Both the position numbers and the translations under genes were made by a program. Below the pieces are notes generated by a model. It did not search any database. It was given only the letters and a program-made list of their open reading frames with translations, and was not told where the DNA came from. A DNA stretch of 64,000 bases from Oscillospiraceae bacterium (lineage in GTDB: Bacteria; Bacillota; Clostridia; Oscillospirales; Ruminococcaceae), in contig JAAVID010000006.1 in assembly GCA_014799395.1 (NCBI GenBank), forward strand, positions 2,282-66,281, in the 5' to 3' direction. This document shows, in pieces, positions 1-64,000 of the stretch (the stretch's first letter is position 1; each line of letters starts with the position of its first letter).

Positions 1-20
1 AAACAGCCGCTATAACAGAG

Positions 21-60
21 AAAGCCTCCTTTACAGCTTGTGTGCTGCAAAGGAGGCTTT
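21..60. terminator. Hairpin terminator, probably of a gene left of the window
   Basis: A 17-bp inverted repeat with one mismatch (21-37 against 44-60) surrounds a 6-nt loop. The outer ends are AAAG/CTTT, so the stem gives a short T-run on either strand. No gene is visible to its left. Confidence 0.7.
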
Positions 61-167
61 TGATATTTGCATAATTCCGCCGACTGTCTGTAACGATTGT
101 AAAACTTCTACATCGCTACCCCACTAATAAAGGGGCAATTTTTTTTGAGAAAAATTTCAAAAACCTA

Positions 168-196
168 TTGACAAACGCTGTTCAATCGCTTATACT
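168..196 (+). promoter_or_regulatory. Sigma-A type promoter of the CPBP protease gene
   Basis: TTGACA at 168-173 and TATACT at 191-196 are separated by exactly 17 bp, 43 bp upstream of the CPBP start codon. Confidence 0.85.
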
Positions 197-221
197 GTTT
201 ATATAGCATATGCACAGTATA
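191..221. promoter_or_regulatory. Palindromic operator overlapping the -10 box
   Basis: Positions 191-221 form a 31-bp imperfect palindrome: TATACTGT, two unmatched bases, ATAT, a 3-bp centre, ATAT, two unmatched bases, ACAGTATA. It covers the -10 box and the expected transcription start, so a dimeric repressor bound here should block the promoter. The regulator is not identified in this window. Confidence 0.65.
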
Positions 222-238
222 AACAGGGAGGTACAGTT

Positions 239-1180
239 ATGAAGCTGCAAACTATTTTTTCGGGAGAACACTTCTCCGACAGAGCAAAGGAGGCCAAATT
301 TCAGCCGCCTTGGTGGGCACAGATACTTTTATTTGTGCTTGTATTTTCGATCTCGGGAGCACCGCAGAGCATTGTGAGCGCGGTTATGGTAATGACCGAT
401 TACAGCATTGAGAACATGGATCAAATTCAAGACATCATAATGGAACTTACGAAAAGTGATCCGATTATGATCGCTCAGCTTTTATCTACGGTCTTGACCG
501 CGATCATTGTGATCATTTATTGTAAGCTTATTGAACGCAGAAGTCTTTACAGTATGGGATTTGTTAAGAAAAACGCCGTGCCGAGTTACCTTATCGGACT
601 TGCGTCGGGATTTGCGATGTTCTCAGCAACGCTGCTGATCTCGTACTTAGCGGGGGCTGCAAAGTATGTAGGAACGGATGTGTACAATGTCGGTATATAT
701 GTGTTGTATTGCGTGGGCTGGCTTATTCAGGGCGCGGAGGAGGAAATTCTTTGCCGCGGCTACTTTATGCCGTCGCTGTCAACTAAATTGCCGCTCTGGG
801 CTGCTGTGCTGATAAGCTCGCTGTTTTTCTCGCTTATGCACCCGTTCAATGTAGGATTTAATCTGATCGTTCTTGTGAACCTTACGCTTACCGGAATAAT
901 GTTCGCTGTATTTGCTATTCGGTTTAATAATCTTTGGGTATCCTGTGCAATCCACTCGATCTGGAATCTGGTGCAGGGGAATTTCTACGGTCTCCCTGTC
1001 AGCGGAATGTATAACGGACCGTCCGTATTCAGCTTTGAGCTCGCCGAGAATATGGACTTATGGACGGGCGGAGTATTCGGTCTTGAGGGAAGTCTTTGTG
1101 AAACAATAGTAATGGTTATCGCTATTGTGGCAGTTATTTTTATACCGAAAAAGAAGAAAAACGCCGAGATTTCGGCTTAA
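239..1180 (+). CDS. CPBP family intramembrane glutamic protease
   Basis: A 313-aa polytopic membrane protein of the CPBP (Abi/Rce1-like) family. The family signatures are visible in order: EEEILCRG (the EExxxR motif, about residue 163), FSLMHPF (FxxxH, about residue 195) and CAIHSIWN near residue 235. Such enzymes cleave substrates within the membrane; in Gram-positives some process peptides or confer bacteriocin immunity, but nothing here shows the substrate. It is a single-gene unit with its own promoter, a palindromic operator and a terminator. The ATG follows GGGAGG with 7-bp spacing. Confidence 0.85.
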   Translation: MKLQTIFSGEHFSDRAKEAKFQPPWWAQILLFVLVFSISGAPQSIVSAVMVMTDYSIENMDQIQDIIMELTKSDPIMIAQLLSTVLTAIIVIIYCKLIERRSLYSMGFVKKNAVPSYLIGLASGFAMFSATLLISYLAGAAKYVGTDVYNVGIYVLYCVGWLIQGAEEEILCRGYFMPSLSTKLPLWAAVLISSLFFSLMHPFNVGFNLIVLVNLTLTGIMFAVFAIRFNNLWVSCAIHSIWNLVQGNFYGLPVSGMYNGPSVFSFELAENMDLWTGGVFGLEGSLCETIVMVIAIVAVIFIPKKKKNAEISA

Positions 1181-1187
1181 ATTTAAA

Positions 1188-1218
1188 GGGCGCTGTAAGT
1201 CAACAGCGCCCGTTTTTG
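1188..1218. terminator. Terminator between convergent CPBP and MoxR genes
   Basis: GGGCGCTG (1188-1195) and CAGCGCCC (1204-1211) pair perfectly around an 8-nt loop. GTTTTTG follows on the plus strand and an AT-rich flank on the minus strand. Confidence 0.8.
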
Positions 1219-1240
1219 TATATAATTTTTCCGCTCACCG

Positions 1241-2155
1241 TTAAACCGGCACGACCGTCTCTATAAGTATCTTCTGAATGATCTCCTCGGACGAAAGATA
1301 ATCGCTCTGCCCCGCCGCGAGAATGACCCTATGCCCGAGAACGGACGGCGCCATTGACTTCACGTCGTCGGGAGTGGCGAACCCGCGGTTGTTTATCAGC
1401 GCCATAGCCTGCGAGGCTCTGTACAGCGCTATCGAGGCTCTCGGAGACGCGCCGAGCTTTATTTCCTGTTTGTTTCGGGTAGCGCCGACGATCATCAGAA
1501 TATACGCCTTGACCTGCTCCGACACGGAAACGCGCGACGACATCTCGCGCAGCTCAACGACTTCCTCCAGCGACATCACGGGCTGAACCTCGATGTTATG
1601 CGGCATTTTTTCCAACATTTGCAGCTCGGCGGCGCGGTCGGGATAGCCTATCGAAATGCGCATTAAAAAGCGGTCGAGCTGAGCCTCGGGGAGATGATAC
1701 GTTCCGTAGGTCTCGATAGGGTTTTGTGTCGCTAAGGTCATAAACGGCACGGGGAGCTTGTGAGTTATTCCGTCGACGGAAATTTGAAGCTCCTCCATAG
1801 CCTCCAGAAGCGAGGACTGAACTTTCGGCGAGGTACGGTTTATCTCGTCGGCGAGCAGGAAGTTGCACATCGCCGCACCCGCGCGGTACTCCGCCGCCCC
1901 CGTCTTTTGATCGATAACGGTGTAGCCGATAACGTCCGACGGCATAAGGTCGGGCGTGAACTGAATACGTCCGAAGCTACCCGAAACGGACTTCGCCAAG
2001 GTTTCCGCGAGGAGGGTCTTGCCCACGCCGGGAACGTCCTCGATAAGTATATGACCGCCCGCTATCATCGCGCAGATGACCTTTACAATAACGTCGTGCT
2101 TGCCTATGATGACGTTTTCAATGTTTTGTATAAGCTGTTCTATTCTTGGGTTCAT
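1241..2155 (-). CDS. MoxR family AAA+ ATPase
   Basis: 304 aa. The Walker A motif DVPGVGKTLLA lies near residue 40, a Walker B-like LLADEINR near residue 100, and the sensor region LATQNPIE near residue 145, all typical of the MoxR/RavA branch. These ATPases act as chaperones in assembly or activation of partner proteins, usually beside DUF58 and VWA genes. No such partner is present; here it is the last gene of a leftward run with three small membrane proteins, which may be its clients (inference). The start follows AAAGGAAA. Confidence 0.88.
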   Translation of the reverse strand: MNPRIEQLIQNIENVIIGKHDVIVKVICAMIAGGHILIEDVPGVGKTLLAETLAKSVSGSFGRIQFTPDLMPSDVIGYTVIDQKTGAAEYRAGAAMCNFLLADEINRTSPKVQSSLLEAMEELQISVDGITHKLPVPFMTLATQNPIETYGTYHLPEAQLDRFLMRISIGYPDRAAELQMLEKMPHNIEVQPVMSLEEVVELREMSSRVSVSEQVKAYILMIVGATRNKQEIKLGASPRASIALYRASQAMALINNRGFATPDDVKSMAPSVLGHRVILAAGQSDYLSSEEIIQKILIETVVPV

Positions 2156-2173
2156 ATTGTTTCCTTTCTGTTG

Positions 2174-2602
2174 TTATAGCGGTTCGTTCCACCATTCGTT
2201 GAACTTTATCATTAACCTGTTTCGTTGGTTAAATTCGCTCCACCAAGCTTTCAATTTTGGTTTGCCTGCGGTGAATGCCCACACGATAAACGACGCTGCC
2301 ATTGTTCCCGACGAGGGCAATATCACTTGCGGAACGCTCTCCGAAAAGTAAATCGCCCAGTACAATACTGACGGAAGCTGCGCGCAAAGAATGACCGCCG
2401 CTCCGTTTACATATTTTGATAATTTTTTGCGGACGAAATTCAGCAGCGCGGTGAGCGCCGCTATCACTGCTATTTCGGCGGCATACCATAGCAGCGTGAT
2501 ACGCGTCACGAGAATAGCGAGAAGTATCAATCCCACCACAGCAAGAAAATTCGCGGAGAAGCCCAATATCAGCGTGAGGATAATTATCAATGCTTTTTTC
2601 AT
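2174..2602 (-). CDS. Small hydrophobic membrane protein
   Basis: 142 aa when started at the ATG at 2602, which has GAAAGGGG at good spacing; a longer in-frame version from 2629 has no ribosome-binding site. It has about four predicted membrane segments, beginning MKKALIIILTLILGF, and ends in a charged tail rich in Trp. No family recognised. Its ATG overlaps the TGA of the 37-aa gene upstream by 4 bp, so translation is probably coupled, and the MoxR gene follows 18 bp downstream. Confidence 0.6.
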   Translation of the reverse strand: MKKALIIILTLILGFSANFLAVVGLILLAILVTRITLLWYAAEIAVIAALTALLNFVRKKLSKYVNGAAVILCAQLPSVLYWAIYFSESVPQVILPSSGTMAASFIVWAFTAGKPKLKAWWSEFNQRNRLMIKFNEWWNEPL

Positions 2603-2712
2603 TTTACCCCTTTCTCCGAATTTCCGCATTTAACCGCGGTCGAAACGGACAACGCCATCTTCAATACCGCGCCGGCGATTATAAGCAAAGCTATTGCCAA
2701 AGGTTTTTTCAT
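2599..2712 (-). CDS. 37-residue membrane microprotein
   Basis: A short ORF sits exactly between two membrane-protein genes: ATG at 2712, GAGG 9 nt upstream, and a TGA that shares the ATGA overlap with the next gene. The peptide starts MKKPLAIALLIIAGAVLKMA and ends in a polar tail (CGNSEKGVK), consistent with one membrane segment. It begins 3 bp after the upstream stop codon. The tight packing and ribosome-binding site argue that it is real; no function can be assigned. Confidence 0.55.
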   Translation of the reverse strand: MKKPLAIALLIIAGAVLKMALSVSTAVKCGNSEKGVK

Positions 2713-2715
2713 GTG

Positions 2716-3183
2716 CTATTCCTCTTTGTGTTCATTCTGCCGACGAGCGGCAAGACCGCTATCAACAACCCGTGCTGACAAAATCATAAGAGTGGTAAAA
2801 GCGGAAACCGCCGCGGCGCTTATTAACCAACCCATTGAAAATAATCCGGCTGTCGAAGCACCCAGAAACTGTCCGTTATAATATCCCGTATCGGCAAGTG
2901 TCAGCGTGATTGTAACGCGTATTAAGGATAATATAATAGACGGAGCACAGGATATCAGGAAAAACCGTAGCGCGGAAATTCCGTATTTCATCTTGAACAT
3001 CGCGCGAAGTCTGTCAAGAATGAACGCAGAAAAAGCTGTCATAACTGTCGCTCCAAGCAATCCGACCAACAGATTTTTCAGAACATAAAACTTCACAAAC
3101 CACATTATATTCGCTAATGAAAGACCGCATATCCATACAATGCTGCCAATTATAAGCCCCGTCACCGACAATGCTTTTTTCAT
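2716..3183 (-). CDS. Four-helix membrane protein of unknown function
   Basis: 155 aa from the ATG at 3183, preceded by GGGGAG at 10-nt spacing; the GTG three codons earlier is too close to that site. About four hydrophobic segments, starting MKKALSVTGLIIGSIVW, and a charged C-terminus (RRQNEHKEE). Its N-terminus resembles those of the two downstream membrane proteins, suggesting relatedness or shared targeting. The only upstream sequence before the ABC ATPase gene is a terminator, so the run may depend on read-through. Confidence 0.6.
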   Translation of the reverse strand: MKKALSVTGLIIGSIVWICGLSLANIMWFVKFYVLKNLLVGLLGATVMTAFSAFILDRLRAMFKMKYGISALRFFLISCAPSIILSLIRVTITLTLADTGYYNGQFLGASTAGLFSMGWLISAAAVSAFTTLMILSARVVDSGLAARRQNEHKEE

Positions 3184-3205
3184 ATAAACCACGCTCCCCG
3201 CTATT

Positions 3206-3236
3206 AAAAACGGCGCGGCTAAAATAAGCCGCGCCG
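3206..3236 (-). terminator. Terminator after the ABC ATPase gene
   Basis: A perfect 10-bp GC-rich stem (3211-3220 with 3227-3236), followed on the minus strand by TTTTT. No separate promoter is visible for the membrane genes beyond it, so it may be only partly efficient. Confidence 0.75.
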
Positions 3237-3257
3237 CAAAAATGCTTATGAATTAAA

Positions 3258-4400
3258 TTAGTTAAGCAGGCTGTGCTCGTCTCCCGGATCGAAGAGGTGG
3301 ATCTTGTTCGGGTCAAGCGCGAGCTTGATAGTGTCCTGAGGACGTGCGGTACATCTGGGAGATACGCGCGCGGTAAGCGGCATACCCTCGCAGGTGAGGT
3401 ACAGATAGGTCTCTGCGCCGAGCATTTCGGTTACGTCTACGGTAGCCTCGATGATACCGGTCTTAGCAGCGGAGAGGAACATTTCCTCGTCGTGAATGTT
3501 CTCGGGACGGATACCAAGGATAACTTCCTTGTCTACATAGTACTTCAGCGCGTCGGTATCAGCCTTAGCGGAGGGCAGCTCTACATAGAACTTTCTTCCT
3601 CTTGCGGTCTTGGTATCCTCGGAGCCGAACTCTACGGTGTACTTGCCGTCCTGCATAATGAGCTTCGCGTTGATGAAGTTCATCTGCGGAGAACCGATAA
3701 AGCCTGCAACGAACTTGTTTACGGGCGACTCGTACAGATTGATAGGAGAATCGATCTGCTGAACATAACCGTCCTTCATAACAACGATTCTGTCACCCAT
3801 GGTCATAGCCTCTGTCTGGTCGTGCGTTACATAGATGAACGTAGTACCCAGCTTCTTATGCAGCTTGGAAAGCTCGGTTCTCATCTGCGCACGCAGCTTA
3901 GCGTCCAGGTTGGACAGCGGCTCGTCGAGAAGGAATACCTGAGGATCACGAACGATAGCACGACCCAGCGCAACACGCTGTCTCTGACCGCCGGAGAGAG
4001 CCTTAGGCTTTCTGTCGAGCAGATGAGCGATGTCGAGGATCTTCGCAGCTTCCTCAACGAGCTTCTTGATCTCGTCCTTGGGAACCTTACGGAGCTTCAG
4101 ACCGAACGCCATATTATCGAATACTGTCATATGAGGATACAGAGCGTAGTTCTGGAAAACCATCGCGATATCTCTGTCCTTAGGAGCAACGTCGTTTACA
4201 AGACGGTCGCCGATGAACAGCTCGCCCTCGGAGATCTCCTCCAAGCCCGCGATCATACGCAGAGTGGTAGACTTACCGCAACCGGAAGGACCAACGAGTA
4301 CGATAAACTCCTTATCCTTGATGTTCATGGTGAAGTCCGAAACGGCTACAACGCCGCCCGCATAACGCTTGTAAATGCCTCTTGCCGATAAACTTGCCAT
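3258..4400 (-). CDS. Sugar ABC transporter ATPase, MsmK/UgpC/MalK type
   Basis: 380 aa, full family length. Walker [11 protein letters not shown] (about residue 37), Q-loop, signature [14 protein letters not shown] (about 135), Walker [14 protein letters not shown] and the H-loop VTHD are all intact, followed by a C-terminal OB/TOBE regulatory domain from about residue 240. This type energises carbohydrate CUT1 importers and in Gram-positives is often a shared ATPase encoded away from the permeases. Four CUT1-type permeases without an ATPase lie at 32.7-41.8 kb, so this protein is a good candidate partner (inference). The start follows AGGAGG. Confidence 0.93.
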
Positions 4401-4763
4401 TTATATAACCTCCTACAATGTAAATATAACAAAATAATAGTTAATATTTCGCTAATAATATAATACCAAAACCAAGCAAAAAAATAAAGAGCCTAAACCA
4501 ACAAATATTTTTGAATTCGTTTATATACTTTCACTAACGTTTACAAATTTCCCCTTAAAATCAGCCGCCTTGATTGTCACATTGCACAAAAAAATGCTTG
4601 AATTTGCCGTGATGTCAATGACAGAGCCGAATTTTCGGCATATCTTACAAAGACGCGCTGTATATTTTGGTAATATTAGCACAATATATTGTATTTTATG
4701 TGAAATTTTACGCATATAATAGTCAAGGCTACACAAAATATATAATTAAAGCGGAGGGATAGT
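4401..4763. other. Divergent AT-rich intergenic region
   Basis: 363 bp between the divergent ATPase and DUF4830 genes, strongly AT-rich. A TATAAT at 4715-4720 fits a promoter for the rightward gene, although its -35 box is poor. TATAAT-like sequences on the minus strand near 4420-4465 may serve the ATPase gene. No ORF or RNA is evident. Confidence 0.4.
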
Positions 4764-5213
4764 ATGTCGGGAAAAAAGCCGCGCCGCAGCAAGAGCCTTA
4801 CGTTCGGGGTGCTTCTTATACTGCTTGCGGGGATATGGTGCATATTCAAGCTGTCGTCGGGCGGAGGGGCGCACATCTCGGGCGCTACCAACGAGGAACG
4901 CGTACAATATATAGAGATGTTCGGCTGGGACGCCGCGCCCGTGCCGTCGAGCGTGGAGGAGGTCCGCATTCCGTCGCGCTTTGACGAGGCGTATACGCAG
5001 TACAACGCGCTCCAGAAGGAGCAGGGCTTCGACCTTATGAAGTACCGCGCCTGCTTCGCGAAAAAGTATACATACGAAATAAGCAACTTCGACGGCGCAG
5101 ACCCCGTCGTTCCCATCTGCGCTAATCTGCTGGTCGTGGACGGCGAGATAATCGGGGCTGACATCTCCTCCTCGGAGGCTAACGGACTGGTGACGGTGCT
5201 TGCCAAAAAATAG
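4764..5213 (+). CDS. Membrane-anchored DUF4830-like protein
   Basis: 149 aa. A basic N-terminus (SGKKPRRSKS) and one hydrophobic segment at about residues 13-31 anchor an extracytoplasmic domain. The stretch FDEAYTQYNALQKEQGFDL and the ending NLLVVDGEIIGADI match my recollection of the DUF4830 family of clostridial proteins, whose function is unknown. The ATG follows GGAGGG. It appears monocistronic; the next gene has its own promoter. Confidence 0.7.
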   Translation: MSGKKPRRSKSLTFGVLLILLAGIWCIFKLSSGGGAHISGATNEERVQYIEMFGWDAAPVPSSVEEVRIPSRFDEAYTQYNALQKEQGFDLMKYRACFAKKYTYEISNFDGADPVVPICANLLVVDGEIIGADISSSEANGLVTVLAKK

Positions 5214-5220
5214 CGAATGC

Positions 5221-5249
5221 TTGACAATCTCTTCTGTTTGGTGTACAAT
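5221..5249 (+). promoter_or_regulatory. Sigma-A promoter of the transglutaminase-like lipoprotein gene
   Basis: TTGACA (5221-5226), a 17-bp spacer and TACAAT (5244-5249). Transcription should start near 5256, just ahead of a strong hairpin in the leader. Confidence 0.8.
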
Positions 5250-5264
5250 ATTATAAATACCGAT

Positions 5265-5297
5265 GGCGTTTTCCCCGCCGCAGGCGGGGAAAACGCC
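5265..5297 (+). promoter_or_regulatory. Stable hairpin in the 5' leader
   Basis: A perfect 15-bp stem (5265-5279 with 5283-5297) closes a GCA loop. It lies about 10 nt after the predicted transcription start and is not followed by a T-run, so it is not an obvious terminator. It could protect the 5' end of the mRNA. A near copy occurs at 50118-50150 in another leader. Confidence 0.55.
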
Positions 5298-5331
5298 GTT
5301 AGATATGTACATAATCGGTTGAGATCGAGAG

Positions 5332-6501
5332 GTGTTTTCTATTAAAAGATTTATTTCATTTATAATATGTGCGGTTCTGCTTCTTTCGGGGTGTACGGGT
5401 TCGCCCGATATGCCGTCGTTTTCGTTTCCGGACAAAAGTTCCCGAACGTCGTCAAGCACGCAGAGCGAGCCGGACAGCGTTACGGAAAGCTCGCGGGATA
5501 TTTCCGAGCCGTCGTCCGATACCTCGGAGCCCGCTTCAACGGCTGAAACAAGCGAGCCCGTTTCCGAAGCGAACGCGCCCGAGGTCGATTCGGTCGTGCT
5601 TTCTCACGACCCGATAAACGAAAAGACTATCGAGGTAAACGGCAAGACCGCGGTCATCAGCGGAAAGACCGCGGACAGCCCCGTAGACCATATGTCCGTA
5701 TTTCCGCGCGAGGCGGCGAAATTTGATCTGAATTCGGACAAGTACGGTTTTACGGCGGAGGTCGATTTGACCGATTTGCAGACGGATTTTTTGACAGTCA
5801 CCGTGACATACGAGGACGGTCATTATGACGAGGTTGAGCTTGCGGTCACTCAAAACGGCTTTGAGATATGGGAGCTTTCCGATGTTGTGGAAAACAACGG
5901 AAATGTAGTGAAAAACGCGATTGAACAGCCGCAAAATCAGGTCGCGGAGTATATCGTAAAGGGCGGAAAGCCAGACGATATACGCAAGGTCCTCGAGGAG
6001 ATACAAGCGCTTTCGGACGAGATATGCGCGGGTCTCGACAGTGATTACGATAAGCTGCGCGCGATCTCGAGGTGGGTCTCGGCGAACATTTATTACGATT
6101 ACCCCGCCTATGACAGGGGAGTACCCGACGAAACGCTTTCGCTGAAGTATATGCTGGACAGGCACAGCAGCGTCTGCGGCGGCTACTCGAATATGACCTC
6201 GGCGCTCTGCGCGGCGCAGGGGATAAAGTGCTGGAACGTACACGGCGGCGCGCTTCCGGGCGGGCGTACTTTTTTGTCGAGCAATAACAGCGAGTATCAT
6301 GAATGGAATTTCGCGGAGATAGACGGGCGCATTATATGGATAGACTCGGGGTGGAACTCGTACTGTTATCTCCGCCGCGACGGGACTTACGACGACGGCG
6401 GCATTTGTTACAGATACTTCGACATCGGTGAGGAATACTTTGCGCTCAATCACAAGGCAAACTACGCGGAATACAGGGATTATTTCGCGATCTTAAGATG
6501 A
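5332..6501 (+). CDS. Secreted lipoprotein with transglutaminase-like domain
   Basis: 389 aa from a GTG start after GAGA; the start is somewhat uncertain. A type II signal peptide ends at the lipobox LLLSGC, followed by a Ser/Thr/Glu-rich linker (about residues 25-85). The C-terminal half has a transglutaminase/protease-like core: Cys in SSVCGGYSNM (about 283), His in SEYHEWNFAEI (about 324) and Asp in WIDSGWN. In this family the triad may be peptidase, transglutaminase or a non-enzymatic cell-wall binder, so the chemistry is not settled. It is monocistronic. Confidence 0.8.
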   Translation: MFSIKRFISFIICAVLLLSGCTGSPDMPSFSFPDKSSRTSSSTQSEPDSVTESSRDISEPSSDTSEPASTAETSEPVSEANAPEVDSVVLSHDPINEKTIEVNGKTAVISGKTADSPVDHMSVFPREAAKFDLNSDKYGFTAEVDLTDLQTDFLTVTVTYEDGHYDEVELAVTQNGFEIWELSDVVENNGNVVKNAIEQPQNQVAEYIVKGGKPDDIRKVLEEIQALSDEICAGLDSDYDKLRAISRWVSANIYYDYPAYDRGVPDETLSLKYMLDRHSSVCGGYSNMTSALCAAQGIKCWNVHGGALPGGRTFLSSNNSEYHEWNFAEIDGRIIWIDSGWNSYCYLRRDGTYDDGGICYRYFDIGEEYFALNHKANYAEYRDYFAILR

Positions 6502-6502
6502 A

Positions 6503-6532
6503 AATATCCGCTCCTTTTCGGGAGCGGATATT
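6503..6532. terminator. Bidirectional terminator between convergent genes
   Basis: A perfect 12-bp stem (6503-6514 with 6521-6532) lies between the stop codons of the lipoprotein gene and the rubredoxin gene, with A/T-rich flanks on both sides. Confidence 0.75.
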
Positions 6533-6535
6533 CGT

Positions 6536-6715
6536 TTATTTTACCGCGTTTATGACTTCGTTGCGCGAGCCGAAGTTGTCCTTAGTCAGTCCGCAGACGG
6601 GGCAGACCCAATCGTCGGGCAGGTCCTCGAATTTCGTTCCGGGAGCAATGCCCATTGACGGACAGCCGCGCTCTTCGCTGTATACATAGCCGCACGGGCA
6701 GACGTAGTTATCCAT
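6536..6715 (-). CDS. Rubredoxin with a C-x-C first knuckle
   Basis: 59 aa from the ATG at 6715 (AAGGAAG 8 nt upstream); a GTG three codons earlier is less well placed. Small one-iron electron carrier of anaerobes, used in oxygen and peroxide detoxification. The second metal knuckle is the usual CPVCG, and the core ([15 protein letters not shown]) is canonical, but the first reads YVCPCGY: one residue shorter than the standard CxxCG. The base sequence TGCCCGTGC confirms it. The four cysteines are still present. It is a single gene. Confidence 0.9.
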
Positions 6716-6820
6716 AAAATGCACTTCCTTTCATCGCTATTATTTGAAAATATCGTTGCAAAATTCTTGAAGATGTGTTAAAATATTGGTAGTAAATTCT
6801 GGAAGCGAGGGATAAATATT

Positions 6821-7612
6821 ATGATAACCGCCGATCTTCATACGCATTCGTCATTCTCGACGGACAGCACCGAGCCGCTTATCGAAATGGCGAAAGCCGC
6901 TTGCGCAAAGGGCTTGCGGACGATCTGCCTTACCGAACACCTTGACTATGACTACCCCAGCGGCGAGTTTCAGCTCGATACCGCGGCTTACCGCGGGGAG
7001 CTTACGCGCGTTAAGGCAGAGCTTTCGGATAATGTCGAGGTGCTGTTCGGGGTGGAGCTCGGACTTATGGACTACCTCGCGCCGCGGCTGAACGAGTTCG
7101 CGGCGGCTTGGGATCTCGATTTTATAATCGGGTCGTCGCATTTGGTGGACGGGAAAGACCCGTATTATCCCGAATATTTTGAAACGCTCGGCAGTAAAAA
7201 CGGCATACTGCGCTATTTCGAGAGTATCCTCGCGAATATCCGCGCGTTTGATAACTTCGACGTTTACGGACATCTCGACTATGTGGTGCGGTATTCTCCC
7301 GAAAAGAAGTACGAACCGCTTGACTATCGGGAAATAATCGACGAGATACTGAAAGCGCTCATATCGCGGGGCAAGGGCATTGAAGTGAACACGGCGGGGA
7401 TCGCGAGCGGAATGGGCTATCCTCACCCGAACGCGTTTATTCTGCGGCGTTACAAGGAGCTCGGCGGCGAGATAGTCACCGTCGGCTCGGACGCTCACGA
7501 CAGAACGCGCGTAGCCGCCGATTTCGACAGGGCGCAGGCGGCTCTCGAAGCGGCCGGATTCGACTGCTATACCGTTTTTCGTAACAGGAGGGCGGAGTTC
7601 GTTAATTTTTAA
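6821..7612 (+). CDS. PHP-domain phosphatase, histidinol-phosphatase type
   Basis: 263 aa. The four PHP metal-binding motifs are present: DLHTHSSFS at the N-terminus, CLTEHLDY (about residue 37), SSHLVDG and YGHLDYV in the middle, and VGSDAHDR near residue 222. The family includes HisK, which removes phosphate from L-histidinol phosphate, but related proteins hydrolyse other phosphoesters and no his genes are nearby. The ATG follows GCGAGGGA. GTTTTGGT-like signals are absent; it looks like a single gene. Confidence 0.8.
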   Translation: MITADLHTHSSFSTDSTEPLIEMAKAACAKGLRTICLTEHLDYDYPSGEFQLDTAAYRGELTRVKAELSDNVEVLFGVELGLMDYLAPRLNEFAAAWDLDFIIGSSHLVDGKDPYYPEYFETLGSKNGILRYFESILANIRAFDNFDVYGHLDYVVRYSPEKKYEPLDYREIIDEILKALISRGKGIEVNTAGIASGMGYPHPNAFILRRYKELGGEIVTVGSDAHDRTRVAADFDRAQAALEAAGFDCYTVFRNRRAEFVNF

Positions 7613-7719
7613 GCAAAATAATTCTCTTATGTAACATAAATTTACAGTTGAATTTGTGAAAATTATCTAAAATTTATTTATGATACTTGCAAATTTTTCA
7701 ATAATATGTTAAAATAAAT

Positions 7720-7910
7720 TAAGGCAACACCGCACAATTATTGTCGTTCGATTGCGCAGTCAGATTTTTCGTCAGATTGTACAATGAGGACGACGCAAGG
7801 CTGTATGCAGCGTTTTGCGCACAGCGCATAATGCGTGCTAGGACGAATTGTGCAATATGACGGAAAATATGCAAGCAAGCGGACGGCAATAATTGTGAGG
7901 TGCTGCCTTA
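7720..7910. mobile_element. MITE-like element, type 1 (191 bp)
   Basis: Terminal inverted repeats of 24 bp (7720-7743 and 7887-7910) match at 22 positions and begin TAAGGCA. There is no coding capacity. The interior contains GCGTTTTGCGCACAGCGCAT, which recurs in the type 3 element at 41.8 kb. A short relative with the same termini lies at 22.7 kb. It fills most of the 340-bp gap ahead of the hpf gene; a small GAGAC/GTCTC hairpin follows it. Confidence 0.8.
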
Positions 7911-7954
7911 GGAGACTAACGGTCTCACTCTAACTAACGGAAGGAATGAGTTGC

Positions 7955-8473
7955 ATGAAGGTTACAATTACCGCAAAGAAGCTCAATATTTCGCAGTCGT
8001 TCAACGATTACGCGGAGCAGAAGCTTAACGCAAAGCTGGACAGATTTTTCCCCGAGGAGGCGGAGGCTAAGATAACCTTGGCCGAACGCCGCGATATGAT
8101 CATACTGGAGCTTACCGTAAAATATAACGGCATGATCTGCCGTGCGGAGCAGACCGCAAAGGATAAGAACGACGCGCTCGACGTGACTATCGACCGCATT
8201 ATCCGTCAGATAAGAAAGCAGAAGACCAAGATCGAAAAGAACCTGCGCGCGGACGCGTTCGCGGGGCTTGCTCCCGAGGTCGAGGAGGATACCTACGAGG
8301 TCATTCGCTACAAGACGTTTCAGCTTCGCCCGATGTCGGTCGACGAGGCTATTTTGCAGATGAACCTGTTGGATCACAAATTCTTTATGTTCAAGAATGC
8401 CGAGACGGGCGCTGTCAATGTCGTTTACAAGCGCGACGAGGGCAATTACGCGGTGCTTGTTCCCGAGGACTGA
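7955..8473 (+). CDS. hpf: Ribosome hibernation promoting factor, long form
   Basis: 172 aa from the ATG at 7955, which has GGAAGG at 10-nt spacing; an ATG three codons earlier sits on top of that site. The N-terminal domain (MKVTITAKKLNIS...) is the ribosome-binding YfiA/RaiA fold. After a linker, the C-terminal dimerisation domain (VIRYKTFQLRPMSVDEAILQ) defines the long type, which pairs 70S ribosomes into inactive 100S dimers in stationary phase. Followed by its own terminator. Confidence 0.92.
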   Translation: MKVTITAKKLNISQSFNDYAEQKLNAKLDRFFPEEAEAKITLAERRDMIILELTVKYNGMICRAEQTAKDKNDALDVTIDRIIRQIRKQKTKIEKNLRADAFAGLAPEVEEDTYEVIRYKTFQLRPMSVDEAILQMNLLDHKFFMFKNAETGAVNVVYKRDEGNYAVLVPED

Positions 8474-8485
8474 TCGGGTAATGCT

Positions 8486-8517
8486 TCCCCCGTTCCGTTT
8501 TGGAATGGGGGATTTTT
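8486..8517 (+). terminator. Terminator of hpf
   Basis: An 11-bp stem (8486-8496 with 8502-8512) with one G-T pair and a T-run at 8513-8517. Confidence 0.8.
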
Positions 8518-8531
8518 GCGGGGGAGTGATT

Positions 8532-9044
8532 ATGGACTCGGAGAAAAACGCGCTCGGACGCGTGCTGCTGGTCTCGCGCGAGGCGTATCTTGCCATTCGC
8601 GACGACAAGGGCGTGGAAAATCTGCCCGCGCTGCTGGACGGATTGTCGGCGGTGCTGTCGCATATCAACGACCCGAAGAAGCCGATCGCCAAATTGCTCG
8701 GCAGGCTGAAACGCGACATCAAATCAAAAAACGGGGTATTTTACAACGAGGTCAAGCTGTATTTCGCGAAGATATATCCCGCTCCCGATTATGACTTTGA
8801 CAAGGCGGTAAAGCATATCCCCGCGTTTATTCTCGGCAACGACAAGATATGCGCCAAGGCTGTCGAGGGGCAGACTAACAGGGTCAAGGCGATGTGCGAC
8901 GCTATGAAAAGCTACCCCGGATTTCTTTTCGGGGAGTTTGAGGCATTGTCCGACAAGCAGTTTTACGACCTTGTTTTCGGGTTCTACCCCAAAATATACG
9001 ATGATGATTTTATCGGGGAGATGAAGGGGCTGTTTGAAGATTGA
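8532..9044 (+). CDS. Hypothetical soluble protein
   Basis: 170 aa from the ATG at 8532, chosen for GGGGGAG 6 nt upstream; the frame is open further upstream but overlaps hpf. No signal peptide or membrane segment. The protein is mixed alpha, Lys/Asp-rich, and ends DDDFIGEMKGLFED. I do not recognise a family. It lies just past the hpf terminator and ahead of a lipoprotein gene. Confidence 0.6.
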   Translation: MDSEKNALGRVLLVSREAYLAIRDDKGVENLPALLDGLSAVLSHINDPKKPIAKLLGRLKRDIKSKNGVFYNEVKLYFAKIYPAPDYDFDKAVKHIPAFILGNDKICAKAVEGQTNRVKAMCDAMKSYPGFLFGEFEALSDKQFYDLVFGFYPKIYDDDFIGEMKGLFED

Positions 9045-9073
9045 AACGTTTTGTCGCATATAATAAGGAGCAA

Positions 9074-9565
9074 ATGATGAAAAAGGCAATACTTTCTTTG
9101 GCGGCAGTATTTTTGACATTAAGCATTACCGCGTGTCAAAAGACCTATGAAACACCCGAGACTTTGGTCGAGCAGGCTCGGGCGGTTTTTTCCGATAGGG
9201 AGGCAGAGATCAAATATGCGGGGCGGTGCGACAGAGATACCTTTGCGCTTTTATGGTTCGTTTCGGGCGGCAATGCGCAGGAACATCAATATATCCCTCT
9301 GGAGTGTACCGTTAGGGATGGCGGACTTGAGTTTGAACGCAGCTTTAAGCCGATGGAGCGCGGCGTTGATATTGCCGTACTGCAATGGCGCGACGGTTAC
9401 AGCTTTCTTATCAATAACGAAAGCTGTCATGTGTTGAAGATCACCGACGATTTGGGAACGCATGAGTTTGCCGTGGACGAATATCCGTACATTTGGTATA
9501 ACGAAACTCTGCCGTCGGAATATGTGTTTCTTGACGAAAACGGAAACGAATTACGGAGTTTTTAG
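9074..9565 (+). CDS. Hypothetical lipoprotein
   Basis: 163 aa from the first of two adjacent ATG codons after AAGGAG. A type II signal peptide ends at the lipobox LSITAC (Cys about residue 21). The mature part is a beta-rich domain of about 140 residues with no recognised motif. It starts 30 bp after the preceding gene and ends 13 bp before the nucleoside phosphorylase gene, so the three genes may form one transcript. Confidence 0.65.
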   Translation: MMKKAILSLAAVFLTLSITACQKTYETPETLVEQARAVFSDREAEIKYAGRCDRDTFALLWFVSGGNAQEHQYIPLECTVRDGGLEFERSFKPMERGVDIAVLQWRDGYSFLINNESCHVLKITDDLGTHEFAVDEYPYIWYNETLPSEYVFLDENGNELRSF

Positions 9566-9578
9566 ATAAGGAGTTAAT

Positions 9579-10421
9579 ATGGCTACTATAATGAACGAAA
9601 ACGAACGTTTTCACCTTAAAATAAAGAATGGCGACGTTGGAAAATATGTCATTCTCCCGGGCGACCCGGGACGCGTTCCGAAGATCGCGGAGTATCTGGA
9701 AAACGCCGTGCAGGTAGCGCAGAATCGCGAATACAACATTTACACGGGTTATCTTAAAGGCGAAAAGGTGAGCGTATGCTCGACGGGCATAGGCGGACCG
9801 TCGGCGGCTATCGCGGTGGAGGAGCTTATCGACAGCGGCGCGACTACGTTTATCCGCGTGGGAACAAGCGGCGGTATCGACCTCAGAGTGTTCGGCGGCG
9901 ACCTGATAATCGCCGAGGCGGCTATCCGCGCGGAGGGAACGAGCTACGAATATCTTCCGCAGGGGTATCCGTCGATAGCGGATTTCGAGGTAACGACCGC
10001 GCTTGTGCAGGCGGCAAAGGAGCTTTCGGGAGACGGACCCGGGGAGCATTACCATGTAGGAGTGGTTCACTCGAAGGACAGCTTTTACGGCGAGGTCAAT
10101 CCCGACGGCTCGGCGGTCGGCGAGAATATCAAATCGCGCTGGGAGAGCTACGCCAAATGCGGCTGTCTTACCTCGGAAATGGAGTGCGCGGCTATCTATG
10201 CGGTCGGCTTGGTAAGGAGCGTGTTCCCGCTGAAGATACGCTGCGGCGGTGTGCTGACGGCGCTCTGGAACGCCGAGCGCTCAAAGAAGAATATGCCAGA
10301 CACGATAACGAATGACTCGACGCGCGGCATAAAGTGCGCGGTGAGAGCGGTCGAGCTGCTTATCGAAAGTGACAGGCGGCAGTATAATGATTTTATGGAC
10401 AGAATTCATGACGGGCATTAA
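9579..10421 (+). CDS. Uridine phosphorylase-like nucleoside phosphorylase
   Basis: 280 aa, full length for the NP-I family. Key signatures are the phosphate loop LPGDPGRVPKIA near residue 28, GTSGGID near residue 92 and the ribose-binding TSEMECAAIYAV near residue 198. The enzyme splits a nucleoside with phosphate to base and ribose 1-phosphate for salvage. The N-terminus (FHLKIKNGDVGKYVILPG) suggests uridine rather than purine specificity, but this is inferred. Preceded by AAGGAG. Confidence 0.85.
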   Translation: MATIMNENERFHLKIKNGDVGKYVILPGDPGRVPKIAEYLENAVQVAQNREYNIYTGYLKGEKVSVCSTGIGGPSAAIAVEELIDSGATTFIRVGTSGGIDLRVFGGDLIIAEAAIRAEGTSYEYLPQGYPSIADFEVTTALVQAAKELSGDGPGEHYHVGVVHSKDSFYGEVNPDGSAVGENIKSRWESYAKCGCLTSEMECAAIYAVGLVRSVFPLKIRCGGVLTALWNAERSKKNMPDTITNDSTRGIKCAVRAVELLIESDRRQYNDFMDRIHDGH

Positions 10422-10451
10422 AAAATCGAATACTGCTTCGCGACTGAAAAT

Positions 10452-10492
10452 CGGGATCTCAAAGGGGCTTGCCTCTTTGAAATCCCGTTTTT
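10452..10492 (+). terminator. Terminator of the phosphorylase gene
   Basis: A long imperfect stem from CGGGAT (10452) to ATCCCG (10487), with inner CAAAG/CTTTG pairing, followed by TTTTT. Confidence 0.8.
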
Positions 10493-10524
10493 GGCTGCGC
10501 TTAATAAAAAACTCCAAAACCCCC

Positions 10525-10553
10525 TTGATTTTTTCGGCGAAATGTTGTATAAT
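10525..10553 (+). promoter_or_regulatory. Promoter of the SRP RNA gene
   Basis: TTGATT (10525-10530), a 17-bp spacer and TATAAT (10548-10553), about 20 bp before the SRP RNA. It probably also feeds dnaX. Confidence 0.8.
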
Positions 10554-10575
10554 ATTATGAGATATTGAAAAAATG

Positions 10576-10697
10576 CTTTCGATTATGGGGGCAGACCCTG
10601 TGCAACAGGGTGCTGTGAACCATGTCAGGCGGGGAACCGAGCAGCATTAAGCGGATCTCTCTGTGTGCCGCAGTCAGTCTGTTCCCATAATCGAGAG
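10576..10697 (+). ncRNA. ffs: Signal recognition particle RNA, small bacterial type
   Basis: The 5' and 3' ends pair in a long terminal helix (CGATTATGGG with CCCATAATCG and neighbours). The conserved Ffh-binding domain is readable as ATGTCAGGCGGGGAACCGAG followed by CAGCA. The RNA is the scaffold of the particle that targets nascent membrane and secreted proteins. Its place directly upstream of dnaX-ebfC-recR matches the Bacillus order. Confidence 0.92.
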
Positions 10698-10721
10698 CGT
10701 TTCGTTATCGGAGGTGAGCGT

Positions 10722-12551
10722 TTGTATCTTGCGTTATACAGAAAATATCGTCCGAGAACCTTCGACGACGTTATTTCTCAAGAGCATATCACCACAACGC
10801 TCAAAAACCAGATACTCGGCGGTTCAACGGGACACGCGTATATGTTTACGGGTTCCCGCGGAACGGGCAAGACCACCTGCGCGAAAATATTCGCTATGGC
10901 GGTCAACTGCCTTGACCCGAAAGACGGCAGTCCTTGTCTCGAATGCGAACGCTGCAAAGAGATAATGGACGGCACTACGACCGATATTGTCGAAATGGAC
11001 GCGGCGTCAAACAACGGCGTGGACGATGTGCGGCAGCTCCGCGACGAGGTTGCGTACACGCCCGTTAGCTGTAAGTACCGCGTTTATATTATTGATGAGG
11101 CGCATAATTTGTCGTCTCAGGCGTTCAACGCTTTGCTGAAAACGCTTGAAGAGCCGCCGCCTCATGTTAAGTTTATTCTGGCGACTACGGAGCTGCATAA
11201 GATACCCGCGACCATTTTGTCGAGATGTCAGCGCTTTGAGTTTCGGCGCGTGAATATCGAGGACAGCGCACAGAGACTGCTTGCCGTCGCCGAAAAAGAG
11301 GGCGTTTCGCTTGAACGCGGCGCGGCGGAGTTTATCTCGCGGCTGTCCGACGGCGGAATGAGAGACGCGCTGTCGATACTTGACCGCTGCATCTCGGCGG
11401 ATACGAACATAACCTCGGAGACGGTCCGCGCGTGCGCGGGCGTTGCCGACAGAAAGCATTTGTTCGCGCTTTCCGAGATGATAGCGCAAAAGGATACGGC
11501 GGGCTGTATACGTCTGCTTGGCGAGCTCCATAAAGGCTCAAAGGATATTGCGCTTATCGTGGACGAGCTTTCGGGGCAGTTCCGCGATCTTATGCTGTAT
11601 AAGACCGCGCCGAACGATAAGGAGCTGCTTACCGCGCTTCCCGACGAATACGCGGAGGTCGCGCGTATCGCGGATATGTATTCGCTCGAGAATATACTTC
11701 GCTGTCTGACGCTTTTACAGCAGTGCGCGGACGGTATCGGCAAGGTAAAACAGCGCAAAACGCTTGCCGAAATGTGTTTTGTAAGAATGTGTATGGGCTC
11801 GGATATTCGCGCCGAGAGCGTTGAAACGGCGGTAAAAGCTCCCGTTTCTCCGAAGCCCGTGTTTGAGATAAAGGAAACGCCTGTCGAGAAGCCCGCGCTG
11901 AGACCCGTTGAGGAGATGTCTCATACGGAGCGCAGGACGCGCGCGCTGCTTGAGGAAACGGTAAAGCTCGCGGAAGCGCCTGTTCCGCAAGCCGTACAAG
12001 CGCCGAATATTCCCGTTGAAGCGCCCGGCGCTCCCGATATTCCGCCTATGTCGGATATCAGCGAGCCGCCGCCGTTTACCGATGACGACGCTCCGCCGCT
12101 CGACGACGAGTACCCGATACCCGAACCCGTTTCCAAGCCCGTGCCGAAAGCTCCCGAAAAAGCGGAGCAAAAGGTCGAAAAAAAGGTCGAGGAAAAGTCC
12201 AAGACCACCGAACCGGCGCGCGAGGTCACTCCCGAGGAATGGGAGGCGGCGGTCGCGAAAATGGCGGATATTGACGTTGCGCTTTCGGCAATGCTTCGCG
12301 GCTCGACCGTGCGGACAAACGGCGGTCGGCTGGTGATACGCTCCTCCAACAGAATGTTGGTCGGGAACGTAAAGGGCGACGAGCTCACGCGCGTTGAAAG
12401 CGAAATATCCGAAGCGCTCGGGTTTGCGGCGCGTATAAGTATCGAAGCGGAGGAAACCGAGCAAAGCGCCTCGGGAGAGCTTACGGGCATTGAGAATTTT
12501 CTCAATAAAGCGCGGGAGCTTGGGGTTGAAGTTAATATCAAAAATCAATAA
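10722..12551 (+). CDS. dnaX: DNA polymerase III subunit gamma/tau
   Basis: 609 aa from a TTG start placed after GGAGGTGAG; the open frame further upstream runs through the SRP RNA and is not coding. AAA+ clamp-loader domain with P-loop GSRGTGKTT (about residue 43), zinc-module cysteines (CLECERC), Walker B IIDEAHNLS, and sensor 1 LATTE and SRC motifs. After about residue 365 comes a Pro/Glu-rich linker and a C-terminal tau-like domain. It loads the sliding clamp and couples the replisome. A MITE separates it from ebfC. Confidence 0.95.
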   Translation: MYLALYRKYRPRTFDDVISQEHITTTLKNQILGGSTGHAYMFTGSRGTGKTTCAKIFAMAVNCLDPKDGSPCLECERCKEIMDGTTTDIVEMDAASNNGVDDVRQLRDEVAYTPVSCKYRVYIIDEAHNLSSQAFNALLKTLEEPPPHVKFILATTELHKIPATILSRCQRFEFRRVNIEDSAQRLLAVAEKEGVSLERGAAEFISRLSDGGMRDALSILDRCISADTNITSETVRACAGVADRKHLFALSEMIAQKDTAGCIRLLGELHKGSKDIALIVDELSGQFRDLMLYKTAPNDKELLTALPDEYAEVARIADMYSLENILRCLTLLQQCADGIGKVKQRKTLAEMCFVRMCMGSDIRAESVETAVKAPVSPKPVFEIKETPVEKPALRPVEEMSHTERRTRALLEETVKLAEAPVPQAVQAPNIPVEAPGAPDIPPMSDISEPPPFTDDDAPPLDDEYPIPEPVSKPVPKAPEKAEQKVEKKVEEKSKTTEPAREVTPEEWEAAVAKMADIDVALSAMLRGSTVRTNGGRLVIRSSNRMLVGNVKGDELTRVESEISEALGFAARISIEAEETEQSASGELTGIENFLNKARELGVEVNIKNQ

Positions 12552-12566
12552 TCAATAAATTTTACA

Positions 12567-12730
12567 AGAACTTGTTCTCATAGCCCGAAATGCTTGGATT
12601 GCGAAGCAAATTTTTCCGAGGACAAGGAAAAGCGACGACGGCGTACTGTATGTACGCCTAGGAGCTTTGACGCAGTACTCGGAAAAATTTGCCGCAAGAC
12701 AAGTGTTGAGCGGCTATGAGAACAAGTTCT
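12567..12730. mobile_element. MITE-like element, type 2 (164 bp)
   Basis: Perfect 19-bp terminal inverted repeats (12567-12585 and 12712-12730) begin AGAACTTGTTCTCATAGCC. No coding capacity. The interior is itself an imperfect palindrome containing TTTTTCCGAGG and CTCGGAAAAA, a module shared with the type 3 element at 41.8 kb. It sits in the dnaX-ebfC gap, and its right end falls just before the ebfC ribosome-binding site. Confidence 0.82.
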
Positions 12731-12747
12731 AAGGAGAGGAGATCATT

Positions 12748-13095
12748 ATGAAATCAAGACTTCCCAAGGAATATCAAGGCTCTAACGCCAATATGAACCA
12801 GATGGTAAGAAAAGCTCAGAAAATGCAGGAGGACATCACCCGCGTTCAGGAGGAGCTGGAGCAGAAGGAGTTCACCAAGCAGGTGGGCGGCGGCGCTCTG
12901 GAGCTCGTTATGACGGGCGACAAGAAGCTCAAGTCCGTTACGCTCAAGCCCGAGGTCGTTGACAAGGACGATATTGAAATGCTTCAGGATCTTATCATCA
13001 GCGGCGTAAACGAGATAATTCAGGAGATCGAGGATTACAGCGCCGAGGAAATGGAAAAGGTAACGGGCGGCGTTTCTCTTCCGGGGCTGTTCTGA
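12748..13095 (+). CDS. Nucleoid-associated protein, YbaB/EbfC family
   Basis: 115 aa. The family pattern is clear: an N-terminal helix with MNQMVRKAQKMQEDI, then the strand GGGALELVMTGDKKLKSVTL and a C-terminal amphipathic helix. It binds DNA as a dimer and is almost always encoded between dnaX and recR, as here, although comEC has been placed before recR. The ATG follows AAGGAGAGGAG. Confidence 0.93.
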   Translation: MKSRLPKEYQGSNANMNQMVRKAQKMQEDITRVQEELEQKEFTKQVGGGALELVMTGDKKLKSVTLKPEVVDKDDIEMLQDLIISGVNEIIQEIEDYSAEEMEKVTGGVSLPGLF

Positions 13096-13107
13096 TAGGT
13101 TCTTGAT

Positions 13108-15141
13108 TTGAAGCGTGAAAAAAATAAAAGAGCGGTTTTAAATCTTCCGCTTGTCAGGTTCGCGCCGTTTATGGCGGTCGGAATGCTGGCGGCGTATTTC
13201 GGCGGCGGTCTGTTTTGCGGAATCCTTTTCGCGGCAGCCGCCTTTTCTGTGATTTTCTTTGCCGTTAAGCGAAGCAGGGCGGCAATTTGCGCGGCGGGTC
13301 TGCTGTGGGGTATCGCGGTTATGACGGGTCATCTGGAGCTGTACTGCAAGCCGATAACCGAGTTCGGCGGAAAGACGGTGCGGGCGGAGTTTATCGTAAG
13401 CGAGGTCTCCGTGTTTTCGGGCGGTACGAAATCTTACACCGTCGAGATGAACCTTGCGGGGCGAAAGGCGCTTGTCGAAATCGCCGACAGCCAAAGGTTC
13501 GAGGTCGGCGACAGGGTGACTGCCGTTGTGGAGCTCAACGCGCCCGACAGCGACGATATGATACAAAATCTCGCGGACGGGGTTTTGCTTTCGGGCGAGA
13601 TAACGGAGCTTATCGCGGTCAAAAGCGAAAGCGCGGGCGTTTCCTCGGTCATACGGGGACTGCGCGGACGTATGGTCGAAATGATAAGCGGAAATATTTT
13701 CGGCAAGAGCGGAGAACTTGCGCTGGCAATGCTTCTCGGCGAGGACTCGGCGCTGTCTCCCGTATTGAGAGAAAAGCTGAAAATATGCGGCGCGGCGCAT
13801 TACACGGCGGTCTCGGGCTCGCATTTCGCGCTGTTCGCGGCGGTATTGCTGGGTGCGCTTCCCGAGAAACGGCGGCACGCGAAGCAGGCAATATCGCTGA
13901 TGTTCGCGCCCGCGGCGGTGATATTTTTCGGAGCGTCGCCGTCGGTGCTCCGTGCCTCGGTGATGTTTCTGCTGTACAGTCTCGCTCCGATTTTTTACCG
14001 AAAGGCGGATACGCTCAATTCGCTTTGTATTGCCGTTGCGGTGATCGGCACATTCTCGCCGAACACGATACTCGACACGGGATTTGCGATGTCCGTGCTG
14101 GGCGTGTTCGGCGCGGGAGTTGTCGGGACGGAAATATCGAAAAAGCTGTGTATGCTCCTGCCGGACAAGGCGCAGAAGCTGTCGCCCGTGGTGACCGTGC
14201 TGTCGGTATCGGTCTGCGCTTCGGTATGTACTTCGCCGATAAGCGTTTTCGCGTTTAAGGGGATCTCGCTTATGAGTGCGGTCTCGTCTGTGATACTTAT
14301 GCCGCTTATGACGGTGAGCGTTATCTTTATCATACCGCTCGGGATAACGGGAATGAGCCTTTTCGCGCTTCCCGTTGACCTCGCGATGAGAGCTTCGGCG
14401 GCGGTCGTGGAATTTTTCGGAGGTATCCGCGGACTGTGGCTGACACTTGATTTCGGGTATGCGTGGGTGCTTGCGGCGGGTATCGCGCTGGCGCTCTCCG
14501 CGGCGGCGTTCGGCGATATGAAAACGCTCGCGTTTTCGGGGAAGTGCATTGTCGTGCTTTCCGCCGTTACGCTGTTTATTTCTTTGACGGTCAACCAACG
14601 CCGCAGCGAGGTAAGATTTGTCGGCAATTACAGCACGGGCGCAGCGGTAATATTCGAGGGAAGCGAGGCGGTCGTGTTTATATCGGGCAGCGGCACGGGT
14701 CTGGCGACAAGTATTTCGCGGACAATGCGCGAGCACGGCGCGGTGAAGATAGCGTGTATCGCGGCGTTTGGCGCGGATTACAGCGGTGCGCTGGCGATAC
14801 GGGAGCTGTCGGAAATGGTCGATATAGATACGGTTTATTCCAACGGCGCTGCGCAGGCGCTCCTCGGAGAGCTGAACGTGAAAACCGTTCCCGAGGGCTC
14901 GCGGCTGTCGGTCTCGGGGATCACTCTTGCCGCGGCGAAGCCCTCCGATAAGGTAACGTCGGCGGATATTGTGTTGTATAACGGCAGGCTCACAAAAGAG
15001 CCCGAAAGTCCCGCCGGGTATGCTATATACTTTTCGAGCGCCGAAAAGGAAATGCCCGAAAACTGGTATAACGCGCGGCGCGACAGGGATTTTTACATAA
15101 GACTGGAAAACGGTACGAAGAATATTTCGGTCATACAATGA
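13108..15141 (+). CDS. comEC: ComEC/Rec2 competence channel with degenerate C-terminal domain
   Basis: 677 aa from a weakly supported TTG start. It has an N-terminal OB-like region, the competence channel core (GEDSALSPVLREKLKICGAAHYTAVSGSHFA is diagnostic, around residues 212-243) and many membrane helices to about residue 500. ComEC carries DNA across the membrane in transformation. The last 150 residues look like the usual metallo-beta-lactamase domain, but the HxHxDH metal site is replaced by AAFGADYSG, so the nuclease activity is probably lost. It lies between ebfC and recR, 12 and 15 bp from each. Confidence 0.85.
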   Translation: MKREKNKRAVLNLPLVRFAPFMAVGMLAAYFGGGLFCGILFAAAAFSVIFFAVKRSRAAICAAGLLWGIAVMTGHLELYCKPITEFGGKTVRAEFIVSEVSVFSGGTKSYTVEMNLAGRKALVEIADSQRFEVGDRVTAVVELNAPDSDDMIQNLADGVLLSGEITELIAVKSESAGVSSVIRGLRGRMVEMISGNIFGKSGELALAMLLGEDSALSPVLREKLKICGAAHYTAVSGSHFALFAAVLLGALPEKRRHAKQAISLMFAPAAVIFFGASPSVLRASVMFLLYSLAPIFYRKADTLNSLCIAVAVIGTFSPNTILDTGFAMSVLGVFGAGVVGTEISKKLCMLLPDKAQKLSPVVTVLSVSVCASVCTSPISVFAFKGISLMSAVSSVILMPLMTVSVIFIIPLGITGMSLFALPVDLAMRASAAVVEFFGGIRGLWLTLDFGYAWVLAAGIALALSAAAFGDMKTLAFSGKCIVVLSAVTLFISLTVNQRRSEVRFVGNYSTGAAVIFEGSEAVVFISGSGTGLATSISRTMREHGAVKIACIAAFGADYSGALAIRELSEMVDIDTVYSNGAAQALLGELNVKTVPEGSRLSVSGITLAAAKPSDKVTSADIVLYNGRLTKEPESPAGYAIYFSSAEKEMPENWYNARRDRDFYIRLENGTKNISVIQ

Positions 15142-15156
15142 TGAGAGGTTGAATTT

Positions 15157-15753
15157 ATGTCGGAGTTTGTTTCATTGCCGCTGGCGCTGGCGGCGGAGCA
15201 GTTTGCTAAGCTGCCCGGGATCGGTATCAAGACCGCTCAGCGGCTGGCTTATTATATGCTTAATCTGCCCGTCGGCGAGGTGGAGGAGTTCGCGGAGAAT
15301 ATCGTTAAGGCGAGAAAGAGCGTGCAGCTTTGCAAGTGCTGTCAGAACTTTACGGAGCGCGAGGTCTGCGAGCTGTGCGACGACGATAACCGCGACAGGA
15401 GCGTTGTGTGCGTTGTCGAGTCGCCGAAGGACGTTTCGGCGTTTGAACGCGCGGGCGGCTACGACGGGTTGTATCACGTTCTGCACGGACTGCTGTCGCC
15501 TATGGACGGTATCGGCGCGGAGGATCTGAAGATCAAGGAATTGATTTCGCGGCTCGGCGACGTAAAAGAGGTCATTATGGCGACAAACCCCACCGTCGAG
15601 GGCGAGGCTACCGCGATGTATATCGGGCGGCTGATAAAGCCTATGGGAATTAAAGTAACGCGGCTGGCTTACGGGCTTCCCGCGGGCTCGGCGCTGGAAT
15701 TCGCCGACGATGTGACCTTGGTAAAGGCGCTTGAGAACCGCAACGAACTGTAA
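15157..15753 (+). CDS. recR: Recombination mediator RecR
   Basis: 198 aa, full length. Helix-hairpin-helix (KLPGIGIKTAQRLA, about residue 22), C4 zinc motif (CKCCQNFTEREVCELC, about 57-72), Toprim domain starting VCVVESPKD and the C-terminal Walker-like segment. With RecO it loads RecA on gapped DNA. The ATG follows GAGAGG. It ends the SRP RNA-dnaX-ebfC-comEC-recR group. Confidence 0.95.
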   Translation: MSEFVSLPLALAAEQFAKLPGIGIKTAQRLAYYMLNLPVGEVEEFAENIVKARKSVQLCKCCQNFTEREVCELCDDDNRDRSVVCVVESPKDVSAFERAGGYDGLYHVLHGLLSPMDGIGAEDLKIKELISRLGDVKEVIMATNPTVEGEATAMYIGRLIKPMGIKVTRLAYGLPAGSALEFADDVTLVKALENRNEL

Positions 15754-15760
15754 TAAAAAG

Positions 15761-15785
15761 ACGGCGCAGTGTATGCGCCGTTTTT
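15761..15785. terminator. Terminator between recR and the MBL gene
   Basis: Perfect 8-bp stem ACGGCGCA/TGCGCCGT (15761-15768 with 15774-15781), TTTTT on the plus strand and AAAAA upstream, so it can serve both convergent genes. Confidence 0.8.
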
Positions 15786-15786
15786 G

Positions 15787-16419
15787 TTATGTCCAGTTTC
15801 TGTTAGGCACGGGTTTTCCGTGACCGAAATATATCGTCCGCTTGCCGAGCGAGGTTATCCGTTCGGCGCTTTTGAGCATTTCGGCTTTGTTGTGAAATAT
15901 CATTGAGGTCGTCGGGTAGAACATATTCATAAGCGCGTCGCCGACGAACAGGTGTTCTTCATTAACGTCAACGGCGATCGAGCCGTCCGTGTGCCCCGGC
16001 AGGTGAAGTATTTTCGCGTTTATGCCGTATTCCTCCAGCGTGTCGCCATCGTCAAGAAATAGCGGCGCGAACGGAGGTATTTTTTCGCTTTCAAAGCTCT
16101 TTAGAGAGGCATTAAGCACTATTTTTCCGAGCAGTCCTTTGGAGCGGAGCGGCTGGGAATTGTTATCGGAGAGCAGTTCAAGATCGGCGCGGTGCATAGC
16201 CGCGGGAGCGTTCAGCGCCCTTGACAACGCGGCGGCGTTCTGCGCGTGATCGAAGTGTCCGTGCGTAAGCAAAATAAGCCGTATGTTATACGGCTTACAG
16301 ATATGTAAAATTTTGTCAATGCTATCGGACTTGCAGGTGTCGATCAAAACGGAGCTTTCGTTTTCGGAAACGATATAGCAGTTTCCGTTACCGCATTTTA
16401 TTCGTTCAACCGTTATCAT
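15787..16419 (-). CDS. MBL-fold metallo-hydrolase
   Basis: 210 aa. The metal-binding motif THGHFDHAQN lies near residue 52, with further ligands in HLPGHTDGS (about 141) and the C-terminal FGHGKP. This arrangement is typical of glyoxalase II-like thioester hydrolases, but substrate cannot be told. It overlaps the end of the comFB-like gene upstream by 14 bp, so the two are likely co-translated. Confidence 0.82.
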   Translation of the reverse strand: MITVERIKCGNGNCYIVSENESSVLIDTCKSDSIDKILHICKPYNIRLILLTHGHFDHAQNAAALSRALNAPAAMHRADLELLSDNNSQPLRSKGLLGKIVLNASLKSFESEKIPPFAPLFLDDGDTLEEYGINAKILHLPGHTDGSIAVDVNEEHLFVGDALMNMFYPTTSMIFHNKAEMLKSAERITSLGKRTIYFGHGKPVPNRNWT

Positions 16420-16702
16420 CTTCGTCTGCGGCGCTTTGACCCTCGTGCGACGGGTGTGCGGAAATAACGTCTATCGCGTTCGCAACGGCAACGTTTATGT
16501 CGATAGTGCTCTGACGTACAGTAGCCGCGAGCTTTGAAAACAATTCGCCGTTATGAGTGCTGACATATCTTGCGGGCAGTTGATTGAGAGCCTTTGCTTT
16601 CATATCCTCAAAGCAGCGCTCGCATTTGCAGCAGTCCTCCGCCTCAAGCATACGATGCAGCTTTTCTTCAACAATGTTTTCCATTACATTTACCAGTGCC
16701 AT
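16406..16702 (-). CDS. ComFB-like late competence protein
   Basis: 98 aa. It shows the ComFB family pattern: NVMENIVEEKLHRML at the N-terminus, then a CCKCERCFEDMKAKALNQLPARY segment whose cysteines could bind zinc. In Bacillus the gene lies in the comF operon; its exact role is poorly known, and relatives in cyanobacteria bind cyclic dinucleotides. Here it is coupled to an MBL hydrolase and lies close to comEC. Confidence 0.8.
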   Translation of the reverse strand: MALVNVMENIVEEKLHRMLEAEDCCKCERCFEDMKAKALNQLPARYVSTHNGELFSKLAATVRQSTIDINVAVANAIDVISAHPSHEGQSAADEDDNG

Positions 16703-16901
16703 AAGCTCCTCCTATGAAATATCCGAGCAGCGCGCGGATAGATTATCCATACCCTTATATATTATATTGTACAACAAAATGTGAGATTTGTCAAGAGTTT
16801 TTGTTAAATGTTTTGTTTTTGATATATCGGCTTGTCATATTTGTCCTTTGTAACGCATAGTTTATAGCAAATTACGATATTTTTTTCACGGAGGGAAATA
16901 T

Positions 16902-17468
16902 ATGAGAGCCATTACATTCACGAAAAAGCAGATAAAGCGTATTGCCGCGGCGGCGGGGCTTGCGGTGGTAACTGCGGCGGTCGGCATAACGGCGGCGGTG
17001 ACTTCCGTCGGCAGTCACGCGGAGGAGCGCCAACTCCCGATATACAGCGTCGAGCGCGGCGACAAGAAGATAGCGCTGACGTTTGACGTCGCGTGGGAGA
17101 ACTCCAACACGCAGGAGCTTATCGACATACTCGGCGAAAACAACGCCAAGGCAACGTTTTTCATCACGGGCGACTGGTGCGACCGCTATCCCGATGACGT
17201 TAAGGCGTTCTTCGACGCGGGTCACGAGATCGAGAACCACTCGGATCAGCACCCGCATGTCGAGGGTATCAACGTCAACGACCTCATCAACGACACCAAG
17301 GAATGCAGCCGCAAGATCAAGATGATAACGGGCGAGGAGCCTACGCTCTACCGCGCGCCCTACGGCGAGTTCGACAACAGCCTCATCACCACGCTGGACG
17401 GTATGGGTATGAAGGTCATTCAGTGGGACGTTGAAGGGGTGGATACGGATGGGAAACGGGATGGGTAA
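16902..17468 (+). pseudogene. Polysaccharide deacetylase, 5' part, interrupted by element
   Basis: 188 codons from an ATG after GGAGGG. Signal-anchor (about residues 10-33), then a NodB-type deacetylase domain with KKIALTFDVAW (metal Asp), HSDQHPH (the H-x3-H motif) and YRAPYGEF. The domain normally continues QWDVDSxDW, but here it breaks after QWDV at 17432 and ends 11 codons later in foreign sequence. The missing part lies in the same frame at 26938-27420. Whether this truncated product is made or stable is unknown; excision of the intervening DNA would restore a 337-residue peptidoglycan or glycan deacetylase. Confidence 0.88.
17421..17456 (+). mobile_element. attL of the serine-recombinase element
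   Basis: The host arm CAGTGGGACGTT joins the crossover dinucleotide GA (17433-17434), then an element arm of 7 nt plus GATACGGATGGGAAA. That arm is an inverted match to the arm at attR, with the same 7-nt distance from the GA core, as expected for the two halves of a symmetric attP. Confidence 0.8.
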
Positions 17469-17491
17469 AGCTCTTGCGCGTTAATACAGCC

Positions 17492-17520
17492 TTGACTAAT
17501 TTCACCGGGTGTGGTATAAT
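17492..17520 (+). promoter_or_regulatory. Promoter of the MntA/HepT pair
   Basis: TTGACT (17492-17497), a 17-bp spacer and TATAAT (17515-17520), 21 bp before the mntA start codon. Confidence 0.85.
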
Positions 17521-17541
17521 ATAACAAGAGGGGTGATAACG

Positions 17542-17862
17542 ATGCGTGTGTATAAAATCGAGGAAATAGCGGATAAAATCCGCCCGATCGCCAAGAGCTA
17601 CGGTACCGGCAAAATATATTTATTCGGTTCGTATGCGCGTGGAGAGGCTGACGAAAACAGCGATATAGATCTGCTTGTCGACGCCGAAGATGTTCACGGA
17701 CTGGGATTTTTTGCCCTTTATGACGACTTGGAAACGGTTTTGGAGAAAAAACTTGACTTAGTGACCGTAAACGCTCTTTACAACGAGCGTAAAAACGATA
17801 AACTTGCGGATAAATTGCGCACGGAGATCGAAAAGGACGGGGTGTTGATTTATGACAGATAA
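17542..17862 (+). CDS. mntA: MntA-type nucleotidyltransferase antitoxin
   Basis: 106 aa from the ATG at 17542 after GAGGGG. The minimal nucleotidyltransferase motif GS-x10-DxD is exact (GSYARGEADENSDID, about residues 33-47). In the HepT/MntA (type VII) systems MntA blocks HepT by adding AMP to a tyrosine near its RNase site. It overlaps the downstream hepT by 11 bp and sits just inside attL, so it may stabilise the element (inference). Confidence 0.9.
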   Translation: MRVYKIEEIADKIRPIAKSYGTGKIYLFGSYARGEADENSDIDLLVDAEDVHGLGFFALYDDLETVLEKKLDLVTVNALYNERKNDKLADKLRTEIEKDGVLIYDR

Positions 17863-18193
17863 AGATAAAAACGTTCTTGAGCATATCATAATGCGGTGCG
17901 GCAGAGTGAACGAGGACATTATCCGTTTTGGCAACAGTTATGAAATTTTTATCTCGGACGCCGCGTTTCACGATTCTGTAAGTATGAACATTTTGCAGAT
18001 AGGCGAGCTGTCAAATAAGCTGTCCGATGAATTCAGAGACAGCACCAAGCACCGTATCCCTTGGAAGCAGATATACGATATGCGCAATCGTTTTGCGCAC
18101 GGCTACGGAGTAATGGACAGCAAGATCATCTGGGAGGTCGCGACAGTAAACATTCCCGATTTGAAAGACTTTTGCGAAACGTGTTTGTCTTAA
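17852..18193 (+). CDS. hepT: HepT-type HEPN ribonuclease toxin
   Basis: 113 aa, DUF86/HEPN family. The catalytic and target motif R-x4-H-x-Y is intact as RNRFAHGY near residue 87. HepT is a dimeric RNase that stops growth when it is not modified by MntA. It is translationally coupled to mntA. A terminator follows directly. Confidence 0.9.
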   Translation: MTDKDKNVLEHIIMRCGRVNEDIIRFGNSYEIFISDAAFHDSVSMNILQIGELSNKLSDEFRDSTKHRIPWKQIYDMRNRFAHGYGVMDSKIIWEVATVNIPDLKDFCETCLS

Positions 18194-18216
18194 CGGCATA
18201 TATTAAATATGTATAG

Positions 18217-18245
18217 CGGGATATTGTTTAAATATCCCCGTTTTT
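18217..18245 (+). terminator. Terminator of the MntA/HepT operon
   Basis: CGGGATATT (18217-18225) pairs with AATATCC(C)CG (18231-18240) around a 5-nt loop; TTTTT follows. Confidence 0.75.
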
Positions 18246-18305
18246 ACTTGATCTGTTGATAATTGGATAAACTCACAAAGCATATATTACACTATCCGCT
18301 CCCCC

Positions 18306-18334
18306 TTGACATAAAAATAAAGAAGTGCTATAAT
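18306..18334 (+). promoter_or_regulatory. Promoter of trkA-trkH
   Basis: TTGACA (18306-18311), a 17-bp spacer and TATAAT (18329-18334), about 47 bp before trkA. Confidence 0.85.
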
Positions 18335-18380
18335 ATATAAAAATAAACAACCCCAAAATGGAAATATAAGGAACTTCACT

Positions 18381-19736
18381 ATGAAAATGGTAATAATTGG
18401 CAACGGCAAAGCGGGAAGCAGTCTGGCTTCAATGCTCTCGCACGAGGGTCACGATGTAACGGTCATTGACATAAACGGCACGGCGATGGAGAAAACTCAG
18501 AACACCGAGGACGTTATGTGTATCGAGGGCAACGGAATTGATACGGACGTTCAGCGCGACGCGGCGGTGAACAAGGCGGGGATCGTCATTGCGGCGACGC
18601 ATTACGACGAGGTAAACCTGCTGTGCTGTCTTATCGCGAAAAAGCTCGGCGCGAAAAGGACTATCGCGAGAGTGAGAAATCCCGAATACTATAAGCAGAT
18701 AGACTTTATAAGAGACGACCTCGGACTTTCGATGGTAATAAATCCCGAAAGTCTGACCTCCGACGAGATACTCCGCGTACTGATAACTCCCGCCGCCGCA
18801 AAGGTCGAGGTGTTTGAAAAGGGCAAAATGGAGCTCGTGGAATACAAGATACCCGACAACTCCCCGATACTCGATCGCAGTCTGCTCGAGATCTACAAGC
18901 AGACGGGGATAAAGCTGCTGATCTGCGCGGTGCAGAGAGATAACGAGATATATATCCCGAGCGGCAACTTTGTGCTCCGCTCGGGGGACAGGATAAGCAT
19001 TGCGGCAACTCATAAGGATATTGAGCGCTTTTTCAAGATGTGCGGTTCGATAAAGGATAAGGTAAAGTCGTGCATTATCGTGGGGGGAGGCAGGATAAGC
19101 TATTACCTCACGAGAAGTATGCTCGGAATGGGTATGCACGTCAAAATTATCGAAAAAGACCTTGACAACTGTAAGAGACTTGCGCAGATGTTCCCGAAAG
19201 CGTCGGTAATTCACGGAGACGGTACGGATCAGGATATGCTCGCCGAGGAAGGTATCCGCGACGCGGACGCTTTTGTCGCGGTCACGGGTATCGACGAGGA
19301 AAACATCATTATGTCGCTTTACGCGAAAAACAACTCAAACGCCAAGGTAGTCACCAAGATAAACCGCGACAGCTACGTCGGCTTGACCGCTCAGATAGGA
19401 CTTGACTGCATTATCTCGCCGAAGCATCTGGCGACGAGCTCCGTGCTTTCGTATGTGCGAAGCCTTGACAATACCGAAAGCAATATCGAGGCGATATATC
19501 ACATTGTCGACAACCGTATCGAGGCGGCGGAGTTCAGAATAAGCGAAAACATTCCGAAAATTATCGGCGTGCCGCTTAAAGACCTCAAGCTCAAGAAGAA
19601 TATACTGATATGCTCCGTTATGAGGGGCAGACAGGTGATAATTCCCGACGGAAGCACGACGATAGCGCTCGGCGATTCGGTCGTGGTTGTTTCAAAGGAA
19701 CACCGCTTCTCGGATATACGGGATATTTTGGAATAG
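18381..19736 (+). CDS. trkA: Trk potassium uptake regulator TrkA
   Basis: 451 aa, the full two-repeat form. Two Rossmann RCK-N domains start at MKMVIIGNGKAGSSL and at about residue 226 (SCIIVGGGRISYYL), each followed by an RCK-C domain. The protein forms a cytoplasmic ring that gates the TrkH channel in response to NAD(H) or ATP/ADP. trkH starts 39 bp downstream. The ATG follows AAGGAA. It is part of the integrated element although its base and codon use resembles the host genes. Confidence 0.93.
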   Translation: MKMVIIGNGKAGSSLASMLSHEGHDVTVIDINGTAMEKTQNTEDVMCIEGNGIDTDVQRDAAVNKAGIVIAATHYDEVNLLCCLIAKKLGAKRTIARVRNPEYYKQIDFIRDDLGLSMVINPESLTSDEILRVLITPAAAKVEVFEKGKMELVEYKIPDNSPILDRSLLEIYKQTGIKLLICAVQRDNEIYIPSGNFVLRSGDRISIAATHKDIERFFKMCGSIKDKVKSCIIVGGGRISYYLTRSMLGMGMHVKIIEKDLDNCKRLAQMFPKASVIHGDGTDQDMLAEEGIRDADAFVAVTGIDEENIIMSLYAKNNSNAKVVTKINRDSYVGLTAQIGLDCIISPKHLATSSVLSYVRSLDNTESNIEAIYHIVDNRIEAAEFRISENIPKIIGVPLKDLKLKKNILICSVMRGRQVIIPDGSTTIALGDSVVVVSKEHRFSDIRDILE

Positions 19737-19775
19737 AGGTGAACAGTTCCGCTTGACGGAGCTTGCTGAAATAAA

Positions 19776-21221
19776 ATGAATAAATCGTTAGTTTTTCACT
19801 ATTTGTCTAAAATGACGCTTTCGGGCTCGGCGCTGTTTCTGCTTCCCGCGATAGTAAGTCTTTGCTACGGGGAGCTTGACACGGTCCTGACATTTGTGGT
19901 GGTCGGAGCGGGGCTTGCCGCGCTGTCGCTCCCGATGACGATGATCAAGCCGAAGTCGAAGGATATGTACACCAAAGAGGGCTTGATAATCGTCGCTATG
20001 CTGTGGATAGTGTTTCCGCTGGCGGGGGCAATGCCGTTTTACATAAGCGGAGAGATACCGCATTTTGTCGACGCTGTTTTTGAAAGCGTTTCGGGCTTTA
20101 CAACTACGGGCTCGACGATACTTTCCGACGTGGAGAGCCTGTCGCACGGTATGATGTTCTGGCGCAGCTTTACCCACTGGATAGGCGGTATGGGAATACT
20201 GGTGTTCGCGTTGGCGGTACTGCCGTCGTCCAAGGACTCGCTGTATCTGATGAGAGCGGAATGTCCGGGTCCGCAGGTCGGCAAGTTCGTGCCGAAGGGC
20301 AAGAACACGGCAATGTATATGTACGCGATGTACGGCGTGCTTACCGTAGTTACCTTTATTTTGTTATGCGCGGGCGGAATGTCGGTTTTTGACAGCATTT
20401 GCCACGCAATGGGCACGGCGGGCACGGGCGGCTTCGGCATAAAAAACGCGGGCGTGGCGTACTATGATTCCGCGTATATCGACGGCGTTATCACGGTTAT
20501 GATGATACTGTTCGGCATAAACTTCAACATATTCTATTTCCTGCTGATAAGGCGCTTTAAGGACATAGGCAAAAACCTCGAATTGAGAGTTTACCTGATA
20601 ATCTTAGCCGCGGCGACTGTGCTTATAAGCGTGAATATTTTTCCGATATACAAGTCCGTCGGAGGGAGCTTCAGATACGCGGTATTTCAGGTCGCTTCGA
20701 TAATGACCTCGACGGGATATGCTACCGCGGATTACAACCTGTGGCCTGCGTTCTCGCAGATGGTGCTGGTGCTGCTTATGCTTATCGGAGCGTGCGCGGG
20801 GTCGACGGGCGGAGGATTTAAAGTTCAGAGACTCATAATCATCTCCAAGAACGTCGGTAAATATTTCAAAAAGATACTGCACCCGAAATCGGTAAGTCTT
20901 GTTACCAGCGATGATAAGGCAATGGACACGGACACGGTTCACGGCGTTCACTGCTATCTCGGCATCTATATGTTTTTAATGCTTGCGTCAATGCTTCTTA
21001 TATCGGTCGATAACCAGGATTTCGCGACGACGTTCAGCGCTGTCGCGGCTTGCTTCAACAATATCGGACCCGGAATAAGCAAGGTCGGTCCTATGGATAA
21101 TTTCTCGTTCTTTTCGGACTTCTCGAAATGCGTTCTGTCGCTGGATATGCTGTTCGGTCGACTGGAATGTCTGCCGATGATGATGCTCTTCGTTCCCGCG
21201 GTCTGGAAGAAAAAATTCTGA
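19776..21221 (+). CDS. trkH: Trk potassium uptake channel TrkH
   Basis: 481 aa polytopic membrane protein with four repeated membrane-pore-membrane units. The selectivity-filter regions read FTTTGST (about residue 110), GTAGTGGFG (about 213), MTSTGYATAD (about 310) and NNIGPGIS (about 427). With TrkA it takes up potassium. The gap from trkA is 39 bp with no terminator, so they form an operon. Confidence 0.93.
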   Translation: MNKSLVFHYLSKMTLSGSALFLLPAIVSLCYGELDTVLTFVVVGAGLAALSLPMTMIKPKSKDMYTKEGLIIVAMLWIVFPLAGAMPFYISGEIPHFVDAVFESVSGFTTTGSTILSDVESLSHGMMFWRSFTHWIGGMGILVFALAVLPSSKDSLYLMRAECPGPQVGKFVPKGKNTAMYMYAMYGVLTVVTFILLCAGGMSVFDSICHAMGTAGTGGFGIKNAGVAYYDSAYIDGVITVMMILFGINFNIFYFLLIRRFKDIGKNLELRVYLIILAAATVLISVNIFPIYKSVGGSFRYAVFQVASIMTSTGYATADYNLWPAFSQMVLVLLMLIGACAGSTGGGFKVQRLIIISKNVGKYFKKILHPKSVSLVTSDDKAMDTDTVHGVHCYLGIYMFLMLASMLLISVDNQDFATTFSAVAACFNNIGPGISKVGPMDNFSFFSDFSKCVLSLDMLFGRLECLPMMMLFVPAVWKKKF

Positions 21222-21230
21222 AAAATACAA

Positions 21231-21260
21231 ACTCCGAACGATTATTCGTTCGGAGTTTTT
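21231..21260 (+). terminator. Terminator of trkA-trkH
   Basis: Perfect 10-bp stem ACTCCGAACG/CGTTCGGAGT around ATTATT, with a T-run. Confidence 0.85.
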
Positions 21261-21316
21261 ATTGTTTGAGAATTTCGTAAAAGTCACAAAAATCCATAAT
21301 AATATCGTTTTTTTGC

Positions 21317-21345
21317 TTGCGGAATTACCTTCCGTATTGTATAAT
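21317..21345 (+). promoter_or_regulatory. Promoter of the phosphofructokinase gene
   Basis: TTGCGG (21317-21322), a 17-bp spacer and TATAAT (21340-21345), 44 bp before the start codon. Confidence 0.7.
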
Positions 21346-21388
21346 TAAGTTACAAGTAATCGTATACATTGGCATAAGGAGGTATATC

Positions 21389-22615
21389 ATGGCTTTGGGA
21401 AATGTAATTGTCGGACAGTCGGGCGGACCTACCTCGGTCATCAATTCCAGCCTTGTGGGTGTGTTCAAGACCGCAAAGGACGCGGGCTGTCCTCATGTTT
21501 ACGGTATGCGCAACGGTATTGAGGGGCTTTTGCAGGAGCATTATGTCGATTTGTCGGAGTATGTGCGCAACGATCTTGACATCGAGCTGTTAAAGCGCAC
21601 GCCGTCGTCGTTCCTCGGCACCTGCCGCTATAAGCTCCCCGACTTCACCAAGGACGAGGACACATATAAAAAGATATTCGATATCCTCAAGAAAATGGAT
21701 ATAAAGCACTTTTTCTACATCGGCGGCAACGACTCTATGGACACTATCGACAAGCTGTCGAAATACGCCGACATTATCAAGAGCGATATTACGTTTATCG
21801 GCGTCCCCAAGACTATTGACAACGACCTCGCGATGACCGACCACACCCCCGGCTACGGAAGCGCGGCTAAGTACATCGCCTCCGCGATGAAGGAGATAAT
21901 CCGCGACGCTAACACCTATCCAAACGAGTCGGTGAACATCGTTGAGATAATGGGACGCGACGCGGGCTGGCTCACCTGCGCGGCAACGCTGTCGCGTTCG
22001 GAGGACTGCGCGGGTCCCGACATCATCTGTCTGCCCGAGACGGTTTTCGATTACGATAACTTTATCAATAAGATAAACGAGGCGCGTTCGCGCAAAAAGG
22101 TAATTACCATCGCGGTCTCCGAGGGTATCAAGACCGCCGACGGCAAATATGTCTGCGAGGCGAACAAGCGCGCAATGAGAGAGGACGCGTTCGGTCATAA
22201 GGCGCTGGGCGGTACCGCGCTTTATCTTGCCGACTTTATCGGCGCGGAGCTCGGTATCAAGAACAGAGGTATCGTATTCTCGACATTGCAGAGATGCGCG
22301 TCGCATATTGTTTCGCGCCGCGATATAACCGAGGCGTTCACCGCGGGCGCGGACGGCGTTCAGCTGGCGCTGAACGGAGAGACGGGAAAGATGATCGTTT
22401 TCGAGAGGATCTCAAACAATCCCTATCAGTTAAAGACGGGCTCCTGCCCCGCTTCCGCAGTCGCGAATGTTGAAAAGCTCGTTCCCAAGGAATGGATAAT
22501 CAACGACGGAACTTATGTTTCCAAGGAGTTTTTCGAGTACGCGCGTCCGCTGATAATCGGCGAGCTTTCACCGTTTATGGTAGACGGTCTGCCGAGGCAT
22601 CTGTTTATTGACTGA
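21389..22615 (+). CDS. 6-phosphofructokinase, probably pyrophosphate-dependent
   Basis: 408 aa from the ATG at 21389, chosen for AAGGAGG at 7-nt spacing; a longer in-frame version runs into the promoter. PFK signatures: VGQSGGPTSVINSS at the N-terminus, IGGNDSMDT (about 98), PKTIDNDLAMTDHTPGYGSA (about 127) and MGRDAGWLT (about 179). The GGND and PKTIDND sequences point to the pyrophosphate-using type, which is reversible. Odd as cargo of an integrated element; a second copy elsewhere in the genome would be expected if it is truly extra. Confidence 0.85.
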   Translation: MALGNVIVGQSGGPTSVINSSLVGVFKTAKDAGCPHVYGMRNGIEGLLQEHYVDLSEYVRNDLDIELLKRTPSSFLGTCRYKLPDFTKDEDTYKKIFDILKKMDIKHFFYIGGNDSMDTIDKLSKYADIIKSDITFIGVPKTIDNDLAMTDHTPGYGSAAKYIASAMKEIIRDANTYPNESVNIVEIMGRDAGWLTCAATLSRSEDCAGPDIICLPETVFDYDNFINKINEARSRKKVITIAVSEGIKTADGKYVCEANKRAMREDAFGHKALGGTALYLADFIGAELGIKNRGIVFSTLQRCASHIVSRRDITEAFTAGADGVQLALNGETGKMIVFERISNNPYQLKTGSCPASAVANVEKLVPKEWIINDGTYVSKEFFEYARPLIIGELSPFMVDGLPRHLFID

Positions 22616-22628
22616 CAGCCTAAGATTT

Positions 22629-22667
22629 AGCTCCTCCTTGCCGTTCCTCTCGGCGGGGGGAGCTTTT
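22629..22667 (+). terminator. Terminator of the phosphofructokinase gene
   Basis: AGCTCC at the 5' side pairs with GGAGCT at the 3' side, with inner GCCG/CGGC, followed by TTTTTTA. Confidence 0.75.
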
Positions 22668-22675
22668 TTATTCCG

Positions 22676-22737
22676 ACATTTAAGGCAACACCGACAAAGC
22701 CCATAGGGCGGTAATTGTGCGGTGTTGCCTTAAATGT
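22676..22737. mobile_element. Short MITE-like element, type 1 termini (62 bp)
   Basis: Perfect 18-bp inverted ends ACATTTAAGGCAACACCG and its complement (22676-22693 and 22720-22737), flanking a 26-bp centre with a small GCCC/GGGC hairpin. The inner TAAGGCAACACCG matches the left end of the 191-bp element at 7720. Confidence 0.75.
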
Positions 22738-22776
22738 TCATATTGATTTTTTTGACGAAACCGATATTTTACTTTA

Positions 22777-22805
22777 TTTACATACTCTACCATATATGGT
22801 ATAAT
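22777..22805 (+). promoter_or_regulatory. Promoter of the DUF6514-like gene
   Basis: TTTACA (22777-22782), 17-bp spacer and TATAAT (22800-22805). The spacer ends in the palindrome CCATATATGG, a possible operator. Confidence 0.65.
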
Positions 22806-22855
22806 TATCATTGAGCAAGAGAGATATGCTACTTTACCTGGGAGGAAGAATAATT

Positions 22856-23056
22856 TTGTGGCAAGTTATATTCGGAACGATAGCTGCCGAGGAGGGCAAG
22901 TCCGTAAAGACTTACGGTTTGAAGTGTAATTCGACCGTGATCAACGACATCACGCTCAGCGAGCAAGACATAACAGAGTTCGCCGAGCAGCTTAACCGTC
23001 TCGGAGCGTCGGAAATTCACGCGTATGAATTGGTGGAAAATTTCCTGGGGAGATAA
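22856..23056 (+). CDS. Small DUF6514-like protein
   Basis: 66 aa if started at the TTG at 22856, which lies 11 nt after GGGAGG; an earlier in-frame TTG at 22811 overlaps the transcription start. The sequence (WQVIFGTIAAEEGKSV, then DITLSEQDITEFAEQLNRLG and the ending ELVENFLGR) resembles DUF6514, a small clostridial family of unknown function. The family assignment is from memory and tentative. Confidence 0.6.
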   Translation: MWQVIFGTIAAEEGKSVKTYGLKCNSTVINDITLSEQDITEFAEQLNRLGASEIHAYELVENFLGR

Positions 23057-23249
23057 AACAATGCCGCTTCGTTGGAAGCGGTTTTTGTTTTGCCGTAATA
23101 TAAGTAAAATAGCCGCGGTTTCGCGGTTATTTTTTTTGAAATTAAATCCCGACATTTTACGGCTTTTATTTAAGCATTTATATAAAAAATAAATAATATA
23201 TTATAGCGATGAAACGTTTCTTCTACATTCGATTTGGGAGGGCTGTTTT

Positions 23250-23390
23250 ATGGCTTCTTATCTGATAGTACATACCGAAAATCCGTCAAAAACGGAAAAG
23301 GAGAGCGTAAAGCTCGCTGCGGCTCGCGCGGTGTATGCCGAGCTTCTGAAATACCGAAATTCCAAAATAACGGCGAAAGTCTCCGAATAA
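23250..23390 (+). CDS. 46-residue protein upstream of the recombinase
   Basis: A short ORF starting MASYLIVHTENPSKTEKES and ending ITAKVSE, with GGGAGG 8 nt upstream of its ATG. The stop codon is 17 bp before the recombinase start, so they share a transcript. It is basic and helical. Small genes beside large serine recombinases sometimes encode directionality factors; that role is only a hypothesis here. Confidence 0.55.
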   Translation: MASYLIVHTENPSKTEKESVKLAAARAVYAELLKYRNSKITAKVSE

Positions 23391-23407
23391 ACAGGGAAGT
23401 GAAAAAA

Positions 23408-24892
23408 ATGACGGCGATCTACGCGCGGCAAAGCGTTGACAAAAAAGACAGTATTTCGATAGACACGCAGATAGATATGTGCAGGCGCTACTGCACGGAT
23501 AATTACAGGATATATTCGGACAAGGGCTGGAGCGGCAAGAACCTCGACCGCCCCGATTTTCGGCGGCTGCTTTCCGACATCAAGCACGGGCAGATAGATA
23601 AGCTGGTGGTGTACAAGCTCGACCGAATAAGCCGTTCGCTGAACGATTTTTCCAACCTTATGGAGACGTTCAAGCAGTATGGCGTGGAGTTCGCTTCTAC
23701 GGTGGAGACGTTCGACACGTCCACGCCGATAGGGCGCGCGATGCTGGGAATAATTATGGTGTTCGCGGAGCTGGAGCGCGAAAATATCCTGCTCCGCGTC
23801 CGCGACAACTATTACGCGCGCGGCGAAAAGGGAATGTATCTCGGAGGAGTTCCCGTTTACGGCTTCGACAAGATACCGACAAAGCAGGGCGGCGTAAAGA
23901 CCTCGGTGCTTATCCCGAACGGCGACCTGCCTACCGTCGAGTATATCTTCTCCGAATACCGCGAAAGCGGAAGCTCGCTCGGGCAGATAGTCAAGGAGCT
24001 TAACGGGCGCGGCGTTCCCTCTCCCGCGGGAACGCTCTGGGACAGCAGCAAGCTCAGCCGCCTTTTGCGCTCGCCGACCTACGTTATGGCGGACGTTGAG
24101 GTTTACCGTTACTTCAAGGACAAGGGCGCGAAAATATCCAATCCCGTGGAGGATTTTACGGGGGAGCGCGGCTGTTTCCTTTACGGCAAGCGCGAGGCTA
24201 ACGAAAGGAAATACACCGACGTTCACGAACACACATTGTCGCTGGGACTTCACGACGGTGTTATTTCGTCGGAGCTGTGGCTTGACGTTCAGAGAAAGCT
24301 CGATGAGAATTCGCAGATAAAGAAAGGGAAAAGCGGCTCGTATTCGTGGCTCACGGGGCTGATAAAATGCGGGAAATGCGGCTACGCAATGCGCGTTCAA
24401 GGCGGAGAATATTTTTACTGCACGGGCAGGGCAAATCACGGGGTTTGCGCGGGCGTTGACGGAAAGCCGCGGATAGAGGAGGTCGAGCTTGCGGTTTTCG
24501 CCGAGCTTGATCGAAAATTCGACGAGATACGAAATATCGTCATCGAGGCGGATAAGCCGTCTTTATCTCCGAAAGCGAACAAGCTGAAAATGCGGCTGGA
24601 AGCGCTCGGCACGCAGATAGACAATCTCGTCGGCAAGCTCGCCGAGACCTCCGAGGCGATAGGAGAAGTTCTCGAAAAAAAGCTCGAAGCGCTTATCGCC
24701 GAACGCGCGGAAACGCAGTCGGAGCTTGACAAGCTCGGCGATACAAGACCGAAGCTCGCTTACGCGGACGTTATAGCCCTGATAAGCGAGTTCCCCGAAA
24801 TGCCTATCGAGACCAAGCGTGAGATAGCTCGGCAATTTATAATGAAAGTTCTGCTGTGGGAGGATAAGATAGAGATAGTCTGGAAATTCTGA
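23408..24892 (+). CDS. Large serine recombinase (site-specific integrase)
   Basis: 494 aa from the ATG at 23408. The N-terminal resolvase domain has the catalytic Ser in IYARQSVDKKD, the arginine motif YKLDRISRS (about 74) and TPIGRAMLG (about 104). A recombinase domain follows (SGSSLGQIVKELNGRGV), then a zinc ribbon (CGKCGYAMRV ... YCTGRANHGVC, about 322-350) and a coiled-coil C-terminus. It is the evident integrase for the attL/attR pair that splits the deacetylase gene. It lies about 2 kb inside the right end. Preceded by AGGGAAG. Confidence 0.93.
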   Translation: MTAIYARQSVDKKDSISIDTQIDMCRRYCTDNYRIYSDKGWSGKNLDRPDFRRLLSDIKHGQIDKLVVYKLDRISRSLNDFSNLMETFKQYGVEFASTVETFDTSTPIGRAMLGIIMVFAELERENILLRVRDNYYARGEKGMYLGGVPVYGFDKIPTKQGGVKTSVLIPNGDLPTVEYIFSEYRESGSSLGQIVKELNGRGVPSPAGTLWDSSKLSRLLRSPTYVMADVEVYRYFKDKGAKISNPVEDFTGERGCFLYGKREANERKYTDVHEHTLSLGLHDGVISSELWLDVQRKLDENSQIKKGKSGSYSWLTGLIKCGKCGYAMRVQGGEYFYCTGRANHGVCAGVDGKPRIEEVELAVFAELDRKFDEIRNIVIEADKPSLSPKANKLKMRLEALGTQIDNLVGKLAETSEAIGEVLEKKLEALIAERAETQSELDKLGDTRPKLAYADVIALISEFPEMPIETKREIARQFIMKVLLWEDKIEIVWKF

Positions 24893-24900
24893 TATAAAAA

Positions 24901-24935
24901 ATCGCAATGTGCTTTTTACACATTGCGATTTTTTT
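24901..24935. terminator. Terminator between recombinase and fiber gene
   Basis: Perfect 11-bp stem ATCGCAATGTG/CACATTGCGAT with T-run on the plus strand and A-run upstream, serving convergent genes. Confidence 0.85.
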
Positions 24936-24965
24936 AGCAGATCATATCAACACGATTTTCGTATC

Positions 24966-26801
24966 TCAATCGGGCAGGGGCATATAGCTTATACGCGCTC
25001 CGTATTGATACGCTCTGTAAGTTGAAGGTATCGTTCCCATATAGAACAAGCCGATCCAGCTTGTTCTGAGATTGTTGGTGCCGCCCGTGACAGTCGCGCA
25101 CCAGCCCTTTTCGATCGTGTCGGTGACGTCGCCTACGGGGAGAGCCGAATCGCCCGAGGTCTCCGAGGGGATAAAAAGATAATCGTAATCGGGGTCGTAT
25201 GCGAAAGCCGAGATAAACGCTCCCGATTTTGCGCAGTAGGACAGCCCCGTTTTTGTGTACGGCGCGTCTCCCGTGCTGTCGGTAAAGTCGTGATCCGTTA
25301 TGTAGATCTGCCCGAATTCGCCGCTCTCGTAATAATGGTTAAGCCCGTCGACATACGTGCAGATGTTGCCCCACAGATTTTCCTCGCCGCGGTAAGATAC
25401 CGTGCCCGCTTCGGAAACGCCGCTGGAGTCGCCGAGCGAAGCGGTAGAGCCCGTATTAACGCGCGGCATTCCCTGAACCGTTCCCTTGGCGGGCTGGCGT
25501 GTTATCCCCGCGCCTATCGCCGTTTGAGCGTTAAAGAACGCATACTCGATAATAAACAACAACTGCGTAGCCGCCAGCATTTGAACAGTCGCCAGCTCCC
25601 AATTTTTGCCGCGGTTGTGAGCAAGCTGTCTCGCGTTGGGTCTCGTCATCTGCTGAGACTGTCCCGAGGTGGGAACGCAGCCCTCAAAGCAGGAGAGCTT
25701 GTACGCGGTGTAGTCCTTGATAGACGGGTCGTTGGGAACGTACGCCTCGTTCGCGATGTCGTAAAGTCCCGCTTCAAATGCCGACATATAGACTTTATCG
25801 ACCTCAACGCCGCCGCGAACGAACGCGGGGTGGACTTTAAAGCCCTCTCTCGGCGTGTCCGAAACGTAGTACCGCGCCTTGCGGAGATGATAGCCGTCCG
25901 CGCCGTTTATTTTCTCGGTCTTGAGCGGCACTACCTTATAATAAAAGCGCGGCTGCTCGACCATTACCTGTCCGTTGGAGCCGTCCGTTTTAAAGTCTCT
26001 GTCGCCGAAATATGCGTTCACCGTGCCGTCGTCCGAGAGGTTGCAGCGCCGTCTGCCGCCGTAAGCGCGCAGAGCGTTGAAGTCCGAGCCCGCGCTTTTC
26101 CCGAAAGCTCCCGCGAGACGTGTGAAAATGTTGTTTTCAAAATCGACCTCAACGCCGAAAATGTCTCTGTCCGTGTATCCGATATGCTCGGCAAGGAAAG
26201 CGTTGAGCGCGTCGGCGTATTCCTTGGCGGCGGCGAGCACCTCCGCGCTCTTGCCGTCCGCGTACTCGTTGGCGGAGTTGAGAATATCCGCGCTTTTGCC
26301 GTCCGCGTATTCCTTGGCGGTATCGAGGATCGAGGCGGTCTTTTCGTCCGCGTATGCTTGGGAAGCGCCGAGCGTTTCCGCGTTCTTGCTGTCGGAGTAT
26401 TCTTTAGCCGTATCGAGCGAAAGCGCATTTTGGGTATCGGCGTAATTTTTGGCGGCGGCTAATGTCTCCCTGTCCTTTTCGTCGACGTAATCCCACGAAG
26501 CGCCGCTTCCGTCGCCGCCGCCAACGGCGGACATCACCGAGGCGGTGGTCTTGGTTATCTTTTCGTCGGTGAAGTTTACTTGAACCTTTCCCGTGCCGAG
26601 CAGATAGACCGTGCCGTGAGTTCCCGTCAGACCGTCGAGCGCTCCCGAGGGTATCGCGATAACGTTGTCCGCGTCCGCCGCCACACCCGCGGAATTCGAG
26701 GCATAGACCGTGCTCATACCGAAGTTGTGTATCTCGGCGTTATCGCCGTCGGGTCCCGAGACCTTGATCTCGGAGCCGTTCAGAATTACCGTTTTGATCA
26801 T
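24966..26801 (-). CDS. Phage fiber-like protein with repeated helices and lectin-like end
   Basis: 611 aa. N-terminal beta region (residues 1-95), then five to six tandem repeats of about 14 residues of the type 'LDTAKEYADGKSA' (about 105-200), likely a coiled stalk. The C-terminal half is rich in Gly, Trp and Tyr and ends SYRAY/YGARISYMPLPD-like; the patterns WELATVQMLAATQLLFIIEY and WIGLFYMG recall C-type-lectin-fold phage receptor-binding proteins, including targets of diversity-generating retroelements. No reverse transcriptase is in the window. Strong AAGGAGG site. Probably a prophage relic or cell-attached adhesin carried by the element. Confidence 0.7.
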   Translation of the reverse strand: MIKTVILNGSEIKVSGPDGDNAEIHNFGMSTVYASNSAGVAADADNVIAIPSGALDGLTGTHGTVYLLGTGKVQVNFTDEKITKTTASVMSAVGGGDGSGASWDYVDEKDRETLAAAKNYADTQNALSLDTAKEYSDSKNAETLGASQAYADEKTASILDTAKEYADGKSADILNSANEYADGKSAEVLAAAKEYADALNAFLAEHIGYTDRDIFGVEVDFENNIFTRLAGAFGKSAGSDFNALRAYGGRRRCNLSDDGTVNAYFGDRDFKTDGSNGQVMVEQPRFYYKVVPLKTEKINGADGYHLRKARYYVSDTPREGFKVHPAFVRGGVEVDKVYMSAFEAGLYDIANEAYVPNDPSIKDYTAYKLSCFEGCVPTSGQSQQMTRPNARQLAHNRGKNWELATVQMLAATQLLFIIEYAFFNAQTAIGAGITRQPAKGTVQGMPRVNTGSTASLGDSSGVSEAGTVSYRGEENLWGNICTYVDGLNHYYESGEFGQIYITDHDFTDSTGDAPYTKTGLSYCAKSGAFISAFAYDPDYDYLFIPSETSGDSALPVGDVTDTIEKGWCATVTGGTNNLRTSWIGLFYMGTIPSTYRAYQYGARISYMPLPD

Positions 26802-26914
26802 AATATGTTCCTCCTTGTTAGTTCTTGATGAAAAGATACTTCCTTTCGAGAAATCATATTAACATTCACTTAACTGCATTTTACTGCATATATTTTTTGA
26901 CCGCATACGGAGCG

Positions 26915-26953
26915 CTTTCCCATCTGTATCTAACGGCGACAGTATAGACTGGA
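26915..26953 (+). mobile_element. attR of the serine-recombinase element
   Basis: Element arm TTTCCCATCTGTATC, 7 nt, core GA at 26938-26939, then the host arm CAGTATAGACTG. Joining attL and attR at the GA restores codons GTT GAC AGT. Confidence 0.8.
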
Positions 26954-27420
26954 AAAAGCCGTCGGCGGAGCAGATAAAAAAGAGGGTGCTGAAAAACACG
27001 AAGTCGGGTTCGATACTGCTGTTCCATAACGACTTGGAGAACACGACCGAAGCGCTCCCCGATATTCTGAAAACGCTGAGCTCGCAGGGGTATGAGTTTG
27101 TGACGGTCAAGGAGATGATATATCACGACAATTACACGATAGACGCAAACGGAAAGCAGATAGCGGCGAGCCCGAGCTCGATAAGTCCGAGCGCGGATAA
27201 GATCGAGGACGTTCTCGCGCAGTATTCCGACAGTCTGACGGCGGCGGGCGTAACGGAGGAGCAGATAGAGGCGGCAGTAGCGGCGATAAAGCGCGGCGAC
27301 CTGAGCTCCCTCCCCGCCGAACTCCGCCCCCTCGCCGCGGAGGTAATGTCAAGAGCAACCCAGTCCACAACCTCGTCGACCACATCAACAAGCAGCACAA
27401 CAAGCACCGCACAAAAATAA
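26938..27420 (+). pseudogene. Polysaccharide deacetylase, 3' part
   Basis: 160 codons in the frame that continues the 5' part at 16902-17432. It begins Asp-Ser-Ile-Asp-Trp, the expected continuation after QWDV, then runs through the NodB end (GSILLFHNDLENTTEALPDILK, then GYEFVTVKEMIYHDNY), followed by a low-complexity tail with Ser/Thr repeats to a stop at 27420. No start codon or ribosome-binding site fits the junction, so this half is probably silent unless the element is excised. Confidence 0.85.
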
Positions 27421-27461
27421 AGCCAAAGCAAAGAGCAACAAAAAGTCGGAGCAGGCGCATG

Positions 27462-27589
27462 GCACGATTTTTCCGGTTTTGCGCGAAGCGCAAAATTGAA
27501 TTGCCATTAGGGCAATTCAAAGGAAAAATTGTGCAGGCAAAGAGCGCTCACGGTGCCACGCGAAGCGTGGTGCCGCGAGCGCCTTTGCC
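27462..27589. repeat. Nested cruciform and long hairpin
   Basis: GCAC-ATTTTTCC (27462-27474) pairs with its complement at 27522-27534, and encloses two perfect hairpins: TTTTGCGC/GCGCAAAA (27477-27495) and TTGAATTGCC/GGCAATTCAA (27496-27520). A second, 25-bp hairpin (27536-27561 with 27565-27589) follows directly. Together they form a compact multi-branched palindrome between the deacetylase 3' part and the tRNA gene. No ORF. Confidence 0.75.
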
Positions 27590-27633
27590 AGTTTAAAAAT
27601 CCCCTCGGCAAGCCGAGGGGATTTTTAAACTGG
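27588..27633. terminator. Perfect 22-bp palindrome, likely terminator of tRNA-Arg
   Basis: Positions 27588-27609 pair perfectly with 27612-27633 around AA. On the minus strand it begins at the CCA end of tRNA-Arg, and both sides hold an A/T run. It is unusually long and exact for a terminator. Confidence 0.65.
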
Positions 27634-27707
27634 CGTCGCTGAGGGGATTCGAACCTCCGACCTACCGCTTAGGAGGCGGTCGCTCTATCCTGCTGAGCTA
27701 CAGCGAC
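27631..27707 (-). tRNA. tRNA-Arg (anticodon CCT)
   Basis: Complete cloverleaf on the minus strand: acceptor GTCGCTG/CAGCGAC, D-arm GCTCAG, anticodon loop CTCCTAA between ACCGC and GCGGT, T-loop TTCGAAT, discriminator G and encoded CCA (27631-27633). Confidence 0.95.
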
Positions 27708-27869
27708 AAAATCTTGACCTATTTATTATAACACCTTTTTTGTAAATATTCAATATGAAAGAAATTTTTTATGCAAAATTGCCAAATAATTGCAGTCGGC
27801 ACGGGTCGATTTTAGAACGCACTGTGTAAAACAAACGAAAAAAATAAAAAGATTTAGATAAAATGCATA

Positions 27870-27898
27870 TTGACTTTATCGTCTTGAAATGTTATAGT
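27870..27898 (+). promoter_or_regulatory. Promoter of the surface-protein gene
   Basis: TTGACT (27870-27875), 17-bp spacer and TATAGT (27893-27898). A leader of about 90 nt follows with a CCGC/GCGG hairpin just before the ribosome-binding site. Confidence 0.75.
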
Positions 27899-27994
27899 TA
27901 TACTAAGGGCGATAGTAGGCGAAGTGTGCCGTTGCGCCCAACGAGATTTATTCCGCGTATATGCGGATAAGGTTTATTGAGGAGGATTTATTTT

Positions 27995-28801
27995 ATGAAG
28001 TTTTCAAAGATTGCTTCGGCTGCTGCTGCTATCGCTGCTGCCGGAATGATGACTGTTTCTGCTAGTGCTCTTTGGGTGCCCGTAAAGGATAAGGCTGAAA
28101 AGCTGCATACTGCGGTTGGCTCCAGCTGGATGGTAGTTCCTTTTTTTGATGGCGTAGCAGAGGCTGACCAGGGCAAGCCCGTAGGTGGAATCGATGGTCT
28201 TGATTATTCCAAGATCTCCAAGATTTCCTGTACTTTCTCCGTTGCTGAAGAGGACAGAGATTTCTGGGACGGCGCTATCGGCGGTGCGTTCGTTCTGTCT
28301 ATTAACGGCGGCGACCTTGGCTGCGACGACCACAAGAGCGATAAGTACGACACTTACAACTGGCCCGCTCAGGAGTGGTGGGGCGTAGTTGATGAGGATC
28401 TGGATATTGTAAGCGCCGGAGATGATAAGATCAGCGCCGTTAAGGTTGGCGATTACACCTATAAAGTAACGTCCAATGCTTTTGAGAATCCCCTTGCAAA
28501 CGGCGACGCTAATGAGATAGGTCTTATTCAGGTCGCTATGGCCGATTACGCAGGTACTGCACTGTGCCAGTGCCAGGTTGATAAGGTTGAGCTTCTGGAC
28601 ACTTCCGATAATGTTCTTGTAACATTCGACGGCAAGGGCAACTACACTCTCGGCGGCGGTTCTTCCGCTCCCGCTGCAACCGACAACACTCCTTCTACCC
28701 CTGCAACCAACGTTGACACCGGCGTTGAGGGCGTTGCTACCGTTGTAGGCGTTGCTGCTCTGGCGGCAGGCGCGGTTGTTCTCTCCAGAAAGAGAAAGTA
28801 A
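27995..28801 (+). CDS. Secreted surface protein with C-terminal anchor
   Basis: 268 aa from the ATG after GAGGAGG. Signal peptide (cleavage near ASALW, about residue 28), a beta-rich domain of about 190 residues rich in Asp and Trp, a Pro/Ser/Thr linker, then NVDTGVEG, a hydrophobic segment and the tail LSRKRK. This tail is like sorting signals of Ruminococcus-type surface proteins, so wall anchoring by a sortase is likely, though the motif is not classical LPxTG. Function unknown. Strong promoter and ribosome-binding site suggest high expression. Confidence 0.72.
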   Translation: MKFSKIASAAAAIAAAGMMTVSASALWVPVKDKAEKLHTAVGSSWMVVPFFDGVAEADQGKPVGGIDGLDYSKISKISCTFSVAEEDRDFWDGAIGGAFVLSINGGDLGCDDHKSDKYDTYNWPAQEWWGVVDEDLDIVSAGDDKISAVKVGDYTYKVTSNAFENPLANGDANEIGLIQVAMADYAGTALCQCQVDKVELLDTSDNVLVTFDGKGNYTLGGGSSAPAATDNTPSTPATNVDTGVEGVATVVGVAALAAGAVVLSRKRK

Positions 28802-28849
28802 TTTTTGCCTCCTTAAATGTCTTGAGGGATATTTGAGTATAAATGTCCG

Positions 28850-28890
28850 GTTATCCCCGCTGTTATGCAGCGGGGATAACTGTTTTTATT
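28850..28890 (+). terminator. Terminator of the surface-protein gene
   Basis: Perfect 13-bp stem (28850-28862 with 28868-28880) followed by TGTTTTTATTTTTTTC. Confidence 0.88.
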
Positions 28891-29067
28891 TTTTTCAAAA
28901 TTTTTTAAAATTTTCCGAAACTTTTTTCCTGCTTCCGATGACTACTGCTATGAACGGAGAAAAAACCGCAGGAAGTTAATCCGAACGGTTGATTTTGAAG
29001 TTTACACACAGAGGAAATATAAATAGACAGAGAAAGAAAATGTTGGGGTAAGATATTAAAAAATCCC

Positions 29068-29443
29068 ATGGGGTGCAAAAGCCCCCGCAATCACCACAGC
29101 CGCGAAAGCGGCAAAAGTTCCCGAAATTGCAGCGTGTATCAATGCCGAAGCAGCCGCCAATGGGGAACGGCGGTCTCAAGTGTTCCGCGGCAGCGCAGAA
29201 AGCGCAAAAGTGCAGACAGCGCAGAGACGGAAAACGAGAGCGGCAAAGATAAATGCGGCATAGACCGAAAGTTCGGACGGCAGCTCCAAGGAACGCTTCG
29301 AGGACAGACAACAACTCCGGCGAAAGCGGCGTGGGCTCGGCGACGAGCGGAAATTCGCCGCCGGCAATGTAAGACTAATCGCCTTGACAAATGCTCCCGC
29401 AGTTATCGCAGGCGCAGCTGTTATTGCCGTTAAGAAAAATTAA
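29068..29443 (+). pseudogene. Possible decayed surface-protein gene
   Basis: No intact reading frame makes sense in this roughly 900-bp gap. Near its end one frame reads TDNNSGESGVGSATSGNS and a neighbouring frame reads LTNAPAVIAGAAVIAVKKN before a stop, which together look like the linker, hydrophobic segment and basic tail of a surface protein broken by a frameshift. The upstream part (29068-29270) is alanine-rich in one frame. Weak evidence. Confidence 0.35.
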
Positions 29444-29634
29444 GTTGAAAATTCGGGAATTTAAACTTAAAAAAATCGCTCCGAGAGCGGCGCGTCGTTA
29501 AGTAAAACCGAAAGGTTTTACGGCGATGAAGTGTGAGTTTTCACGTTACGCCAAATTTCGGGGCGGTTTTTTGTTTATATTTCCGAATTACGCTGTTGAT
29601 TTTTTTACAAAATCACCAAAATGTACAATAGTTA

Positions 29635-29663
29635 TTGACATAGGTTGATTATTTTGTTATAAT
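29635..29663 (+). promoter_or_regulatory. Promoter of the glycan ABC importer operon
   Basis: TTGACA (29635-29640), 17-bp spacer and TATAAT (29658-29663), about 50 bp before the binding-protein gene. No other strong promoter is visible within the following 12 kb. Confidence 0.85.
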
Positions 29664-29713
29664 AAAGTGAGATATATATTCAGCTAATTTGTTGTGGAAA
29701 GGTGGATATTACT

Positions 29714-32680
29714 GTGACAAAAAAGCAGAAATTCGGGCTTAAAAGATTTCTTTCGCTCGCAATGTCGGCGGTGACCGCTTTGTCTGTAATACAGGCGGGC
29801 GGCGGAGCTATGGCTTACGCGCAGGATAACGGGGAGGAAGAGGAAGTCACTGTCGATAACCTTAATATTGTCAGCAATACAAACGCTTACAAAAATTATA
29901 TAAAAAGGTATTCCGACGCGGCAAAGCCTATGGAGGAGATCTCCGTCGATATGACAAAGTTCTCCGCGACCGACGACGCGGGGTGCGCGCTTGTCGACTT
30001 CGAGGGCGAAAAGGACTGCGTTTCGTGGCCCGAGAGCAGGGGAACTGTCTCGTGGGATTTTGAGGTAAAAACCGCGGGTCTTTATAATATGGAGATGTTC
30101 TATTACCCCGTTGCGGGCAATAACACCACCGTAGAGGTGGAGTTGATGATCGACGGAGAGTCGCCGTTCGACGAGGTAAGACTTGTAGAGCTTGACAGAT
30201 ACTGGCGCAACAAGACCGCTGGTATCCAGTTCGACGCGCTCAACAAGAACCAGAAGCGCCCTCCGCAGGTGGAGTACGATTGTTGGGTAACTTATCCGAT
30301 AAAGGATAAGGACGGTCTTATCAACACGCCGTACTATTTCTATCTTGACGCGGGTAAGCATACGCTTTCGCTCGGCGCGGTCAAGACAAATATCTATATG
30401 AAGAATATCCGTTTCTACAACTCCGAGGAACTGCCCTCTTACGCGGACATTAAGCCCTCGCAGACGGAGATCGACGAAACTCCCGCATTGACGGGCGGCG
30501 AAGCTATCCTCGTTGAGGCTGAAACGCCGAAGTACACCACGTCGTCCACGCTTTACCCTACATACGACCGTTCGGACTACACGATAAGCCCCTCGCACCC
30601 CGTAAACAAGCGCTACAACACGATCGGCGCGGATACATGGAGCAAGGCGACTATGACTACCGTGTACGAGGTCACGGTTCCCGCGGACGGCTGGTACAAC
30701 ATAAATATGAGAGTTCGCCAGAGCACCATGCGCGGATTTTTCTCGAACAGACGTATTTACGTCAACGGAGTGGTTCCCTGCAAGGAGCTTGACGATGTTA
30801 AAATACAGTACAGCCCCAAGTGGCAGACGGTAGAGCCTAAGACCGCGGACGGCGAGCCTATTTACGTAAAGCTCAACGCGGGCGTGAACACAATAGCGTT
30901 CGAGGCTATTCCCGGCGACATCGGCGAGGTTATGGAGCGTCTGGACGACATCGTTTACCAGATGAACTACTATTACAGACGTATAGTAATGATAACCTCC
31001 ACCGACCCCGACGAGTACAATGACTATTACATTCAAGAGCAGATACCCGAGCTTCTCCCGTTCTTCAAGTCGACTATCGACTCGCTTTACGCGGAGAAAG
31101 AGGGCATTGAGAAGCTGACGGGCTCGGGCGGTTCCGAGGCTACCACGCTTCAGACAATGGCGGTCATCTTGAATATGGCGGTCAAGCACCCCGAGGATAT
31201 TCCGATGATGGTTTCGTCCAGAGGTTCGGGTATCCGCGACCAGATCAACTCGCTTTCCGCGTGGATGAGAGATTACCGCGGTCAGCCGCTTGAAATGGAC
31301 TATTTCGAGGTAAAGACAGTTCACGATAAGTACAGAGATTCGAAGTCTAATTTCTTCAGAGCGCTGGCGTTCAACTTCCAGTCGTTTATGGGCTCGTTCT
31401 TCGAGGACTACACCTCGATCTCCGAGAGCAACTCGAAGTCGCTGAACGTCTGGGTTTCGCTCGGACGTGACCAGGCAACCGTTATCAACGAGATAGTTGC
31501 AAGTGAATACAATCCCGACCATACCACGCAGGTGGGTATACGCCTTGTACAGGGCGCTATCCTTGAGGCTACGCTTGCCGATAAGGGACCCGAGGTCGCG
31601 CTGTTCGTCGGCGGCGACCAGCCTGTCGTATTCGCTTCGAGAGGACTTGCGGTCAACCTTAAAGAGCTCCCCGGCTATAATGATATAATGAAGCGCTTCC
31701 CCGAAAATATTTCCACGCTTTATTCGTATGAGGACGGCGTTTACGGACTGCCGCTTACCGACAGCTTCCCGATGCTCTTCTACCGTACCGACGTACTTGA
31801 GGAGATAGGTCAGAAGCCGCCGGAGACCTGGACGGAGCTTATCGAAATGCTCCCCGACCTTCAGAGAAAGTATTTGCAGGTAGGTCTTATCCTGCCGTCG
31901 AACATCTCTTCGCAGGTATTTGACGCGGGCAACACGTTCGTACTGCTGATGAACCAGACGGGTCAGAGCTTCTACAATGACGATCTCACCGCGACTACTT
32001 TCGATACCGAGGCGGCGGTCGAGGCGTTTACACAGTGGACAAAGTTCTATACGGTATTCGACTTTAAGCAGACCTACGACGCGTTCTCCCTGTTCAGAAC
32101 AGGTGAAATGCCGATAGTAATGCAGAACTACGCGACATTCTACAGCCAGTTGTCCGTCGCGGCTCCCGAGATCAAGGGCTTGTGGAGCTTCACGCACGTT
32201 CCCGGCTCGATGAGGACCGACGCGAACGGCAATCAGGTTCTTGATTATTCCGCGAACTCCGGTTCGGCGGGCGCAGTCATTATGAACAGCTGCTCCGACG
32301 TGAACGCGGCTTGGGATTTCCTTACGTGGTTCACCTCCACGGATGTACAGGTCGAGTACGGCAAGACCATCGAGGCTGTTATGGGTCCGCTCGGACGCTA
32401 TGATACCGCAAACGTTGAGGCGCTTTCAAAGCTCAACTGGTCTACCGCGGAATATGAGAAGATCTACGATCAGATGCAGAATTTGAAAGAGGTTCCGATC
32501 ATTCCCGCTTCTTACGCTGTAACGAGAAACGTTTACAACGCGTTCAGAGCTGTCGTCAACAACAAGAAGTCACCGCGCTTCCAGCTTTCGTCTTACAACC
32601 GCGACATCAACGCCGAGATCGTAAGAAAGCTCGAGGATCTGGGTTATACTATTGACGACGACGGTCATATTGTGCGGTAA
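29714..32680 (+). CDS. Large ABC solute-binding protein with N-terminal CBM-like domains
   Basis: 988 aa from the GTG at 29714 (AAAGGTGG 8 nt upstream); an in-frame GTG 4 codons earlier overlaps that site. Signal peptide to about residue 38 with no lipobox cysteine. Two beta-sandwich, CBM6/35-like regions (about 75-240 and 260-390; for example ILVEAETPKYTT) precede a family-1 solute-binding domain (about 560-985; PPETWTELIEMLPDLQRKY is typical). It likely captures a complex glycan for the downstream permeases. About twice the usual length because of the added modules. Confidence 0.85.
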   Translation: MTKKQKFGLKRFLSLAMSAVTALSVIQAGGGAMAYAQDNGEEEEVTVDNLNIVSNTNAYKNYIKRYSDAAKPMEEISVDMTKFSATDDAGCALVDFEGEKDCVSWPESRGTVSWDFEVKTAGLYNMEMFYYPVAGNNTTVEVELMIDGESPFDEVRLVELDRYWRNKTAGIQFDALNKNQKRPPQVEYDCWVTYPIKDKDGLINTPYYFYLDAGKHTLSLGAVKTNIYMKNIRFYNSEELPSYADIKPSQTEIDETPALTGGEAILVEAETPKYTTSSTLYPTYDRSDYTISPSHPVNKRYNTIGADTWSKATMTTVYEVTVPADGWYNINMRVRQSTMRGFFSNRRIYVNGVVPCKELDDVKIQYSPKWQTVEPKTADGEPIYVKLNAGVNTIAFEAIPGDIGEVMERLDDIVYQMNYYYRRIVMITSTDPDEYNDYYIQEQIPELLPFFKSTIDSLYAEKEGIEKLTGSGGSEATTLQTMAVILNMAVKHPEDIPMMVSSRGSGIRDQINSLSAWMRDYRGQPLEMDYFEVKTVHDKYRDSKSNFFRALAFNFQSFMGSFFEDYTSISESNSKSLNVWVSLGRDQATVINEIVASEYNPDHTTQVGIRLVQGAILEATLADKGPEVALFVGGDQPVVFASRGLAVNLKELPGYNDIMKRFPENISTLYSYEDGVYGLPLTDSFPMLFYRTDVLEEIGQKPPETWTELIEMLPDLQRKYLQVGLILPSNISSQVFDAGNTFVLLMNQTGQSFYNDDLTATTFDTEAAVEAFTQWTKFYTVFDFKQTYDAFSLFRTGEMPIVMQNYATFYSQLSVAAPEIKGLWSFTHVPGSMRTDANGNQVLDYSANSGSAGAVIMNSCSDVNAAWDFLTWFTSTDVQVEYGKTIEAVMGPLGRYDTANVEALSKLNWSTAEYEKIYDQMQNLKEVPIIPASYAVTRNVYNAFRAVVNNKKSPRFQLSSYNRDINAEIVRKLEDLGYTIDDDGHIVR

Positions 32681-32719
32681 CCGTTTGAGTTTACCTATTA
32701 AATTTTAGGAGGAATCAGC

Positions 32720-33658
32720 TTGTTCGGTAAAGAAAAATCACAATATATCGAGGACAGCAAGTTTCGCTATACAATGCGCGAGATGAAGAAAAACTCCAGC
32801 GCGTACGTCCTCGCTCTGCCGTACTTCTTACTGTTTTTGGTCTTTACGGCGATCCCCGTATTGATCTCGCTGCCTGTTGGCTTTACGAACTTCAATATGG
32901 CTCAGTTCCCGAAGTGGACGGGATTATCCAACTTCTACACGCTGTTTTTGGCGGACGACGTATTTCTGATAGCTATTCAGAATACGCTGGTATTCGCAAT
33001 CATCACGGGACCGGTGAGCTACATTATGTGTTTCCTGCTCGCGTGGCTCATCAATGAGATGCCCGGTCCGCTGAAAACCGTGTTCACTTACATTTTCTAC
33101 GCGCCTACGCTCGCGGGCAACATCTACGCGACCTGGCAGCTCATCTTCTCGGGCGACGCGCAGGGTCCGCTCAACTCCGTGCTCATGAACCTCGGCATTA
33201 TCAGAGGTCCGCAGCAGTGGCTGACCGACTCGCGCTACATACTGATGTGCGTTATCATCGTGCAGATGTGGATGTCGCTCGGAGCGGGCTTCCTCGCGAT
33301 ACGCGCGGGTCTCCAGGGTATCGATAAGGCGGGCTACGAGGCAGGCGCTATCGAGGGTATCAAGAACCGCTTCCAGGAGCTTATCTACATAACGGTCCCC
33401 GCAATGGGTCCGCAGCTGCTGTTCGCGGCGGTTATGCAGATCACCGCTTCCTTTACGGCGGGCGATATTGGCAGATTTTTGACGGCGTTCCCGTCGACGG
33501 ACTATGCGGCACATACACTGATGACGCACGCGTTCGACTACGGTTCGATCAGATTTGAAATGGGCTACGCTTGTGCGGTCTGCTTCTTCCTGTTCGTTGT
33601 AATGCTGCTTGTAAACAATGTTATCCGCAAGGCAATGGGCGGAATACTCGATACATAA
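32720..33658 (+). CDS. Sugar ABC permease, MalF/UgpA type
   Basis: 312 aa from a TTG start after AGGAGGAA. Six membrane segments, with the coupling loop EAGAIEGIKNRFQELIYITVP near residue 210 (EAA motif) that contacts the ATPase. First permease of the operon; 39 bp after the binding-protein gene. Confidence 0.88.
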   Translation: MFGKEKSQYIEDSKFRYTMREMKKNSSAYVLALPYFLLFLVFTAIPVLISLPVGFTNFNMAQFPKWTGLSNFYTLFLADDVFLIAIQNTLVFAIITGPVSYIMCFLLAWLINEMPGPLKTVFTYIFYAPTLAGNIYATWQLIFSGDAQGPLNSVLMNLGIIRGPQQWLTDSRYILMCVIIVQMWMSLGAGFLAIRAGLQGIDKAGYEAGAIEGIKNRFQELIYITVPAMGPQLLFAAVMQITASFTAGDIGRFLTAFPSTDYAAHTLMTHAFDYGSIRFEMGYACAVCFFLFVVMLLVNNVIRKAMGGILDT

Positions 33659-33671
33659 GGAGGGCTTTGAT

Positions 33672-33872
33672 ATGAAGTTTCTGAAAAAAGAGTTATCCGA
33701 GGAAAATATTTGCGAAAAGGAGTGTTCCTGCCCTATGAAGTTGTTCGACAGTGAGCTTATGAGAGTGCTTGCCGTTGGTATGTTGGCGATACTGGCTTGC
33801 TCCGCAATTACTGCTCTCGCAATGCATACAGTCAAGAGACTGACGGGAGAGGAGGACTTCACTTGCGACTAA
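33672..33872 (+). CDS. 66-residue membrane protein between permeases
   Basis: ATG preceded by AAGGAGG at 8-nt spacing. A charged N-terminus with three cysteines (ICEKECSCPMK), one membrane segment (about residues 30-50, VLAVGMLAILACSAITAL) and a polar C-terminus. It starts 13 bp after one permease and overlaps the next by 10 bp. Its own strong site and the overlap argue that it is a real subunit or regulator of the transporter. No family recognised. Confidence 0.7.
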   Translation: MKFLKKELSEENICEKECSCPMKLFDSELMRVLAVGMLAILACSAITALAMHTVKRLTGEEDFTCD

Positions 33873-34723
33873 TTAAGAAAAGAAGAATGTGGGGCGGCTC
33901 CCGCGGCGGCGACATCGCGATATTTATCCTCCTCGCGTTGGTCGGCGTATTTATGCTGTTCCCGATCTATTTCTCGATCATTCAATCGATAAAGCCCGTG
34001 GAGGAACTGTTCCTGTTCCCGCCTAAGCTGTATGTTCAGCGTCCGACTACGCAGTCGTTTGAGGATATGCTGAAGGTAGCGGGCGGTATGGACGTTCCGT
34101 TCTCGAGATATGTGTTTAACTCCGTATTCGTTTCGGTAGTCGTTACCGTTGCGCAGCTGCTGTTTGCGTCCTCCGCGGCGTATGTGCTGGCTAAGGTAAA
34201 GGCGCCCGGCGTTAAGGCGATGAACAAGATCATCGAGATAGCGCTGCTGTTTACGTCCTCCGTTACATATATCGTACAGTATATCGTAATGGCGAATATG
34301 GGTCTTATCGACACCTACTTTGCGCTTACACTGCCCTACATCGCTACTCCTATGGGCTTGTTCCTTATGAAGCAGTTTATGGGTCAGATACCCGAGTCTA
34401 TGATAGAAGCGGCAAAGCTCGACGGAGCTTCTCACCTGAGAATTTGCTGGCAGATAGTAATGCCGAATGTAAAGCCCGCTTGGTTGACGCTGATGATATT
34501 CGCGTTCCAGGGAGCTTGGCAGATCACGGGTTATCTGTTCGTATATTCCGAGCAGCTGAAGCCTATCCCAATCGTAATGCAGCAGATAGCGGCTTCGGGT
34601 CTTGCGAGAGCGGGCGTTTCCTACGCTACCGTCGTAGTACTTATGCTGCCGCCTATGATACTGTTCCTTATTTTGCAGAGCAACGTTGTTGAAACAATGG
34701 CTCATTCGGGTCTTAAGGACTGA
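33863..34723 (+). CDS. Sugar ABC permease, MalG type
   Basis: 286 aa from the TTG at 33863, which has GGAGG 7 nt upstream inside the previous gene; longer in-frame starts have no such site. Six membrane segments and the EAA loop IEAAKLDGASHLRICWQIVMP near residue 185. Pairs with the MalF-type permease at 32720. Confidence 0.88.
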   Translation: MRLIKKRRMWGGSRGGDIAIFILLALVGVFMLFPIYFSIIQSIKPVEELFLFPPKLYVQRPTTQSFEDMLKVAGGMDVPFSRYVFNSVFVSVVVTVAQLLFASSAAYVLAKVKAPGVKAMNKIIEIALLFTSSVTYIVQYIVMANMGLIDTYFALTLPYIATPMGLFLMKQFMGQIPESMIEAAKLDGASHLRICWQIVMPNVKPAWLTLMIFAFQGAWQITGYLFVYSEQLKPIPIVMQQIAASGLARAGVSYATVVVLMLPPMILFLILQSNVVETMAHSGLKD

Positions 34724-34755
34724 CGTTCGATTTTACTTACGAAAGGATGATTTCG

Positions 34756-36399
34756 GTGCCATCAATTAAACGCATCGCAAGACGGGTCGTGTCTGCTGTT
34801 CTGGCGGCGGCTATGTTGTGCACAAGCGTTACAGCGTTTGCAGACGAGCCGTATACGGGCTATAACTACGACTGGTGGGGCGATCCCGTTCCGTCGCAGA
34901 ACGGCTACGTTGTCGACAGGGTCGTTTCGGGTATGGATATAGGCTGCGGTCAGTTTACAAATCCCGCCGACCTGTTTTTCGATGATAACGAGAACCTTTA
35001 TATCGCCGACAGCGGTTATATAGGCAATTACGACGCAAAGGCCCAGAAAGGGCGTATCGTCGTTACCGATAAGGACTTTGATCTTTTATACTCTGTTGAG
35101 TATCTCGATTTCTCCGACAAGCAGGAGTGGATCGGCGAGAGACAGGCGCTTGTAAACAGCGGAAGTCTTGCCGAGGATCGTTTCGCAAAGGAAACGAACA
35201 TCTACTTCAACACCCCGACGGGCGTGTTTGTCGACGAGGACAACGTTTACGTTGCCGACAGTGAAAATGAGCGCGTTGTGCAGTTCACCGTCGAAAAAGA
35301 CGCGAACGGAGTAGGCTTCGGAAAGGTTCGCGAGGTCTTTACGAGACCCGGGGATATTTACTACGACGCGGGCTCGACGTTCAGACCAGAAAAGGTGCTC
35401 GTGGACGCGGCTAAAAACGTTTACGTCTGCATTACGACCATTACGAGAGGCGCGGTCGTATTCTCGCGCGAGGGCGAGTTCAACGGCTATTACGGCGCTA
35501 ACCGTGTTGAGAAAACGGGCGAGGTAATTCTGAATGCTTTCTGGAAGCTCATTATGACGACCGAGCAGATCAAGCGTATGAAGAGAAGCGTCCCCGTTGA
35601 GATCACCAACTTCGATATCGACGACGACAACTTCGTTTATACCGTAACAAAGAATAAGAATTCCGATACGGACACGCTGAAGAAGATGAACTCGGCAGGT
35701 ACGAACATCTTCATCAACCTCGGCTATAACGAGTACATTTTCGGCGACGCGCTTACCAAGTACTACCGCGGAACAACGTACAGCTCGCAGATATGCGACG
35801 TTGACGTCGGTCCCAACGGCGAGATAAATCTGCTGGACCTGCAAACGGGTCGTGTGTTCCAGTATGACGACGAATGTACGCTGATGTTCATATTCGGCGG
35901 AAGCGGCGACCAGAAGGGCACGTTCACGACAGTAAACGCGGTCGAGAGCGTTGGAACCAACGTATATGTGCTCGACAGCAGAAAGAGCTCAATTACCGTG
36001 TTCAAGCGTACCGAGTTTGGTTCGATAGTACACGAGGCTATGTCCTTGTTCAACGCGGGCAAATACAACGAGGCTATGGAGCCCTGGAACGAGGTGCTTC
36101 GCCGCGATTCCAACTACTGGATGGCGTATATCGGTCTCGGAAACGCTTACCTTAACGCCAAGGATTACGACAAGGCAATGGATTACTTCTATATGCAGTC
36201 CAGAAGCGGTTATTCCGACGCGTTCAAGAGCTGGCGTATGAACTTTATCCGCGAGAACTTTACGCTGTTTGCGGTCATTATCATTGCGATATTTGTCGCG
36301 ATCTATGTGATCTCGACGGTAAGAGGCAAAACGAGAGCGAAAAAACGCGCCGCGGCGGACAAGATACTCCGCGAGCAGCAGAAGAAAGAGGAGGGGTAA
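34756..36399 (+). CDS. Secreted NHL-repeat protein with TPR and C-terminal membrane anchor
   Basis: 547 aa from the GTG at 34756 (AAGG 9 nt upstream; the ATG three codons earlier is too close). Signal peptide ending near AFADE, then NHL-type beta-propeller repeats (LFFDDNENLYIADSG, GVFVDEDNVYVADSENERV, KVLVDAAKNVYVCI, about 60-420), a TPR pair (YNEAMEPWNEVLRRD, DYDKAMDYFYMQSR, about 435-490), one membrane helix (about 505-525) and a basic tail. Likely displayed outside the membrane as a scaffold. It occurs with permeases, a Yip1 and a DUF5696 protein. Confidence 0.78.
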   Translation: MPSIKRIARRVVSAVLAAAMLCTSVTAFADEPYTGYNYDWWGDPVPSQNGYVVDRVVSGMDIGCGQFTNPADLFFDDNENLYIADSGYIGNYDAKAQKGRIVVTDKDFDLLYSVEYLDFSDKQEWIGERQALVNSGSLAEDRFAKETNIYFNTPTGVFVDEDNVYVADSENERVVQFTVEKDANGVGFGKVREVFTRPGDIYYDAGSTFRPEKVLVDAAKNVYVCITTITRGAVVFSREGEFNGYYGANRVEKTGEVILNAFWKLIMTTEQIKRMKRSVPVEITNFDIDDDNFVYTVTKNKNSDTDTLKKMNSAGTNIFINLGYNEYIFGDALTKYYRGTTYSSQICDVDVGPNGEINLLDLQTGRVFQYDDECTLMFIFGGSGDQKGTFTTVNAVESVGTNVYVLDSRKSSITVFKRTEFGSIVHEAMSLFNAGKYNEAMEPWNEVLRRDSNYWMAYIGLGNAYLNAKDYDKAMDYFYMQSRSGYSDAFKSWRMNFIRENFTLFAVIIIAIFVAIYVISTVRGKTRAKKRAAADKILREQQKKEEG

Positions 36400-36402
36400 G
36401 CA

Positions 36403-37164
36403 ATGCGGTTTGATTTGGATCTTCCTGCGTGGAAATGGCCTTTCTACATTATGCGCCACCCCTTTGAGGGTTATGAGGATCTCCGCTGGAAGAAAGCGTA
36501 CAATATGAAGGTGGCTATGTTCATTGTTGTGCTGTTCTTTATCGTCAGCGTGTGCGATCAGCTTATGACGGGCTTCCTGCATAACCACGCTATGACAAAG
36601 GTATTCAACATAGTTCCCGTTGTTATTCGTTCTATCCTGTTATTCGTTACCTGGGTAGTCGGAAACTGGGCGCTGTGTACGCTTTTCAACGGCGAGGGTA
36701 CGATGAAAAATATCTGCGTTAATACGGCATACGCGCTTGTTCCGTATATCATAGGCAGAATTGTAAACATTATCCTCTCCAACTGCCTTACAATAGATGA
36801 GGCGACGTTCCTTACATTTGTAAATATCATTACGGTATGTTACAGCGTACTGCTGCTGATATCGGGAATGAAAACCGTTCACCAGTATAATTTCTGGCAG
36901 ACGATAGTTTCAATGGTGTTTACGATAGTGGCAATGCTTATCATCATAATTCTGGCAGTGCTCCTTGTATCGCTGTTCCAGCAGGTTTATCTGTTTGTTT
37001 ACGCGGTATATACCGAGCTGCTTTACAGAAATCCGAGCCTGTCCTCCGCGGCGCTGATAACCATAATGGTAGGCGTGGTCGTGGCGGCAATTGCTATCAT
37101 ATGCGTCGCGTATACTTTGTACGAGAAAGCACAGCTCAAGAAGGAGCAGAAGAAGCTGCGTTAA
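36403..37164 (+). CDS. Yip1-family membrane protein
   Basis: 253 aa. A short amphipathic start (FYIMRHPFEGYEDLRW, typical of bacterial Yip1 proteins) is followed by five to six membrane segments and a basic end. Bacterial members are unstudied. It starts 3 bp after the NHL/TPR gene, so the two are probably co-translated. Its repeated occurrence beside DUF5696 and sugar permeases in related bacteria, as I recall it, suggests a part in the same importer. Confidence 0.75.
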   Translation: MRFDLDLPAWKWPFYIMRHPFEGYEDLRWKKAYNMKVAMFIVVLFFIVSVCDQLMTGFLHNHAMTKVFNIVPVVIRSILLFVTWVVGNWALCTLFNGEGTMKNICVNTAYALVPYIIGRIVNIILSNCLTIDEATFLTFVNIITVCYSVLLLISGMKTVHQYNFWQTIVSMVFTIVAMLIIIILAVLLVSLFQQVYLFVYAVYTELLYRNPSLSSAALITIMVGVVVAAIAIICVAYTLYEKAQLKKEQKKLR

Positions 37165-37189
37165 ATAGTTTTAAGATGGTGGTGTAAAA

Positions 37190-39541
37190 ATGCTGCAATT
37201 TCGCAAGAAAATAATGATTTCCGCGCTTTGCGCAGTTATGTTGGTAACAACGAGCCAAAGCGCATGGTCTGAGGCGACGGACAATACCGAGGCAACACAG
37301 CCCGCCGAAACCGACGGCGCAGCCGATAACGCGGCTGACGGCGCGGAGGACGCTGCTCCCGTACAGGCGTCGATAACCGAGGCGGAGGCGCTTGCCGCAA
37401 TGACGGAATGCGCGTCCACTTCGACGCTGAAAATGTACGTCGACGAGATGACGGGTTCGTTTGCGGTGGAGTGTCTTGCCAACGGCGAGATAATCTGGAG
37501 CAATCCGTATAACGCCGATTTCGACCCCAACACGAGAAGCGCGCAGCTGAAGGCTCAGCTCAAGTCGGCTATGACGATAAATTCCGTTAAGGTAACCGAC
37601 AGTGATACGCCCGTTACGTTCGTGCGTTCGGCTTATGAGGGCGAAACTATGGTGGAGCTTACAAGCAACGGCTTTAAGGCGACGGTCAATTTCCCCGAGC
37701 AGGGAATTACGGTTCCGTATTATGTAACGCTCACCGACGATCATTACGATGTTTCCGTAGCGCTTGACGAGACTTACGAGGTCGAGATGGAAACGCCAAA
37801 CGATACGACCGAGTCTACGCGCTCTATCGTTGATCTGAGCTTGTTCCCCGCGATGAATGCCGCGTATCTTGACGAGGAGGGATATTTCGTTATCCCCGAC
37901 GGTTCGGGTGCGGTTATCAACTTCAACAACGGAAAAACTTCGTCGAACAAGTATTCACAGAAGATATTCGGTCGTGATTACTCGCTCTCGCAGGAGAGAG
38001 CGCCCAAAAAGACCGAGCAGGCTTATCTGCCGATACTCGGCGTAGTTAAAAAGGACTCCGCGCTGCTTGAGGTCATCACGGAAGGCGCGGCTTACGCTAC
38101 CGCAAAGGCGGGCGTAGCGGGTCAGGAGGCTACGGGCTTCAACACCGCGTACTTTGAGTTCGCGGTAAGAGCCGCGGATCAGTACTCGCTCGGCGGCGTA
38201 AACGCGGCTAACCTCAAGGCTTACGAGCAGACAAAGGTTCCCGAGCCGAGACTTACGGTACGGTACTACCCGATAGCAAAGAGCGGCGCGACGTATGTCG
38301 ACGTTGCAAAGCGCTATCAGCAGTATCTGCTTGACGAGGGCTTGATGTCCAAGAAGGCGGATTCCAACACCGCGCTTTACATCGACCTTTACGGCGGCGC
38401 TGTCAAGGAGCGTTCCGTAATGGGACTTCCGCTTAAGCTCCAGACTCCCGCGACAACGTATGAGCAGGCGAAGTTAATTCTCCAGGAGCTCAAGAACCGC
38501 GGCGTTGACAATATGATAGTTGCTTACAACGACTTTAACACGGCGGGTCTTACCGACAGGATCTCAAATTCCGTTGATTACGCAAGCTCGCTTGGCGGAA
38601 AGAACGCGTTCAAGGCGCTCCAGGATTACTGCGTGACCGCGGGAATAACTCTCGCGCCGAACGTAGACCTTACGGAGTTTGAGCGCTCGGGCAACGGTTA
38701 CTCCAGAACGGGCGCGTCCGTTATCGGTGTTACAAAGGCATACGCAACTCAAAGCGAGTATGAGATAGCTTTTGGCTTACCGCACGACACAAGACCCAAC
38801 TGGTTTATCCTTACTCCCGCTTATTACAATAAGGTTTACGGCGAGGTCGTTTCCAGCTACTCGTCGGAGGGTATCGGCGCTATTTCCGTCGGAAACGGCA
38901 CAAGTCTGCTGTACGGCGATTTCAGCGGAAGCGCAAACAAGAAAACCTCCAGACAGCAGGCTGTCGAGAACCTCAAGAAGAGTTACGAGCTCATAAACAG
39001 CAGCGGCATCAAGTTTGAGGCTTCCGCCTGCAACGAGTACGCGCTGAAGTATGTTGACAGTATCAGAAATATTCCGCTTTACAGCAGCGGCTTTGATATT
39101 ACGGATTACGATATTCCGTTCTATGAGCTGGTTATACACGGATATATCCCGTACACCTCCAAGGCGAGAAACGCGAGCGCGAGCGCAGACGAGCTGTTCC
39201 TGCTCTCCGTTGTTACGGGCACTCCGCTGCACTACGACTTTATGTACGAGTCGCCGAACACGCTGACCGACTGCAAGTACGAGAAGCTGTTCTACACTCA
39301 TTACGAGGGCTGGCTTGATGTAGCTGCTGAGGAATACAAGTTCTTTAACGACAATATCGCGAGCGTATCGGGCGCGACTATCACGGATCACAAGTTCCTC
39401 TCTTCGAGAGTGATCGAGACAACGTTCGATAACGGCACGGTTCTTACGGCTGACCTTGAAAACTACACGCTGAAAATAAACGGCGCAGAGGTCAAGCTGC
39501 CCGAAAAATCTTGGAAAGGAGTGACGACTGCTGATGAGTAA
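37190..39541 (+). CDS. DUF5696-like secreted protein
   Basis: 783 aa. Signal peptide (about residues 1-27), an acidic Ala/Thr linker, a beta-rich region (about 65-210) and a large domain starting GYFVIPDGSGAVINFNNGK, with a central (beta/alpha)-barrel-like part (QEL.NRGVDNMIVAYNDF, about 425-450). The C-terminal half resembles a glycoside-hydrolase fold of the kind found in DUF5696, but no catalytic residues can be named with confidence. A glycan-acting enzyme or binder of this importer is plausible. It overlaps the next gene by 8 bp. Confidence 0.75.
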   Translation: MLQFRKKIMISALCAVMLVTTSQSAWSEATDNTEATQPAETDGAADNAADGAEDAAPVQASITEAEALAAMTECASTSTLKMYVDEMTGSFAVECLANGEIIWSNPYNADFDPNTRSAQLKAQLKSAMTINSVKVTDSDTPVTFVRSAYEGETMVELTSNGFKATVNFPEQGITVPYYVTLTDDHYDVSVALDETYEVEMETPNDTTESTRSIVDLSLFPAMNAAYLDEEGYFVIPDGSGAVINFNNGKTSSNKYSQKIFGRDYSLSQERAPKKTEQAYLPILGVVKKDSALLEVITEGAAYATAKAGVAGQEATGFNTAYFEFAVRAADQYSLGGVNAANLKAYEQTKVPEPRLTVRYYPIAKSGATYVDVAKRYQQYLLDEGLMSKKADSNTALYIDLYGGAVKERSVMGLPLKLQTPATTYEQAKLILQELKNRGVDNMIVAYNDFNTAGLTDRISNSVDYASSLGGKNAFKALQDYCVTAGITLAPNVDLTEFERSGNGYSRTGASVIGVTKAYATQSEYEIAFGLPHDTRPNWFILTPAYYNKVYGEVVSSYSSEGIGAISVGNGTSLLYGDFSGSANKKTSRQQAVENLKKSYELINSSGIKFEASACNEYALKYVDSIRNIPLYSSGFDITDYDIPFYELVIHGYIPYTSKARNASASADELFLLSVVTGTPLHYDFMYESPNTLTDCKYEKLFYTHYEGWLDVAAEEYKFFNDNIASVSGATITDHKFLSSRVIETTFDNGTVLTADLENYTLKINGAEVKLPEKSWKGVTTADE

Positions 39542-40685
39542 GAACAAAAAAGAAACATCATCGGAAAACACCCCCAAGGTTGAAGAAGCGGTAAAGACCG
39601 AGGAAGCCGTAAACGCGGCTGAACAGGCAGTGCAGGAGGCTCCCGTTGTGAAGCGCTCGGCACACAACACCGCCGCTGCCGCGGCATTCAACGCGGCGGG
39701 CGAGGATGTCGACGTCCGCAGACAAAAGGGCGAAAAGAGAGAGCGCAAGATAAAGACCAACAAAATACCGTATGAGCGTAAAAAGCATCTGTACGGCTAC
39801 GGCTTTATCGCGTTATGGCTTATCGGTTCGCTCTGGCTGTTTATTACTCCCGTTATCACTTCGCTTGTATACTCGCTGAGCGACACGACGCTTATGGATA
39901 AGGCGGACGCGCTCGCGGCAGGTTACACAAGCGCGGGTATCCGCACGGAGTGGAACAATTTCGCGCACTACATAAAAGCGTTCGCGGGCGACCCCGATTT
40001 CCCGAGACAGCTTGTAGAGTCGATAGGCGAGATCATTCCGCAGGCGTTTGTAATTATGATATTCTCGCTGTTTATAGCGATCATGCTTAATCAGAAGTTC
40101 AGAGGCAGAACGCTTGCGAGAGCGATATTCTTCCTGCCTGTGCTTATCGCGACCGGTCCTATCATCACCGTAATCAACGGTGATATGGCGTCGCAGGGTA
40201 TCTCGGGCGCAACGCAGTTCAGCGCGCTGTTCAAGACCGACCTGGTATCGGAGCTTATGGAATTCGTGGGTATCTACAATATCAACCCGAAGTTCACGGA
40301 GTTTATCGAGGATCTTACCGCAAACATTCTTAACCTCGTGTGGAACTCGGGTATTCAGATACTGATATTCCTTTCCGCTTTGCAGAATATTCCTCCGTCC
40401 GCAAAGGAAGCGGCGAATATGGAGGGCGCGACCGCGTGGGAGTTCTTCTGGAAAATCACTTTCCCGATAATAAGCCCGATGATATTGGCAAATCTTGTTT
40501 ATACGATCATAGACGCGTTCGTTTCAACGGACAACGACGTAATGACCCATGTTCTTAAGTCGTCACAGCTTGGCGAGTACGGTTATTCGGCGGCGATGGC
40601 GTGGATATACTTCGCGATAATCGGCGCGATACTGGGAATTGTCGTCTTGATAGTAAACAAATTCGTCTTCTACGAGAATGAGTAA
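39534..40685 (+). CDS. Sugar ABC permease, MalF type, with long N-terminus
   Basis: 383 aa. An N-terminal cytoplasmic extension of about 85 residues rich in Glu, Ala and Lys precedes six membrane segments; the EAA loop is KEAANMEGATAWEFFWKITFP near residue 290. Its ATG lies inside the end of the DUF5696 gene with GGAG upstream. Confidence 0.87.
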   Translation: MSKNKKETSSENTPKVEEAVKTEEAVNAAEQAVQEAPVVKRSAHNTAAAAAFNAAGEDVDVRRQKGEKRERKIKTNKIPYERKKHLYGYGFIALWLIGSLWLFITPVITSLVYSLSDTTLMDKADALAAGYTSAGIRTEWNNFAHYIKAFAGDPDFPRQLVESIGEIIPQAFVIMIFSLFIAIMLNQKFRGRTLARAIFFLPVLIATGPIITVINGDMASQGISGATQFSALFKTDLVSELMEFVGIYNINPKFTEFIEDLTANILNLVWNSGIQILIFLSALQNIPPSAKEAANMEGATAWEFFWKITFPIISPMILANLVYTIIDAFVSTDNDVMTHVLKSSQLGEYGYSAAMAWIYFAIIGAILGIVVLIVNKFVFYENE

Positions 40686-40698
40686 GGAGGTGCTTTAA

Positions 40699-41760
40699 TT
40701 GTCTGAGAAAATCATTACAAATACCTCCGCAGCGGACAGCGAGCCGAGCAAGGATAAAAAGCACTACCGTGTGACAAACTGGAGCATTATCAAGAATTAT
40801 GTTCATTACACACCCGAGGAGCGCAAGCACTACACCTACATATTCTGGCGCAGAGTCGGCGGCTGGATATGGCCTATATTCAGAGGCGTGCTCATTTTCG
40901 GTCTGGCGTTCGTAATTTTGTACCCGATCATGTATATGATAAGCGCTTCGCTTCGTCCGCAGGCGGAAATGCAGGACCCTTCGGTAATGTGGATCCCCAA
41001 AAATGTGCGGCTTCAGAACTTCAAGGACGTATGGGAGGCTATAAACTACCCCGACGTACTTTGGAACACGATACAGCTCAACATCGTAGCCTCGGTTCTC
41101 CAGGTTGCGTCGTGCGCTATCACGGGCTACGGCTTCGCGCGTTTCCAGTTTAAGGGAAAGAAACTGCTGTTTGCTCTGGTGCTTCTGCAAATCATCGTAC
41201 CGCCGCAGATCATCATTCTGCCGCAATTCAACCTGTTCAGAAATTTCGATATATTCGGCTTGCTGAACGCGGTTACCGGCAGCACAGTAAGCTTTATCAA
41301 CACCAACTTCACGATGTATATCCCCGCGATTTTCGGCAACGGTATCCGTGGCGGTCTGTTCATTTACCTGTTCAGACAGTTCTTCCGCGGGCTGCCCAAG
41401 GAGCTTGAGGACGCGGCGTACCTCGATGGATGCGGTCCGTTCAAGACCTTTATCAGCGTTATGGTTCCGAACGCGGCAAGCTCGTTCCTCACCGTTTTCA
41501 TCTTCTCGATAGTATGGTACTGGAACGATTACTTCATAAGCTCGATGTTCTTTACGAACTCGCAGACGATCTCGCTGAACATTCTGGGTCTCGCGAATAC
41601 GATGTCGCTTAAGCTCACGGGCTTGACGGGCAACGCCGTTGACTATATGGTATGGGTCGAGGCAGGCTGTCTTATGGCGATCGCGCCGATTTTGATAATG
41701 TATATCTTCCTGCAAAAGTACTTCACGGAAGGTATCGAAAGAGCGGGTCTCGCGAACTGA
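40699..41760 (+). CDS. Sugar ABC permease, MalG type
   Basis: 353 aa from a TTG start after AAGGAGG. N-terminal extension of about 65 residues, six membrane segments and the EAA loop LEDAAYLDGCGPFKTFISVMVP near residue 240. Last gene of the importer operon. With the preceding gene it makes a second heterodimeric pore, so the operon codes two permease pairs but one visible binding protein. Confidence 0.88.
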   Translation: MSEKIITNTSAADSEPSKDKKHYRVTNWSIIKNYVHYTPEERKHYTYIFWRRVGGWIWPIFRGVLIFGLAFVILYPIMYMISASLRPQAEMQDPSVMWIPKNVRLQNFKDVWEAINYPDVLWNTIQLNIVASVLQVASCAITGYGFARFQFKGKKLLFALVLLQIIVPPQIIILPQFNLFRNFDIFGLLNAVTGSTVSFINTNFTMYIPAIFGNGIRGGLFIYLFRQFFRGLPKELEDAAYLDGCGPFKTFISVMVPNAASSFLTVFIFSIVWYWNDYFISSMFFTNSQTISLNILGLANTMSLKLTGLTGNAVDYMVWVEAGCLMAIAPILIMYIFLQKYFTEGIERAGLAN

Positions 41761-41792
41761 TCTATCGAGTTCGACCGCAAATCCAAGAAATT

Positions 41793-41825
41793 ATCCGTCC
41801 TTTTGCAAGGACGGATTTTCTTGAC
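41793..41825 (+). terminator. Terminator of the importer operon
   Basis: Perfect 10-bp stem ATCCGTCCTT/AAGGACGGAT around TTGC, then TTTTCTTG. Confidence 0.85.
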
Positions 41826-41833
41826 TTTATCCG

Positions 41834-42043
41834 GAGCGTGTTCACATTAACGCTCAACACCCGTCTTTCGGCGGATTTTTCCGATTGCTGCGTCAAAACT
41901 CCTTGAGCGTTTTGCGCGCAGCGCATAATGCGTACATAAAGTACGCCTGCGTCGTAGCGTTTTGCGCAAAGCGCATAATGCGTCCTTGCACTCGGAAAAA
42001 TCCGCTTCGAAATCCGGGCATTTCGGTTAATGTGAACACGCTC
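41834..42043. mobile_element. MITE-like element, type 3 (210 bp)
   Basis: Perfect 18-bp ends GAGCGTGTTCACATTAAC (41834-41851) and its complement (42026-42043). The interior is palindromic, with GGATTTTTCCGA / CTCGGAAAAATCC arms as in type 2 and two copies of GCGTTTTGCGC(G/A)(C/A)AGCGCAT as in type 1. Its right end supplies a -35-like TGAACA 17 bp from the TATAAT at 42056, in front of rnhA. Confidence 0.82.
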
Positions 42044-42084
42044 TAAATTTTGTAGTATAATGGGGATATTGAGAGGTGTACAAA

Positions 42085-42528
42085 ATGAGATTTGTTGAAA
42101 TTTTCAGCGACGGCGCGTGCAGCGGAAATCCGGGTCCGGGAGGGTTCGGGGCGATACTCCGCTGCGACGGCAAGGAAAAGGAGATAAGCGGCGGCGACGC
42201 TCACACCACCAACAACCGAATGGAGCTTCTGGGCGTGATCACGGCGCTGGAGGCGCTGAAATTCCCGTGCGAGGTAAAGATAACCACCGACAGCAAGTAC
42301 GTCGTTGACGGGATAACCAAGGGCTGGGCGGTCGGCTGGCGAAAGCGCGGCTGGAAAAAGAGCGACGGCAAACCCGCGCTCAATCCCGATTTGTGGGAGC
42401 GTTTGCTGAATTTGCTTGACACGCATAAGGCGGAGCTCTGCTGGATAAAAGGACACGCGGGGCACGCGGAGAACGAGCGCTGCGACAGGCTCGCCGTTGA
42501 ACAGCGCGACCGATATGCAGGGAAGTGA
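42085..42528 (+). CDS. rnhA: Ribonuclease HI
   Basis: 147 aa from the ATG at 42085 (GAGAGGTG upstream). All catalytic signatures are present: [10 protein letters not shown] (Asp), NNRMELLG (Glu), [10 protein letters not shown] (Asp) and [12 protein letters not shown] (Asp). It removes RNA from RNA-DNA hybrids. queH follows after 3 bp. Its promoter may use a -35 box donated by the adjacent MITE. Confidence 0.95.
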
Positions 42529-42531
42529 CCT

Positions 42532-43143
42532 ATGGATAAAATAAATTATCAGCGAAAACTCGACGAGCTGCTGAAAACGCTCGACGGAACGCCGCGCTTG
42601 CTGCTGCACAGCTGCTGCGCCCCGTGCTCGAGCTACTGTCTGGAGTATCTGTCGCAGTATTTTTCCGTGACCGACTTGTACTATAATCCGAACATCTCGC
42701 CGAAAGAGGAGTTCGACAAGCGCGCGGAGGAGCAGCGGCGGCTTATCGCGGAGCTCCCCGTCAAGAACCCCGTTACTCTTGTCGTTGACGAATACGACCC
42801 CGAGGAGTTCTACGGCGCGGTGAAAGGGCTGGAGCAGTGCGCGGAGGGCGGCGAGCGGTGCTTCGTCTGTTACAGGCTGAGGCTTGAACGCGCCGCGAAA
42901 TACGCCGCGGAGCACGGCTTCGACTACTTCTGCTCCACGCTTTCGATAAGTCCGCTGAAAAACGCGCAAAAGCTCAACGAGATAGGCGCGGAGCTGTCGG
43001 AGATATACGGCGTAAAAAATCTGCCGAACGACTTCAAGAAAAAGGGCGGCTATCTGCGTTCGATAGAATTGTCGCGCGAGTACGGGCTGTACCGACAGAA
43101 TTACTGCGGCTGCGTGTTCTCCAAAAACAACGAAAACGTCTAA
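42532..43143 (+). CDS. queH: Epoxyqueuosine reductase QueH
   Basis: 203 aa. The cysteine pattern of the family is visible: LLHSCCAPCSSYC near residue 24, CFVCYRLR near residue 105 and YCGCVFS at the end. QueH makes the last step of queuosine synthesis in tRNA, replacing QueG in many anaerobes. It starts 3 bp after rnhA. Confidence 0.92.
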   Translation: MDKINYQRKLDELLKTLDGTPRLLLHSCCAPCSSYCLEYLSQYFSVTDLYYNPNISPKEEFDKRAEEQRRLIAELPVKNPVTLVVDEYDPEEFYGAVKGLEQCAEGGERCFVCYRLRLERAAKYAAEHGFDYFCSTLSISPLKNAQKLNEIGAELSEIYGVKNLPNDFKKKGGYLRSIELSREYGLYRQNYCGCVFSKNNENV

Positions 43144-43148
43144 ACAAA

Positions 43149-43178
43149 AAACGGAGCGGTTATCCACTCCGTTTTTTT
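43149..43178. terminator. Terminator between queH and apbE
   Basis: AAACGGAG/CTCCGTTT stem with a 10-nt loop; A-run on one side and TTTTTTT on the other fit both convergent genes. Confidence 0.8.
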
Positions 43179-44172
43179 AGTTTACGGTAACGACCTTTAA
43201 ATTTTTATGCGAACCGTCAAGTTGAAACTTATCTGCGATACCCTCCGTTATCAGAACTTCGGCGTTATCCGTTATCAGTATAACGTCGAAGTTTTTGTTT
43301 TCGCGCCAAAATTCGAGAGCCCTCTCCTCGCCCATTACGAACAACGCCGTTGAGAGCGCGTCGCAGAGCCTGCCCTCGTCGGCGACTATCGTCACGGACA
43401 GCAGACCGTTGTCGGCGGGATAGCCGCTTGACGGGTCGATTATGTGACAGTAGACCTTGCCGTCAGCGGTGAAATAGCGCTCGTAGCTTCCCGAGGTCAC
43501 AACGGCGCAGTCCGAGACCGTCAGCACGCCGATGTTCCCGTCGCCCGCGGGGTCTTTAACGCCGAGCCGCCAGTCGGTGCCGTCGGGTTTTGAGCCCACA
43601 AGCTGAATGTTTCCGCCGAGGTTTATCAAAGCGGAGGTCACGCCGTTTTCGCGCAGTATGCGCTCCGTCTCGTCGCCCGCGTAGCCCTTTGCGACGGCGC
43701 CGAGATCGAGCATCATACCCTCGTCCGTTGAAATGGTGTTTCCGTCAACTTTAACGCGCTCGTGACCGACGTTTTCAAGCAGCGCCGAGATCTCCTCCGG
43801 GGAGGGAACGCGGTATTCGTCCGTTGTGAACCCCCATGCTCTCAATACGGGATAGATCGTCGGGTCGAGAGCGCCGCCCGTCCTATCGGCAATATCAAGC
43901 GCGAACTTGACAAGCTCCGCCGTGTCCTCGCCGACCTCTCCGCGGTTTATCGCGTAAAGCTCGCTGTTTTTGTTTGTTACGGAGAGCTTCAGCTCAAGCT
44001 CGCTGATACGCCGCATAGCTGACTTCACGCCGTCCTCCGCGTTTCCTCCGTAAGCGGTTATGCTCATAAACGTGTCCATTGCGAAAAAGTCTTGGGCGTA
44101 TTCATCGGGAGCGCTTGAACAAGCGGTCAAAAGCAGACAGAGTATAATAAGTAAAAAAATTTTCGTTTTCAT
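43177..44172 (-). CDS. apbE: FAD:protein FMN transferase, lipoprotein
   Basis: 331 aa from the ATG at 44172 (GGAG 6 nt upstream), which puts a clean type II signal peptide at the N-terminus (lipobox LLTAC). The ApbE signatures follow: FFAMDTFMSITAYG, LDPTIYPVLRAWGF, MLDLGAVAKGYAGD and LINLGGNIQL near residue 200. The enzyme attaches FMN to threonines of extracytoplasmic flavoproteins such as Rnf or Nqr subunits; none is in the window. Confidence 0.93.
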   Translation of the reverse strand: MKTKIFLLIILCLLLTACSSAPDEYAQDFFAMDTFMSITAYGGNAEDGVKSAMRRISELELKLSVTNKNSELYAINRGEVGEDTAELVKFALDIADRTGGALDPTIYPVLRAWGFTTDEYRVPSPEEISALLENVGHERVKVDGNTISTDEGMMLDLGAVAKGYAGDETERILRENGVTSALINLGGNIQLVGSKPDGTDWRLGVKDPAGDGNIGVLTVSDCAVVTSGSYERYFTADGKVYCHIIDPSSGYPADNGLLSVTIVADEGRLCDALSTALFVMGEERALEFWRENKNFDVILITDNAEVLITEGIADKFQLDGSHKNLKVVTVN

Positions 44173-44200
44173 TTTATTCTCCAAAAAAAGATTATAATAT

Positions 44201-44229
44201 ATTGTATCACGCGAAAATCGGATTGTCAA
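44201..44229 (-). promoter_or_regulatory. Promoter of apbE
   Basis: On the minus strand TTGACA (44229-44224), 17-bp spacer and TACAAT (44206-44201). Confidence 0.8.
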
Positions 44230-44254
44230 GAATTAAAAAAATTAAATTTACCTA

Positions 44255-44283
44255 TTGACAAATACCCCCGTAGGGTATATAAT
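44255..44283 (+). promoter_or_regulatory. Copper-responsive promoter with CsoR operator
   Basis: TTGACA (44255-44260), 17-bp spacer and TATAAT (44278-44283). The spacer is filled by the palindrome ATACCCCCGTAGGGTAT (44262-44278), the classic CsoR-type operator. Cu(I) binding by CsoR should release it. Confidence 0.92.
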
Positions 44284-44304
44284 ATAAACAAGGGGTGAGC
44301 AAAT

Positions 44305-44607
44305 ATGGAAAACGAATGTCCGCATTGTCAAAAGCATAAGGAACGCTCCGACGGCGAGTATAAAAAGCTGATAAACCGTCTGAACCGCATTTCGGGGCAG
44401 ATAAACGGGATAAAGAAAATGGTGGAAAGCAGCGCGTACTGTACGGATATTCTCGTGCAGGTCGCCGCCGCGAACGCCGCGCTGAATTCTTTCAGCAAGG
44501 AACTGCTCGCGGAGCATATACGGACGTGCGTTGCGGATAATATTAAAAACGGCAACGATGATGTTATCGATGAACTGGTCGTCACTTTGCAAAAGCTAAT
44601 GAAATAA
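44305..44607 (+). CDS. csoR: Copper-sensing repressor CsoR
   Basis: 100 aa, all-helical DUF156 family. The Cu(I) ligands Cys-x(n)-His-x3-Cys are visible in SAYCTDIL and AEHIRTC, and an N-terminal CPHC pair is added. RLNRISGQINGIKKMV is the family hallmark. Controls its own gene and copA through the operator at 44262-44278. The ATG follows AAGGGGTGAG. Confidence 0.93.
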   Translation: MENECPHCQKHKERSDGEYKKLINRLNRISGQINGIKKMVESSAYCTDILVQVAAANAALNSFSKELLAEHIRTCVADNIKNGNDDVIDELVVTLQKLMK

Positions 44608-44616
44608 GGTGTAAAT

Positions 44617-47121
44617 ATGCAGCAATATAATGTTACGGGCATGAGCTGCGCGGCTTGCTCGGCTCGCGTGGAGAAAGCAGTAAACGCCGTTGCGGGAGTG
44701 ACCTCCTGCTCGGTGAGCCTGCTTACAAATTCAATGGGCGTCGAGGGCGGCGAGCCCTCGGAGATAATAAAGGCGGTCACGGCGGCGGGCTACGGCGCAA
44801 GCCTTAAAGGCGCGGAAAAGCAGTCGGGCGAGGACGAGCTTGCCGACAAGGAAACGCCGAAAATGAAAAAGCGGCTGTTCTGGTCGTTGGGCTTTCTGGT
44901 AGTGCTGATGTACATTTCAATGGGCGGAATGATGTGGGGCTGGTGGCTTCCGCCGTTCCTCGCGAACGACCATTTGGCAATGGCTCTGGCACAATTACTG
45001 CTGACGGGGATAATTATGGTGATAAACCAGAAATTCTTTGTAAGCGGATTTAAGGGAATGATCCACCGCGCACCGAATATGGATACGCTCGTGGCGCTGG
45101 GCGCGGCGGCGGCTTTTGGCTACTCGGTGTACGCGATGTTCGTGATGAGCGCCGCGCAGTCGGTCGGCGATCACGAAACTGTTATGAAGTATATGCACGA
45201 GCTGTATTTCGAGAGCGCGGGAATGATCTTAACGCTGATAACGCTCGGCAAGCTGTTGGAGGCGCACTCCAAGGGCAAGACCACAAACGCGCTGAAAAGC
45301 CTTATGAAGCTCGCGCCGAAAACCGCGGTGCTGATAAGGGACGGCGCGGAAGTCACCGTTCCCGTTGAGCAGGTGAAGATCGGGGACATTTTCGCGGTCA
45401 AGGTCGGCGAGAGCATACCCGTGGACGGCGTTATCATCGAGGGCGAAACGGCGATAAACGAGAGCGCGCTCACGGGCGAGAGCATACCCGTTGACAAGAT
45501 AGTCGGCGACGAGGTCTCGGCGGCTACGATAAATCAATCGGGCTATATCCGCTGTAAAGCAAGGCGCGTCGGCGAGGACACCTCGCTGTCGCAGATAATC
45601 AAAATGGTGAGCGACGCGGCGGCAACAAAAGCGCCTATCGCCAAGATCGCCGATAAGGTCTCGGGCGTGTTCGTTCCCGCGGTCATCTGTATCGCGCTTG
45701 TGACTATCGCGGTATGGCTTCTTACGGGCAACGGCGCGGGGTACGCGCTGGAGCGCGGCATCTCGGTGCTGGTTATTTCCTGTCCGTGCGCACTCGGACT
45801 TGCGACTCCCGTCGCGATAATGGTCGGCAACGGTATCGGAGCGAAAAACGGCATACTGTTCAAGACCGCCGTTTCGCTTGAGGAAACGGGCAAGACAGAG
45901 ATAGTCGTTCTTGACAAAACGGGCACGATAACGAGCGGCGATCCTACGGTCTACGACGTTATTCCCATCGGAGTAACCGAGGAGGAATTGCTGAAAAGCG
46001 CGTTCTCGATAGAACTGCGCAGCGAGCACCCGCTGGCAAAGGCGATAATTTCTTACGGTCGGTCGTTCAATTTTGAGATACAAGAGCCGAGTTCGTTCCA
46101 GGTTCTGCGCGGAAACGGCGTTTCGGCGGTGCTGAACGGCCGGCAGTATATCGCGGGAAATCTCCGTCTTTGCGAGACCTACTGCGACATTTCGCGCGAG
46201 ATACGCGAGACCGCCGAGCGGCTCTCCGACGAGGGCAAAACGCCGCTGTTCTTCTGCCGCGACCAAATGCTTATCGGCATAATCGCCGTCGCGGACGCGG
46301 TAAAGCAGGACAGCCCCGAGGCCATCGCGCAGCTTAAAAATATGGGCATACGCACGGTAATGCTCACGGGCGACAATCAGCGCACCGCCGAGGCGGTAGG
46401 ACGTATCGCGGGCGTTGACGAGGTCATAGCGGGCGTTCTCCCGGGAGGCAAGGAGGACGTGATCAAGGCGCTGAAACGTCAGGGCAAGACGGCAATGGTC
46501 GGCGACGGTATCAACGACGCGCCCGCGCTCACCCGTGCGGACATCGGTATCGCGATCGGCGCGGGCTCGGATATTGCCCTTGACGCGGCGGACGTTGTGC
46601 TGATGAAGTCGCGGCTGTCGGACGTTCCCGCGGCGATACGGCTTTCAAGAAGCACGCTGCTCAACATCAAGGAAAATCTGTTCTGGGCGTTTATTTACAA
46701 CGTTATCGGCATACCGCTCGCGGCGGGCGTGTGGATACCGCTGTTCGGCTGGAGATTGAACCCGATGTTCGGCGCGGCGGCAATGAGCTTATCGAGCTTC
46801 TGCGTCGTGACTAACGCGTTAAGACTGAATTTCACAAAAATTTACAGCGCAAAGCACGACCGCAAATTAAAAGCTAAAAAAAGCGGAAAACCGCTTAATA
46901 ATAAGGAGGATATTACTATGGAAGTTACTATGAAGATCGAGGGTATGATGTGCGGTCACTGCGAGGCAACCGTTAAAAAGGCGCTCGAGGAGCTGCCCAC
47001 CGTTGAAAGCGCCGAGGTTTCGCACGAAAAGGGCACGGCGGTCGTAAAGCTGAACGCCGAGACCGATTTCGCGGTGCTTAAAAAGGCTGTCGAGGATAAG
47101 GAGTACAAGGTCATTGCGTAA
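44617..47121 (+). CDS. copA: Copper-exporting P-type ATPase with CopZ domain fused at the end
   Basis: 834 aa. N-terminal HMA domain (MSCAACSARVEKAV), eight membrane segments, phosphatase TGES, Cu-translocating CPC in SCPCALGLATP (about 390), phosphorylation site DKTGT (about 432) and GDGINDAPALTRADIG (about 628). About residue 767 the frame runs without a stop into a second complete HMA domain equivalent to the copper chaperone CopZ. A strong ribosome-binding site and ATG lie at that junction. P1B-ATPases rarely carry a C-terminal HMA. It exports Cu(I) from the cytoplasm. Confidence 0.92.
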   Translation: MQQYNVTGMSCAACSARVEKAVNAVAGVTSCSVSLLTNSMGVEGGEPSEIIKAVTAAGYGASLKGAEKQSGEDELADKETPKMKKRLFWSLGFLVVLMYISMGGMMWGWWLPPFLANDHLAMALAQLLLTGIIMVINQKFFVSGFKGMIHRAPNMDTLVALGAAAAFGYSVYAMFVMSAAQSVGDHETVMKYMHELYFESAGMILTLITLGKLLEAHSKGKTTNALKSLMKLAPKTAVLIRDGAEVTVPVEQVKIGDIFAVKVGESIPVDGVIIEGETAINESALTGESIPVDKIVGDEVSAATINQSGYIRCKARRVGEDTSLSQIIKMVSDAAATKAPIAKIADKVSGVFVPAVICIALVTIAVWLLTGNGAGYALERGISVLVISCPCALGLATPVAIMVGNGIGAKNGILFKTAVSLEETGKTEIVVLDKTGTITSGDPTVYDVIPIGVTEEELLKSAFSIELRSEHPLAKAIISYGRSFNFEIQEPSSFQVLRGNGVSAVLNGRQYIAGNLRLCETYCDISREIRETAERLSDEGKTPLFFCRDQMLIGIIAVADAVKQDSPEAIAQLKNMGIRTVMLTGDNQRTAEAVGRIAGVDEVIAGVLPGGKEDVIKALKRQGKTAMVGDGINDAPALTRADIGIAIGAGSDIALDAADVVLMKSRLSDVPAAIRLSRSTLLNIKENLFWAFIYNVIGIPLAAGVWIPLFGWRLNPMFGAAAMSLSSFCVVTNALRLNFTKIYSAKHDRKLKAKKSGKPLNNKEDITMEVTMKIEGMMCGHCEATVKKALEELPTVESAEVSHEKGTAVVKLNAETDFAVLKKAVEDKEYKVIA
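46918..47121 (+). CDS. copZ: Copper chaperone CopZ, internal in-frame start in copA
   Basis: 67 aa, normal CopZ length. MKIEGMMCGHCEATVKKAL holds the MxCxxC copper site. AAGGAGG at 46903-46909 is exactly 8 nt before the ATG at 46918, better than the copA site. No stop codon separates it from copA, so the domain could be made both alone and as the tail of CopA. Confidence 0.8.
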   Translation: MEVTMKIEGMMCGHCEATVKKALEELPTVESAEVSHEKGTAVVKLNAETDFAVLKKAVEDKEYKVIA

Positions 47122-47135
47122 CATCGCGTAAGCAA

Positions 47136-47166
47136 AAGGCTTGGGGCAGACACCCTAAGCCTTTTT
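47136..47166 (+). terminator. Terminator of the csoR-copA-copZ operon
   Basis: AAGGCTT-GGG pairs with CCC-AAGCCTT, followed by TTTTT. Confidence 0.8.
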
Positions 47167-47190
47167 ACGTTATCAACAGATAAAAAAATC

Positions 47191-47222
47191 CGCTCCCGGA
47201 ACATCTCCGGGAGCGAAATTTT
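47191..47222 (-). terminator. Terminator of the Na/Pi symporter gene
   Basis: Perfect 10-bp stem CGCTCCCGGA/TCCGGGAGCG (47191-47200 with 47206-47215); T-run on the minus strand. Confidence 0.82.
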
Positions 47223-48980
47223 TTATTCCGGCAGCATATACTTCGCCTTGTACAGATTAAACTCGTTCATAAACTCGGACTTGTCCAGACGTTTCAGCTC
47301 GTTCATATACTCGTGAGTGTCCATACTGTTTTCCTTGATCTGGATAAGGCAGACCGCGATATTTGAGCAGTGGTCGGAAACGCGCTCCAGATTCGTCAGC
47401 AGGTCTTGCAGGATAAAGCCGAGCTCGATGGTACACACGCCGTCGCGCAGGCGCTTGACGTGGCGGTTTTTCATCTCGGTGCGCAGACCGTCGATAACGT
47501 CCTCAAGCGGCTCGACTTCCTTTGCGCGTACAGCGTCAAAGGAAATAAACGAGTTTATCGACATCTCCAGTATCTCCGTGACCGCCTTTATCATAATGCC
47601 GACTTCCTCCTCGGCGGCGGGCGAAAAGCGGACTTTTTTGGTGTGCATTTCCTCGGCGGCTTCCATAATGTTTACCGCATGGTCGGAAATTCGCTCCAGA
47701 TCGCCGATAGTGTGCAAAAGATTTGACACTACCTGACTGTCGCTTACCGACAAGTCCTTTGAGGATATTTTGAGGATATACGAGCCGATGTTGTCCTCGT
47801 AAATATCTATCGTGTCCTCGTTGTCTATGACCGCCTGGGCGATCTCCTTGTCGTATTTCGTCACCAGTCCGAGCGACATAAACAGCGTTTTCTTCGTGAG
47901 CTTCGCCATTTTGAACGCAACGTTCTTGCACTGCTCGATAGCGACGGAGGGCGTGTTGAGGAAACGCTTGTCCAGCAGCGGAACTTCGCTGTCCTCGTCG
48001 CCGGGCTTATCGCGTATGGTAAGGCACGCGAGCTTTTCGAGCTGTTTGGTGAACGGCAGGAACAGCAATGTCGCCAGCACGTTGAACGAGGTATGGATGA
48101 CCGCGATGCCCGTAGACTCAAGCTGCTGATCCATAAACGAAAAGTCGATAAGCGCGTTCACAAGATAAAACAGCGACAGGAACACCACCGTACCGATTAT
48201 GTTGAAGTACAGGTGAACGATAGCCACGCGCTTTGCGGACTTGTTCGCGCCGATAGCCGAGATAAGCGCCGTAACGCACGAGCCGATGTTCTGACCGAGA
48301 ATTATGGGCAGAGCTATCTGATAGGTTATCATACCCGTCTCGCGCGCAAGGGTCTGCAAAATACCGATAGACACGGACGACGACTGCAATACCGCCGTAA
48401 GCAGAGCGCCGACGAGCACGCCGAGGAACGGGTTGGTAAACATTACCATAAACCGCTGAAAAGCCTCGTTGTCCTTTAAACCCTCTGCCGCGCTCGACAT
48501 CATATTCATACCGAACATCAGAAGCGAAAAACCGAGCAGTATCGTACCGAAAGTTTTCTTTCTGTCCGATTTCGTGAACATTATCAAAACAACGCCGATT
48601 ATTGCAAGCACGGGAGTGAAAAAGTCGGGAGTAAAAACGATCATTATGCCGCTGCCCTTTAGACCCGAAAGGCTGAGTATCCAGCCCGTTGCGGTTGTAC
48701 CGATATTCGCGCCCATAATAACGCCGATAGCCTGCGACAGCTTCATTATGCCCGAGTTTACAAAGCCGACCAGCATAACGGTCGTCGCCGCCGAGGACTG
48801 TATAAGCGCCGTAACGCCCGCGCCGAGAGCCACGCCCTTAATGGGGTTCGAGGTCATCTTCTCGAGCCAGTGTTCGAGCTTGCCGCCCGCGAATTTCTCC
48901 AAAGCCGCGGACAGCGTGTGCATTCCGAACATAAACACGGCAAGTCCGCCAAGCATTGCCAAAAGATCCTGAACAGTCAT
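47223..48980 (-). CDS. Na/Pi cotransporter family protein with PhoU domain
   Basis: 585 aa. Two inverted repeats of the NptA/PNaS family carry the QSSAATT (about residue 60) and QSSSVSIG (about 199) motifs that form the substrate site. After about residue 335 a PhoU-like helical domain follows (NLLHTIGDLERISDHAVNI and LTNLERVSDHCSNI). It probably takes up phosphate with sodium. Monocistronic. Confidence 0.92.
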   Translation of the reverse strand: MTVQDLLAMLGGLAVFMFGMHTLSAALEKFAGGKLEHWLEKMTSNPIKGVALGAGVTALIQSSAATTVMLVGFVNSGIMKLSQAIGVIMGANIGTTATGWILSLSGLKGSGIMIVFTPDFFTPVLAIIGVVLIMFTKSDRKKTFGTILLGFSLLMFGMNMMSSAAEGLKDNEAFQRFMVMFTNPFLGVLVGALLTAVLQSSSVSIGILQTLARETGMITYQIALPIILGQNIGSCVTALISAIGANKSAKRVAIVHLYFNIIGTVVFLSLFYLVNALIDFSFMDQQLESTGIAVIHTSFNVLATLLFLPFTKQLEKLACLTIRDKPGDEDSEVPLLDKRFLNTPSVAIEQCKNVAFKMAKLTKKTLFMSLGLVTKYDKEIAQAVIDNEDTIDIYEDNIGSYILKISSKDLSVSDSQVVSNLLHTIGDLERISDHAVNIMEAAEEMHTKKVRFSPAAEEEVGIMIKAVTEILEMSINSFISFDAVRAKEVEPLEDVIDGLRTEMKNRHVKRLRDGVCTIELGFILQDLLTNLERVSDHCSNIAVCLIQIKENSMDTHEYMNELKRLDKSEFMNEFNLYKAKYMLPE

Positions 48981-49113
48981 ATCAAAACTCCTGTTGTATT
49001 CGGCGATCTTTCTTTATCGCCGTTCCGTCAAAAAATTTCCTTATATAATCATTATACAGGATTTTTTCGGAATTGTATAGGGGTTTTTTCGGATTTTCAA
49101 GATTTTTTCATAG

Positions 49114-49374
49114 TTAATCGTTTACATTTTCCGAACGCGGGTAAGGGTCGGGAATATCGGTCAGTCCAAGCAGAAAGTCCGCGCTTACATTGTACAGCTT
49201 TGCAAGCGTGATGATATGCCTTACGGGTATCTCTTGGTAGTATTTGGAATTTTCGCTTTCATATCTGGTAACTTGACCTTTTGAGGAATTTAGTATTTCG
49301 GCAATGTTTTCTTGAGTGTATCCCTGCTGTATACGCATATATTTCAAAATAAGCGGAATAGAAGTTATTTTCAT
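49114..49374 (-). CDS. XRE-family transcriptional regulator
   Basis: 86 aa from the ATG at 49374 (GGGAGG 7 nt upstream); the open frame upstream is the GC-rich repeat. Helix-turn-helix IRIQQGYTQENIAEILNSSKGQVTRYES at about residues 12-40. Palindromes of the form TATCTTATAAGATA lie at its start and in front of the divergent gene, so it probably represses both. Confidence 0.82.
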   Translation of the reverse strand: MKITSIPLILKYMRIQQGYTQENIAEILNSSKGQVTRYESENSKYYQEIPVRHIITLAKLYNVSADFLLGLTDIPDPYPRSENVND

Positions 49375-49395
49375 AATATGTCCTCCCAAGCAAAA

Positions 49396-49568
49396 GTATC
49401 TTATAAGATACAATTTGTAAAAAAAGGTCCGAAAATAGGGTTTCCAAAGGGGCGAAGCCCCTTTGGCGGGAGGTTGGGGGCGGAGCCCCCGCACCCAACC
49501 CCACCCTCTCAGAGGGTTTTTATACAAGTTGGTATCTTATAAGATAATAATACATCTTATGAGATATG
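49396..49568. promoter_or_regulatory. Three palindromic operators for the XRE regulator
   Basis: Site 1 GTATCTTATAAGATAC (49396-49411, perfect), site 2 TATCTTATAAGATA (49533-49546, perfect) and site 3 CATCTTATGAGATATG (49553-49568, one mismatch). Sites 2 and 3 have centres 20 bp apart and end just upstream of the -35 box at 49570. Binding at all three would let the regulator control both divergent genes. Confidence 0.7.
49441..49520. repeat. GC-rich REP-like hairpin pair
   Basis: CCAAAGGGGC-GAA-GCCCCTTTGG and GGGGGC-GGA-GCCCCC in tandem, followed by CCCTCT-CAG-AGGG. The sequence is far richer in GC than its flanks and lies between operator sites 1 and 2. Confidence 0.65.
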
Positions 49569-49569
49569 C

Positions 49570-49598
49570 TTGACAATTATAAAATATGAGAGTATAAT
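49570..49598 (+). promoter_or_regulatory. Promoter of the 97-aa gene
   Basis: TTGACA (49570-49575), 17-bp spacer and TATAAT (49593-49598), directly after operator sites 2 and 3. Confidence 0.8.
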
Positions 49599-49668
49599 AT
49601 TAAATATAAATGTGTTTTATCTTTTTTGATATTTTAATCACATAAAAGAGAATAAACGGAGGTAAAAT

Positions 49669-49962
49669 ATGGACTTTGATACGATCAGCTTATACATCAG
49701 ATATGCAAACAGCATAAAGGAAATGCAGTTAAAGCTCGACAAAAGCCTTTGCGATATGACCGCAAAGGCTTCATTGCAGGATGACAGCGCCGTATTCAAT
49801 AGGTGGGCGGCGCTGCTTTTTCTGCGGCTCGACGAACTTGACAAAAGGCTTTCCGACGAGCTGCGGCGCTATGTAAACGAAAAACTGAACGAGGGCGCGG
49901 AGGAATACCGAGCCGCGCTCGCGATATTTTCCGCGGAAGATATAAGGGACATTATGATTTAA
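49669..49962 (+). CDS. Hypothetical helical protein under XRE control
   Basis: 97 aa with no signal peptide or membrane segment; the sequence (YIRYANSIKEMQLKLDKSL, LRLDELDKRLSDELRRYVNEKL) predicts long amphipathic helices. GGAGG 6 nt before the ATG. It is divergent from the XRE gene, with the operators in between. Family not recognised. Confidence 0.65.
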   Translation: MDFDTISLYIRYANSIKEMQLKLDKSLCDMTAKASLQDDSAVFNRWAALLFLRLDELDKRLSDELRRYVNEKLNEGAEEYRAALAIFSAEDIRDIMI

Positions 49963-50049
49963 GAGGATATTATATCCTAAAAAAATTACCGCAAACTGTG
50001 GAAATTCAACAAAAATTCTCTAAAATGATATAAATGTTTGTGAAAATCG

Positions 50050-50078
50050 TGGACATTTCCGAAATAATATGCTATAAT
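50050..50078 (+). promoter_or_regulatory. Promoter of the cytidylate-kinase-like gene
   Basis: TGGACA (50050-50055), 17-bp spacer and TATAAT (50073-50078). Confidence 0.75.
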
Positions 50079-50117
50079 AACAATAGAAAAACGGGAAAAG
50101 GATACGACGCTCTAATG

Positions 50118-50150
50118 GCGTTTTTCCCCGCCTTCGGCGGGGAAAAACGC
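50118..50150 (+). promoter_or_regulatory. Stable hairpin in the 5' leader
   Basis: A perfect 15-bp stem (50118-50132 with 50136-50150) closes a TTC loop about 35 nt after the predicted start of transcription. Nearly the same sequence is found at 5265-5297 in another leader. No T-run follows. Confidence 0.55.
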
Positions 50151-50203
50151 ATAAAATAAAGCTATCTGCTTCCTAAAACCCCGACGAAAGCGAGGCGGTA
50201 TTT

Positions 50204-50803
50204 ATGACTAATAAGGTTATCACAATAACAAGGCAGTACGGCAGCGGCGGACGCGAGATAGGTCAGACGCTCGCGGAACAGCTCGGTATCGAGTTCTACG
50301 ACAACAAGCTGCTCGACGTTGCGGCAGGAGACAGCGGTATTCACAAATCGCATTTCGAGGAGAACGACGAGAAGCGCTCCAACAGCTTCCTCTATCTGCT
50401 CTCGACGACCTACGGTCAGGGCGGCGTTCCGTTTGACGACGCGCTGTTCTTCGCGCAGCTCAACGCCATTCAGAAGTTAGCGTCGGATCATTCCTGCGTT
50501 ATCATCGGGCGCTGCGCCGATTACGCGCTCCGCGACTTCTCGGGCGTTGTCAACATCTTCATAAGCGCGCCGCTCGAAGTGCGGATAAAGCGCGCCATAG
50601 AGGTCTACGGCATAGGCGAAAAGCACGCCGCCGACTATGTAAAGCGCATAGACAAACAGCGTACCTCGTATTACAATTACTACACCGACAAGCGCTGGGG
50701 AACTCCCCAGAATTATCATCTCTGTCTCGACAGCTCCGCGCTCGGCATTGAGGGCTCGGTGGTATTGTTAAGGCAGTTTCTCGATGATTTTTATAACAGA
50801 TGA
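50204..50803 (+). CDS. Cytidylate-kinase-like family protein
   Basis: 199 aa. It begins VITITRQYGSGGREIGQTLAEQLG, where the P-loop is a modified GSGGREIG, and has IIGRCADYAL and FISAPLEVRIKRA in the expected places. This family (AAA_26-like) is widespread in clostridia and its substrate is not established; it is shorter than and distinct from true Cmk. The start codon lies 54 bp after the leader hairpin; the ribosome-binding site is weak (GCGAGGCGG). Confidence 0.85.
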   Translation: MTNKVITITRQYGSGGREIGQTLAEQLGIEFYDNKLLDVAAGDSGIHKSHFEENDEKRSNSFLYLLSTTYGQGGVPFDDALFFAQLNAIQKLASDHSCVIIGRCADYALRDFSGVVNIFISAPLEVRIKRAIEVYGIGEKHAADYVKRIDKQRTSYYNYYTDKRWGTPQNYHLCLDSSALGIEGSVVLLRQFLDDFYNR

Positions 50804-50808
50804 ATTCA

Positions 50809-50834
50809 AACCGCAGACTTCAGGGTCTGCGGTT
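50809..50834. terminator. Bidirectional terminator between kinase-like and yoeB genes
   Basis: Perfect 10-bp stem AACCGCAGAC/GTCTGCGGTT with T-rich ends for both strands. Confidence 0.8.
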
Positions 50835-50839
50835 TTGGT

Positions 50840-51097
50840 TTATTTGTAGTGACCTCTGCACTGGGCGCTCTCAATTTTGCCGTCCTTTATTCTGTATACA
50901 AGCCTGTTTTCTTCGTCAATTCTTACCGAACACCAGAAACCGTCTTTGTGCTTTAAGACCTCCGCTTTTCCGATACGCGCTTCATCTCCGCGTTCAAGGG
51001 ATTTGATAAGCAGATTTATTCTTTTGAGAGTTTTCTTGTCTTGGGTAAGCCAATACATATAATCTTCCCAGGCTTTGTCATACCATATTTTAGTCAT
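50840..51097 (-). CDS. yoeB: YoeB/Txe toxin endoribonuclease
   Basis: 85 aa, the usual YoeB length, from the ATG at 51097 (GAGGT upstream). TKIWYDKAWEDYMYWLTQDKKTLKRINLLIK and the ending IESAQCRGHYK contain the catalytic Glu, Arg and terminal His-Tyr of the family. It cuts mRNA in the ribosome when free of its antitoxin. The start codon overlaps the antitoxin stop by 8 bp. Confidence 0.92.
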   Translation of the reverse strand: MTKIWYDKAWEDYMYWLTQDKKTLKRINLLIKSLERGDEARIGKAEVLKHKDGFWCSVRIDEENRLVYRIKDGKIESAQCRGHYK

Positions 51098-51353
51098 CGT
51101 CAACCTCAATCAGTTCGTGTTCGCTTCCCTCGCCGTTGTCCAAAGCGTCAAACGCTTCGCGAAGCCGCTTTTGATTTTCCTCGGAGTAGAACGGGTCAAC
51201 GGAGACCTCAAATGGAATACGCCGTTCTCTTACCATTTTCTTGGCAAAAATTGTAAGTGCGGTCGTCATATTTAATCCAAGCTCTTTGCAGGTCTCTTCC
51301 ATATCACGCTTTAAATCGGAATCCATTCTGAAATTAACGTTTGTCAGCGCCAT
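51090..51353 (-). CDS. RelB/DinJ-type antitoxin
   Basis: 87 aa from the ATG at 51353 (GAGGTG upstream). Ribbon-helix-helix N-terminus (ALTNVNFRMDSDLKRDMEETCKELGLNMTTALTIF) and an acidic C-terminus that should wrap YoeB. YoeB toxins normally pair with YefM/Phd, so the RelB/DinJ partner is a mixed pairing, known in some Firmicutes. Confidence 0.9.
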   Translation of the reverse strand: MALTNVNFRMDSDLKRDMEETCKELGLNMTTALTIFAKKMVRERRIPFEVSVDPFYSEENQKRLREAFDALDNGEGSEHELIEVDDD

Positions 51354-51374
51354 AACATCACCTCTTTCATTACA

Positions 51375-51403
51375 ATTATAGCACAACGTAAAGATAAAGT
51401 CAA
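51375..51403 (-). promoter_or_regulatory. Promoter of the RelB/YoeB operon
   Basis: On the minus strand TTGACT (51403-51398), 17-bp spacer and TATAAT (51380-51375). Confidence 0.82.
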
Positions 51404-51415
51404 TACAATAAAGAA

Positions 51416-51441
51416 AAAACGGAGAAAAATCTCCGTTTTTT
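51416..51441 (-). terminator. Terminator of the alarmone synthetase gene
   Basis: ACGGAGA/TCTCCGT stem with AAAA flanks giving a T-run on the minus strand. Confidence 0.75.
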
Positions 51442-52145
51442 TAATTTATCTCTTTCAACGTCTGATAGATCTGCTGCATTTTAATGTCGGTCGCCGCGAT
51501 AGTTTCCGCGCAGTCTTTGAGCTGTTCCGCCAATTCCGCGGAGACCTCGGTGTCGGTCTTGTATTTCAGCTCGTGCTCGAGACTTGCCCAGAAGTCCATT
51601 GCGATAGTGCGTATCTGCACTTCAACGTGGACTTGCTCCTTTTTATCCGAAAGATAAACGGGCGTTTCGATAACGAGATGTAAGCTGCGGTAGCCGTTGG
51701 GCTTGGGGTCTTTTATGTAGTCCTTGCGGCTTACCAAATTAACGTCGTCCTGCGCGGTGAGCAGATTTGCGACGGTGTAAATATCCTCGATATAGTTGCA
51801 GATAACTCTTACGCCCGCAATATCGTTAAGATTTGCGCGCGCCGCGTCCACATTGAACGGAACGCCTTTGCGACGGAGCTTTTCCATAATGCTCTGCGGC
51901 GATTTAAGCCTGTCCTCAATGTGGTGAATGGGATTGTACGAGAATTTGGTGCGGAACTCGCTGTCAAGAATTTCCAGCTTGGTCTTGACCTCGCGTATCG
52001 CGGACTCGTACAAATGCTCCAGCTCGATAAAGCGGAACATCTGCTCCATTATCTGCTGCTGCGTATTTTCGGGAAACATCTGCCGAACGGGCTCGAGCTC
52101 GTTCGGCGGATTTTCTATTGTTTTCTTTATCCTGTTAATATTCAT
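51441..52145 (-). CDS. Small alarmone synthetase, (p)ppGpp synthase
   Basis: 234 aa. A single RelA/SpoT synthetase domain: GVRVICNYIEDIYTVANLL, DYIKDPKPNGYRSLHLVIETP and VHVEVQIRTIAMDFWASLEHELKYK. No hydrolase (HD) or TGS/ACT parts, so it belongs to the RelP/RelQ group that is controlled mainly by expression. It makes ppGpp from ATP and GDP/GTP. Confidence 0.92.
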   Translation of the reverse strand: MNINRIKKTIENPPNELEPVRQMFPENTQQQIMEQMFRFIELEHLYESAIREVKTKLEILDSEFRTKFSYNPIHHIEDRLKSPQSIMEKLRRKGVPFNVDAARANLNDIAGVRVICNYIEDIYTVANLLTAQDDVNLVSRKDYIKDPKPNGYRSLHLVIETPVYLSDKKEQVHVEVQIRTIAMDFWASLEHELKYKTDTEVSAELAEQLKDCAETIAATDIKMQQIYQTLKEIN

Positions 52146-52238
52146 AAAGTATGCCTTTCACAAAATGATGTTAAGTTAATTATACAAAACAAAATAAAAT
52201 TCTGCGTTATGACAAAGTGAATATTTCGTGAAATTACA

Positions 52239-53681
52239 TCAAGTTCCCGCGTCCTCTTTCATTCCGTTAAGAAGCGCTTCGATGTCGTCCTGGCTCATTT
52301 TTCCGCCCGAAGCCGCAGGCTTTTCCTCGACCGGAGCGGGCTCGGGAGCGCTGTCAAGCGTTTCCTGAACAGCCTCGGCAACGTCGCTGACTGCATTCTC
52401 GACCGCGCCGCTTGCCGCCGCCAACATCTTCTCGATGTCGTCCTGGCTCATTTTACCGCCGCTAGACGGCTTTTCCTCAACGGGAGCGGGCTCGGGTTCG
52501 GCAACAGGTTGCTCCGTAACAGGCTCGGGAGCGCTTGCCGCCGCAAGCATTTTCTCGATGTCGTCCTGGCTCATTTTACCGCCGCTAGACGGCTTTTCCT
52601 CAACGGGAGCAGGCCCGAGTTCGGCAACCGGTTCGGCAACAGGTTGCTCCGCAACAGGCTCGGGAGAGCTTGCCGCAAGCATTTTCTCGATGTCGTCCTG
52701 GCTCATCATACCGCCGCTAGACGGTTTTTCCTCAACGGGAGCGGGCTCGGGTTCGGTAACCGGTTCGGCAACAGGTTGCTCCGCAACGGGCTCGGGAGCG
52801 CTTGCCGCCGCCAACATCTTCTCAATGTCGTCCTGGCTCATCTTACCGCCGCTAGACGGCTTTTCCTCAACGGGAGCAGGTTCGGGTTCGGCAACCGGTT
52901 CCTCCGCAACAGGCTCGGGAGAGCTTGCCGCCGCCAACATCTTCTCGATGTTGTCCTGGTTCATCATACCGCCCGATGATTTCTCCTCAACGGGAGCGGG
53001 CTTGGCAGGTTCCTCGTTCATTATATCGGTAAGACCCGATTTGAGCAGCAGAGCTTCTATCTCGTCCGCGGACATAGTATTGTTTGATACGGGCTCGGGC
53101 TCGGAGAGAACCGCGGTCACGGTCTCCGCGGGAGCTTCTTCCGCGAATTTTGCCGCCACGTCTACCTTATGCTGATGAAGTATCTCGTTTACGTCCGCGT
53201 CGGACTGCGGCGCGGTATTCTCGGGCTTTGCCGCCTCGGGCTGAGCCGCTCCGCCGACCCGGGACATAAGGCTGTTCCAAGCGTTTTTGGCGGTCTCGTA
53301 ATCGCAGGTGTCGCCGTCGAAGCGCAGCCAGTATGTATCAAACGGCGTAACGCCTCTGGTCTTTCTGATAATATCGTAAACATTATACTTTTCCAGACCG
53401 AGCAGAGAAAGCTCTGTCAGCGTAAACGGCGTTCTGTCCTGAAAAACGCGGCAGGAAAAGAAATAATATATATCGGAAATGTCAAGCGGACGGTGTATGG
53501 GTGTGATCATCTCTTCCTTATATTTGGTAATAATGCGGCAGGAGACCGTCTGATCGTCCGATATTTCGTATTCCGCGATAGTGCTGTCCTCTTTGAGCAA
53601 TTCGTATTTTACAGGCAGCGGCAGCTCAAACGAGCGGTTGTCTACCATTCTGTATTTATTGCCTTTAAGAACATATCCCAT
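52239..53681 (-). CDS. Protein with seven tandem FliM/FliN-like SQDDIE motifs
   Basis: 480 aa. A folded N-terminal domain of about 145 residues (starts GYVLKGNKYRMVDNRSFELP, ends YETAKNAWNSLMSRVGG) is followed by a long Pro/Glu/Ala linker holding seven copies of a short motif: MSADEIEALLLKSGL, MNQDNIEKMLAAA, four of MSQDDIEKMLAA, and a final MSQDDIEALLNGM. The core is like the N-terminal peptide of FliM/FliN (SQDEIDALL), a known protein-binding motif. The intervening parts repeat nearly exactly (PVEEKPSSGGK). No membrane segment. A multivalent scaffold is likely. Preceded by AAGGAG. Confidence 0.75.
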   Translation of the reverse strand: MGYVLKGNKYRMVDNRSFELPLPVKYELLKEDSTIAEYEISDDQTVSCRIITKYKEEMITPIHRPLDISDIYYFFSCRVFQDRTPFTLTELSLLGLEKYNVYDIIRKTRGVTPFDTYWLRFDGDTCDYETAKNAWNSLMSRVGGAAQPEAAKPENTAPQSDADVNEILHQHKVDVAAKFAEEAPAETVTAVLSEPEPVSNNTMSADEIEALLLKSGLTDIMNEEPAKPAPVEEKSSGGMMNQDNIEKMLAAASSPEPVAEEPVAEPEPAPVEEKPSSGGKMSQDDIEKMLAAASAPEPVAEQPVAEPVTEPEPAPVEEKPSSGGMMSQDDIEKMLAASSPEPVAEQPVAEPVAELGPAPVEEKPSSGGKMSQDDIEKMLAAASAPEPVTEQPVAEPEPAPVEEKPSSGGKMSQDDIEKMLAAASGAVENAVSDVAEAVQETLDSAPEPAPVEEKPAASGGKMSQDDIEALLNGMKEDAGT

Positions 53682-53715
53682 AATTCCAACTCCTTTATGA
53701 AGAACTGCTTAATCC

Positions 53716-53744
53716 ATTATACCATAAATTTATTTTTTTATCAA
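53716..53744 (-). promoter_or_regulatory. Promoter of the SQDDIE-repeat gene
   Basis: On the minus strand TTGATA (53744-53739), 17-bp spacer and TATAAT (53721-53716). Confidence 0.72.
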
Positions 53745-53868
53745 TAGCTAAAAGTCAAGTATTTGCATATTTTTTAATTAGTACCTATAACTTTTACAAA
53801 ATAAAAATTATCAATTTGTTCAAAATTCATAAAAATTTAAAAAAATGTTAAGAACGTTGGTTTAAGTG

Positions 53869-53897
53869 TTTACAGAATTGATTTTTTGTGATATAAT
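53869..53897 (+). promoter_or_regulatory. Promoter of the diguanylate cyclase gene
   Basis: TTTACA (53869-53874), 17-bp spacer and TATAAT (53892-53897). Confidence 0.75.
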
Positions 53898-53937
53898 GAG
53901 ATATAGCTAAAATTTTCAGCAGAATGGGGAGAACACA

Positions 53938-55845
53938 ATGAAAGTCAAAACGATGATAATGGTCGCGGCTATCTGTTTCGCGGTCATTCCGATGATAGTT
54001 TACGCAGTCCTCGCGAATTTTCTTGTAGGACAAGACGCCGACGCGCAGTTCCGCAATGAGCTGAGGAGTATGGCGCAAAATCAGACCTCATCCTTGCAGA
54101 CCCTGCTGGGTACCGCTAAGTCCGATATTGATACGCTTGCGGCATTTCCCGAGATAAAGACCTCCGCCGAGCAGGCTAAGGCTGTTGACAAGGCGGGCGA
54201 TTTCATCACGAGATTTGTCGGAGACAGCGCTTCTGTTCGCGATGTAAGCATCGTTGACGAAAGCGGAAGCATTATCCACGGCAAAAACGCGGGCAAGGCT
54301 TATGATAATTTTGAGAGCTACTCCGAATACAAGGACGATGTTCTGTATTTCGACGATGTTAACGGAACTTCGGGCAGCGGCGCGGCGATGTTCATCAAGA
54401 GAAAAATAGGCAAGAGCACTCTGTTTGTTACTTATGATATTTCCGTTATCGCAAGATTTGCGGACCGCGTAAGCTTTTACAATCAGGGCCGCATTATCGT
54501 TGTCGATTCCAGACTTAACTGGTCTTCGGGAACGAATATCAACAACAATCTTGACAAACAGTATACGAACACGGTGGTCGACAGAATAGCTACCCTTACC
54601 GAGGGTACGCCTACCGAGGTAATAGACTACACAAACAGCAGCGGACGTCAGCTCGGAACAATGGTAAACGTTGGCGGCGCGGACGGTCTTACGGCTATTG
54701 TGAGCTGTCCCGAAAATAAGGGCGGTATGTTCTCCACGGGTTCGCTCTCGCCCATTATTGCGGGCGCGGGTCTGCTTGCGGTCATCAGCGTAGTTGTGGT
54801 TATCTTTGTCGCAAAGGCGGTCACAAGTCCTCTCAAGAGGATCGAGGAGACGCTTGAAAAGATCCGCCGCGGCGACCACGAGGCTCGTATCGGCACGGTA
54901 AGCACCAACGAGTACGGACAGATGTCCCGCGCATTCAATAACCTTGTTGATGAGATCGTTGTCAGCGAGGACAGATACAGAACCATTTCCGATATGTCGG
55001 ACAACATCATATTCGAGTGGAACTTCAAGACAAACGAGGTTATGTTCTCCAACAACTTCAACAAGAAGTTCAGTTACCGCGCTCCGTCCGACCACTTCGG
55101 CGACAGCTTCCTGCTTAAAGCCAAGGTTCACCCCGAGGACGCGGACAGATACAGATCGGATCTTGACGCGCTTGAAAAGGGCAAGAACTTCGAGCGCAAC
55201 GAGTACCGTATCAAGAATATCTACGGCGACTTCATCTGGGTTCTTATGAGAACGGCTACCCTTAAGGATAAGGACGGCAAGCCGTTAAAGGTAGTTGGCG
55301 TTATGGTCGATATTGACCGCGCTAAGAAGTCCGAGCAGCAGCTCACCGAGCGCGCAAGCTACGACGCTCTTACCGAGCTGTACAACCGTGAGACTATCGA
55401 GTCGCAGATCGACAACGAGATCTCGCTGTCCGAAATGCGTAAGTCCGAAATGGCGGTACTGTTTATCGATGTTGACGATTTCAAGCACTACAACGATAAT
55501 TACAGCCACGCGACGGGCGACCAGGTGCTCAAGTTTGTGGCAAAGACCCTCAGAGACGCGACAGACGGCATTGGCTTCGCGGGCAGATACGGCGGAGACG
55601 AGTTTATCGTTATGCTGAGAGACGCGCAGACAAACGATCCCGCGCGGATCGCTCAGACTATCATCGCTGCACTCGACGTCGGTTTTGACGCGGATATCGG
55701 CGAACGTCTTACAGTCAGCGTTTCGATAGGTATCGCGGTCATCAAGGACGACTACAACACCCGTGTTGAATACCTCATCGGTAAAGCGGACGACGCGATG
55801 TACTCCGTTAAGAAGAGCGGTAAGTCCAACTACGCGTTTATTTAA
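53938..55845 (+). CDS. Membrane diguanylate cyclase with sensor, HAMP, PAS and GGDEF
   Basis: 635 aa. Membrane segment 1 (about 6-28), an extracytoplasmic sensor region (about 30-275, Cache-like), membrane segment 2 (about 277-300), HAMP (SPLKRIEETLEKIRRGDHEARI), PAS (about 345-470) and GGDEF (about 475-635) with the active site AGRYGGDEFIV. It makes cyclic di-GMP. The inhibitory RxxD site expected just before GGDEF is absent (positions read DGIGFAGRYGG), so product feedback is not likely. GGGGAG precedes the ATG. Confidence 0.92.
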   Translation: MKVKTMIMVAAICFAVIPMIVYAVLANFLVGQDADAQFRNELRSMAQNQTSSLQTLLGTAKSDIDTLAAFPEIKTSAEQAKAVDKAGDFITRFVGDSASVRDVSIVDESGSIIHGKNAGKAYDNFESYSEYKDDVLYFDDVNGTSGSGAAMFIKRKIGKSTLFVTYDISVIARFADRVSFYNQGRIIVVDSRLNWSSGTNINNNLDKQYTNTVVDRIATLTEGTPTEVIDYTNSSGRQLGTMVNVGGADGLTAIVSCPENKGGMFSTGSLSPIIAGAGLLAVISVVVVIFVAKAVTSPLKRIEETLEKIRRGDHEARIGTVSTNEYGQMSRAFNNLVDEIVVSEDRYRTISDMSDNIIFEWNFKTNEVMFSNNFNKKFSYRAPSDHFGDSFLLKAKVHPEDADRYRSDLDALEKGKNFERNEYRIKNIYGDFIWVLMRTATLKDKDGKPLKVVGVMVDIDRAKKSEQQLTERASYDALTELYNRETIESQIDNEISLSEMRKSEMAVLFIDVDDFKHYNDNYSHATGDQVLKFVAKTLRDATDGIGFAGRYGGDEFIVMLRDAQTNDPARIAQTIIAALDVGFDADIGERLTVSVSIGIAVIKDDYNTRVEYLIGKADDAMYSVKKSGKSNYAFI

Positions 55846-55856
55846 GCAATTGAACT

Positions 55857-55883
55857 GCGGCGGTATTCGTACCGCCGCTTTTT
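55857..55883 (+). terminator. Terminator of the diguanylate cyclase gene
   Basis: Perfect 9-bp stem GCGGCGGTA/TACCGCCGC with a TTCG tetraloop and TTTTTG. Confidence 0.88.
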
Positions 55884-55922
55884 GTTGTTTTTTCTGATAC
55901 AAAAAAATTGTCAAAAAACCTA

Positions 55923-55951
55923 TTGACAAACGAAATAAATTGTGCTATAAT
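55923..55951 (+). promoter_or_regulatory. Promoter of the tRNA cluster
   Basis: TTGACA (55923-55928), 17-bp spacer and TATAAT (55946-55951), 18 bp before tRNA-Gly. Confidence 0.88.
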
Positions 55952-55968
55952 AATAAAGCGTTAAATTT

Positions 55969-56042
55969 GCGGGTGTAGTTCAATGGTAGAATCCCAGCCT
56001 TCCAAGCTGGTCGCGTGGGTTCGATTCCCATCACCCGCTCCA
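55969..56042 (+). tRNA. tRNA-Gly (anticodon TCC)
   Basis: Acceptor GCGGGTG/CACCCGC, anticodon loop CTTCCAA between CCAGC and GCTGG, T-loop TTCGATT, discriminator T and encoded CCA. Confidence 0.95.
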
Positions 56043-56139
56043 TTATTGAAGCGCTCGGTCGTTTTGATAACGTTTCACCCGCAAGTGTGAAACCGCAAAA
56101 ATGCATTCCGTCTTTACGGCGGTTTTTATTTGTTCATCT

Positions 56140-56216
<77 letters not shown>

Positions 56217-56217
56217 T

Positions 56218-56247
56218 AATCGAAAAACGCGAAGCGTTTTTCGATTT
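56218..56247. terminator. Hairpin after tRNA-Arg
   Basis: AATCGAAAAACGC/GCGTTTTTCGATT perfect 13-bp stem with a GAA loop and a following TTTAGCGTTTTTT. It may end the first part of the tRNA transcript. The rest of the gap up to tRNA-His holds smaller hairpins only. Confidence 0.5.
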
Positions 56248-56399
56248 AGCGTTTTTTGCTCGAATTTCCCTAATGGCAATTCGGTTTTACTTCGTAAAAC
56301 ACGCAAAAAGCCGCGTGTTGATCATCTCGGTGAGATGATTTTTGGCGTTATCGCTGAAATGCTGCGCGTGGTTCGGCACCGTAAGGTGAAGGTAAATAT

Positions 56400-56477
56400 G
56401 GTGGGTATAGCCCAGTTGGTTAAGGCGTCAGATTGTGGTCCTGAAGATCGTGGGTTCGATTCCCACTACCCACCCCA
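56400..56477 (+). tRNA. tRNA-His (anticodon GTG)
   Basis: The extra G(-1) of tRNA-His is encoded at 56400 opposite C73. Acceptor GTGGGTA/TACCCAC, anticodon loop TTGTGGT, T-loop TTCGATT, encoded CCA. The last pair of the anticodon stem is an A-C mismatch. Confidence 0.92.
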
Positions 56478-56523
56478 TACTACCTTAAAGGGCATAGGCA
56501 TTTTGCCTGTGTCCTTTAAATTT

Positions 56524-56599
56524 TGGGATATAGCCAAGTGGTAAGGCAAGGGACTTTGACTCCCTCATCTCGTTGGTTCGAATCCAACTATCCCAACCA
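56524..56599 (+). tRNA. tRNA-Gln (anticodon TTG)
   Basis: Acceptor TGGGATA/TATCCCA, anticodon loop CTTTGAC between AGGGA and TCCCT, T-loop TTCGAAT, discriminator A and encoded CCA. It is the last tRNA before the integrase and so the likely attachment gene of the accessory region. Confidence 0.94.
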
Positions 56600-56610
56600 A
56601 ATAACAAGAA

Positions 56611-56632
56611 AACCGCTTTGCTGAGCGGTTTC
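56611..56632. terminator. Terminator of the tRNA cluster
   Basis: AAACCGCT-TTGCTG-AGCGGTTT stem followed by CTTTCTTT. Confidence 0.78.
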
Positions 56633-56675
56633 TTTCTTTATATCCCTAAAAAATCCCTAAATTTCTCTCGGATTT

Positions 56676-57815
56676 TCATTTTTGGACTATCTGATTAAGC
56701 ACACTCACAGCCCTTTGAGATTCTTGAGGATAGAGATGACTGTAAATGTTCCAAGTCATCTGGACGTCGGCATGACCTAATCTTCGAGCAACTTCTTGAA
56801 TATTGATAGAGTTGTTCGCTAATACAGAGGCGTGTGAATGGCGGTAGTCGTGTATTCGTATGTGCGGCAACTCCGCCTCGCTTGCATACTTCTTATTGCG
56901 GTTTTCAACAGAACTGTCGCGTAATGGTGTTTCTCCGCCGCATATACGGTAATCCTCCGTAAAGATGTGGGAAACCGCTCGCTGACGTTCCTTGTGTTCG
57001 TTGAGTATATCTATCAATGGAGTAGGCATTTGCAGATCGCGAATACTGCCCTTGCTTTTGGGAAGTGCCTCATAATCACCGCTGCCCAGCTTTTGAGAAA
57101 TACTCCGTCTTATGCAAACGGTATCTCCTTTAATATCGCTCCATTTCAGTGCAGTCGCCTCTCCCTTTCTCAAACCAAGGTAAAACAGAATGTTGAAGTA
57201 GACATAATAATCCCAGTCTTTTATGGTATTACAATGACTTTTGGCAACCTCAATGAATTTTAGAAATTGCTCAGGTGTGTAATAACGTAATTTCTTGCCG
57301 GGTTCTTCAATAACATTGGAATCCTTGAAAGTTCCCAATGCCGATAAGGGATTTTTTGGAATGTATTCCATTTTAACGGCGTAATTCAGCAAAGCCGAGA
57401 GAGCAGTGTATCCGTTCTTCTTAGTGGTCAGCGACAAATCTTGCTTGCTGATCTCAATCTTCCAATTCGCTAACTTCTGCTGCGTGAGCTTGTCAAGTCT
57501 GCAATCGCCCAAATAAGGCAATACCCTCTTTTGGAGCTTTGCGGCGGTGCTGACGTGAGAAGTCTTGCGTGTTTCGGTTGCGTGATAAGCCATATATTCA
57601 TCGTACAGTTCGCGGACGGTCATCTTAGATTTGGCAAGTCCTTCCTTGTTCTCTTTGTAATCAATGGTCAACCGTTTCTCTGTCATCTGTGCCTCTGCCA
57701 ACCCATAGCACACTCTCTCGACCTGCTTGAACTTCCCGTTTGTATCTTGATAGGAAACTCTTACTCGATAGCCCTGCAAGTTGCCACGCTTTTTATCGAT
57801 CTTGTTTATAGCCAT
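56676..57815 (-). CDS. Tyrosine recombinase, phage/ICE integrase
   Basis: 379 aa. N-terminal arm-binding domain (to about 70), SAM-like core-binding domain (about 75-170) and catalytic domain with the Arg in LGLRKGEATALKW (about 216), HDYRHSHAS (HxxR, about 324), RLGHADVQMT and the nucleophile Tyr in NIYSHLYP (about 360). It ends about 75 bp from tRNA-Gln, the usual set-up for integration into a tRNA 3' end. I found no repeat of the tRNA-Gln end within the window, so the far att site should lie beyond 64 kb. Confidence 0.92.
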   Translation of the reverse strand: MAINKIDKKRGNLQGYRVRVSYQDTNGKFKQVERVCYGLAEAQMTEKRLTIDYKENKEGLAKSKMTVRELYDEYMAYHATETRKTSHVSTAAKLQKRVLPYLGDCRLDKLTQQKLANWKIEISKQDLSLTTKKNGYTALSALLNYAVKMEYIPKNPLSALGTFKDSNVIEEPGKKLRYYTPEQFLKFIEVAKSHCNTIKDWDYYVYFNILFYLGLRKGEATALKWSDIKGDTVCIRRSISQKLGSGDYEALPKSKGSIRDLQMPTPLIDILNEHKERQRAVSHIFTEDYRICGGETPLRDSSVENRNKKYASEAELPHIRIHDYRHSHASVLANNSINIQEVARRLGHADVQMTWNIYSHLYPQESQRAVSVLNQIVQK

Positions 57816-57842
57816 TAGTCAACACCCTCTTCCTTGAGTATC

Positions 57843-57871
57843 ATTATATCATATTCAGTTAGAGAATGCAA
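57843..57871 (-). promoter_or_regulatory. Promoter of the integrase gene
   Basis: On the minus strand TTGCAT (57871-57866), 17-bp spacer and TATAAT (57848-57843). Confidence 0.75.
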
Positions 57872-58310
57872 GTGAAATTTATTGAAGAAGGTAGAATAAG
57901 GACAACAAGCTCGTGACTTCAAACCTTTGAACAGTCTTGGTAAAACCGTTCAAAAAAGAACAAGACTATAAAATCCGCTCTCGTTTATGATCATTATGCC
58001 GCTCGGAGTTTCAAAACTGTCGTTTTGGTAGTTTTGCTTATCCTCGTTGCGTGTCCGAAAAGCGGACGCGCAAAATTGATGATGTTTTGTGCTATTTTCA
58101 CATAACAAATAAAACTAGAATTTCATATCGCACATAAGCTCTCTGGAACGCTCTACAATCAATTCTATGGTGTTGACAGTGTGGTTTCACGCCTAATAGC
58201 AAATGTGCAACAGAACGCAATATACGCGCAAATAGAGCTGTCCTAAATCATCTCTAGCCGCTCGGACTTAGATGTAATAATTTTTTGAGTGATAGTTTTA
58301 CTCCTACTCA

Positions 58311-58846
58311 AACTCGATAACGGAATATTGTTGGGTAATTTAATCTTAATTTGAAACGATTCTTAATGGAACATAATGTTCTGCTAAGAAAGGTCAAAGT
58401 ATGTACAACTCGTTTCTGCCTAAAAGGAAGTGGGTATTAGAGATAAGCCTGATCGTCCACCCAGACGGTTAGGCTTTTTCTACTTGTAGTAAAACTACAA
58501 CTAGAACTCGATGACGAAATGTTATTGAGTGATTTAATCTCAATTTAGAATAATTCTTAATGGGACATTATGTCCAGTTAGAAATGGAAAGTTTTACGAG
58601 TTGTACTTTGAGTACAGCTCGTTTCTATCTATAAAAAGAAAAAGGTTAATGGTCGCGTTTCCCGACCTTTATAATCCTGTGTCTTTGGCTTGCTCGACTG
58701 GAACACCCCAAAACTCAACAACGAAATGTTTGAGTGATTTAGTTTCAATCATTCAAACAATGCCGCTAATCCGTGTTCAATAGGGAATAGATTTGACTAT
58801 GCACCTTGAAATAACTTCTTAATGGGACATTATGTCCTGTTAAGAA
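58311..58846 (+). repeat. Three diverged ~200-bp direct repeats with conserved hairpins
   Basis: Units start AACTCGATAACGGAAT (58311), AACTCGATGACGAAAT (58505) and AACTCAACAACGAAAT (58712). Each has an ATTGAG/CTCAAT-like hairpin and then a TTCTTAA-hairpin: 58360-58390, 58554-58584 and 58816-58846. The offset from unit start to hairpin is 49 bp in the first two and 104 bp in the third. The inner stem is GAACAT/ATGTTC in the first and GGACAT/ATGTCC in the others, a compensatory change. The first unit ends in a terminator-like AAGCCT/AGGCTTTTT hairpin (58445-58479). Confidence 0.7.
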
Positions 58847-59154
58847 CCGTTGTTCGTGCTTAAGGAACGGAATCAAATTCCGCTCGTCGATTCTCTTGGT
58901 AGATAGCAGGAAACAACTGTAATAAGCGAAAGCGGCTTGTACAACGTGATACTTGCCAAATGAGCCTCGTCAAGGGTGCCTTTCAAAGTGGACACCCTTA
59001 TGTTGTGAACCTATGGGGTGGTGATTTGCCACCCCAGCACTTTTGAGCTTGCTAAAGTGATTTCCATGGACAGCGTGAGGTGAGTTTGGCTCACTGCATA
59101 TTCTTAACGCGATCAAGGAGAAACATATCGGCGTTGCACTTTAGCGTGTTAAAA

Positions 59155-59223
59155 ATAGCTCCCCTTTGGGTACGCAGATAGCTCCCCTTTGCCTCCGCAG
59201 ATAGCTCCCTGTTGGGTACGCAA
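59155..59223 (+). repeat. Three tandem 23-bp repeats (iteron-like)
   Basis: Exact 23-bp period: units start at 59155, 59178 and 59201, each ATAGCTCCC(C/T)(T/G)TTG followed by GGTACGCA or CCTCCGCA. Tandem repeats of this size are typical of protein-binding iterons of replication origins, but no Rep gene is in view. Confidence 0.7.
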
Positions 59224-60403
59224 GCGATTTTGTGAGACCGCGCTACAAGCCACTTCACGAGGGATGGTCTCGCCTAATACGTTTAAAACGTTTAACGCAT
59301 TTTGCCTTTTAGCGGCAAATGCGTAAAAAGTAAGTTCCCGAAATGCCTGAAAAAAGAAAGCCTTATTCTTCATTCAGCTACTCGAAATACTCCGTGCAAT
59401 TGACAAACTGGATTCTTAACAGTGGTCAAACCACCATTAAGAAAAATATTTCACACTAATTGGACTATTTGTCCAATTAGCCAATGTTATACAGATGACT
59501 TTTAAATTTGAATTGCTTCCAACGAATTTCGTTGGAAACCCACCTTACGCACCTATCGAAACGACACTTTAGCTCGTAAAAGGGAAAGGGTGCCCTGTTT
59601 TAGGGCGCTATGTAATACAGCAACCTTGTATTATCTAACAATTGATTATTTATGACGGGATGATTTATCCCATCGTGGTTTGAGTGGGACATTTTGTCCC
59701 GGTCAAAACATCAACGGTGAACAAATCGTTCGCCGTCTGACCCGTCAAAACGACGGGTTTCATTTCTATTGCAGTAATCCGTCTGTCCAAAAGTGGACTG
59801 GCGGTTTGTGTTATATTAATGAAGAATAACGGAGGAATGTGGGGACTATCCGAAAAGCGGACTAACCCTCCCGTTTTAAGCTCTTAAAAGAACTGTGCGG
59901 TTGGGGTGCGACAAAACGTTACCCCACGTCGAACAAAAAACGCAATCCCAATTTAGGACTGCATCAGTATTTCGTCGACTTAGGTCAAATTGTGGATTGA
60001 TACATTTTGAATTGCTGGAAATCCGTAAGTTAAACCATTCCCCTATTGTGGGGTAGTGGTTTGCTCTCGGGTTCATAACACTACCTAGGGGCGTGGCAGC
60101 CTTCGCTAGGCAGTCGGAGATCAGTCCCAAAGTGGACTGCCTAAGTTATATGTGGTAGGGTATTGAGAGTCCGCGCGGCGGACGCTCATTAGTGCTTGGT
60201 TACCAGATCCTCGGAATGCAATTCAAGCATATGTTGATAGTGGAGCAAAACCACCGCACTGATTCGGTGCATTGATAGTCCACTTGGAAGACGCTCAAGG
60301 AAACAGCACATTTTTTCCTTTACAGGCTCAGATTTTGATATGTTGACTGTGCCAAAATATGTACCTTTTCGATAAAGGCTAACGGCAGTGAAAAACGTTC
60401 ATA

Positions 60404-60432
60404 TTGACTTTTGGATAAAAATAGTGTAGAAT
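60404..60432 (+). promoter_or_regulatory. Promoter of the zinc-ribbon gene
   Basis: TTGACT (60404-60409), 17-bp spacer and TAGAAT (60427-60432), marking the right boundary of the hairpin-rich tract. Confidence 0.75.
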
Positions 60433-60466
60433 TAAAAGGAGATTTTGATTATGGGGGTAATGTCCA

Positions 60467-61504
60467 GTGAATGCCTTGATTTGTGAAATGTGTGGAAGTA
60501 ATGACATAATCAAGCAAAATGGCTGTTATGTTTGTCAGGCTTGCGGCACAAAATACTCGGTTGAAGAAGCAAAAAAGATGATCGGCATTGTAGATGTGTC
60601 TGGAAGTACAGTTAAAGTTGATAATTCCGATGAATTATCAAACTTATACCAAATTGCACGTCGTGCCAAAGTTCACAATGATATTGAAAGTGCTATGAAA
60701 TATTATGAAATGATTCTCATTAAAGATCCATCAAGTTGGGAAGGAAATTTTTTCTCAGTTTATTTTAGAGCAATTCAATGTAAAATTTTAGAAATTGCGA
60801 CTACTGGTACAATAATGCAGAATTGCATCGAAACAACGTTACAGCTTATCTCGGATAATGTCAGTAACGGTGATGAAAGAAGAATGGCTGTTGAAGAAGT
60901 TCAGCAAAAGTCTTACTTTATTTCAAACATGCTTGTTGCTGCCGCAGAAGATTACTATAGTAAACTTGAGGAATCTATGCGCAATCAATACGTTGAAGAA
61001 TATATTATAATGACCTCAGCTGCAAGTGGTATTGTCGGGGTGTTTTGTAACGAGTTAAGCGAAATATTTGCTGATGATAGTGCGGTCATGTTCCCTTTTG
61101 GTATCACTGTTTTGAAAGATCGTATTAAGGGAGGTATAGTTCTTAACTGGGAAGAAAAATATGCAGCTATAATTAGGAAGTATGAACCTGATTATATTCC
61201 GCCAAAAAGAGAAAAACTATTGCCTGTTCAAACAACATCTGATGGGTGTTACATAGCAACCTGTATTTATTGGTCTTATGATTGCTCTCAAGTATGGACT
61301 TTGCGCAGATTTAGAGATTACAAACTCTCAAAAACTCTTGCTGGAAGACTGTTTATCAAAACTTATTACGCTACAAGCCCCCATTTGGTAAATGCTTTCG
61401 GAAAGACTTCCTTGTTTCAGAAGTTCTGGAAAAAGGTTCTTGATAGTTTTATAAAACAATTGATTGAAAAGGGGTATGAGGATACTCCATATTATGATAG
61501 ATGA
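60467..61504 (+). CDS. Zinc-ribbon protein with CFI-box C-terminus
   Basis: 345 aa from a GTG start. N-terminal zinc ribbon with two CxxC pairs (ICEMCGSNDII and VCQACGTKYS), then the typical EEAKKMIGIVDVSGSTVKVDNS linker, a helical middle (TPR-like, about 55-250), and a C-terminal domain GCYIATCIYWSYDCSQVWTLRRFRDYKL of the CFI-box type. Function unknown. A better ribosome-binding site (AGGAG) serves an out-of-frame ATG at 60451 whose 11-codon ORF overlaps this start, so re-initiation is likely. Low GC and different codon use from the core genes suggest transfer. Confidence 0.78.
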   Translation: MNALICEMCGSNDIIKQNGCYVCQACGTKYSVEEAKKMIGIVDVSGSTVKVDNSDELSNLYQIARRAKVHNDIESAMKYYEMILIKDPSSWEGNFFSVYFRAIQCKILEIATTGTIMQNCIETTLQLISDNVSNGDERRMAVEEVQQKSYFISNMLVAAAEDYYSKLEESMRNQYVEEYIIMTSAASGIVGVFCNELSEIFADDSAVMFPFGITVLKDRIKGGIVLNWEEKYAAIIRKYEPDYIPPKREKLLPVQTTSDGCYIATCIYWSYDCSQVWTLRRFRDYKLSKTLAGRLFIKTYYATSPHLVNAFGKTSLFQKFWKKVLDSFIKQLIEKGYEDTPYYDR

Positions 61505-61562
61505 AAGAAGGCGGTGAAACATCTTACAAGATGGAATGTGAGAGCTCTTGTGTATATAACAA

Positions 61563-61847
61563 ATGAAAACGAAGGTGTCCAAAAGCAATGGACGCCTTTT
61601 TATTTTTGGCAGTAATTTATTCCTTTCGGAGGATCGCAAAATTCGGATATTGTGTTTCGCAATATTTGATACCGAAGAGGAGCGGCACGAATGGCTTGTA
61701 AAATGGTTTGAAGAAAATCCCGAAGACAACAACAGCGGAACGGCGAAATTTAAGGATTTCAAGGGATTTGCACTTGATGATATTAACTTTTTAGGCGGTT
61801 ATTCATTGTTGAGCGGAACGAACGGAGTTTTATTTACGCTTGCATAA
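61563..61847 (+). CDS. Doubtful 94-aa ORF, possibly a gene remnant
   Basis: The C-terminal part (ILCFAIFDTEEERHEWLVKWFEENPEDNNSG, then DINFLGGYSLLSGTNG) reads like a folded protein, but the ATG at 61563 has no ribosome-binding site, and the best GGAGG (61636) has no start codon at proper distance. It may be the end of a truncated gene. Confidence 0.35.
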   Translation: MKTKVSKSNGRLFIFGSNLFLSEDRKIRILCFAIFDTEEERHEWLVKWFEENPEDNNSGTAKFKDFKGFALDDINFLGGYSLLSGTNGVLFTLA

Positions 61848-61913
61848 CTGCAAAGGGCGATGATCTGAAAAGGTTTTCGCCCTTAACTTATTCCATTTGG
61901 CTGTATAAAAGGA

Positions 61914-61950
61914 AAAGCCGAACGGGTACCACTCCGAACGGCTCTTTTTT
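61914..61950 (+). terminator. Terminator hairpin
   Basis: AGCCG-AA-CGG ... CCG-AA-CGGCT stem with a symmetrical internal loop, followed by CTTTTTT. Confidence 0.7.
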
Positions 61951-62083
61951 ATTCGGTTTACAATGTGTTTGGTGCGCAGTAAATGACAAAAAAGGAGGAC
62001 GCTGCCGCGCACATTGTTCGCCGTGTATGCGCTAAATTGATAACACATACCTATAAAGCGTTACCGCCTTATATCAAAAGGGG

Positions 62084-62299
62084 TTAATCCTCTGTATCCT
62101 CAGGAATATATTCCATTATGTCGCCCGGTTGACAATTCAAAATAGCACATACTTTTTCTAATGTTTTAGTATCAACATCACCGCCATTTTTCATTTTGGT
62201 GAGTGATGATTGAGATATTAAATTATCTTTTCTGATTTTGTATGTGCTTATTCCTTTTTCTTTAAATAATGCGAACATTTTATCATATTTGAACGGCAT
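62084..62299 (-). CDS. XRE/Cro-type repressor
   Basis: 71 aa, a single helix-turn-helix domain (STYKIRKDNLISQSSLTKMKNGGDVDTKTLEKVCAILN), typical of small phage-like repressors. GGAAG precedes the ATG. It is divergent from the gene at 62492, and three matched operators fill the gap, so it very likely represses both promoters. Confidence 0.88.
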   Translation of the reverse strand: MPFKYDKMFALFKEKGISTYKIRKDNLISQSSLTKMKNGGDVDTKTLEKVCAILNCQPGDIMEYIPEDTED

Positions 62300-62319
62300 A
62301 AAATCACTTCCTTTTTTCT

Positions 62320-62426
62320 ATTATAACACATTGTATTCACCGAGTCAAGTGTACAATATGCACCAAAAAAAGTGCATAACTTTGGTTAATTTGCATATTG
62401 ACTATTCACCGAATAAGGTGTATAAT
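62320..62426. promoter_or_regulatory. Divergent promoters with three CAC-N8-GTG operators
   Basis: Leftward promoter: TTGACT (62348-62343), 17 bp, TATAAT (62325-62320). Rightward promoter: TTGACT (62398-62403), 17 bp, TATAAT (62421-62426). Operators: TTCAC-N8-GTGTA at 62336-62353, TGCAC-N8-GTGCA at 62359-62376 and TTCAC-N8-GTGTA at 62405-62422. The first overlaps the leftward promoter, and the third fills the rightward spacer. Confidence 0.82.
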
Positions 62427-62491
62427 ATAATTACAGAAAGGGAAAAACATAAAGCCCAATCTGCATAAACACATTACAGGAGGTTCACAAA

Positions 62492-62770
62492 ATGTTGAAC
62501 ACAAACGAATTGACCGCAAAGGTCAAGCAAATCCGGGAACTCAAACGGATGCAGGAGGAGATCGCCGCCGAGATTGAAACACTCACGGACGCGGTAAAGG
62601 CGGAAATGACCGAGCGCAACACTTCCGAAATGGTGGTTGACTGTTTCAAGGTGCGTTGGACGCCCGTAACGAGCAGCCGACTTGATACAACCGCCCTCAA
62701 GCGCGAACTCCCCGAGATCGCAGAGCACTACACCAAAGTAAGCGAGTCTAAGCGCTTTACAATCAACTAA
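62492..62770 (+). CDS. Phage-type small protein (Gp157-like)
   Basis: 92 aa. An N-terminal coiled coil (VKQIRELKRMQEEIAAEIETLTDAVKAEM) and a C-terminal FKVRWTPVTSSRLDTTALKRELPEIAEHYTK...RFTIN, a pattern common in prophages and ICEs of clostridia. Precise role unknown. First gene of the rightward unit controlled by the XRE repressor; AGGAGG precedes the ATG. Confidence 0.75.
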   Translation: MLNTNELTAKVKQIRELKRMQEEIAAEIETLTDAVKAEMTERNTSEMVVDCFKVRWTPVTSSRLDTTALKRELPEIAEHYTKVSESKRFTIN

Positions 62771-62914
62771 AGCGAAAAGCCCTTGCGACTGCGAACCGCA
62801 AAGGCTCTCCGAAGTGGTACAGTGTAACACTTACTTACAATTACATTGTACCACGTTTCGGGGAAAAAGTCAACCCTCTAACAGAAAATTTGTGATTACG
62901 AAAGGATTTTAATT

Positions 62915-63409
62915 ATGTTGGCATTAGAAGAAATGACCGAGGTAACCCCCGCAATGCGGACAGTAGGCGGATTTATCGAAATTCTGAATGGTATAACCCT
63001 CGATGAAACGCTTGATGATGATACAACCGAGGAGCTTTACAGCGCAACCGCTGAGCTTTTCAGAAGGACATTAACGGAGTTGCTCCGCAACCGTGCGCTT
63101 TTGCTCTGGAGCGACATTGACAGCGTGAGCGTTCACATTCTCGAATCAAGTGAGGAGTGTAAACCGTGGATTGAGAGTGCCGAGCGGCTTTTTGAGGAAT
63201 ACCCGATTGAGGATACCGAGGATCCAGAGCTTGATCGGTTTAAGCGTGACAACAGATTCGCGCGTGAAATTAGTTTTGAGCAATTCAAGGAGCTTGCAGG
63301 GAGCGAGTTTGACAACATCAATAATTATTCCATTTCCGAGACCGGGCTTGAGTACATTTTTGAGGATCTCGCACCGATAGTCAACGCGCGAGCCGAGGGC
63401 AGGATATAA
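62915..63409 (+). CDS. Hypothetical acidic protein
   Basis: 164 aa, strongly acidic and helical (for example FEEYPIEDTEDPELDRFKRDNRF), with no membrane segment. CGAAAGGA precedes the ATG. No family recognised; the position after the Gp157-like gene suggests a mobile-element accessory gene. Confidence 0.6.
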   Translation: MLALEEMTEVTPAMRTVGGFIEILNGITLDETLDDDTTEELYSATAELFRRTLTELLRNRALLLWSDIDSVSVHILESSEECKPWIESAERLFEEYPIEDTEDPELDRFKRDNRFAREISFEQFKELAGSEFDNINNYSISETGLEYIFEDLAPIVNARAEGRI

Positions 63410-63430
63410 CCGATTGCAACATACAGAGAT

Positions 63431-63462
63431 AACGCTTGACCCGCACGGGCTGAGCGTTTTTT
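63431..63462 (+). terminator. Terminator of the rightward phage-like unit
   Basis: AACGCT-TGA-CCCG-CA-CGGG-CTG-AGCGTT followed by TTTTT. Confidence 0.78.
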
Positions 63463-63547
63463 CTGCATATAAATTGAAATAAAATATGCAGATTTTCCGA
63501 AAACTGTATTGACAATCTGCATATAAAATGGTATAATTATATGCAGA
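63462..63547. promoter_or_regulatory. Fic gene promoter with two palindromic operators
   Basis: TTGACA (63509-63514), 17-bp spacer, TATAAT (63532-63537). Two inverted repeats of TCTGCATAT/ATATGCAGA lie at 63462-63492 (13-bp gap) and 63516-63547 (14-bp gap); the second covers the spacer, -10 and start. Confidence 0.78.
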
Positions 63548-63561
63548 TAGGAGGGCAAGTT

Positions 63562-64000
63562 ATGAGAACTTTTGACTATTCATTTCTTGAAAGCGGAATG
63601 CTCCCGGCTAAATTTGTAAATCTTACAAGCGGTATATATGCGCTTAGAGTATCAGCAGATCAACGCAAAGATGACTATACTAAAATCTTTACGGAGCTTG
63701 AAGCGGTTGCCCGTGTGCAGTCCGTTAAAAGTTCAAACGAGATTGAAGGCATTATTACGAGTGATCAACGCATTGCGGAGATTGTAAATCAAAGCAGCGC
63801 ACCGCTTGATCATAACGAGGAGGAAATTGCCGGATATCGTGACGCTCTCAACATAATTCATACCAATTATGAAAACTTGGATTTTCGGGAAATTGATATA
63901 TTAAGCCTCCACAATATTCTTCTTTCTTTCACCGGGTACGAGTATGCCGGGCAGTATAAGACTTCGGACAATGTTATTACAGAGATCGACTTAAGCGGCA
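63562..64000 (+). CDS. Fic-family protein, N-terminal part
   Basis: 146 residues before the window ends; the catalytic HPFxxGNG motif is not yet reached. The N-terminus (RTFDYSFLESGMLPAKFVNL) and the helix VKSSNEIEGI carry the inhibitory (S/T)xxxE(G/N) motif, of the class where toxin and inhibitor are in one chain. These enzymes transfer AMP to target proteins. The second operator at its promoter suggests self-control, perhaps by a C-terminal winged helix as found in many relatives. Confidence 0.85.
   Translation, partial: MRTFDYSFLESGMLPAKFVNLTSGIYALRVSADQRKDDYTKIFTELEAVARVQSVKSSNEIEGIITSDQRIAEIVNQSSAPLDHNEEEIAGYRDALNIIHTNYENLDFREIDILSLHNILLSFTGYEYAGQYKTSDNVITEIDLSG

Follow-up and report, generated by a model that had tools for sequence, protein, structure and literature searches.

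Antirepressors can decide whether resident prophages wake. Palindromic DNA within genes is known from the Rickettsia palindromic elements, which are longer and form sequence-conserved families in many unrelated genes, and the attC sites of integrons are hairpins that are recognised by structure on single-stranded or cruciform DNA and are arrayed beside a tyrosine recombinase. Small phage RNAs, sar of P22 and c4 of P1 and P7, are described as lowering antirepressor synthesis, and 24B_1 of Phi24B has been proposed to do so (PMC12197685). The hairpin-rich tract analysed here resembles these RNAs in holding sequence complementary to antirepressor mRNA, with 15 places related to a loop of Bro-N antirepressor genes, some of them weakly. 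It differs from them in scale and in target: sar, c4 and 24B_1 are single RNAs, whereas the tract is a kilobase array of many palindromes in both orientations with no Rfam match, and sar and c4 block translation initiation, whereas the tract matches an internal coding loop before an INESGLY motif and not the vicinity of a ribosome-binding site. As with the Rickettsia elements, the palindromes occur both within ORFs and between genes, but here in one gene family, at one codon position, and with free sequence and conserved pairing. Compared by description, integron attC arrays are likewise hairpin arrays beside a tyrosine recombinase; the tract hairpins measure ~15-40 nt and no cassettes are seen between them. 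The tract also strings together short segments that are related to genes of invaders, as CRISPR arrays do, but it has no regular direct repeat, only diverged repeats of 2-4 copies at irregular spacing, and CRISPR-DR66 scores 18.6 of 45 bits in the tract, far under its cut-off.

The tract lies in a mobile element within the window, by which we mean the whole 64-kb stretch of DNA that was analysed. The features that define its surroundings are as follows.

56524..56599, plus strand: tRNA-Gln(ttg), the fourth of four tRNAs and a possible attachment gene of the element
56676..57815, minus strand: tyrosine integrase of the mobile element (PF00589, E 5e-20)
57850..60440, no strand assigned: hairpin-saturated non-coding tract, the whole feature (2,590 bp, ~2.6 kb)
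58445..58476, plus strand: intrinsic-terminator-like hairpin within the tract
60467..61504, plus strand: cargo gene of 345 aa with one sub-threshold zinc-finger match
62084..62299, minus strand: Cro/C1-type HTH gene (PF13443, E 1.5e-15), a possible repressor of the element

An earlier note on this DNA had described a non-coding, structured tract beside a tRNA cluster and an integrase. Its coordinates are correct, with the tract running from about 57,850 to 60,440 between the integrase and the gene at 60,467, and the neighbourhood is confirmed by four tRNAs at 55,969-56,599 (ARAGORN) adjoining the integrase at 56,676-57,815 (Pfam). The absence of a credible ORF is also borne out, as the longest listed ORF between the integrase end at 57,815 and the gene start at 60,467 encodes 84 aa. 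The tract is not tRNA-like, with zero tRNAs predicted inside it by ARAGORN. Beyond the window, the element's contig carries Fic, resolvase, primase, and helicase genes. A second copy of the tRNA-Gln 3' end, which would mark the right-hand side, is absent from the assembly at up to 3 mismatches, and the cargo gene has no Pfam match above cut-off and matches nothing in PADLOC or PHROG at E 0.01. Promoter-like sites (11 vs 5.7 +/- 2.1) and terminator-like sites (11 vs 2.5 +/- 1.9) were counted in the tract, neither number being decisive.

Folding beyond that of shuffled sequence on both strands supports the structured, non-coding, mobile-DNA character that had been attributed to the tract. The segment at 57,850-58,840 has a folding energy of -271.6 kcal/mol, compared with -220.5 +/- 6.5 in 20 dinucleotide shuffles (z -7.9). 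For 150-nt windows, the mean z in the tract is -2.53 on the plus strand and -2.38 on the minus strand (32 windows per strand), compared with -0.67 and -0.53 elsewhere in the 64-kb window (816 per strand), and on either strand no other 2.4-kb block of the window has a lower z. Short-looped perfect stems of 6 bp or more number 15 vs 3.65 expected (20 shuffles, maximum 9), and those of at least 8 bp number 3 vs 0.35. The earlier impression of a stem almost every 60 bases is slightly too high, since the 30 near-perfect stems amount to ~1 per 86 bases. The loops are not A-rich overall on the plus strand as had been suggested (T 56, A 47, C 27, G 24), and so give no sign of a direction of transcription; the non-Watson-Crick pairs on that strand (G-U 13, A-C 7) are not decisive.

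The tract had been proposed to encode a giant structured RNA, and this proposal fails on two grounds. Rfam includes GOLLD, ROOL, and OLE (PMC12286853), and none of the 4227 families searched, these included, reaches its gathering score within the tract; at E up to 10 nothing convincing appears there, the best-scoring sub-threshold family being rpsL_ricks at 29.9 of 60 bits. The tract is a single copy in its own genome and finds a DNA match at E up to 0.01 in 10 of the 100 genomes searched, its own included, with several of these matches short and weak. The islands that it shares with its two best relatives (L021 and L025) are ordered differently there, so the tract is modular and a single co-linear giant RNA is ruled out. 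It differs from GOLLD and ROOL accordingly, with no Rfam match, an unconserved island order, and separate small hairpins. Plasmid records gave no match to the tract DNA at E 1e-5.

Decayed coding genes, which the earlier note had set against its own reading, turned up unexpectedly in the form of Bro-N fragments and hairpins resembling one loop of the Bro-N gene. The places concerned are listed below, together with the locus that gives the match or best match and its score where these apply.

57956..58069, minus strand: Bro-N antirepressor fragment with a loop hairpin at ~58012-58036 (tblastn E 9e-5; best loop L240, score 63)
58505..58530, no strand assigned: hairpin ACTCGATGACGAAATGTTATTGAGT, with diverged copies at 58311 and 58712
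58647..58671, no strand assigned: Bro-N-loop-like hairpin (best L497)
58859..58987, plus strand: Bro-N fragment in sense orientation with two stop codons (tblastn E 3e-9), with hairpin CGGAATCAAATTCCG at 58868-58882
58955..58999, plus strand: Bro-N-loop-like stretch (best L360, score 31)
59014..59036, no strand assigned: 8-bp perfect hairpin, a weak Bro-N-loop match (score 26)
59079..59099, minus strand: Bro-N-loop-like hairpin (best L380, score 35)
59584..59607, minus strand: Bro-N-loop-like stretch (L464, weak, score 27), common to the integrase-side array of L016
59650..59674, minus strand: Bro-N-loop-like hairpin (L218, ..DDGMKHPVI..)
59714..59737, minus strand: Bro-N-loop hairpin ACGGTGAACAAATCGTTCGCCGT of the ..TVNESFTV.. 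type
59740..59758, no strand assigned: Bro-N-loop-like hairpin (L191, ..LTRQFGG.., score 24)
59900..59926, plus strand: Bro-N-loop-like stretch (best L130, score 30)
59939..59989, plus strand: two weak Bro-N-loop-like places ending at 59961 and 59989 (score 27 each)
60190..60279, plus strand: Bro-N fragment in sense orientation, PRNAIQAYVD.. followed by a frame change (83% over 84 aligned positions vs the intact Bro-N gene L024)

The three fragments found by tblastn are all centred on the variable loop before INESGLYSLI. The last fragment has E 0.007 by tblastn, at 60,209-60,279, and 9.3e-16 by DNA comparison. Protein matches at E 0.1 also occur in controls, at 1-2 places in 9 of 20 window regions and in the reversed tract, and therefore only the strong Bro-N protein matches are counted. 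Among phage records the best DNA match (E 6e-9) falls inside an intact Bro-N/KilAC antirepressor gene in an unannotated record, while the second and third (E 0.06) are genes annotated as antirepressors, so that all three matches below E 0.1 are antirepressor genes. Altered versions of the hairpin ACTCGATGACGAAATGTTATTGAGT recur within a Bro-N ORF (..LNNVSLSSLG..) as well as behind phage integrases. A simple decayed gene is ruled out as the origin of the tract, since recurrence is far stronger for the Bro-N loop region than for other parts of the gene.

Two comparisons, one of palindromes and one of whole loop segments, show many of the tract hairpins to be related in sequence to Bro-N loop palindromes. 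We compared 35 distinct Bro-N palindromes with the tract, using arm-permuted palindromes as the control. At a score of at least 24, 12 palindromes match the tract vs 1.15 expected, and at a score of at least 28, 8 match vs 0.12; seven control regions gave 0-1 at the lower threshold (vs 0.2-0.5 expected) and 0 at the higher. The arrays of L084, L082, and L027, to which we return below, match 15 Bro-N palindromes at a score of at least 24 (vs 0.55), while the L021 and L077 tracts match fewer (5 of 35 vs 0.85). The second comparison used 200 loop segments, made up of 181 non-redundant loops and 19 of the genus. The tract is matched by 48 of these at a score of at least 26 and by 32 at 30 or more, in contrast to 1-4 and 0-1, respectively, for five other segments of the same Bro-N genes (198-200 segments each). 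In two further regions of the window, loop matches numbered 1 and 7 at 26, and 0 and 2 at 30. The loop matches fall at 15 places in the tract, several of them weak (26-27), and the one at 59,177 overlaps tandem repeats and may be due to chance. With 8 places on the minus strand and 7 on the plus strand, a classical antisense orientation is unsupported. A Bro-N match has so far been found for only about half of the 30 near-perfect stems. Judged by sequence relatedness, the tract consists of many short hairpins akin to the Bro-N loop, arrayed one after another and accompanied by a few longer Bro-N fragments and an origin-like region of apparently foreign type.

The Bro-N genes themselves carry a palindrome at the corresponding place. 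From 400 Bro-N loci fetched, 254 passed a motif and frame test and yielded 207 distinct and 181 non-redundant loops; the other 146 were left out as the motif or open frame was missing or the contig end was too near. Each fetch comprised the 80 loci most like its query, so this is not an even sample. In 33 of the 181 genes (18%) the variable loop just before INESGLY contains a perfect inverted repeat of 8 bp or more, compared with a mean of 0.8% and a maximum of 2.8% in 100 synonymous-codon shuffles. At other positions the frequency is 0-1.7%, with 3.9% in one window that partly overlaps the loop. Perfect repeats of at least 10 bp occur in the loop of 20 of the 181 genes vs 0.24 expected, and when mismatches are allowed a strong loop stem is found in 133 of 181 vs 14-26 of 181 at five other positions. 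The palindrome is confined to one place and is unexplained by the protein sequence. Eight PEGD-type genes without the motif were left uncounted, and the stem score is 6 or more in six of them. In the genus, 30 Bro-N loci were collected, 12 of which our first script did not recognise, leaving 18 plus L002, and a profile search yielded 33 distinct ORFs, of which 19 contain the motif. Among these 19, a loop stem of at least 8 (G-U allowed) is present in 8, compared with 7.7% of 235 other segments.

Base pairing in the Bro-N loops is conserved while the sequence varies. For 50 aligned loops of one type with a fixed-length protein pattern (set A3, 49 distinct rows), both partners are changed in 69 cells vs 29.2 in shuffles (reached in 0 of 500), and the covariation score is 0.365 vs 0.176 (0 of 500), with both the score and the two-sided cells falling when the partners are slid. 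The shuffle leaves the relatedness of the Bro-N sequences in place, and the number of pairs with a two-sided change (7 vs 6.7) and of pair types (22 vs 20.6) shows no excess over it. Paired changes reach protein-changing sites, as in GVNETFTPG, GVTKIVTPG, GVAKRDTLG, and GITNRYTLG. On the sense strand the non-Watson-Crick pairs of the loops are A-C more often than G-U (32 vs 9, or 29 vs 9 when one allele group is removed), the genes counted not being independent. Loop lengths of eight aligned Bro-N proteins differ by a few residues. Neither palindromes in Bro-N genes nor hairpin arrays of this kind are described in the titles and abstract openings listed by searches of the open PMC library.

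Similar arrays are present elsewhere. Within the genus, they lie behind Pfam-confirmed integrases in L027 (G013:C118), L082 (G041:C110), and L016. The genome that holds the tract has another (L084, G000:C13), which follows a 315-nt stretch with 78% identity to the 3' portion of the L027 integrase gene. Outside the genus, in two further genera of the family, the L528 array lies near an integrase (PF00589) and the L529 array behind a gene without a Pfam match, and 51 of the 200 loop segments match these two loci. L084, L082, L027, L528, and L529 were found via one hairpin motif or a shared island, so one match in each is present by construction. A viral contig (L527) has three Bro-N-type hairpins within ~90 bp, and its own Bro-N gene lies ~1.3 kb away. 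Of 33 loci scanned outside Bro-N genes, 4 have at least three loop matches scoring 32 or higher, namely L076 (the tract itself), L016, L529, and L527; the other 29 have fewer than three and 16 have zero, including L074, L075, L066, L068, and L070. Single hairpins also recur. When up to 2 mismatches are allowed, ACTCRATAACGAAATGTTATTGAGT occurs seven times across 6 of 43 genus genomes, and the occurrence in G015 is within a Bro-N ORF. The sequence ACGGTGAACGAWWCGTTCACCGT is found in 11 viral-contig stretches, nine in Bro-N frames (L522, L516, and L523 among them) and two intergenic (L519 and L524). The intergenic hairpin of L519 sits between 23-nt direct repeats, as if inserted, and that of L524 likewise; a search with the flanks of L519 returned only these two loci and no empty site. 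The palindrome is present in both coding (Bro-N) and intergenic DNA, a distribution shared with the Rickettsia palindromic elements.

One module of the tract has a different character.

59137..59357, plus strand: origin-like region copy, with 79-83% identity to the intergenic DNA that precedes the primase gene in two related elements

Three 22-nt repeats at 59155-59222, with 23-nt spacing, are followed here by conserved hairpins. The module is 83% identical to L022 over 193 nt and 79% identical to L074 over 160 nt. In both of these elements the region sits between another gene and a gene for a primase/DnaB-type helicase, the first neighbour scoring 22.3 bits for Rep_3 in L022 (marginal, cut-off 22.4) and having no Pfam match in L074. 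The element's own region appears to be L076:12197-12535, outside the window, with the same layout and other repeats. On this comparison 59,137-59,357 is an origin-like copy of probably foreign type, present in the tract without its gene neighbours. Iteron-type plasmid origins carry tandem repeats. The module resembles them in its tandem repeats followed by conserved hairpins and differs in lacking an adjoining rep gene and in being of a type other than the element's own. The suggestion that the tract might be an origin is partly borne out by this origin-like copy. The L021 and L077 tracts likewise carry origin-like modules.

What the array does can be read in several ways, and our tentative preference, held at somewhat less than an even chance, is that it makes RNAs that pair with and silence the antirepressor mRNAs of competing phages. 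The array would be transcribed into hairpin RNAs, each nearly self-complementary and so able to pair with an antirepressor mRNA having the same palindrome in either orientation. Pairing would lower production of the matching antirepressor, and the resident element's repressor, and with it quiescence, would be kept safe from the antirepressors of incoming phages; the Cro/C1-type gene at 62084..62299 is possibly the protected repressor. Since a palindromic hairpin RNA is complementary whatever its orientation, this would fit the mixed orientation of the tract places. The same lack of antisense bias can be counted against silencing, as can the excess of A-C over G-U in the Bro-N loops. Our confidence is limited because targeting alone fails to explain the upkeep of the palindrome in Bro-N: it would favour loss of the palindrome from these genes, which must therefore also serve or be kept in some other way. 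Such upkeep might come from a control RNA of the phage itself, from structure-recognised exchange, or from template-switch correction. A silencing array would extend the theme of the sar and c4 RNAs and of the proposed role of 24B_1. A coding loop whose protein sequence is shaped by paired nucleotide changes, and which has its mirror in non-coding hairpin arrays of other mobile elements, would amount to a novel kind of interference among such elements, and to an unusual instance of nucleic-acid pairing that shapes the variable region of a protein. The broader proposition that mobile elements maintain an expanding library of hairpins from antirepressor loops, and that these, once transcribed, give them a sequence-specific RNA immunity that needs no Cas proteins, seems to us rather doubtful, at a little better than one chance in four. 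Were it true, the Bro-N loop would be a palindromic address with free sequence and kept pairing, and RNA or DNA pairing would drive protein sequence.

The mixed orientation of 8 minus and 7 plus places would also suit a set of recombining palindromes. In this reading the hairpins are sites, or very small mobile units, that are recognised by shape on single-stranded or cruciform DNA, as attC sites are; they would pass between Bro-N genes and non-coding arrays and so diversify the loop, the array serving as a reservoir. We regard this as somewhat unlikely. It is favoured by arms that vary while pairing is kept, by copies in both coding and non-coding DNA, by the integrase adjoining the tract, by the arrays of L027, L082, L016, L084, and L528 behind or near integrase sequence, and by the direct repeats around the hairpins of L519 and L524. 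No recombinase is tied to the hairpin sites, however, the near-equal loop lengths of the eight aligned Bro-N proteins offer no empty site, the flank search gave no empty target, and no integrase was noticed in 3 kb of L529, where the ORFs were tested in part. Mosaic islands, broken Bro-N frames, the captured origin-like copy, and the mixed orientation also resemble accretion, and the tract might be debris, with fragile or template-switching Bro-N loops captured by chance in tolerated non-coding DNA. Switching within hairpins would keep the arms matched without selection and yield paired changes without function. That the matches come far more from the loop than from other parts of the same genes, that the density and folding excess over 2.5 kb is the strongest of the window, and that several such hairpins also lie at loci in two other genera count against this reading, which we regard as unlikely. 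Least probable, and in our view improbable, is a composite origin or decoy whose foreign repeats and hairpins titrate the initiator or primase of competitors, or let the element use them. The module at 59,137-59,357 is a well-kept copy of the region before the L022 and L074 primase genes, apparently unlike the element's own, and the L021 and L077 tracts have such modules too. This reading accounts for ~220 of the 2,590 bp, however, and leaves the Bro-N hairpins unexplained.

Together, the hairpin array and the Bro-N loops hint at an unrecognised contest between mobile elements via RNA or DNA hairpins, and the array offers a way to test whether 'structured junk' next to integrases has a function. 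A single Bro-N gene was found in this genome (L104); it scores 19 against the tract and has no match there, which counts against silencing, although this one case would fit an immunity directed at others.

A further family within the tract consists of four 31-nt framed hairpins.

58360..58390, no strand assigned: framed hairpin copy 1, with a near-constant outer stem and a variable inner stem
58554..58584, no strand assigned: framed hairpin copy 2
58816..58846, no strand assigned: framed hairpin copy 3
59413..59443, minus strand: framed hairpin copy 4, inverted

The framed hairpin occurs in 2 of 43 genus genomes, with a reversed control pattern matching once in a third genome, and by exact pattern was absent from viral contigs, where framed hairpins in Bro-N genes had been predicted; a link between framed hairpins and Bro-N is therefore unproven. 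Their stems do show paired changes, with 7 cells vs 2.5 in shuffles (1 of 500) and 4 pairs vs 2.2 (43 of 500), in a set of five sequences.

Hairpin arrays lie immediately behind related phage integrases at two loci of the same genus (L016:1501-1893 and L027:6762-7014), and these arrays have modules in common with the hairpin-rich tract. In the genome that carries the tract, a single Bro-N gene was found (locus L104, G000:C90), and it is of the PEGD type. Its loop likewise forms a perfect palindrome of 9 bp, and the gene has no match in the tract.

Hairpins akin to the palindromic variable loop of Bro-N phage antirepressor genes are also present in viral contigs from IMG/VR. Three consecutive hairpins of this type are found at L527:4560-4700, approximately 1.3 kb from the Bro-N gene of the same contig, and possibly represent an array carried by a phage. 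A single intergenic hairpin of 37 bp is located at L519:2872-2954, with 23-nt direct repeats on both sides, and phage contig L524 has the same arrangement. Hairpin and repeats together resemble an insertion with target duplication.

Among related elements, the slot adjoining the integrase holds differing cargo (L075:4309-6093, including a GmrSD-type protein, and L021:2199-3593) and appears to be a hotspot for cargo or defence genes. Three of these elements share, by eye, similar non-coding DNA 5' of the integrase gene (L021:1260-2190, L074:2311-3147 and L075:2494-3123), which differs from the hairpin arrays.

Outside the window, the primase/DnaB-type gene of the tract's own element is split into two overlapping ORFs (L076:12536-13504 and 13434-14537). 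The gene is a single ORF of approximately 670 aa in related elements L022 and L074, and the L076 copy may be frameshifted. The window also encodes a repeat protein:

52239-53681, minus strand, protein of 480 aa with repeated SGGKMSQDDIEKMLAAAS-like units
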